Origin: Nitrospina sp.
Lineage (GTDB): Bacteria > Nitrospinota > Nitrospinia > Nitrospinales > Nitrospinaceae
Direction of reading: 5' to 3'
DNA: 39,890 bases
Assembly (NCBI GenBank): GCA_004357435.1
Contig: SMVS01000071.1
Span: 1-39,890 of the forward strand
Made by a program: the position numbers and the translations under genes. Shown one piece after another: positions 1-39,890 of the stretch. Within the stretch, counting starts at the first letter, position 1. Every line of letters starts with the position of its first letter. A model generated the notes under the pieces. That model saw only the letters and a list, made by a program, of their open reading frames with translations. It was not told the DNA's origin and did no database searches.

Positions 1-1
1 C

Positions 2-682
<681 letters not shown>

Positions 683-769
683 ATATTAGGGACCTCAAAA
701 GCCTGAGAAAACCGTAACTGTTTTTTATTGGGTATGCTTTTTTAAAACTTCTTTTAGGAGACCACACTG

Positions 770-4861
<4,092 letters not shown>

Positions 4862-4890
4862 ATTAATGATATATAAAGGTCATTTTACCC

Positions 4891-4918
4891 TTGACTCCGG
4901 TCTTTTCGATGTTAAGAT
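4891..4918 (+). promoter_or_regulatory. putative sigma70-type promoter upstream of rpsL (TTGACT-N16-TAAGAT)
   Basis: -35 TTGACT 4891-4896, 16-nt spacer, -10 TAAGAT 4913-4918, in the rpoC-rpsL intergenic gap. Confidence 0.45.
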
Positions 4919-4971
4919 TCAGGTCTTTTCCTCTGCTGGAAATAAAACCTAACGTTTTTTAACTCAACAAG

Positions 4972-5017
4972 TTAATCAGGGGGCATCCGTCTGATTTTAT
5001 TAGGATTGCCTGATTAA
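4972..5017 (+). promoter_or_regulatory. possible mutually exclusive hairpins in rpsL 5' leader
   Basis: TTAATCAGG (4972-4980) is perfectly complementary to CCTGATTAA (5009-5017); AATCAG (4974-4979) is also complementary to CTGATT (4991-4996). Confidence 0.35.
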
Positions 5018-5029
5018 GAGAGGTTTATT

Positions 5030-5407
5030 TTGCCGACCATCAATCAACTGGTCAAAGTTGGCCGACAGCGGCCTGAAGATAAAACGGGCAGTCCGGCTCT
5101 AAAGGCCTGCCCGCAAAAGCGAGGGGTGTGCGTCCGGGTGTATACCTCCACGCCAAAAAAGCCCAACTCGGCCTTACGTAAGGTGGCCCGGGTCCGGTTG
5201 ACCAATGGCATGGAAGTGACGACCTATATCCCCGGTGTGGGTCACAATTTACAGGAGCATTCGATTGTTTTGATCCGGGGGGGGCGGGTGAAAGATCTTC
5301 CGGGAGTGCGGTACCACGTGGTCCGGGGCAGTTTGGACACTTTGGGTGTGGATGGCCGCATGAAGAGCCGTTCTAAATACGGCACGAAGAAACAGAAAAA
5401 AGGCTAA
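5030..5407 (+). CDS. rpsL: 30S ribosomal protein S12
   Basis: [11 protein letters not shown]...[23 protein letters not shown] start preceded by AGAGAGG. Confidence 0.99.
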
Positions 5408-5429
5408 TTTTTAACCCTAAAAGGAACCC

Positions 5430-5903
5430 ATGGCAAGAAGGCACGAAGCAGAAAAACGGGAGATTTTACCGGATCCCAAGTACAGCGATATCCTGGTGGC
5501 TCGGTTTATCAACTGCCTTTTGAAAAAAGGCAAGAAGAGCCTGGCTGAAAAGTTGTTTTATTCGGCCCTCGATAATGTTGCCATAAAACTGAAGGAAGAA
5601 AAGCCGCTGGCCGTTTTCAAAAAAGCTGTGGAAAATGTCGCGCCGGTACTGGAAGTGCGGTCGCGCCGCGTGGGAGGCGCCACGTATCAGGTGCCGGTGG
5701 AAGTCAGTTTCACCCGACGCACCGCTTTGGGCATCCGCTGGATGATTGCCAACGCCAAATCCCGCGCGGGACGGACCATGGCGGAAAAACTGACCCTTGA
5801 GATTGTCGATGCTTTTAATAATACCGGTGGTGCCATTCGTAAAAAAGAAGATGTGCATCGAATGGCCGAAGCCAACAAGGCGTTCGCTCATTACCGTTGG
5901 TGA
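5430..5903 (+). CDS. rpsG: 30S ribosomal protein S7
   Basis: 157 aa, [14 protein letters not shown]...[15 protein letters not shown]. Confidence 0.99.
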
Positions 5904-5918
5904 GTGCAATAGAAATTC

Positions 5919-8021
5919 ATGAGTAAGAAAATCACGCTGGAAAAAGTCAGGAATATCGGGATCATCGCTCACATCGATGCCGGCAAGACCACGACCACGG
6001 AGCGCATCCTGTATTACACCGGTAAAAGTCACAAAATCGGTGAAGTTCACGATGGCAGTGCGACCATGGACTGGATGGAGTTGGAGCAGGAGCGGGGCAT
6101 CACCATCACCTCCGCGGCCACCACCTGTTTTTGGAAGGAGCACCAGATCAACATCATCGACACTCCGGGGCATGTCGATTTTACCGCGGAAGTGGAGCGG
6201 TCCTTGCGGGTGCTCGATGGCGCTGTTGGCGTGTTCTGCGCCGTGGGGGGAGTCGAGCCGCAGTCCGAGACGGTGTGGCGCCAGGCCTCCAAATACCAGG
6301 TGCCGCGCATTGGATTCGTCAATAAAATGGATCGCGCGGGTGCGGATTTCCTCAATTGCGTGGCGCAAATGCGGGATCGGTTGAACGCCAATCCAGTGCT
6401 GGCGCAGTTGCCCGTTGGTGCTGAGGACCGTTTCGAGGGTGTGGTGGACTTGGTGACGATGAAGGCCAATATTTACTCCGATAAGAATAGTAAAGGCGAG
6501 ACTTACGATGTAGTGGAAATCCCGGAAAATCTCCGCGAGCAGGCCGAGGAGTATCGCGAAAAGCTGATGGAAGCCTTGAGCGACGTGGATGAAGCCCTGA
6601 TGGCGAAGTTTTTGGATGGCAAGGACATCTCCGAGGCGGAAATCCGGGCGGCCTTGCGGGCCGGCACGCTGAGCTTGAGTTTCACCCCGATCTTTTGCGG
6701 CGCCGCTTTTAAAAATAAAGGAGTCCAGCAGTTGCTGGATGCCGTCAATGCTTATCTGCCCTCTCCTCTGGAAATTCCAGCCGTAGTCGGAATCAACCCC
6801 AACAATCAGCAGGAAGTGACGCGTGCCCCGGATGTAACAGCGCCTTTGTCGTCTCTGGCTTTTAAGATCATGACCGATCCTTTTGTCGGCCAGCTGGTTT
6901 TCATTCGAGTGTATTCGGGGGAATTGAAAAGCGGTACTTACGTGTACAACTCCACAAAAAACCAGCGCGAGCGGGTCGGGCGTTTGCTCCGCATGCATGC
7001 CAATAAAAGGGAAGAAATTGATACGCTTTCCGCCGGCGATATCGGAGCCGTGGTCGGATTCAAAAAAACTTTCACCGGCGACACGCTGTGCTTGGAGGGG
7101 GATCCGGTGGTGCTGGAAACCATTTCCTTTCCCCAGCCGGTCATTTCCGTGGCGATCGAGCCTAAAACCAAGCCGGAGGCGGACAAGCTTTCGGATTGTC
7201 TCGCCAAACTCCAGCAGGAAGATCCCACCTTTGAGGTTCGGGTCGATCCGGAAACCAATCAAACCATCATTTCCGGGATGGGTGAATTGCATTTGGAAAT
7301 TTTAGTGGATCGTATGAAGCGCGAATTCTCTCTGGATGTGAACGTATCGAAACCGCAGGTCGCCTACCGCGAAACCATCACCAAATCGGTGGAATTTAAT
7401 TACAAGCATGTCAAGCAGTCCGGTGGCCGTGGCCAATACGGTCATGTGGTGATCTTGCTGGAGCCGCGTGAGGCGGGTGACGGGTTTGAGTTCGTCAATA
7501 AGATCACCGGCGGGGCCATTCCCAGGGAATATATTCCCGCTGTGCAAAAGGGCATCGTCGAAGCCATGGACCGCGGCATCTTGTGCGGATATTCGGTGGT
7601 GGATTGCCGGGTGACCCTGCTCGATGGCTCCTATCATGATGTCGATTCCTCCGAGATGGCTTTCAAGATTTGCGCCTCGATTGCCTTCCGGGAGGCCGCC
7701 AAGAAGGCTTCTCCGGTATTGCTGGAGCCCGTGATGGAGGTCGAAGTGGTGACTCCGGAGGATTTTATGGGCGACGTGATTGGTAACTTGAGTTCCAAGC
7801 GAGCCAAGATTAAGGAGCTGGGTGACCGGGCGGGCGCCAAGGTCATTCGGTCCGAGGTGCCGTTGGCGGGCATGTTTGGTTATTCCACTGATTTACGGTC
7901 TGCCACCCAGGGCCGAGCTAATTATACGATGGAGTTTGCGAAATATGATGTGGTTCCCAGTTCAGTAGCCGAGGAATTGATTGCGAAAGCGGCGGGAACC
8001 TCCAGTTCGGTTGCGGTGTAG
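5919..8021 (+). CDS. fusA: Elongation factor G
   Basis: 700 aa; [42 protein letters not shown]. Confidence 0.99.
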
Positions 8022-8066
8022 ACCCATATCAAAATAAACCCTCTAGAAAAAATGGAGTGAAAGAGC

Positions 8067-9257
8067 ATGGCTAAAGAAAAATTTGTGAGAGATAAACCCC
8101 ATATGAATGTTGGTACCATTGGTCATGTCGATCATGGTAAAACCACCCTCACTGCGGCCATCACTTTAGTTTTATCCAAAAAAGGTCTGGCGGAGAGTGT
8201 CGCTTTCGATCAGATCGACAAGGCGCCTGAGGAAAAAGAGCGGGGCATCACCATCGCCATCGCGCATGTGGAATACCAGACCGAAAAGCGTCATTACGCG
8301 CATGTGGATTGCCCCGGCCATGCCGACTATGTCAAAAATATGATCACCGGCGCGGCGCAGATGGACGGCGCCATCCTAGTGTTGAACGCTTCCGATGGCC
8401 CCATGCCGCAGACCCGGGAACACATCCTGCTGGCGCGCCAGGTGGGTGTGCCCAAGATCGTGGTGTTCATGAACAAGTGCGATACGGTCGACGATCCAGA
8501 TCTGCTGGATTTGGTGGAAGAGGAAGTGCGAGACCTGTTGAAAAAGTATAAATTCCCGGGGGATGAAATTCCCGTGATTCGCGGCAGTGCCCTGCAGGCT
8601 TTGGAAAATCCAGATGACGAGGAAAAAACCAAATGCATTTGGGATTTGATGAACGCCGTGGATGAGTACATCCCGGTTCCAGACCGGCCCATCGACAAGC
8701 CGTTCCTGATGCCGATTGAAGACATTTTCAGCATCTCCGGTCGCGGCACCGTGGCTACCGGCAGGATCGAAACCGGAGTCATCAAAGTCGGGGAAGAAGT
8801 GGAAATCGTAGGATTCAGGCCCACCACCAAAACCACCGTGACCGGCGTGGAGATGTTCCGCAAACTGCTGGATGACGGGCGGGCCGGGGACAACGTGGGG
8901 TGCCTGTTGCGCGGTACCAAACGCGAAGATATCGAACGCGGTCAGGTCTTGGCCAAGGCGGGTTCCATCACCCCGCACACCAAGTTCAAAGCCGAGGTGT
9001 ATATCCTGACTAAAGATGAGGGAGGCCGTCACACGCCCTTCTTCAACGGCTACCGTCCGCAGTTTTATTTCCGCACCACCGACGTGACCGGTATTGTGAC
9101 TCTGGCATCGGGCGTGGAAATGGTGATGCCTGGTGACAACGTGACGTTTGAGGTGGAATTAATAACCCCGGTGGCCATGGCCAAGGAATTGCGATTCGCC
9201 ATCCGGGAAGGCAGCCGCACAGTGGGCGCCGGTATCGTAAGTGAGATCACCGAATAA
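8067..9257 (+). CDS. tuf: Elongation factor Tu
   Basis: 396 aa; [40 protein letters not shown]. Confidence 0.99.
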
Positions 9258-9565
9258 TGGGCGACCAGAGAATTAAAATCAAGTTGAAAGCGTACGACCA
9301 TAAGCTCCTCGATTGGTCGGTGGCCGAGATTGTGGAAACCACCAAACGGACGGGCGCGCGGGTGATCGGGCCGATTCCTTTGCCGACAGTGAGAAATCGG
9401 TGGACCGTTCTCAGGTCGCCGCATGTCGATAAAAAATCCAGGGAGCAGTTCGAGATGCGGACCCACAAACGGATTCTGGAAATTCTCGAGCCGACCCCGC
9501 AAACCGTGGATGCTTTGATGAAATTGGACTTGTCGGGCGGCGTGGATATTGAAATCAAACTTTGA
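9257..9565 (+). CDS. rpsJ: 30S ribosomal protein S10
   Basis: 102 aa S10; start overlaps tuf stop by 1 nt (TAATG). Confidence 0.98.
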
Positions 9566-9579
9566 GTGGTTAAGGTGCT

Positions 9580-10209
9580 ATGAAGGGATTGTTGGGAAAA
9601 AAGATTGGAATGACCGAGATCTTCACAGAGCAGGGAGACTGTGTGCCGGTGACCGTTATTCAAGTGGAGCGTTGTATTCCCTTGCTCAGGCGCACTCTGG
9701 AGAAAGACGGTTACCAGGCGGTTTTGGTTTCCTATGGCGACCGCAAGGCCAAGCACACCAATAAACCGTTGCAGGGATTTTATGACAAGTTGAAAGCCAA
9801 GCCGGGAAAGATCCTCACCGAGTTTCGTGATCAGGATATTGACGATGAAGCTCTGGGCAAACCGCTCAATGTGGATATGTTTGAAGAGGGAGAGCGCGTC
9901 AAAGTGGTCGGGATTTCCAAGGGCAGAGGCTTCGCCGGAGTGGTGAAACGATTCGGGTCCAAGGGCAATCCTGCGTCGCGGGGCACCCACGAATCCTTCC
10001 GCGGCGGCGGCGCTATCGGCATGCACACCTATCCGGGGCGTGTCCTCAAAGGTCAGGGCATGCCCGGCCGGATGGGCGGGCAAACGGTGCATGAGAAAAA
10101 CCTCAAGGTGGTCCGTGTGGATGCCGGCAACAACGTCATTCTCATTAAGGGCTCGGTCCCGGGAGCCAACGGCGGGATCGTTAGAATCATGGGCAGACCC
10201 ACGAAATAA
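9580..10209 (+). CDS. rplC: 50S ribosomal protein L3
   Basis: [13 protein letters not shown]...[12 protein letters not shown]-like L3 core ([34 protein letters not shown]). Confidence 0.99.
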
Positions 10210-10229
10210 TTTTGAAAGGAAAACCCGGC

Positions 10230-10862
10230 ATGCCGGAATTGGAATTGGATTTGGTTGACATGGACAACAAGAAGGTGGGAACCGTCGCGCTGGCCGCGGC
10301 CGTGTTCGACGTCAAGATACGGGAGCACTTGGTCCAGCAGTATGTGAATCTGCAGATGGCGACCCGGCGGCGAGGCACCGCGTCAACCAAGAGTAACAAG
10401 GGGGATCTGCACGGCAGTGGCGCAAAACCCTGGCGGCAGAAAGGCACCGGCCGGGCGCGGGCGGGCACCACCCGGTCGCCCATCTGGCGTGGCGGTATGA
10501 CGGTGTTTGGGCCGACCCCGCGCGATTATTCTTTCAAAATGTCCAGAAAATCCAAAAAACTGGCGCTCAGTTCGGTTTTGACTGACCGGTTGCGGGCCAA
10601 CAAGATTCAAGTGGTGAAGGAGTTGTCCCTCGCGGCACCGAGGACCAAAGACGCGGTGGCGTTACTGAAAAAGCTGGGGTTGCCATCCAAAACTCTTTTT
10701 CTGCTGCACCAAAAAAACTCCAACCTGGAGTTGGCCGTGCGTAATTTGCCGCAGGTGGATGTGTTGTCGGTGGACGGCCTCAATGTGTACGACATTTTGA
10801 TGCATGAGAAAATTGTGTGTACCCCAGAAGCGTTGAAGAAGGTTGAGGAGCGTTTGAACTGA
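10230..10862 (+). CDS. rplD: 50S ribosomal protein L4
   Basis: [47 protein letters not shown] at 10230 preferred over upstream TTG 10212 because of the AAAGGA RBS. Confidence 0.97.
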
Positions 10863-11149
10863 TGAACGTCTATAAAATTTTAGAAAAACCACTGATCACT
10901 GAAAAAAGTACCCTCATGCAGGAACAGAGCAACCGGGTGATGTTTCAGGTGAAGCGGTCGGCCAATAAGTTGCAGATCAAGGAGGCGGTTCAGAAAATAT
11001 TCAGCGTTACCGTGCTGGATGTGAACACCATGAACGTCAAACCCAAAAATCGCCGGTTCGGAAAGCATATGGGTAAAACCAAGCAATGGAAAAAAGCCAT
11101 CGTGTTGCTGAAGGCTGGCGACAAGATCGACTTTTTTGAGGGAGCTTAA
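10862..11149 (+). CDS. rplW: 50S ribosomal protein L23
   Basis: 95 aa; [12 protein letters not shown]...; TGATG overlap with rplD. Confidence 0.98.
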
Positions 11150-11154
11150 GATCA

Positions 11155-11982
11155 ATGCCGATTAAAAAAATGAATCCCACCTCCCCGGGCGTGCGGTTTC
11201 AAACCCGTAACGATTACCACGAGATCACCAAAAAGACGCCGGAAAAGAGTCTGTTGGTGTCCATTTCCAAGCATGCTGGCCGGAATAACAACGGCCGGAT
11301 CACCGCCAAGCGGCGGGGCGGCGGGCACAAAAGACAGTACCGCATTATCGATTTCAAGCGGGACAAGGATGGCATCACCGCCAAGGTTGTCGGGATCGAG
11401 TACGATCCCAACCGTTCCGCGAATATCGCCCTGTTGGTTTATAAGGATGGCGAGAAACGTTATATTCTGGCACCCAAGGAATTGACCGATGGGTCGGTGG
11501 TGGTGTCCGGCGAGGGCGTGGAACCGCGGCCCGGGAATTGCCTGGCGCTCAAGGATATTCCTGAAGGCACGCTGATTCACAATATCGAACTGCGCCCCGG
11601 CAAGGGCGGTCAGTTGGCGCGCAGTGCCGGTGCCAGCGTGCAGTTGATGGCCAAAGAAGGACGGTACGCCAACCTCAAGTTGTCGTCCGGGGAAATTCGA
11701 CTGGTGGACGTGAATTGCCGGGCGACGGTGGGTACCGTGGGCAACAGCGATCATGAAAACGTCACGCTCGGCAAGGCCGGGCGGGTGCGCTGGATGGGTC
11801 GGCGGCCGCGGGTTCGAGCCGTGGCCATGAACCCGGTGGACCATCCCATGGGCGGGGGTGAAGGGCGCTCTTCCGGCGGCCGGCACCCGTGCAGTCCCTG
11901 GGGAGTTCCAGCCAAGGGGTACAAGACGCGTAAAGTTAAAAAATTGTCCAGTAAATATATTTTAAGCCGTCGCAAAAAATAA
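11155..11982 (+). CDS. rplB: 50S ribosomal protein L2
   Basis: 275 aa; [40 protein letters not shown]. Confidence 0.99.
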
Positions 11983-12007
11983 TGAACGAAGATAAGGAAC
12001 GGGATTC

Positions 12008-12289
12008 ATGGCAAGATCATTAAAAAAAGGACCCTTTGTGGATGGGTCGTTGTTGGAAAAGGTGGAAGTGATGAACCGGCGCAACGACCGAAAGGTCATC
12101 AAGACCTGGTCGCGCAGGTCCACCATCCTGCCGGAGTTCGTGGGACACACGTTCGCCATTCACAATGGCAAAAAGTTCATTCCCGTGTTTGTGACGGAGA
12201 ACATGGTCGGTCATAAAATGGGTGAGTTTTCGCCGACCCGCACTTTTCGGGCGCACAGCGGAAAGACTAAAAAAACCTTATCGAAATAA
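12008..12289 (+). CDS. rpsS: 30S ribosomal protein S19
   Basis: [12 protein letters not shown]...[25 protein letters not shown]. Confidence 0.99.
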
Positions 12290-12309
12290 CCAGGGATAGC
12301 GAGCTGACG

Positions 12310-12648
12310 ATGGACGTGAGAGCTGTACTGAGACACACGAGGACGACCCCGCAGAAAGCGCGGCTGGTGGCGGATATGATTCGCGGCAAAAATGTCAACG
12401 AAGCGATGAATGTGCTTTCGTTCACCCGCAAAAAAGCCGCCGGAATATTTCAAAAGCTGTTGAAGTCCGCCATCGCCAACGCCGAGGAAAATCACAAGGT
12501 AGTGGATGTCGATGATTTATACATTAAAGAGGTGTATGTGGATGCGGGGGCGGTATTGAAACGTCAGCTGACGCGGGCGCGGGGAATGGCCAACTTGATA
12601 CTGAAACGCACCAGCCACATCACTCTGATATTGAACGAAAAAGACTAA
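12310..12648 (+). CDS. rplV: 50S ribosomal protein L22
   Basis: 112 aa; [15 protein letters not shown]...[17 protein letters not shown]. Confidence 0.98.
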
Positions 12649-12661
12649 TAGGGAGATTGAC

Positions 12662-13333
12662 GTGGGACAAAAAGTTCATCCTTATGGCTTTCGGTTGGGA
12701 ATCAATAAGCCGTGGAGATCCAATTGGTATGCCAAGAAGGATTATCCTGAGCTCCTGCAGGAAGACATTAAAATCCGGACATATTTGAGGAAGGCTCTGT
12801 CGCACGCTGGAGTTTCGAACCTGGAAATTGAGCGTTCCGCCAACCGCATTCGGATCAACATTCACACCGCCCGTCCGGGAATCATCATCGGCAAAAAGGG
12901 GTTGGAAGTGGATCGTTTGAAAGAGGAAATTCAGCAGATCATCGGCGGCAAGCAGGTCAACCTGAATATCAAGGAAATTCGGCGGGCGGAGTTGGACGCT
13001 TCCCTGATTGCCCAGAACATTGCGTTGCAGTTGCAAAAGCGGATTTCTTTTCGCCGCGCGATGAAGAAGGGAGTGATGTCGGCGCTGAGGTTTGGCGCCA
13101 AGGGAATCAAGATTCGTTGTTCGGGACGCCTGGGGGGTGCCGAAATTGCCCGCAGTGAGTGGTATCGCGAAGGCCGGGTGCCTCTGCACACCCTTCGCGC
13201 TGACATTGATTACGGAACGGCCGAAGGCCTGACCACGTACGGTTTGATCGGCATCAAGGTCTGGGTATACAAAGGCGAAATTTTCAATGTGCCGGGACCT
13301 GCGGTGGCAGCGGAAGAAAATGCTAAATCCTGA
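12662..13333 (+). CDS. rpsC: 30S ribosomal protein S3
   Basis: [34 protein letters not shown] start. Confidence 0.99.
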
Positions 13334-13377
13334 AATAAAATTAACCAGCCGCATGTTGCTGTGGGAGACCTGATCTC

Positions 13378-13785
13378 ATGTTGATGCCCAAAAAAGTCAA
13401 ATACCGGAAACGGCATAAAGGCCGTATGCGCGGCACCGCTTTTCGCGGCGGTTCCATGAATTTCGGAGAATACGGATTGCAGGCTCTCAGTTGCGGCTGG
13501 ATCACCGACCGACAAATCGAGGCCGCCCGAATTGCTATGACCCGTCATGTGAAACGCGGTGGCAAAATCTGGTTGCGTATTTTCCCGGACAAACCCATCT
13601 CCAAAAAGCCCGCGGAAACCCGGATGGGTAAAGGTAAAGGCAATCCGGAGTTCTGGGTGGCGGTGGTCAAACCTGGCCGTATCCTGTACGAAATGGCTGG
13701 GGTTCCGGAGGACGTCGCCCGCGAAGCTTTGCGGTTGGCTTCGCACAAGTTGTCCGTGGCCACGCGAGTGGTGGTCAATAAATAG
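13378..13785 (+). CDS. rplP: 50S ribosomal protein L16
   Basis: [17 protein letters not shown]...[25 protein letters not shown]. Confidence 0.99.
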
Positions 13786-13803
13786 GAAACGGAGTTAGAT
13801 TTT

Positions 13804-14037
13804 ATGAAAATGCAGGAAGTTCTGGATCTTTCGGAAAAAGAGCGCGAAGAAAAACTGAAGGATTTGCAGGAAGAATATTTTAATTTAAAGTTTCAGCTGG
13901 CCACCGGTAAAATCGAAAACCCCGGACGGCTGAAGCATATGCGCAGGGATATGGCCCGGATTAAAACTCTGGAGAACCGGAGCCAGCCAGACCCGCAGGC
14001 AACAGGCACTACTGAAGAAAAACCCGCTGGAGCTTGA
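13804..14037 (+). CDS. rpmC: 50S ribosomal protein L29
   Basis: 77 aa; [33 protein letters not shown]. Confidence 0.96.
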
Positions 14038-14075
14038 TGCGGCACTAACAGATAAGAAGTCGTTCAGGAGGCATT

Positions 14076-14342
14076 TTGAGTCAGAAGATAAGTCGGAAGG
14101 TTCTTACCGGAACCATAGTCAGCAATAAAATGGACAAAACCGTGGTGGTGAAGGTGGAGCGCAAGTTTCCGCATCCCAAGTTTAAGAAAGTGGTCAAGAG
14201 AACCAAGAAATACAAATGCCACGACGAGGAAAATAAATGCCTGGTGGGTGATGTGATCACCATGGTGGAAGTGCGGCCTCTGAGTAAGGAAAAACGCTGG
14301 TCGCTGGTGAGTATATTAAGAACCAAAACTGTAGCCGGGTGA
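14076..14342 (+). CDS. rpsQ: 30S ribosomal protein S17
   Basis: [39 protein letters not shown] start with caggagg. Confidence 0.98.
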
Positions 14343-14349
14343 GGAAACC

Positions 14350-14718
14350 ATGATTCAATTGCGGACCGTATTGGAAGTCGCCGACAACTCAGGCGCGAAA
14401 AAAGTTCAGTGCATCAAAGTGCTGGGCGGCACCGGCAGGCGTTATGCCTCGGTGGGGGACATCATCGTGGTGGCGGTCAAGGAATCTGAACCGCAGAGCA
14501 CCATCAAAAAGGGCGAAGTCAGAAGAGCTGTGGTGGTGCGGACCCGCAAGGAGTTGCGCCGGGCGGATGGCAGTTATATCAAATTCGACACCAATGCCGC
14601 GGTGTTGGTGACCGATGCTAAAGAGCCCGTCGGTTCCCGCATTTTTGGTCCGGTAGCACGCGAGTTGCGAGCCAAGAAGTTTTTAAAAATCCTTTCTCTG
14701 GCTCCGGAGGTGCTGTGA
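14350..14718 (+). CDS. rplN: 50S ribosomal protein L14
   Basis: 122 aa; [27 protein letters not shown]. Confidence 0.99.
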
Positions 14719-15050
14719 TGAGCGCAGGCAAAGCCCATCTTAAAAAAGACGACATCGTTCAGGTGATCGCCGGCCGGGAAAAAGGTAAAAAAGGCAAAAT
14801 CCTGATGCTGTTGCCAGGCGATGAAAGAGTGAAAATCGAAAAATTGAATATGTACAAACGGCACGTCAAGCCATCGGACAAAAACCGGCAAGGCGGTATC
14901 ATGGAGCTTGAAGGCGCCATGCATTGGTCCAATGTTCTCCTGCTGTGCGACAAATGTGGCAAGGGTGTGCGCATCAAACGCAAAAAGCTGGAAGACGGAA
15001 AACGGGTCCGGGTTTGTTGCAAGTGCAACGAAGTCATTGACAAAAATTGA
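14718..15050 (+). CDS. rplX: 50S ribosomal protein L24 (with CxxC...CxxC zinc-type C-terminus)
   Basis: KKDDIVQVIAGREKGKKGKILMLLPGDERVKIEKLN; C-terminal CDKC...CCKC; TGATG overlap with rplN. Confidence 0.97.
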   Translation: MSAGKAHLKKDDIVQVIAGREKGKKGKILMLLPGDERVKIEKLNMYKRHVKPSDKNRQGGIMELEGAMHWSNVLLLCDKCGKGVRIKRKKLEDGKRVRVCCKCNEVIDKN

Positions 15051-15074
15051 TGAAAGTTTTACGGAAAACAGGTC

Positions 15075-15614
15075 ATGTCGAATTTTAAAAAAGCGTATCA
15101 GGAAAAATTCAAGGCGCAGATCCAAAAAGAACTGGGTTTGAAAAATATGATGCAGGTGCCCCGTCTTGAGAAAATTGTGATCAACGTGGGATTGGGGGAG
15201 GCTTTGCAAAATTCCAAACTCATCGATTCCAGTGTGGATCAGTTGCGGCTCATCACCGGTCAACAGCCGGTGGTGACCAAATCGAAGCAAGCCATCTCCA
15301 ATTTTAAATTGCGCGAAGGCGTGCCGATCGGAGTGCGGGTCACCCTGCGCGGCAATCAAATGTACGAGTTTTTTGAGCGGTTTGTGGGATTTGCCCTGCC
15401 GCGGGTGAGGGATTTCAAGGGGCTCTCGTCGAAAGCCTTTGACGGACGCGGTAATTACACCGTCGGCATCCGGGAGCAACTGATATTTCCGGAAATCGAT
15501 TACGACACGATTGAAAAAATCAAGGGAATGAATGTCACGATTTGCACCTCCGCCAAAACGGATGAAGCGGGCAGGGTGTTGCTCAAGACGATGGGTTTCC
15601 CGTTCAGGAATTGA
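15075..15614 (+). CDS. rplE: 50S ribosomal protein L5
   Basis: 179 aa; [15 protein letters not shown]...[22 protein letters not shown]. Confidence 0.99.
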
Positions 15615-15639
15615 TTCTTATTTAACGCAAGGGAATTTT

Positions 15640-15825
15640 ATGGCCAAGAAATCCTTGATCGCCAAGGCGCAAAGGAAACCGAAATTCGCAGTTCGGGCGT
15701 ACAACCGTTGTGCCGTATGCGGCCGGCCGCGGGCTTTTCTCAGGAAGTTCGGGATGTGCCGAATTTGTTTTCGCACCCGGGCGCTGTTGGGGGAGGTCCC
15801 CGGAGTGACCAAGTCGAGCTGGTAG
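15640..15825 (+). CDS. rpsN: 30S ribosomal protein S14, zinc-binding type (61 aa)
   Basis: [61 protein letters not shown]; sits inside the longer listed ORF 15532..15825. Confidence 0.97.
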
Positions 15826-15861
15826 GTACCGGCCCGGCTCTTTACTGGAGTGTTTTTTATT

Positions 15862-16254
15862 ATGATGACCGATCCCATAGCGGATTTTTTCACACGCATT
15901 CGAAACGCCCTGAAGGCAAAACACAGCAAGGTCGATTTTCCCAATTCCAAGATGAAAGTCCGCTTGGCGAAGATCCTCAAGGATGAGGGGTTTGTTCGGG
16001 ATTTCAAGACCGCCAAGGATAGCAAGCAGGGAGTCCTGCGAGTTTATCTGAAGTACAAGGATGGCGACCCCGCGATCCGTGGTATCAAGCGGGTCAGCAA
16101 ACCGGGTTGCCGGGTGTACGTGGCCAAGGATGCCTTGCCGAAAGTTATTAATGGATTGGGCGTGGCGATTATTTCCACCTCTTCCGGAGTTATCACCGAC
16201 GAGGGGTGTCGCCAAAAAGGAATCGGCGGCGAGGTCCTGGGTTACGTCTGGTGA
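15862..16254 (+). CDS. rpsH: 30S ribosomal protein S8
   Basis: [32 protein letters not shown]...[28 protein letters not shown]. Confidence 0.98.
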
Positions 16255-16272
16255 TTAAAGAGAAAAAGGATT

Positions 16273-16824
16273 ATGTCTAGAATTGGTCGGAAACCCATCC
16301 CCATTCCTTCTGGGGTGGAGTGCAAAATTCAAGGATCCCACGTTACCATCAAGGGGCCCAAGGGGGAATTGCAACGCGATTGCCATCCCAACATGAAGAT
16401 TGAAATGGCGGAAGGGCAGGTTCTGGTGACCCGCCCCTCGGACAGTCGCACCGACCGGTCCCTGCATGGCTTGACCCGAACCCTGATCAACAACATGATG
16501 GTGGGTGTTTCAGCAGGGTACATGAAACAGCTCAATATCGTGGGAGTGGGATACAAGGTTGAATTGAAAGGCAAGAACTTGGTGATGCAACTGGGTTATT
16601 CGCATCCCATCCATTACGCCAGTCCGGACGGGATAGAGTTTGAAGTCGATTCCAAGGCCAACACGATCAAGGTCAAGGGGATCAATAAAGAAACAGTCGG
16701 ACAGACCTCGGCTGAAATCAGGAAGTTCAGGCCGCCGGAACCGTACAAGGGTAAAGGGGTGATGTATTCCGATGAACGAATTCGAAGAAAAGCGGGCAAG
16801 ACCGCCGCTGGAACCCAAGGCTAA
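16273..16824 (+). CDS. rplF: 50S ribosomal protein L6
   Basis: MSRIGRKPIPIPSGVE...RKFRPPEPYKGKGVMYSDERIRRKAGKTA. Confidence 0.99.
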   Translation: MSRIGRKPIPIPSGVECKIQGSHVTIKGPKGELQRDCHPNMKIEMAEGQVLVTRPSDSRTDRSLHGLTRTLINNMMVGVSAGYMKQLNIVGVGYKVELKGKNLVMQLGYSHPIHYASPDGIEFEVDSKANTIKVKGINKETVGQTSAEIRKFRPPEPYKGKGVMYSDERIRRKAGKTAAGTQG

Positions 16825-16833
16825 CAGGAATCT

Positions 16834-17199
16834 ATGAAAACTTCTATCCGACGCCACCTGCGGTTGCGCCGCAAGTTCAGCATCAAGAAAAAAATTCAGG
16901 TGCAAAGAGGCAAGTTGCGGCTGACGGTGTTCCGCAGTTCGAAGCATATTTATGCCCAGATCGTGGACGACGCACAGCGCCGAACCCTGGTCTCAGAATC
17001 GACGGCCACCCAAGCTTTTCGCGAGCAAATGCAGTACGGGGGCAATGTCAAGGCCGCCGCTTTGGTGGGTGCGCTGTTGGGTGAGAAGGCGGCGCAACAG
17101 GGGATTAAGGAAGTTGTTTGCGACCGCAATGGCTTTGCCTATGCCGGTCGGGTGAAAGCGTTGGCGGATGCGGTGCGGGCAAAGGGAGTTAAATTTTAA
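16834..17199 (+). CDS. rplR: 50S ribosomal protein L18
   Basis: RLTVFRSSKHIYAQIVDD...CDRNGFAYAGRVKALADAVR. Confidence 0.98.
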   Translation: MKTSIRRHLRLRRKFSIKKKIQVQRGKLRLTVFRSSKHIYAQIVDDAQRRTLVSESTATQAFREQMQYGGNVKAAALVGALLGEKAAQQGIKEVVCDRNGFAYAGRVKALADAVRAKGVKF

Positions 17200-17244
17200 T
17201 TCAACCGAGGTCGCTGGCCGGCCGGGTTTTCAGGAGACAGGGAT

Positions 17245-17748
17245 TTGCGGGAACGAACGGCAAACAAACAGGATTTTGTTGATAAGGTAGTGAAGATCAA
17301 CCGGGTTGCTAAGGTGGTGAAAGGCGGTCGGCGGTTCAGCTTCAGCGCCTTGGTGGTGGTGGGCAATCGCGAAGGCAAAGTGGGCTGGGGTTTGGGTAAA
17401 GCCAACGAAGTTCCGGAAGCCATTCGCAAAGCGTTGGAAAAAGCCAAGAAGAACCAGGTGGTGATTTCTCTGGAAGGGTCCACCATTCCTCACGAGATCG
17501 TGGGTTGTTACGGGGCCGGCCGGGTGTTGATGAAGCCGGCATCCCGAGGCACCGGTTTGATTGCCGGTGGCGCTGTGCGTGCTGTTCTGGAGGTGGCTGG
17601 GGTGAAGGATATTTTGACCAAATGCCTGCGCACCAACAACCCCCACAACGTTGTGAAAGCCACCATAAACGGTTTGTTGAATCTGCGGAATAAGGAGCAA
17701 TACCTCCAACTCAGAGGCAAAGCGCAGGAATCCAAAATTTCGGCCTGA
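17245..17748 (+). CDS. rpsE: 30S ribosomal protein S5
   Basis: [47 protein letters not shown] start. Confidence 0.98.
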
Positions 17749-17755
17749 AGGGATC

Positions 17756-18196
17756 ATGATTACATTATCGAATTTAAAAATTATTCCGGGATCTCGTAAA
17801 AACCCTAAACGCGTGGGGCGCGGTCATGCCGCAGGCCAGGGCAAGACCTGTGGCCGCGGTCAAAAAGGCCAGAAGAGTCGCTCTGGAGGCAACCCGCATC
17901 CCTGGTTTGAAGGCGGCCAGATGCCTTTGCAAAGACGGTTGCCGAAGCGCGGCTTCACCAATATTTTCAGAAAGACTTATGAAATTGTGAACCTGGATCA
18001 GCTGGCGCGGGTTTCTGCCGAGGGCACGATGACTCCCGAGGCGATGAAGGAAAAAGGGCTGATTCATAAAACGGGTGCGGTCAAAATTCTGGGCAACGGG
18101 GAACTGTCCAGTGCGGTGACCGTACACGCGCACAAGTTTTCCAAGTCCGCCGTAGAGAAAATCGAAAAATCTGGAGGAAAGGCAGTCGTCCTATAG
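17756..18196 (+). CDS. rplO: 50S ribosomal protein L15
   Basis: RKNPKRVGRGHAAGQGKTCGRGQKGQKSRSGG...FEGGQMPLQRRLPKRGF. Confidence 0.98.
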   Translation: MITLSNLKIIPGSRKNPKRVGRGHAAGQGKTCGRGQKGQKSRSGGNPHPWFEGGQMPLQRRLPKRGFTNIFRKTYEIVNLDQLARVSAEGTMTPEAMKEKGLIHKTGAVKILGNGELSSAVTVHAHKFSKSAVEKIEKSGGKAVVL

Positions 18197-19513
18197 ATGA
18201 GTGGTGCAGAAAGTTTTGCCAATATTTTTAAAATCCCGGAGCTCAAAAAACGAGTTCTGTTCACTCTGGCCGTCTTGGCGGTGTACCGGATCGGGGCCCA
18301 CATTCCGACGCCGGGAATTGACAGCGTTGCCCTGGCTGAAATTTTTGCCCAGGTAAAAAACACCATTCTGGGGTTTTTCGACATGTTTTCCGGCGGGGCG
18401 TTGAGCCGGTTGACCATATTTGCTTTGGGCATCATGCCCTACATCAGCGCTTCGATTATTTTGCAGTTGCTGACCATTGTGTCGCCGCATTTGGCGCGGC
18501 TCAAAAAAGAAGGCGAGCAAGGTCAGAAAAAGATTACGCAGTACACCCGTTACGGCACCATTGGCATCAGCATCATTCAAAGTACCGGCATCAGCATTGG
18601 ATTGGAGGCCATGCTGAGTCCCGGCGGGGCGGCGATCGTGCCCAACCCGGGGTGGGAGTTTCGCTTGATGACGATCCTCACCCTGACGGCGGGAACTTCG
18701 TTCCTCATGTGGCTGGGTGAGCAAATCAACGAGCGCGGCATCGGCAATGGCATTTCCCTCATCATTTTTGCCGGGATCGTGGCAGGCACCCCCGCCGCGA
18801 TTTTCCAATCGATGGATTTGATGGGAACGGGCGAGCTGTCTATCCTGATAGTTCTCATGTTGTTGGTGGTGATGATGGCGGTGGTGGGAGCCATCGTGTT
18901 CACTGAGGGCGGGCAGAGACGCATCCCCATTCAATATGCCAAGCGGGTGGTGGGCAGGAAAATGTATGGTGGGCAGAGCACGCATCTGCCGCTGAAGGTG
19001 AATACGTCGGGCGTTATCCCGCCCATTTTTGCCTCCTCCATCATTATGTTTCCAGCATCCATCGCCCAGTTTGGAAGCGTTGCGTGGATGCAGACGATTG
19101 CCGCCATGCTGACTCCGGGGACTTTCGTGTACAGTCTCATTTTCGTTGGGGCGATTTTTTTCTTTTGTTACTTTTACACCGCCGTAATTTTCAACCCAAC
19201 GGATGTCGCGGATAATATGAAAAAACATGGAGGATTTGTGCCGGGGATCCGTCCCGGGGCCAAAACTTCCGAATACATCGACGAAATATTGTCCAAATTG
19301 ACTTTTTATGGAGCCATGTACCTGTCTTTTATATGTATTTTGCCAGATTTTTTGATAAGGTATCTCAACATTCCATTTTATTTCGGCGGCACGAGCTTGC
19401 TCATCGTCGTTGGAGTGTCCCTCGATACAATGCAACAGATCGAGTCCCACCTGGTAATGCGCAATTATGACGGGTTCACGAAAAAAGGGAGGATTAGAGG
19501 GCGTCGAGGCTAA
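18197..19513 (+). CDS. secY: Preprotein translocase subunit SecY
   Basis: 438 aa; PGID...[50 protein letters not shown]. Confidence 0.99.
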
Positions 19514-19516
19514 TCC

Positions 19517-20158
19517 ATGAGGTTGATATTGTTAGGTCCCCCGGGATCGGGGAAGGGGACACAGGCCAATTTGCTCCAAAGAAAGTTCAGGGTCCCCAAG
19601 ATTTCAACGGGTGATATTCTGCGGGCCGCGGTGGGCGACCAGACGGAACTGGGAGAAAAAGCCAAAGTTTTTATGGACCAGGGCCAGTTGGTTCCCGATG
19701 AGATTGTCGTGGGGTTGATCAAAGAACGAATTGACGAGGCGGATTGCGTGGATGGTTTCATTCTGGACGGATTTCCCCGCACCATCGTCCAGGCAGAAAA
19801 GCTGGACGAGACGTTGAGCGCGTTGGGTCAGGAACTGGGCACGGTGGTTGATCTGGAAGTCGACCGGCAAGAGTTGCTGGTGCGGTTGGTCGGCCGGAGC
19901 ACCTGTAAAAACTGTGGAACCATGTATCATCGCACCGCCCGGCCTCCAGAAAACCCGGGAGCGTGTAATGAATGCGGCGGCGAGCTCTACCAGCGGCCGG
20001 ATGATAATGAGGCCACGATCGTTAAACGGTTGGCAGTGTACGAAAAGGAAACCGCTCCGCTCAAAGAATTTTACCGGAAGCAGAAGAAACTGAAATCCTT
20101 GAACGGGTCGGGCTCAGTCGAGGAAATATTTTCAAGAGTTTGTGAAATGGTGTCTTGA
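19517..20158 (+). CDS. adk: Adenylate kinase (zinc-lid type)
   Basis: [14 protein letters not shown]-loop; LDGFPRT; lid CKNCG...CNECG. Confidence 0.98.
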
Positions 20159-20160
20159 TC

Positions 20161-20379
20161 ATGTCCAAAGAAGAAGCGATCGAAGTTGAAGGGACGGTTC
20201 TGGAGCCCTTACCCAATGCCATGTTTCGCGTGGAGTTGGAAAATGGACATAAAGTCCTGGCACATATATCGGGAAAAATGAGATTGCATTTCATCCGGAT
20301 TTTGTCTGGAGACAAGGTGAAAGTGCAATTGTCCCCCTATGATTTGACCCGGGGGCGGATCACCTACCGGTATAAATAG
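20161..20379 (+). CDS. infA: Translation initiation factor IF-1
   Basis: [41 protein letters not shown]...[15 protein letters not shown]. Confidence 0.98.
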
Positions 20380-20393
20380 GAGTTGAAATTGTT

Positions 20394-20507
20394 ATGAAAG
20401 TCAGATCGTCTGTAAAACCCATGTGCAAGAAATGCAAAGTCATTCGCCGGCGGGGGATCGTGCGCGTCATTTGTGAAAACCCGAAACACAAACAGCGGCA
20501 AGGGTAA
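20394..20507 (+). CDS. rpmJ: 50S ribosomal protein L36 (37 aa; below ORF-track length cutoff)
   Basis: Hand translation [37 protein letters not shown]; CxxC...C....H zinc site. Confidence 0.97.
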
Positions 20508-20567
20508 ACCCCTGGGGCCGGAAACATCTCTATTGGGAAAAAATTCCCAAGAAAGAAAGGACACATT

Positions 20568-20936
20568 GTGGCAAGAATCTCGGGTGTGGACATTCCCAAA
20601 GATAAACGAGCGGTGATCGCGTTAACTTATGTGTATGGCATCGGCGCGACGGCCTCGGTGAATATTTTGAAGAAGGCCGAAATATCTCAGGATATCCGGG
20701 TCAAGGACTTGACCGAAGAAGAGGTCACTAAAATCCGTTCGATCATTGACAAGGATTACGAAGTGGAAGGCGATCTGCGTCGCGGGATCAATATGAACCT
20801 GAAGCGTTTGATGGACATCGGGTCCTACCGGGGCCTGCGGCATCGGCGGGGTTTGCCAGTGCGCGGTCAACGTTCGCACACCAATGCCAGGACCCGCAAA
20901 GGACCCCGCAAGACGGTGGGCGCGAAATCTAAATAA
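20568..20936 (+). CDS. rpsM: 30S ribosomal protein S13
   Basis: [25 protein letters not shown]...[22 protein letters not shown] start. Confidence 0.99.
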
Positions 20937-20954
20937 CTGAAAAAAGGTAAACCA

Positions 20955-21350
20955 ATGGATAAGGGAAAATCCCCCAAAGGGGGAAAGAAGAGAAATAAAA
21001 CCGCTCCGGAAACGGGCATCGCTCATGTCCGGGCCACGTTCAACAACACCATCATAACGATCGCGGATATGTCCGGGAATGTGATTTCCTGGTCGAGTGC
21101 TGGCGCGCAGGGGTTCAAAGGATCGCGCAAAAGCACACCGTTTGCGGCCCAGGTGGCGGCAGAAAAAGCGGCGATCAAGGCCAAAGACATGGGCATGAGA
21201 AAACTGGAAGTGCATGTCAAAGGTCCGGGTTCGGGACGGGAATCGGCCATTCGGGCTTTGCAGGCGGCGGGTATGGAAATCACCGTCATTCGGGATAAAA
21301 CCCCCATTCCACATAACGGATGTCGACCGCGTAAACGTCGCAGGGTATAA
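20955..21350 (+). CDS. rpsK: 30S ribosomal protein S11
   Basis: [46 protein letters not shown]. Confidence 0.99.
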
Positions 21351-21374
21351 CTGTTTATTAAAGGGAGAATGATT

Positions 21375-22001
21375 TTGGCAAGATATATTGGATCGGTTTG
21401 CCGGCTGTGCAGGCGAGAAGGTGAAAAACTGTATTTGAAAGCGTCGCGTTGCGAAACTCCAAAATGCGCCATTGAAAAAAGGGCTTACCCACCGGGCCAG
21501 CATGGTCAAGGCAGGATTAAGGTCAGTGAGTACGGCATTCAGTTGCGGGAAAAACAGAAGGCTCGGCGGATTTATGGCGTTCTGGAAAAGCAGTTTCGAA
21601 AATATTTCAAGATCGCGGAACGCAAAAAAGGCGTCACGGGTGAAAACCTTTTGCAACTCCTGGAAATGAGATTCGATAGTGTTGTTTACCGGCTTGGCTT
21701 TGCCGGGTCCCGGAGTGCGGCCCGGCAAATGGTGCGGCATCGTTTTTTTACCATCAATGGCAAAAGGGTCGATGTGCCTTCCTACATTATGAAAAAAGGC
21801 GATGTCATCGCTCCCGTATCAAAAAAAATGGAGACGTTTCCCATTAAAACTGCTTTAGAAAAAATGGCGGGGAAAACTCTCCCGCAGTGGTTGACATTTG
21901 ACATGGATAAGAAGGAAGGGACGGTGCAATCTCCCGCCAGCCGGGAAGATGTCGCCTTACCGATTCAGGAACAGTTGATTGTCGAACTCTATTCGCGTTG
22001 A
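21375..22001 (+). CDS. rpsD: 30S ribosomal protein S4 (zinc-type N-terminus)
   Basis: ARYIGSVCRLCRREGEKLYLKASRCETPKCAIEKRAYPPGQHG; TTG start at 21375 inferred from conserved N-terminus. Confidence 0.98.
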   Translation: MARYIGSVCRLCRREGEKLYLKASRCETPKCAIEKRAYPPGQHGQGRIKVSEYGIQLREKQKARRIYGVLEKQFRKYFKIAERKKGVTGENLLQLLEMRFDSVVYRLGFAGSRSAARQMVRHRFFTINGKRVDVPSYIMKKGDVIAPVSKKMETFPIKTALEKMAGKTLPQWLTFDMDKKEGTVQSPASREDVALPIQEQLIVELYSR

Positions 22002-22085
22002 CGTTTAGCACAAAAAAACAAAACCGGCCATTGTTTTGGCGGATTTCTATGAAAAAACACAAGACCCAGTTGGAGGATTGAATTC

Positions 22086-23114
22086 ATGATGCAGGGCATC
22101 GTCAAACCCAAAGGACTTGATTTCGATAAAAAAACGAAGTCAGAAGTATATGCAAAATTTAGAGCGGGACCCTTTGAACGAGGTTATGGGGTCACCGTTG
22201 GCAACTCCCTCAGAAGGATGTTGTTATCGTCTATTGAAGGAGCGTCCATCATCGGGGTGAAATTCGACGGCATTTTTCACGAATTTTCATCCATTCCAGG
22301 AGTGTTGGAGGATGTGAGTCAAATTATTCTCAATCTGAAAAAAATGAATTTGAGAATGAACGGCGAGTCCGATACTAAACGCATGTATTTGAAGAAAAAT
22401 AAAGTCGGCGATGCGATCGCCGGTGACTTTGAAGCGGACCCAGATATCACCATCCTGAATCCAGACCATCGCATCGCTACTTTGGACAAAGGCGCCGAGT
22501 TGAATATGGAAGTGATCGTCCGGAAAGGGCGCGGTTATGTGCCCGCTGAAAAACACGATTTGAGCAACGAATCGGTTCAGATGATCCCCGTGGACGCTAT
22601 TTTTTCTCCCGTGGAAAAGGTGACTTATACCGTGGAGAAAACCCGGGTGGGACAATCGACGGACTATGACGCGCTGGTGATGGAGTTGTGGACCAACGGA
22701 GGTATTATCCCTGAAGATGCCGTGGCGCACGCCGCAAAAATCGTCAAGGATCATATGCAGGTTTTCATTAATTTTGATGAAGAGCCGGAACCCGTGCAAC
22801 CGCAGGTTGATGAGAAAAAACTGAAAATGATCACCAACCTGTCCAAAAGCGTGGAGGAACTCGAACTTTCTGTGCGTTCCTACAATTGTCTCAAAAATGC
22901 CAACATCCAGACGATTGCGGAGCTGGTTCAAAAGGGCGATACCGAAATGCTCAAGACCCGTAACTTCGGCCGGAAATCCCTGAATGAGATCAAGGAAATT
23001 CTTGAAGAAATGGGGCTGTCTCTGGGGATGAAGCTGGATGAGGATGACCTGAAGCAGATTCAGACCGCGCGCAAGAAAAAAGAATTGGAAACGGAAGTAG
23101 TGGATCGACCCTGA
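22086..23114 (+). CDS. rpoA: DNA-directed RNA polymerase subunit alpha
   Basis: 342 aa; [36 protein letters not shown]-terminal helix-hairpin domain [15 protein letters not shown]. Confidence 0.99.
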
Positions 23115-23198
23115 TCGAAAGTTTAAGCTGGAGGCCAACAGCGGCCCACTGGAATTACGATGAAGCTCACAACAAATTAATCGGAGTGCATTGATCTT

Positions 23199-23792
23199 AT
23201 GCGTCACTTGAAATCTGGGAGAAAATTTGGCCGAACCTCGGCTCACCGGAAGGCTCTGTTCCGGAATCTGGTCATCGCCTTGATCCGTCGTGAGCGGATT
23301 CGCACCACCCTGGCCAAAGCCAAGGAGCTGAGAAGCCATATTGAGAAAACCATCACCTTGGGCAAAAAAGGCACCCTGCATGCGCGGCGTCTGGCCTTCA
23401 CGGTAGTGAATGAAAAAGACGCGTTCCTCAAACTGTTTGGGACCCTTTCAGAACGGTATGCCAATCGCAATGGCGGCTACACCCGGGTCATTAAAATAGG
23501 CAACCGCCGGGGCGACGATGCGCCGATGGCGTACATTGAATTGGTGGACCGTGAAGAAGAAGTCGCCGAAGCCAAAGGCGGTAAAAAAGCTCAAACAGAT
23601 AAAAAGGAATCCGGCGAGAAAGTAGAGACAAAAAAGACAGAGGCTGGCAAAGAAAAAGCCTCCGCCAAAAATAAGGAAACTTCTGCCAGCGTTGCCAAAA
23701 CCGGGGAAAAGGGGAAAACGGAAGATAAAAAAGCCGCGGGTAAGAAGGCCGCCCCTCAAAGCAAAAAGTCAGACAGCGGTGAAGGTAAATAA
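23199..23792 (+). CDS. rplQ: 50S ribosomal protein L17 with long Lys/Glu/Ala-rich C-terminal tail
   Basis: [45 protein letters not shown] core plus ~75-residue low-complexity tail. Confidence 0.97.
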
Positions 23793-23901
23793 AAAGCTTT
23801 TTATACCCCTCCCCCCCGACCGACCCCGCGCCTTTTTTGGGTGCGCCCTCCAGAACAATCGAGATCCCATCGGTTCATTGTCACCTATAAATTCAGAACG
23901 C

Positions 23902-24351
23902 TTAAGCTGAGGCGGCTATCGGCTCCATTTTGTGGGGGTGTTTGCCCACCTTCATAAGCTTGTATTTGAACCGATAACGGGTGTTGTCATTGATCCAGAG
24001 CAACAGCTCTTCATAAGATTTGAAATGCTCGCTGAACCCGTAGTCCTCGCCCGTGTATTCGCAGGTTTCGATGCTGTGTTCCTTGCAAATGGATGGCCGG
24101 GTATCGTAAATAGCGCATTTGTTGTCTGCCGTTAAAAAATTGCAAACAGTGTCCATCATGATGTGCCAGCGTTTGCGATAGATATAAAATGAAACACCCT
24201 GGTGAGCGATCTGCCACAACATGGCATCATAATCTTTGCGACTTTCCGGTTCATCCACCTCCAAAGCGAAATAGGTGCAACACTTTGCCGGCAGACATTT
24301 TTTGCATTGGTCCCAAGGGTTCTTTATTTTTTTAACCTTTTTATTGGCCAT
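23902..24351 (-). CDS. YkgJ-like cysteine cluster protein
   Basis: CKKCLPAKCCTYF...VCNFLTADNKCAIYDTRPSICKEHS, the YkgJ-type Cys pattern. Confidence 0.8.
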   Translation of the reverse strand: MANKKVKKIKNPWDQCKKCLPAKCCTYFALEVDEPESRKDYDAMLWQIAHQGVSFYIYRKRWHIMMDTVCNFLTADNKCAIYDTRPSICKEHSIETCEYTGEDYGFSEHFKSYEELLLWINDNTRYRFKYKLMKVGKHPHKMEPIAASA

Positions 24352-24686
24352 TGAAAGATTTCCGTTTTAAGGTTGGGGTTATGAATAATCGTGGTTTGTT
24401 TGATCCGTTAAACAGCCATTCTCTATGCTATGTTCGATTGTAAAAGAAGGCAAGAAAGAAATGTTTCTTTATCCATTTTTATGCTTCCCGGCTCAGGTTG
24501 CCAAGACGAACCGCGGCTTCTCTGTTGGTCACTGTAATGATGTGGGGCGTTGGTCGTGTCCACTGTTGGTATGCTCTGTATCGGAAATGGAATTTAAGAA
24601 ATGATATGCGGATGTCTTCGGGGCGGTTGAAATAATCCACGGGTCGCTGGTTTTTAAGCGCCGTCTTCTCCCAAGGTTGAAGTGTT

Positions 24687-25307
24687 ATGGGATATTATGA
24701 GGAACAGATTCTTCCGCGTGGCATCAACTGGGTGATGAGTGGAAAAATTTTCCGCAGACTCCGTGCGCAATATCTTCAGCAAGTGAGCGGCGATATTTTG
24801 GAGGTTGGGTTTGGGTCCGGTTTGAATCTACCTTATTATTCCTCGAGGGTTGACAGGGTGTATGCTTTGGACCCCTCCCGGGTGGCGCACCGCTTGGCGG
24901 CACAAAGAATTTCCGTCGCCCCATTCCCGGTCGAAACGGTTGATTTGCGGGAAGGCATCATCGATCTTCCCGATCATTCGGTGGATCAAGTGGTGACCAC
25001 TTGGACCCTGTGTACCATCCCCGATGCTTTATCAGCCTTGAAGGAAATGCAACGGGTGCTGAAACCGCATGGGAGGTATCATTTTTTGGAACACGGACGG
25101 TCTCCGGAAAAGCGGGTCTCCCAGTGGCAGGATATCTGGAATCCCCTGCAAAAAAGATTTGCCGGCGGTTGTCACGTCAACCGACCCATCCGGCAACTGA
25201 TTATCGAGTCAGGATTTCGCATAGAGAGTCTTAATAATTTTTATATGGCGGGACCAAAAATATTTACCTACATGTACCAGGGAAGCGCGGTGTTGGATCG
25301 AGGTTGA
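24687..25307 (+). CDS. class I SAM-dependent methyltransferase
   Basis: DILEVGFGSGLNLPYYSSRVDRVYALDPS motif I; VVTTWTLCTIPD; RVLKPHGRYHFLEHG. Confidence 0.88.
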   Translation: MGYYEEQILPRGINWVMSGKIFRRLRAQYLQQVSGDILEVGFGSGLNLPYYSSRVDRVYALDPSRVAHRLAAQRISVAPFPVETVDLREGIIDLPDHSVDQVVTTWTLCTIPDALSALKEMQRVLKPHGRYHFLEHGRSPEKRVSQWQDIWNPLQKRFAGGCHVNRPIRQLIIESGFRIESLNNFYMAGPKIFTYMYQGSAVLDRG

Positions 25308-25379
25308 TTGTTTTAGGGAGGGGCAACGTAGTTTGAATTTAACCGCCGGTGCGAGAGCAATGGCCGGGAGGGAAGCCGG

Positions 25380-26000
25380 TCAGCGGGCCTGACGGACAGC
25401 CCGCACGCCACCGTTGGCGCACGCGCTGAACCGCCGCACGTTGGTGAAGCCTTTAACAAAATAAAAGCTGTATGCGCAACAATCCGTGAGGTCAGTATCT
25501 TCTATTTCGCCGGACCAATACCAGTAAGCCGCGCCATCGGCAAAAAGTGGGTCGAGGTGAAGCGGATTTTTCGGGTCATGATCCCATGCAAAAACGTTTT
25601 TCAAAGTGTCATCGTAAATGCTGTACAGTTCGATCACCGTGGGCATCCGCCAATCGGTGTGCCCGCCGGTTTTGAGCTGTTTGACATAAGCTTCCGATTC
25701 ATGCCAATTCAGGCACCGGCCCCAATCCGCGTAGCTGTCTTTTCGGGTCCACATCAATCCGTTGCCTTCGGTGAGTGTGCCGTCCTGATTGTCGGTCAGG
25801 TGCACTTTCGATACCGGCGGTGGCGGCGGTACATAGGCGGGCGCTTCATAGGGTGCGTGGGGCAGATACGGGGTGGGGTCGGCCAGACTCCCAGTGGCTG
25901 ACACCATTCCCAAAAGCAGAATCCAGCACCCGGCAATCCGCGATAGGCAGGAGGAAAATGGCAATGACTCCCATTGGTCTTTGATGCTGACATTCCTCAT
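25380..26000 (-). CDS. exported DUF1566 (Lcl C-terminal-like) domain protein
   Basis: N-terminal hydrophobic signal; NQDGTLTEGNGLMWTRKDSYADWGRCLNWHESEAYVKQLKTGGHTDWRMPTVIELYSIYD...GGVRAVRQ. Confidence 0.75.
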   Translation of the reverse strand: MRNVSIKDQWESLPFSSCLSRIAGCWILLLGMVSATGSLADPTPYLPHAPYEAPAYVPPPPPVSKVHLTDNQDGTLTEGNGLMWTRKDSYADWGRCLNWHESEAYVKQLKTGGHTDWRMPTVIELYSIYDDTLKNVFAWDHDPKNPLHLDPLFADGAAYWYWSGEIEDTDLTDCCAYSFYFVKGFTNVRRFSACANGGVRAVRQAR

Positions 26001-26330
26001 GAGGCGTCTCGGGTTTCAGGGCTGATATTTTCTGAGGTAGATTAAATCCACCCTCCTTTCCGGGGCCGACCGGGGATAATTAAACCACGCCGGCGGGAAG
26101 TTTTCTATAATTTAAAACCGCTGAAAATACCATCCATGCAAATTTCACTTGAAATTCAGTGGACTCTATTTTAACTTTCAGTAATACCCATCTGTTTTTT
26201 TAGCTGGGAACGTCTGCTTCAGTGGTCCCGGAAATTTTTCTTCGCTTCGGGCTTTTTCCGGTTCCAATAATAGACAGTCCCCTTATTTATAAGTGCTCGT
26301 GTTCCACTCCGATTGAAAGGAATAAAAATC

Positions 26331-26636
26331 ATGACAACGTTTTTTGTTGCTAAAGTTTCAGACATTCAAGATGGCAAGTGCCAGGCCTTTGAGGTCAACG
26401 GTCAGAAAATTGCCGTGTTCAATGTCGGCGGCGAGTTTAAAGCCACCGAAGGCATCTGTCGGCATAAAGGCGGTACGTTGGGGGAGGGCGCCCTCGACGG
26501 CAAAGTCATTACCTGTCCCCTGCACGGCTGGCAATACGATGTCACCACCGGAGAATGTGTGGCCAATGATGCAGTCCAAAAGCTGGCGATTTATCCCGTT
26601 AAAATCGTTGATGACCAGATCGAGGTGGAACTTTAA
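26331..26636 (+). CDS. Rieske [2Fe-2S] ferredoxin-type protein
   Basis: CRHKGG...CPLHGWQYDVTTGE Rieske boxes; ATG at 26331 with GAAAGGA RBS. Confidence 0.92.
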   Translation: MTTFFVAKVSDIQDGKCQAFEVNGQKIAVFNVGGEFKATEGICRHKGGTLGEGALDGKVITCPLHGWQYDVTTGECVANDAVQKLAIYPVKIVDDQIEVEL

Positions 26637-26661
26637 TTGCCGCGGATAAAACCCAGGCCCG

Positions 26662-29235
26662 CTAAGCGCCAGCCTGGCGCAGGGTCTTGATGGGCTTGTT
26701 GTTCAGGACATCGAGACTGCTCAATATTCCTGTGGCCGTGGTCAGGACCACCGCGAACAACCAGGCCCAGACCAAAGGCATCAGGCGGAGGTGCCAGGGC
26801 GACTTCACGATATACTCCATCACGGCCCAGGACAGGCCGACCGACAGCACGACCCCGATGAAACCCGCGATGATTCCCAGTGTGACGTACTCATAGCCCA
26901 GAATGAAAGCCACCGTTTTGCGCGTAGCGCCCAGCGTTTTGAGCAGGGCCGCTTCCTTGAGCCGCCGGAACTTGGTGGAAGCCACAGCGCCTGACAGAAT
27001 GAACAATCCGCAAGCGATGGTGAAACCCGACATGAAGTCGACCAGCGTCAGCAGTTTGTTCACCACGGATTCTATCGTGTCGACAATGTCGCGGGTGCTG
27101 AGCGCGGTCACGTTGGGCAGGGCGTCCACCACTTCCTGTTGCAGTTCCTGCTCCTTGTCACGCGCAACGTAAACGGTGCTGACGAACGTGATCGGCGCTC
27201 CCGCTAAGGCGCCCGGCGAAAATATCATATAGAAATTGGTGCGCATGTTGCGCCAGTCCACCTTGCGGATGCTGGTCACCGTCGCGGTCACCGGGAACCC
27301 TTGGATATCCATTGTGAGTTTTGATCCCAGTTTGGCGCCGATGCGCCGCGCCGCGTCCTGTTCCATCGAAACCAGCGAAGCTTGCGCTTCCTCGGGGGTC
27401 CACCAGGTGCCCGCCACCACCTGGTTGCCGTGGCCCGGTGCCTCCGTTCTATAGGTCAAAACAAATTCCCGATTGATGAACCACTCTTCCCGCGGGCGGT
27501 TCTTAAATTGCCATTGATCTGCCCGGCGGCCATCAATGCTGACAAATTTAGACCGCACCAGCGGAGTCAGTTCTTCTTTCGCTTTCGGGGCAACACGCCG
27601 GACCACTTCCTGATAGGTTTCGGTCTGGTCTTTTTGGATGTCGATGAAAAAATAATTCGGGGGCCGGTTCTCGGTATTTTGATTCAACATGGCGATCATA
27701 TCCATTTGCACCAGGCGAAGCGTGAGCACCAGCATGATCCCCATGCCGAGTGCGGTGATGATCGACACCGCCTGGTTGTTGGGACGGTACAGGTTGGCGA
27801 GGCCGTAACGCCGCGTCATGGAGGCCGGCGGCGGCAGGCGGCGCAGGATTTTCAGAAACACCAGTGAGATGCCGGCCAGCAGTCCGGCGGAGACCCCCAG
27901 GGCCAGCAGGAACACCGCGCCGCGCTGAATGGATTCAGCTTGCCAGAAAATTATAGCGGCCAGCCCCGCCAAAAACAGCGTCCCCATCGTCCACCTTTGC
28001 CAGCGCGCTCCGCGCCCCAGCTCCTCCTCTTCGGCGATGTGCCGGAACAATCGCAGGGGCGGCGTTTTCACCGCGCGGATCAGCGGCCACATAGTGAACA
28101 GCAATGTGGTGAGCAATCCCAACAACAACGACTGCACCGCCGGCCGCCACAAAAATTCCGGTTCCACGGAAAGGGTCAGCAATCCAGCCAGTTTGGATGG
28201 CAACAGGTATTGCAAGCCGTATCCGGCCAATACGCCGAGCCCACTCCCCGCCAGGCCCAGCAACAGGGCTTGTATAAGGTAAATGAAAAGTATGGTGCGT
28301 GATGTAGCGCCCAGACAGGTCAGGATGGCGATGGTGTCGAGTTTCTGCGACATGAAAGTACGAATGATCATGGCCACGCCGATGCCGCCCATCAACAGAG
28401 CGATGATGCCCACCGCGCCAAGGTATTGCTCCATGCGTTCGATGGAGTGAGTCAGGGAGGACTCCATGTCTTTGTAAGTGCGTATGGAGGCGGCCCGGTC
28501 CGTCAACCCGCGCTCAAGCAGCGCCAGGGCCCTTTCCAGATCGGCTCCTGCGGGAAGCCGAATCAATGTTTTGTGCTTCACCCGGCTACCGGGAGCGATC
28601 AACTCCGCCCGGTTCAAGGTGTCCGCTGAGACCATCACCCGTGGTCCGATACTGAAGGCGCGTGAGATGCGGTCGGGCTCGGCATCTATGATGCCAGAAA
28701 TTTTCGCCTGGACCGATCCCAGTTGAAAATCATCGCCCACCACCAGCCCGGTCTTCAACAGAAAATTTGGCTCGACCAGGGCACCGCCATCGGCCAGTAA
28801 AGTATCGAGAGCGCCTGCGGGCCGGGTTTCGATTTTGCCGTACAAGGGATACAGCGGGGCCGTCCGGGGCACGGATTTCAATTCCACCAGCAGGCTGGCC
28901 TTGCGCTGGGAGGTGGCGGATGGGAAGCGAACCATAGCGTGCAGTTCCCGCACGAACAAAAATTCTGTGCCGGCCGGTAAGATCTTTTGTTGGGTGGCGC
29001 GGTCTTCCGGGCTCTGCGGCCAACTGCTCTTGATTGCAATGTCAGCCGCCAGCAGACCCTTGGATTCGCGTTGAATGGATTGTTTCAGAATATCGGAAAA
29101 ACTTTTGATGGTCATCACCGCGCCGACGCCGATGGCCAGGCAGATCACGAAAAATATGAAGCGCCGCCCGGCGCCACGGGTTTCCCGCAACGCCAGTATG
29201 AATAATTGCGCCAACGTTAACTGCCGGGTGGTCAT
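26662..29235 (-). CDS. ABC transporter permease, FtsX/YbbP-like
   Basis: 857 aa, multiple TM segments, FtsX-like repeats (LLMGGIGVAMIIRTFMSQKLDTIAILTCLGAT and SGAVASTKFRRLKEAALLKTLGATRKTV); ATGA overlap with upstream ATPase gene. Confidence 0.9.
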   Translation of the reverse strand: MTTRQLTLAQLFILALRETRGAGRRFIFFVICLAIGVGAVMTIKSFSDILKQSIQRESKGLLAADIAIKSSWPQSPEDRATQQKILPAGTEFLFVRELHAMVRFPSATSQRKASLLVELKSVPRTAPLYPLYGKIETRPAGALDTLLADGGALVEPNFLLKTGLVVGDDFQLGSVQAKISGIIDAEPDRISRAFSIGPRVMVSADTLNRAELIAPGSRVKHKTLIRLPAGADLERALALLERGLTDRAASIRTYKDMESSLTHSIERMEQYLGAVGIIALLMGGIGVAMIIRTFMSQKLDTIAILTCLGATSRTILFIYLIQALLLGLAGSGLGVLAGYGLQYLLPSKLAGLLTLSVEPEFLWRPAVQSLLLGLLTTLLFTMWPLIRAVKTPPLRLFRHIAEEEELGRGARWQRWTMGTLFLAGLAAIIFWQAESIQRGAVFLLALGVSAGLLAGISLVFLKILRRLPPPASMTRRYGLANLYRPNNQAVSIITALGMGIMLVLTLRLVQMDMIAMLNQNTENRPPNYFFIDIQKDQTETYQEVVRRVAPKAKEELTPLVRSKFVSIDGRRADQWQFKNRPREEWFINREFVLTYRTEAPGHGNQVVAGTWWTPEEAQASLVSMEQDAARRIGAKLGSKLTMDIQGFPVTATVTSIRKVDWRNMRTNFYMIFSPGALAGAPITFVSTVYVARDKEQELQQEVVDALPNVTALSTRDIVDTIESVVNKLLTLVDFMSGFTIACGLFILSGAVASTKFRRLKEAALLKTLGATRKTVAFILGYEYVTLGIIAGFIGVVLSVGLSWAVMEYIVKSPWHLRLMPLVWAWLFAVVLTTATGILSSLDVLNNKPIKTLRQAGA

Positions 29236-29912
29236 GAGGCGGGATTCACGAAATCGTTGACGATGCGGCCATCGGCCAGGGTCAGAACCCTTTCCGCGCG
29301 TTCGGCGATGTGAGCCTCGTGCGTGACCAGCACGATGGTGGCCTTTTTTACCCGGTGCAACTCGGCGATCAGGCCGATGATGTGTTCGCTGTTTTTGGAA
29401 TCAAGGTTGCCGGTTGGCTCGTCGGCCAGCACGATGTCGGGTTCGTTGACGAAGGCGCGGGCCAGGGACAGGCGTTGTTGTTCGCCGCCCGAAAGCTGGG
29501 AGGGATAGTGATGCAGGCGGTCCTCCAGCCCCACCACGCCCAACAGGTTTTTTGATCTATTATGGGCGTGGTCCGCCCCGTTCAGTTCGGCGGCGAGAAT
29601 CACGTTTTCCAGGGCAGTCAACGTTGGGATGAGGTGAAAGTTTTGGAATATGAATCCGAATCGGCGGCCGCGGAGCAGGGCCAGTTCATCCTCATTCAGT
29701 TTCGTGATATCCTCTTGGTCGATCACGATGGACCCGCTGGTGGGAGCGTCCAATCCGGCCATCAGGCTCAGCAGGGTGGTCTTGCCGCTTCCCGAAGGAC
29801 CGGTCACCGCCACGAACTGGCCGTCGGGGATCGTCAAATCGATATCGGTCAGAATGTCCACCCGGTGGCCACCGCCGTGCAGGGATTTGTTCAACTGGCT
29901 GATCTGGATCAT
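29232..29912 (-). CDS. ABC transporter ATP-binding protein, LolD/YbbA-like
   Basis: [53 protein letters not shown]. Confidence 0.95.
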
Positions 29913-30043
29913 GGATTATGGGGACCCGGTCTAAGTAAGGGGCGAACGTCACCGCTGGTATCAATGAATTTAAACCTTCGCGTTACAACCATGTTCTATT
30001 TTTACAAAGTCCGAGGTATTGTTCCAGTGGTTTTTCCCCAGCG

Positions 30044-30170
30044 TGCCACTGGCCGGGCGTGGCCCGGAGCAAATAGGTCGAACTCAGATTTGTGCTCAAT
30101 GATTATGAGGCATGGTTTCAGAGTTTGGCCCTCTGCCTCCCCTGCAAGGGGTCGGGCAAGGCCCGGAGCT
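30044..30170 (+). repeat. intergenic repeat, copy A (inverted relative to 35102-35210)
   Basis: CCGGGC-gtg-GCCCGGAGCAAATaGG..CGAACTC ... AGGCAT ... TGCCTCCCCTGCAAGGGG; hairpins 30053-30067 and 30153-30165. Confidence 0.7.
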
Positions 30171-30320
30171 GAATGGGTTACACGGCACTTGCGTGCAACA
30201 ATGATTTAACATAATCCCAAGGTGTTGCTGGGCCTAAATAATTCCCCCTTTTTGAAGAGACCTTTGCATAGCCTGAAAATTATGGATCGGTGGGTCGCTT
30301 CGATGGGAAACCGATGAGCT

Positions 30321-30339
30321 CCCCCTTCTCCGAAGGGGG
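30321..30339. repeat. palindromic repeat CCCCCTTC-tcc-GAAGGGGG
   Basis: 8-bp perfect stem followed by CTGGGGGG; same motif inverted at 34968-34985. Confidence 0.7.
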
Positions 30340-30474
30340 CTGGGGGGCTTTCTCCTTGGAGTGTTTATGGATTGTTCATCTTATGCAAAGCTTTCGTTGG
30401 CAGTACCCAAAGTCTTCGGTAGACTTTTCCCGCGCGTCCATGGGCCTGTCGGCAGGAACTACTTCCAGCGGATC

Positions 30475-31080
30475 ATGGCGGGGCTGGCGCTGGTTTTTTT
30501 CTGTGGAATATCAACCCCTGTATTGGGAGAACCCGTGATCCTTGCGTTTGGAGACAGCCTCACCGCTGGCTACATGGTCGGCGAACAACACAGTTATCCA
30601 GCGCGCCTGCAGGAAATTCTGCAGGCCAAAGGCTATCCGCACAAAGTGGTCAACGCCGGGGTGACCGGCGACACCACGGCCGGCGGAGTGCGCCGCATCG
30701 ACTGGTTGCTCAAGCATCAGCCCAAAATTGTGATCCTCGAATTGGGCGCCAACGATGGCCTGCGCGGATTATCGGTGGCCGCCATGGAAGCTAATTTGGC
30801 AACCATCATCAAAATTTGCCAGGCCAACCATGCCCGGGTCCTGCTGGCCGGTATGAAAGCCCTGCCCAACTACGGTAAAGAGTACAACCGGGAATTTGAA
30901 GCCGTGTTTACCCGGCTCGCCGAAAAACACAATCTGCCGCTCATCCCGTTTTTTCTCGCCAACGTCGCCGGTATCCAAAAACTGACCCGCCCCGACGGCC
31001 TGCATCCCGTCGCCGCAGGCTACGCCATCGTCACCCAGACCGTCTGGCAATACCTCGAACCCATGCTGGCGCAGAAATAA
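30475..31080 (+). CDS. GDSL esterase/lipase, TesA-like arylesterase, probably secreted (start uncertain, 30361 or 30475)
   Basis: ILAFGDSLTAGY, GANDGLRG, DGLHP blocks; signal-like MAGLALVFFCGISTPVLGEP. Confidence 0.88.
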   Translation: MAGLALVFFCGISTPVLGEPVILAFGDSLTAGYMVGEQHSYPARLQEILQAKGYPHKVVNAGVTGDTTAGGVRRIDWLLKHQPKIVILELGANDGLRGLSVAAMEANLATIIKICQANHARVLLAGMKALPNYGKEYNREFEAVFTRLAEKHNLPLIPFFLANVAGIQKLTRPDGLHPVAAGYAIVTQTVWQYLEPMLAQK

Positions 31081-31092
31081 GAAATACCGGTA

Positions 31093-32187
31093 TCACCTGC
31101 AGGCTTGGACATACTGCATAAGTTGATTCTGACAAGTTCCCTTGTTAAGGATTTTCCAGGCGGTGGCGGTTGCCGTTGGGAGGTCGGGCAGGATGCCGAA
31201 CAGGTGGCACAGGGTGCCTGCCTGGTGGGCGATCATCGGGGCGGCGGGACCGGTGCCGTCTTGTAACGCCTGCTCGCCCAGTTGTGCCAGCGATTCACGT
31301 GTCGCCGGAATTTTTTTCAAAGCCTTAAACGCGTCGCCGATTTGCCGGGCGGTGGCGCTGTCGTACAGACTTTCATAATCGAGTTTCTTTTCCGCCACTT
31401 GTTCGCCGCCGGATTCGACAAACACTTTGCCTTGTTTGTGGACGCCGAACAAGGTGCCGCCTTCCATACCGTTGCCGATGGCCACGCTGTCGAATTTGCT
31501 CAACTTCGCCACGGCCAGCATGGACACTTCATAACCGGGATGAAAGTAATTGGTGGCCAGATAATTTTTTTCAGCTTGGAGCGGCAACAGCATTTTTTCC
31601 AAGGTGGCCAGCATGGGACGCTTCACGATTTCCACGCGCAGGTCGCGCAGGCTTTCCAGTGGCGGATGGCTCTGCCGGGTGCTCAGGTATCCAAATTTGA
31701 ATTTTTCGATGAGTTCTTTTCTTTTTTCGAACGGTTGCTCCGCCGCCACTCGATAATGGTTGACCAGCAGGTCTTCAAAGGTGATGCCGAACTTGGGCGG
31801 CAGGGGCAGGGTGGAGTGGCCGTAGGCCGGCAGGCCCATCGCGGCCAGCACTGGCAGAGCGTAAAATCCAAAATAAGGCACGCGGTTGAAGCCGTCGAAG
31901 GCGTCCGCCACCTGCAGGAGGCACGGCAGGCTCACCGATTGTTTCACCGTGGTGTCGTCCAAAGCCCGCCAGTAGCCGATGTTTTCCGCGACGGTTTCGA
32001 GTTTCATCCGGGCGGCGATCAGAAACAGCGCGGAGCGCACCTGGGACACCTCGCCGTTCAATATCATGCGCAGACCGTCTGCGGCTTCCAGCTCGGTCAG
32101 GTCCTTGCTCATTTTTGGTCCGGTGGCGATCTTGACCAGGTAGGTCTTCATGCGTTGGTCGGCTGGGATGGATGAAATTTCATTCAT
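31093..32187 (-). CDS. anthranilate phosphoribosyltransferase-like (glycosyltransferase family 3-like) protein
   Basis: Overall TrpD/YbiB-like helical N-domain and C-terminal architecture; canonical GTGGD motif not visible. Confidence 0.55.
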   Translation of the reverse strand: MNEISSIPADQRMKTYLVKIATGPKMSKDLTELEAADGLRMILNGEVSQVRSALFLIAARMKLETVAENIGYWRALDDTTVKQSVSLPCLLQVADAFDGFNRVPYFGFYALPVLAAMGLPAYGHSTLPLPPKFGITFEDLLVNHYRVAAEQPFEKRKELIEKFKFGYLSTRQSHPPLESLRDLRVEIVKRPMLATLEKMLLPLQAEKNYLATNYFHPGYEVSMLAVAKLSKFDSVAIGNGMEGGTLFGVHKQGKVFVESGGEQVAEKKLDYESLYDSATARQIGDAFKALKKIPATRESLAQLGEQALQDGTGPAAPMIAHQAGTLCHLFGILPDLPTATATAWKILNKGTCQNQLMQYVQACR

Positions 32188-32246
32188 AGACTTGGGCTCT
32201 GGCCTCACGGCCTCATTTAGAGTAGAATAGCAGTTTCATTTACCTA

Positions 32247-33968
32247 ATGGATTATATGCCTGAAACGGAAATAATTGAACCGCCTAAAAAGACCCGACGG
32301 CGGCCGGTGAGCGTCTTGTTGACCTACCCCAGCACCAACGACGTGGCGCTGGCCAATCTGGGATTTCAACGGGTGTACTCTCTGCTCAACCAGATTGACG
32401 GCGTGACCTGTGACCGGTTCAGTTTGCCGGTTGGTTGGGACCCGGAGACGTCGCAGTTGAAATCCGACCAACTGCGCTCGCATGATTTGGGCCGTCTCCC
32501 CGGCGATTTTGACATCATCGCGTTTTCCATTTCGTTCGAACCGGATTATCTCAACACGGTTCTCATCTTAAAATATTTCGGCATCCCGCTGAAGCGCACG
32601 GCGCGGGACCGCCGGTACCCGTTGATCGTGGCCGGCGGCTCGGCGCTGTTCATCAATCCGGAGCCACTGGCGGACGTCCTCGACCTGTGTTTCATCGGCG
32701 AAGGGGAAGGACTGGCCGAACGATTTTTTGATCTGGTCACTCACTCGGACTGGGACGACCCGCGGCAATTTCTTCCCGAAGCGGCGCAACTCAGTGGGAT
32801 CTACGTTCCACAATTCTATCATCCGGTGTATGAAAAAGACCGGCAGGTCGCTCTCCGGGCCGAACCGCAGGTGTCCGCACGGGTGGAACGGCATTGGGTG
32901 GCGGAGGATTCGCCCGACCTGTGTACGCATTCGGAAATTCATGATGAAGTGTCGACCTTCAAGGACATGGCGTTGATGGAGGTGACACGCGGGTGCATTT
33001 GGGCCTGCCGGTTTTGCACGGCGGGGTTCATTTACCGGCCCCCGCGCGAGCCTAATCTGGAAACCACCTACAACTCGCTGGCCAAAGTTTTAGACGAGCA
33101 GGGCAAGGGCGCGTCGACCATCGGGTTGGTCGGCCCGTCGGTGACCGATCACCCGCAACTGCTTCCGTTGGCGCGGCGGTTGGTGGCGGAAGGCAAAAAA
33201 CTGTCGTTTTCGTCGCTTCGTATGGAAACACTCACCGATGAGCTGGTGGATCTGATTTTGAAGAGCGGACAGAAGACCCTCACCATGGCGGTGGACGCTC
33301 CGTCCGAACGCATGCGCGACGTCATCAACAAATCCGCGAGCGATGACTTCATCATCGACAAGTGCCGTTTCCTGACCGAGAAAGGCATCCTGCATTTGAA
33401 AATTTACTCCATCATCGGCCTGCCCGCCGAGGAGGACGAGGACATCGACCAGTTCATCCGGCTGGTGGAGAACATCCAAAAGGTGTATGTCGAGGCCTGC
33501 CGCAAGCGCGCCAGCATCGGCACGGTGACCATCAGCCTGAGTCCATTGGTGCCGAAACCGGGCACGCCGTTTCAGTGGCATCCCATGGAAGCGGTGACGA
33601 TCCTCAAGAAAAAGTTCATGAAAGTGCGCAAGGCGCTGGGCCGGCTCCCTAACATTCAACTGAGTTTCGGCTCGCCCAACGAATCCTACCTGCAAACTTA
33701 TTTTTCGCGCGGGGACCGGCGGGCCATGAGTTTTTTTGAAGAATACCTGGCCAACGGGCACGACGCCAAGGCGGCGTTGCAGGCCGCCCAGCCGCATCCC
33801 GATCAGTTCGTGTACCGGCAATTCCAGAAAAAAGATTTTCTGCCGTGGGACATCATCGACCACGGTTACTTCGCCGATTTTCTCTGGCAGGATTATCAGC
33901 GCGGTTTGCGTCAAAAGCACACGCCTGTGTGCGACACCGCCACCTGTAAAATCTGCGGCATCTGTTAG
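32247..33968 (+). CDS. radical SAM protein with B12-binding-like N-terminal domain
   Basis: EVTRGCIWACRFCTAGFIYRP (CxxxCxxC); N-terminal FDIIAFSISFEPDYLN...GGSALFINPEPLADVLDLCFIGEGE; C-terminal CDTATCKICGIC. Confidence 0.85.
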   Translation: MDYMPETEIIEPPKKTRRRPVSVLLTYPSTNDVALANLGFQRVYSLLNQIDGVTCDRFSLPVGWDPETSQLKSDQLRSHDLGRLPGDFDIIAFSISFEPDYLNTVLILKYFGIPLKRTARDRRYPLIVAGGSALFINPEPLADVLDLCFIGEGEGLAERFFDLVTHSDWDDPRQFLPEAAQLSGIYVPQFYHPVYEKDRQVALRAEPQVSARVERHWVAEDSPDLCTHSEIHDEVSTFKDMALMEVTRGCIWACRFCTAGFIYRPPREPNLETTYNSLAKVLDEQGKGASTIGLVGPSVTDHPQLLPLARRLVAEGKKLSFSSLRMETLTDELVDLILKSGQKTLTMAVDAPSERMRDVINKSASDDFIIDKCRFLTEKGILHLKIYSIIGLPAEEDEDIDQFIRLVENIQKVYVEACRKRASIGTVTISLSPLVPKPGTPFQWHPMEAVTILKKKFMKVRKALGRLPNIQLSFGSPNESYLQTYFSRGDRRAMSFFEEYLANGHDAKAALQAAQPHPDQFVYRQFQKKDFLPWDIIDHGYFADFLWQDYQRGLRQKHTPVCDTATCKICGIC

Positions 33969-33993
33969 CGCATCCTGAAACTTCCATTCCGCC

Positions 33994-34884
33994 ATGGCAT
34001 CGACACCCCACTTTGAAAAAATGCACAAACTGCCGGAGCCATGCCGGTTCTTCGACCTGAACGCGTTGTGGTATTTCCCCAACCGCTGGGTGGTGCGCGT
34101 TTTGTATCCCCTGCCCATCTCCGCCAACCAGATCACTTTGCTGGCGCTCATGGCGGGGCTGGCCGCAGCGGGGTTTTATGCTTTCGGCGGGGAGCGGGCC
34201 TTCTTTTTTGGCGCGGTGTTCCTGTACGGCAAGCTGTTCCTGGATAATGTGGATGGACCGCTGGCGCGTTTGCGCGGTGAGGTGTCGCGGCTGGGACGTT
34301 TTCTGGATTCGTTTGCGGATTTCACGGTGGCGGTGGCGGTGTATGGCGCCATCACCTGGCGGCTGGCGCAGAGTTCACCGAACCCGGCATTCCTCTGGGC
34401 GCTCGGCATTTTAGCTTTGCTGAGTGGGTTACTGCAATGCAGTTACTGGGTATTTTATTACGTGCATTACGCGTCAAGAGTGGGCGCCTATGAAAACAAC
34501 CGCACCGATGAAACCGTGACCGAACAGGACCGGCAAGCGGCGGTGGCGGGCGAATTGCCGGGCCTCGTACTTTTTCTGCAGAAATTTCACAACGCCGCTT
34601 ACGGCTGGCAGGACCAGGCTGTGGCCATGTTTGATGGCCTCAGCCGTAAACTGGCCGGTGGGGCCGGCGCGCCCGAACAGCCGGACCGCTGGTACGCGGA
34701 CAAAACTTTTCTGGTTTGGATGGGCCCCCTGTGCGTCTGTAGCAACACCATGGCCCTCATTGTGTTTTCCCTCATCGGCCAGCTCGAATTGTTTTTATAT
34801 CTGGTGGTGTTGCTCGGCAACGGTTATTTGATCGGATTGCAGGTTTGGAAAATTGCTCGATACAAGAGTGCCGTTGGTCACTAA
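33994..34884 (+). CDS. CDP-alcohol phosphatidyltransferase family membrane protein
   Basis: DNVDGPLARLRGEVSRLGRFLDSFAD matches D-x2-D-G-x2-A-R-x8-G-x3-D-x3-D; several TM segments. Confidence 0.93.
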   Translation: MASTPHFEKMHKLPEPCRFFDLNALWYFPNRWVVRVLYPLPISANQITLLALMAGLAAAGFYAFGGERAFFFGAVFLYGKLFLDNVDGPLARLRGEVSRLGRFLDSFADFTVAVAVYGAITWRLAQSSPNPAFLWALGILALLSGLLQCSYWVFYYVHYASRVGAYENNRTDETVTEQDRQAAVAGELPGLVLFLQKFHNAAYGWQDQAVAMFDGLSRKLAGGAGAPEQPDRWYADKTFLVWMGPLCVCSNTMALIVFSLIGQLELFLYLVVLLGNGYLIGLQVWKIARYKSAVGH

Positions 34885-34889
34885 ACTCA

Positions 34890-34905
34890 GCGGTGAACCG
34901 GGTCA
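34890..34905 (+). repeat. 16-bp direct repeat GCGGTGAACCGGGTCA, copy 1
   Basis: Identical to 35076-35091. Confidence 0.75.
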
Positions 34906-34967
34906 CCCTTCGACCGGCTCAGGATGACAGGAGACGTCACCCGTGTTTATCTGTGAAATCCCCCCTG

Positions 34968-34985
34968 CCCCCTTCAAGAAGGGGG
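34968..34985. repeat. palindromic repeat CCCCCTTC-aa-GAAGGGGG
   Basis: Inverted counterpart of 30321-30339, with flanking CCCCCCTG corresponding to CTGGGGGG. Confidence 0.7.
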
Positions 34986-35075
34986 AGCCATTGTTTTCTC
35001 CCAGTGAATTCTGGCCCAATAAATTGGGCAACTACACAAAACCTGTATTCTTCGCTTGCGCCCTCCGCGTCCTCT

Positions 35076-35091
35076 GCGGTGAACCGGGTCA
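35076..35091 (+). repeat. 16-bp direct repeat GCGGTGAACCGGGTCA, copy 2
   Basis: Identical to 34890-34905. Confidence 0.75.
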
Positions 35092-35101
35092 TGCTTCGCC
35101 G

Positions 35102-35210
35102 CCCCTTGCAGGGAGGCAAAGGGTTGAACCTTGGAGTTATGCCTGGAAACTACTGAGTGCCAGCAGGAGTTCGGCCCCATTTGCTCCGGGCTTTGCCCGG
35201 CTGGCCGTGC
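35102..35210 (-). repeat. intergenic repeat, copy B (inverted relative to 30044-30170)
   Basis: Reverse complement reads CCGGGC-aaa-GCCCGGAGCAAATGGGGCCGAACTC...AGGCAT...TGCCTCCCTGCAAGGGG; hairpin 35186-35200. Confidence 0.7.
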
Positions 35211-35218
35211 GCCGAGCA

Positions 35219-35884
35219 CTAATTCATGCGGACGTCGTGTCCCGATTTGGCCAAGGTTTTGGATTGCTGAACGATGGCGATTTTGAGTTGCAGGTGAGAC
35301 ATCACGGTTTGGTGACGTTTGAGGGCGTCCGGTTCTTCGACCAACTGCTGTTGCTGGTGGGGCGGCAGTTCCAACAAGTAGGCCAAAAGGTCGACCACCT
35401 CGCCGAGAGTGTCGCTCCCTGACAACTCCAGCTCCGCAATTTGCGGGTTGGTATCCGGTAGGAGTTCGGTGAATTGCTGGTAGGTGTTCATCAAGCGCAC
35501 CATCTCCGGATCATTTTCTGCATACGGACGGTCGTTGATGGCGGGCAGAAGTTCCACCTCCGCCTCACGGAACGGGCGATCTCCCACCTCGCGAACGACC
35601 CGAAAGCGGCTTTGTCCGCGCAGGAGAATGTTGTATTTGCCGTCCTCCAGCCGATCCCACTTTTCCAGGTTGCCAGCACAGCCGATGGGTTTGATCGCCG
35701 GACCGCCAAAGTATTCTTTCTCATAACCCGGCTCCAAAAGGACCATGCCGATCCATTGCCCGGATTCAATCGAGTGGGCCACCATATCCCGATAGCGGGG
35801 TTCAAAAATGTGCAGAGGCAGGACGGTTTTCGGATAAAAAACTGACGCAGGCAGGGGGAACAGCGAAATGCGTTTGGTTTCCAT
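35219..35884 (-). CDS. stand-alone Lon N-terminal (substrate-binding) domain protein
   Basis: ISLFPLPASVFYPKTVLPLHIFEPRYRDMVAHSIESGQWIGMVLL...GCAGNLEKWDRLEDGKYNILLRGQSRFRVV; no AAA+ or protease domain. Confidence 0.88.
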   Translation of the reverse strand: METKRISLFPLPASVFYPKTVLPLHIFEPRYRDMVAHSIESGQWIGMVLLEPGYEKEYFGGPAIKPIGCAGNLEKWDRLEDGKYNILLRGQSRFRVVREVGDRPFREAEVELLPAINDRPYAENDPEMVRLMNTYQQFTELLPDTNPQIAELELSGSDTLGEVVDLLAYLLELPPHQQQQLVEEPDALKRHQTVMSHLQLKIAIVQQSKTLAKSGHDVRMN

Positions 35885-36101
35885 AATATTTTTTTAAAGA
35901 TGGATTATTTGAAATTGCAACAGGCCCCAAGGGTCCGGAATAATTATATCGCGTTGTCCTTCTTGGTGAGCTGTTTACTTTCCGAAAAAAGTTAGTCACC
36001 GATTCCTTGAATCCTCAGAGGTTCCACACCTTCTTATAATATATTGAAATGTTGATGTTTTTTTGACTAATTGCGCCAGTTGTTCTAACCTTTTTCGCAA
36101 T

Positions 36102-37502
36102 ATGACCGCCACCCCCGAACAGATTTGCTCCAAAATTAAAAATTCGCTGACCGATTCCGGGATGTTTTCCGCTGATGAAGCCGACCCGGCCCACCACTGG
36201 CGGATTTCGCCTGACCCTTATTTCCTGACGCCCGATGATTGCGCATTTTTTGAAGGGCTGGGCGAACATCTCTTGAAATTTTACGGTGCTCTCAACCGCT
36301 TGTACCTGGACAGCGCCAAGGGTAAAGCCCCGGCGTGGGTCGCCGAGTATCTGGATTTGGGCAAGCCGTCCGACCTGATTGATTTTGGGAAGATGAAGCG
36401 GTTCAAAAACCAGCTTCCGGGGATCATTCGCCCTGATGTTATTGTGACCGAAACTGGATTTTCCGTCACCGAGCTGGATTCGGTGCCGGGTGGATTTGGC
36501 GTGACTGCCGGATTGATGGACTGGTATGCCCAAAATGGTTGGAATGTGCTGGGTCAGGAAAACGGGGGCCTGCCGTCCAAATTTCAGCAAATGATTGAAT
36601 CGTATGCGGGCAAACCGGGTTGTACGCTGGCGCTGGTGGTCTCCGACGAGTCGCGGGATTATCTCAGGGAGATGCAATATTTGAGTAAGATTTTGAATGA
36701 CAGGGGATTCTCAGCGTATGTGGTGCATCCCAAAGAGGTATTATTTAAGGAAGAGGGGTTGTCTCTGGAGATGGGGACAGGCGAAGTTGCAATTGACGTA
36801 ATTTACCGTTTTTTTGAGCTATTTGACCTTAAAAATATCCAAAAATCGGAACTTTTGATGTTTTCTGCGAAAAAGGGCCGGGTCCGGACCACGCCCCCGT
36901 ACAAGCATTATTTGGAAGAAAAGCTTAGTTTTGCCCTGTTTCACCACCCGGCCTTGAATGATTGGTGGGAAAAAGCCCTGGGGGTTGAAACTTTTGCCCT
37001 TTTGGCTCATCTAATTCCAAACACCTGGATATTGGACAATCGTCCTCTACCGCCGCACGCAGTGATCCCGGATTTGGTTCTGCAGGGCAACCAGGTGAAC
37101 GATTGGAAGGACCTTTACCCCTTGACCCAGAAGGAGCGGCGGTTGGTGATCAAGCCTTCCGGGTTTTCCCCCGAATCGTGGGGTAGCCGGGGAGTGGTGA
37201 TTGGCCACGATGTATCCAGTAAGGATTGGCAGGCGACCCTCGACAAAGGGTTGGGGGAATTCCCGGCGCAACCCTACATTTTGCAGAAATTTCACAAGGG
37301 AAAACGGGTCACTGTCCGGTATTGGGATGTCCCATCTCAGTCTCTTAAGGACATGGAAAGCCGGGTGCGATTGACCCCTTATTATTTTGTCATCGGGGAC
37401 CGGGCGGAACTGGGCGGTATTCTGGCCACTCTGGTGCCGCATGACAAAAAGAAAATCCACGGTATGGTGGATGCGGTCCTAGCGCCTTGTGCCCGGACCT
37501 AA
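36102..37502 (+). CDS. ATP-grasp-like protein of unknown function (start 36102 or 36063)
   Basis: FSVTELDSVPGGFGVTAG and C-terminal RRLVIKPSGFSPESWGSRGVVIGHDVS...QPYILQKFHKGKRVTVRYWD resemble ATP-grasp nucleotide-binding strands. Confidence 0.5.
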   Translation: MTATPEQICSKIKNSLTDSGMFSADEADPAHHWRISPDPYFLTPDDCAFFEGLGEHLLKFYGALNRLYLDSAKGKAPAWVAEYLDLGKPSDLIDFGKMKRFKNQLPGIIRPDVIVTETGFSVTELDSVPGGFGVTAGLMDWYAQNGWNVLGQENGGLPSKFQQMIESYAGKPGCTLALVVSDESRDYLREMQYLSKILNDRGFSAYVVHPKEVLFKEEGLSLEMGTGEVAIDVIYRFFELFDLKNIQKSELLMFSAKKGRVRTTPPYKHYLEEKLSFALFHHPALNDWWEKALGVETFALLAHLIPNTWILDNRPLPPHAVIPDLVLQGNQVNDWKDLYPLTQKERRLVIKPSGFSPESWGSRGVVIGHDVSSKDWQATLDKGLGEFPAQPYILQKFHKGKRVTVRYWDVPSQSLKDMESRVRLTPYYFVIGDRAELGGILATLVPHDKKKIHGMVDAVLAPCART

Positions 37503-37519
37503 AAATTAAAGTTGGCAGT

Positions 37520-37765
37520 ATGATGAAACTCTATAACATTGACGGTTGCGGTTATTGCGGTATGGTCCGGGAAGTTTTGGAAAAACTGGACCTTGAATAC
37601 GAAAAAATTGATGTTCCCTGGCCGCACCATATGCGGAAAGAAGTCAAAGAAGTATCGGGCCAGAGTCATGTTCCCGTCATGGTCGATGGCGAAGTCATTC
37701 TCAGTGATGAATATGAAATCATCGACTACTTGAAAACTACTTATTCTTCCAAGACCCAAAATTAA
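37520..37765 (+). CDS. glutaredoxin-like protein
   Basis: MMKLYNIDGCGYCGMVREVLEKLDLEYEKIDV...VSGQSHVPVMVDGEVILSDEYEIIDYL; CGYC active site, cis-Pro VPVMV. Confidence 0.87.
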   Translation: MMKLYNIDGCGYCGMVREVLEKLDLEYEKIDVPWPHHMRKEVKEVSGQSHVPVMVDGEVILSDEYEIIDYLKTTYSSKTQN

Positions 37766-37778
37766 ATAAAGGTAAAAC

Positions 37779-38912
37779 ATGGAACTCTGGCAAAAACAAT
37801 TGAGCGCGAGTGTAGTAAAAGTGGAAGACTTGCCTTTCGTTTCCGGTTCTGAGGTGTATAAGGAAAAACTTCGGAGAGTGTCCGAAATTTTCCCGATCCG
37901 CATCAACTCATATTTTCTGGAACAAATCAAAGAAGAGAACGACCCGTTATGGAAACAGGTGGTGCCCTCTGTAGAAGAGTTGGATGACTTTCTGAGCGCC
38001 GAGGAATCGCTGGAATCTGATCCGCTACGTGAAGAGCGGGACATGCCCGTGCCCGAGCTGGTGCACCGTTACCCGGACCGGGTACTGCTGATGCTGAACA
38101 ACCAATGCCCCATCATTTGCCGGTTCTGCACCCGCAAACGAAAAATTGGATTTCCCGGCATCGTCACCCGCGAAACCCTGCGCCAGGGCATCGAGTACAT
38201 CGCTCAACATCCTGAGATCCGTGATGTCATCATGTCCGGCGGCGACCCTCTGCTGGTGCCGGATAAAGAGCTGGAACGCATTCTATCGGCGTTACGCGAT
38301 ATATCTCATGTGGAGATTATCCGCATCGGCACCCGCGTGCCGGGAACGCTTCCGGAACGTATCACTCCAGAGTTGTGCGCCATGTTGAAAAAATACCATC
38401 CCCTGTACGCCAACCTGCATTTCAATCATCCTGATGAAATCACTCCGGAAGTGGAACGGGCCTGCAACCGGCTGGCCGATGCCGGAATTCCGCTGGGCAG
38501 TCAGACGGTTTTGCTGAAAGGCGTGAACGACGACGTGGAGATCATGAAAGAACTGATGCTCAAGTTGCTTAAAATGCGCGTGAAACCTTATTACCTTTAT
38601 CAGGCTGACATGACCCTGGGCACCGATCATTTTCGAACCACCGTTGAAAAAGGTTTGGAGATCATCCAGGGATTGATGGGGCACATTTCGGGAATGGCGG
38701 TGCCTTATTTTGTGATTGACGCGCCCGGCGGCGGCGGCAAAGTCAGACTGCTCCCCGATACGGTGATTGAGCGCAATGATAAAGAAGTCATCATTAAAAA
38801 CTTTGAGGGAAAAGTTTTCCATTACCCGCAACCGGTTGATAAAAAATCCAAACCCCGAAGAGCCGACCCCGCTGTCCCTGCTGCTACCGAAAAGCTTTGT
38901 GAAATGGCTTGA
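37779..38912 (+). CDS. kamA: lysine 2,3-aminomutase family radical SAM protein
   Basis: CPIICRFCTRKRKIG (CxxxCxxC); SGGDPLL; YLYQADMTLGTDHFRT; FVIDAPGGGGK. Confidence 0.92.
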   Translation: MELWQKQLSASVVKVEDLPFVSGSEVYKEKLRRVSEIFPIRINSYFLEQIKEENDPLWKQVVPSVEELDDFLSAEESLESDPLREERDMPVPELVHRYPDRVLLMLNNQCPIICRFCTRKRKIGFPGIVTRETLRQGIEYIAQHPEIRDVIMSGGDPLLVPDKELERILSALRDISHVEIIRIGTRVPGTLPERITPELCAMLKKYHPLYANLHFNHPDEITPEVERACNRLADAGIPLGSQTVLLKGVNDDVEIMKELMLKLLKMRVKPYYLYQADMTLGTDHFRTTVEKGLEIIQGLMGHISGMAVPYFVIDAPGGGGKVRLLPDTVIERNDKEVIIKNFEGKVFHYPQPVDKKSKPRRADPAVPAATEKLCEMA

Positions 38913-38993
38913 TCTCCTGGCCAGTTTGAAGAAGTTTGGAAATGCCTTTCGGCCCGTTGGTTCCGTTCTTCAGTCCGAGCGCAGTCTTCTTTT

Positions 38994-39022
38994 TTGACAG
39001 CCCACCTGCGCACATTTATACT
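38994..39022 (+). promoter_or_regulatory. strong sigma70-like promoter upstream of prepilin gene
   Basis: TTGACA (38994-38999), 17-nt spacer, TATACT (39017-39022); ATG 37 nt downstream. Confidence 0.65.
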
Positions 39023-39058
39023 GAAATCCTTGTGAACTATTTGCCTGCAGGATGGGCC

Positions 39059-39415
39059 ATGTTTTTTGCCAGACAGAAAAATGCGCAAGGATTTTCCGCG
39101 CTTGAAATAATCATGGTGATAGTCATTGCCGGTGTTTTAGGCGCAGTGTTCATGCCGAGATTATCGACCGCCCCGATCAGTCTCGCCACGGCAGTGAGCA
39201 CTATCCAGTCGGACCTCAGATTTGCGCAGGAGCTGGCGATGTCGCGCAACCCCACGCCGGGAACACCGATTGGGATCACCTTCAGCGCGGGAACGAGAAC
39301 CTACACCGTCACCGATCCGGCCGGCGCCGTGACCATTGTGCGGAATTTGCCGTCCGATGTGATCCTCACCGTCGGCGGAAGAAGATCTATTTCACGACAG
39401 CGAATATTATTTTAA
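39059..39415 (+). CDS. type IV prepilin / GspH-FimT-like pseudopilin, probably C-terminally truncated
   Basis: QG^FSALEIIMVIVIAGVLGAVFMPRL prepilin peptidase site with Glu at +5; SDLRFAQELAMSRN GspH-like; ends in RRSISRQRILF. Confidence 0.75.
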   Translation: MFFARQKNAQGFSALEIIMVIVIAGVLGAVFMPRLSTAPISLATAVSTIQSDLRFAQELAMSRNPTPGTPIGITFSAGTRTYTVTDPAGAVTIVRNLPSDVILTVGGRRSISRQRILF

Positions 39416-39890
39416 TCTGGCTGTTTATTATCACCAGAAAAAAAATTATTTGAAGGCGCTGGAGTTGTATGACAAGGCGTTGCAGTTGGACCCCGCTGAT
39501 GCGCGGCCTTATAATAACCGAAGCTTGATCCATCAAAAGCTTGGCAACAAGGATCAGGCCGTCGAAGGATTTTTAAAGGCCATTCGTCTGGACCCCGAAT
39601 ACGGCAAACCTTATAACAACATGGGCTTGGTCTATTACCATGAGGGTAATTATTCCGGTGCGGCGGCAAATTTCGAAAAAGCCATAGAGCTGGGTGAGAA
39701 TCATATGGAAAGTTACAATAATCTGGCCATTGTGTACAAAAATTTGAACCGCCTGAAAGAGGCCAAAGCATTGTATGAAAAAATTCTCACGCGGGTTCCC
39801 AGCCATGCGGAGGCCAGTTACAATCTGGCGTTGCTGTTGGAGGATGAAGGAAATATTGATTCCGCTGTTCAGTTCTACCGCCGATTTGTG
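39378..39890 (+). CDS. TPR-repeat protein fragment (no plausible own start; runs off window end)
   Basis: Hand translation EEDLFHDSEYYFNLAVYYHQKKNYLKALELYDKALQLDPADARPYNNRSLIHQKLGNKDQAVEGFLKAIRLDPEYGKPYNNMGLVYYHEGNYSGAAANFEKAIELGENHMESYNNLAIVYKNLNRLKEAK...; in +1 frame relative to prepilin. Confidence 0.8.

Follow-up and report, generated by a model that had tools for sequence, protein, structure and literature searches.

Abundant hairpin-ended repeats in a Nitrospina genome resemble REPINs, with no RAYT transposase found

A repeat of about 100 bases with a hairpin at either end occurs in about 150-230 copies in the genome of a Nitrospina sp. (GCA_004357435.1), and the reading that we consider probable is that it forms a family of miniature, non-autonomous mobile repeats of the REPIN/BIME-like kind. 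Each unit has the form hairpin-body-hairpin, with inverted ends, a length of ~100 nt and precise boundaries.

Results

Two copies of the element lie in separate intergenic gaps of the 39,890-nt stretch that we analysed (contig SMVS01000071.1, positions 1 to 39,890; hereafter the window). Local alignment of the two intergenic stretches runs end to end with a score of 84, against a best of 34 among 1000 shuffles, and copies A and B are 70% identical across ~100 nt, in agreement with a first-pass annotation of this DNA, which had also placed the conserved pieces correctly and described both 5' hairpins as perfect (CCGGGC-GTG-GCCCGG and CCGGGC-AAA-GCCCGG). Both copies share one plan, in which a 5' hairpin with a 6-bp stem and a 3-nt loop is followed by a tail (AGCAAAT), a 67-nt body and a 3' hairpin of the CCCCT-GCA-AGGGG type (Table 1). 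What had been taken for a third half-copy at 30153-30178 proves to be a full-length, diverged tandem copy (30152 to ~30236; 33 bits, E 6e-9) that directly abuts copy A, with 0 nt between them, and has lost its 3' hairpin. The same two gaps hold a second inverted repeat pair of the GCTCCCCCTTCTCCGAAGGGGGCTGGGGG type (window 30318-30346 and 34960-34988), and similar sequences adjoin elements at sister-genus loci such as L036. A 27-nt direct repeat, CTC(A/T)GCGGTGAACCGGGTCA, is present at window 34886-34912 and 35072-35098 as part of a CCTCCGCGTCCTCTGCGGTGAA-like repeat.

Table 1. Element copies in the window and their parts
Feature	Position	Strand	Score or remark
Copy A, full length (5' hairpin and tail, palindromic body, 3' hairpin)	30053..30151	+	CM 83.8 bits; nhmmer 80.9 bits
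Copy A 5' triloop hairpin CCGGGC-GTG-GCCCGG, then tail AGCAAAT	30053..30067	+	stem covaries across copies
Copy A body, 67 nt, imperfect palindrome	30071..30137	+	body HMM 51.6 bits
Copy A 3' hairpin CCCCT-GCA-AGGGG	30139..30151	+	
Third copy, tandem, diverged, 3' end degenerate	30152 to ~30236	+	nhmmer 33.1 bits, E 6e-9; body HMM 17.0 bits
Putative degenerate extra hairpin module (CCCCAGCGTGCCACTGG), immediately upstream of copy A	30036..30052	+	from reading of the sequence
Copy B, full length, inverted relative to copy A	35103..35200	-	CM 70.8 bits; nhmmer 62.9 bits
Copy B 5' hairpin CCGGGC-AAA-GCCCGG	35186..35200	-	
Copy B 3' hairpin (CCCTGCAAGGG)	35103..35114	-	

The first-pass annotation had allowed that these two copies might be the only ones and might lack structural covariation, and had proposed a covariance-model search; that search, with a model built from 36 copies, instead found at least 150 copies in the draft genome (1.76 Mb, 72% complete), with covariation in the 5' stem. 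BLAST of the region against the same genome hit 48 places, and a census with a degenerate hairpin pattern gave 171 matches against 6 in a backward control. If the elements counted across 258 kb of fetched stretches are scaled by this census, the estimated total is ~225 copies, a rough figure since those stretches had been chosen for holding copies. Several contigs end in or beside an element (for example C165:10913-11010 of the same genome), so that the repeats may break genome assembly; 11 of 74 sampled copies have no predicted gene on one side.

Relatives carry the architecture as well. A flanking protein is 79-80% identical to its counterparts in the nearest named relatives, which are Nitrospinaceae and Nitrospinota MAGs, and both the sister genus and other families of the order yield matches to the model with the same arrangement of parts (hairpin, a foot such as GGCAA or GGTAA, body, TTGCC, hairpin). 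Bodies are unalike between genera despite this common hairpin architecture. Counts of the hairpin pattern range from 0 to 311 per genome across the order, and from 0 to 120 within a single genus (g4), a distribution that points to lineage-specific expansion. Our search found no specific literature reports on repeats in Nitrospinota. A recurrent hairpin-like string, CCACTAGGCGTGGGGCCA, flanks several of the g4 elements (L142-L170 flanks).

The folding energy of individual copies is unremarkable (z -0.2 to -1.3), and the evidence for structure therefore comes from comparison between copies. On either strand, the consensus folds into three hairpins, a long stem set between two terminal ones, with a consensus z of -4.2. 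Among the copies of alignment A2, which had been preselected for good hairpins, the 5' stem is paired in 100%, and 5 of its 6 pairs have changed on both sides. Among unselected copies, a good 5' hairpin is present in 53 of 74 and 57 of 71, compared with 6 of 74 and 4 of 71 in shuffled flanks. The 5' end alone has at least eight different stem sequences (CCGGGC, CCGGCG, CCAGCC, CCAGCG, CCAGGT, CCAGGC, CCAAGT, GCAGGG and others), some are found at both ends of the element, and several hairpin types are interchangeable. The bodies are on average 74% identical to their consensus, which corresponds to ~26% decay, and copies compared with one another show no covariation in the body palindrome, paired cells amounting to 66.7% in both the real alignment and its shuffles; we accordingly reject the body as a maintained RNA stem, palindromic though its consensus is. 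Because the stems stay paired while the bodies have drifted without palindrome covariation, the hairpins are kept or corrected while the body decays. The earlier suggestion that the repeat is under selection as a structured element thus applies at most to the terminal hairpins, and not to the body palindrome. Boxes resembling integron attC sites were also considered within the body; their motif sits in the apical loop and not at the ends, and we judge it a chance occurrence.

Element copies are intergenic and occur in both orientations. The strand bias relative to gene ends that had been raised as a possibility is absent among the sampled copies: 17 are same-strand and 15 opposite-strand, and convergent, divergent and codirectional gaps hold 14, 9 and 32 copies, similar to background gap lengths. 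Gene calls here came from a simple codon-usage script, and eight apparent overlaps with genes may reflect wrong starts. A structured non-coding RNA or an mRNA-end element (a terminator, stabiliser or attenuator) held by selection on RNA structure would account for the covarying 5' stem and the three-hairpin consensus fold, which forms on either strand. Several results speak against it: the body lacks covariation, strand and gene-end bias are absent, an Rfam search found no match above the gathering score, and copy number swings from 0 to 120 between congeners. We regard this explanation as very unlikely.

Across the phylum, the genes around the window keep their order, which allows the gaps themselves to be compared. 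The ABC-TesA gap that holds copy A measures ~544 nt here and mostly 26-69 nt (~60) in those relatives whose alignment extends to the start of the gene; for copy B, the gap measures ~334 nt here and 37-48 nt (~40) in Nitrospinaceae. As relatives with the same gene order have short gaps, the comparison shows insertion of material in both window gaps; the extra DNA includes other repeats and so does not correspond to exactly one element. In the sister genus, the copy-B gap holds 1.7-4.7 kb of other sequence, which lies between the CDP-alcohol phosphatidyltransferase and Lon-N genes (L041-L043, L045-L048). Past movement of the elements is well supported. The sample contains no near-identical dispersed copies, the best non-tandem pair being 84% identical, and current activity is therefore not supported. 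Copies show no target-site duplication (p 0.38); isolated ones seem often to have AA at their left flank and T or C at their right.

Insertions visible by synteny, high copy number and a consensus that is one long inverted repeat (fold z -4.2) are also what a classical MITE would leave, that is, a DDE transposon derivative shortened by deletion and moved via its terminal inverted repeats (GGAG(G)CAAATGG...CCATTTGCCTCC). Like bacterial MITEs, the element is small, non-coding, multi-copy and built as an inverted repeat. The terminal repeats of DDE transposons are conserved in sequence; here, by contrast, the terminal hairpin stems vary freely and keep only their shape, relatives retain hairpins and foot and not the body, target sites are not duplicated, and no autonomous copy was seen within the stretches fetched. 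We therefore hold a MITE origin to be rather unlikely.

Tandem units abut hairpin to hairpin with 0 nt between them, often head to tail, and solo hairpins also occur. Among 74 sampled elements there are 24 adjacent pairs, with a median body identity of 0.67 against 0.65 for all pairs, and only 2 of the 24 are recent duplicates (94-99% identical). Since neighbours are hardly more alike than random pairs, most appear to have inserted separately or to be very old duplicates.

REPINs are held to require RAYT transposases. A search for the Y1 transposase domain (PF01797) found none in the element's own assembly, which is 72% complete, and none in two element-rich relatives that are 94-95% complete (G007 and G027). 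The domain is present in 11 of the 41 genomes searched, the own genome being among the 41, and its presence does not track hairpin counts across genomes. One Y1 gene (331 aa) in a sister-genus genome (G001, L178:1430-2470) lies ~100 nt after an element hairpin. We rejected a RAYT linkage through this gene, because it is bounded by its own unrelated AAGGGGTCAAGTCTC terminal repeats; with its GGGGTCAAG-type terminal repeats it resembles TIRYT genes (PMC3733652) and seems to be a TIRYT unit that inserted next to, or within, an element copy. The terminal repeats of TIRYT-type Y1 transposases (GGGGWSAS; PMC3733652) are unrelated to the element. As other candidate mobilisers, Y2/IS91 (PF04986) and IS110 (PF01548) transposases were each rejected: neither occurs in the own assembly, and neither correlates with hairpin counts.

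That none of these searches found a transposase fits a process that needs none of its own, in which replication slippage and template switching spread the copies, and quasipalindrome correction (templating within the hairpin) instead of selection keeps the stems perfect. Perfect stems beside bodies decayed by ~26%, and abutting tandem copies that include two pairs 94-99% identical, agree with it. It is not easy to explain in this way how copies with exact hairpin-to-hairpin ends reached unlinked sites, or why congeners differ so abruptly, and we think it rather improbable that slippage produced the family. For the REPIN/BIME-like mobile repeats that we favour, the candidate enzyme may have been lost, may be missing from the 72%-complete assembly, or may be of an unrecognised kind.

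We also observed complementarity between hairpin loops and the adjoining foot. The third loop base is complementary to the third base after the hairpin in a fraction of 0.64 of cases in the own genome (0.33 expected) and 0.84 in relatives (0.40 expected); a second set gave 0.70 against 0.42. The excess is confined to that register. Once stem type is controlled, by shuffling tails only within one stem type while the body sets the orientation, a small excess remains (L3:t3, 73 versus 65.9; 23/5000), and the neighbouring position L2:t4 gives no signal. This weak excess indicates that the complementarity is mostly a property of a limited set of hairpin types, and as pairing it is suggestive. A bolder reading, in which pan-Nitrospinota single-strand-DNA hairpin elements are moved by a non-RAYT enzyme and each triloop, complementary to its own foot, forms a matching guide and site, strikes us as unlikely; if true, the guide and site carried by each hairpin would let hairpin types swap freely between copies.

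Discussion

The element shows several hallmarks of REPs and REPINs: short extragenic palindromes in high copy number, inverted doublets with a hairpin-forming spacer, and clusters together with singlet remnants, REP singlets being known from REPIN genomes (PMC3116915). With REPINs and BIMEs (inverted REP doublets; Bertels and Rainey, 2011, PMC3116915) it shares an inverted hairpin pair around a spacer, extragenic location, high copy number, random orientation, tandem clusters, singlet remnants and a predicted clover fold of the single-stranded DNA. It differs from them in that no RAYT was found, copies draw on an exchangeable set of hairpin sequences, most tandem neighbours have diverged and are not nearly identical, and the hairpin end carries neither the GTAG tetranucleotide nor the CGTC of the second superfamily, its feet reading TTGCC, TTTGC, TTGAG, TTACC and similar. 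By analogy, then, the element behaves like a REPIN or BIME (PMC3116915), yet we do not assign it as a member, since the tag was tested and is not there and a RAYT link was not found. The first-pass label of a REP/MITE-like non-coding family was right as to kind (high copy number, extragenic, inverted hairpin ends), while its MITE half is weakened by the lack of target-site duplication and its REP half by the missing GTAG/CGTC tag and RAYT.

Two other systems offer partial parallels. CGTC-tagged REPs (PMC3733652) are likewise abundant small dimer-forming hairpins apparently without a dedicated transposase, but the tag here is not CGTC, stems are 5-6 bp and loops 3-4 nt in place of 8-9 bp and 4-5 nt, and a 2-nt spacer separates the 5' hairpin from a variable foot. 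IS200/IS605 ends, as described in the available portions of two reports (PMC8266576, PMC6006769), carry a guide tetranucleotide at the 5' foot of a hairpin; the hairpin with a short foot motif and the lack of target-site duplication are thus alike, whereas in our element no Y1 enzyme was found, the hairpins are terminal and inverted, and there is a suggestive loop-foot complementarity that we did not find described in those portions. Overall, the element has the look of parasitic mobile DNA of the REP/REPIN type, but the transposase usual for that type was not found.

If so, a trans-acting enzyme would, during replication, cut a unit out as single-stranded DNA and paste it in again. This enzyme would recognise the hairpin and foot by their shape, in the manner of IS200/IS605 and TnpA_REP enzymes, and would tend to insert a unit beside an existing copy, after which the body would decay neutrally.

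An abundant REPIN-like family with no RAYT found in its host or in near-complete relatives provides a natural case for asking what else can move hairpin repeats. The phylum comprises nitrite-oxidising and related bacteria, and its repeats are little annotated. The interchangeable, covarying hairpins form a ready library of candidate recognised shapes, and counts that run from 0 to more than 100 between congeners allow correlations with gene presence to be used to find the enzyme.
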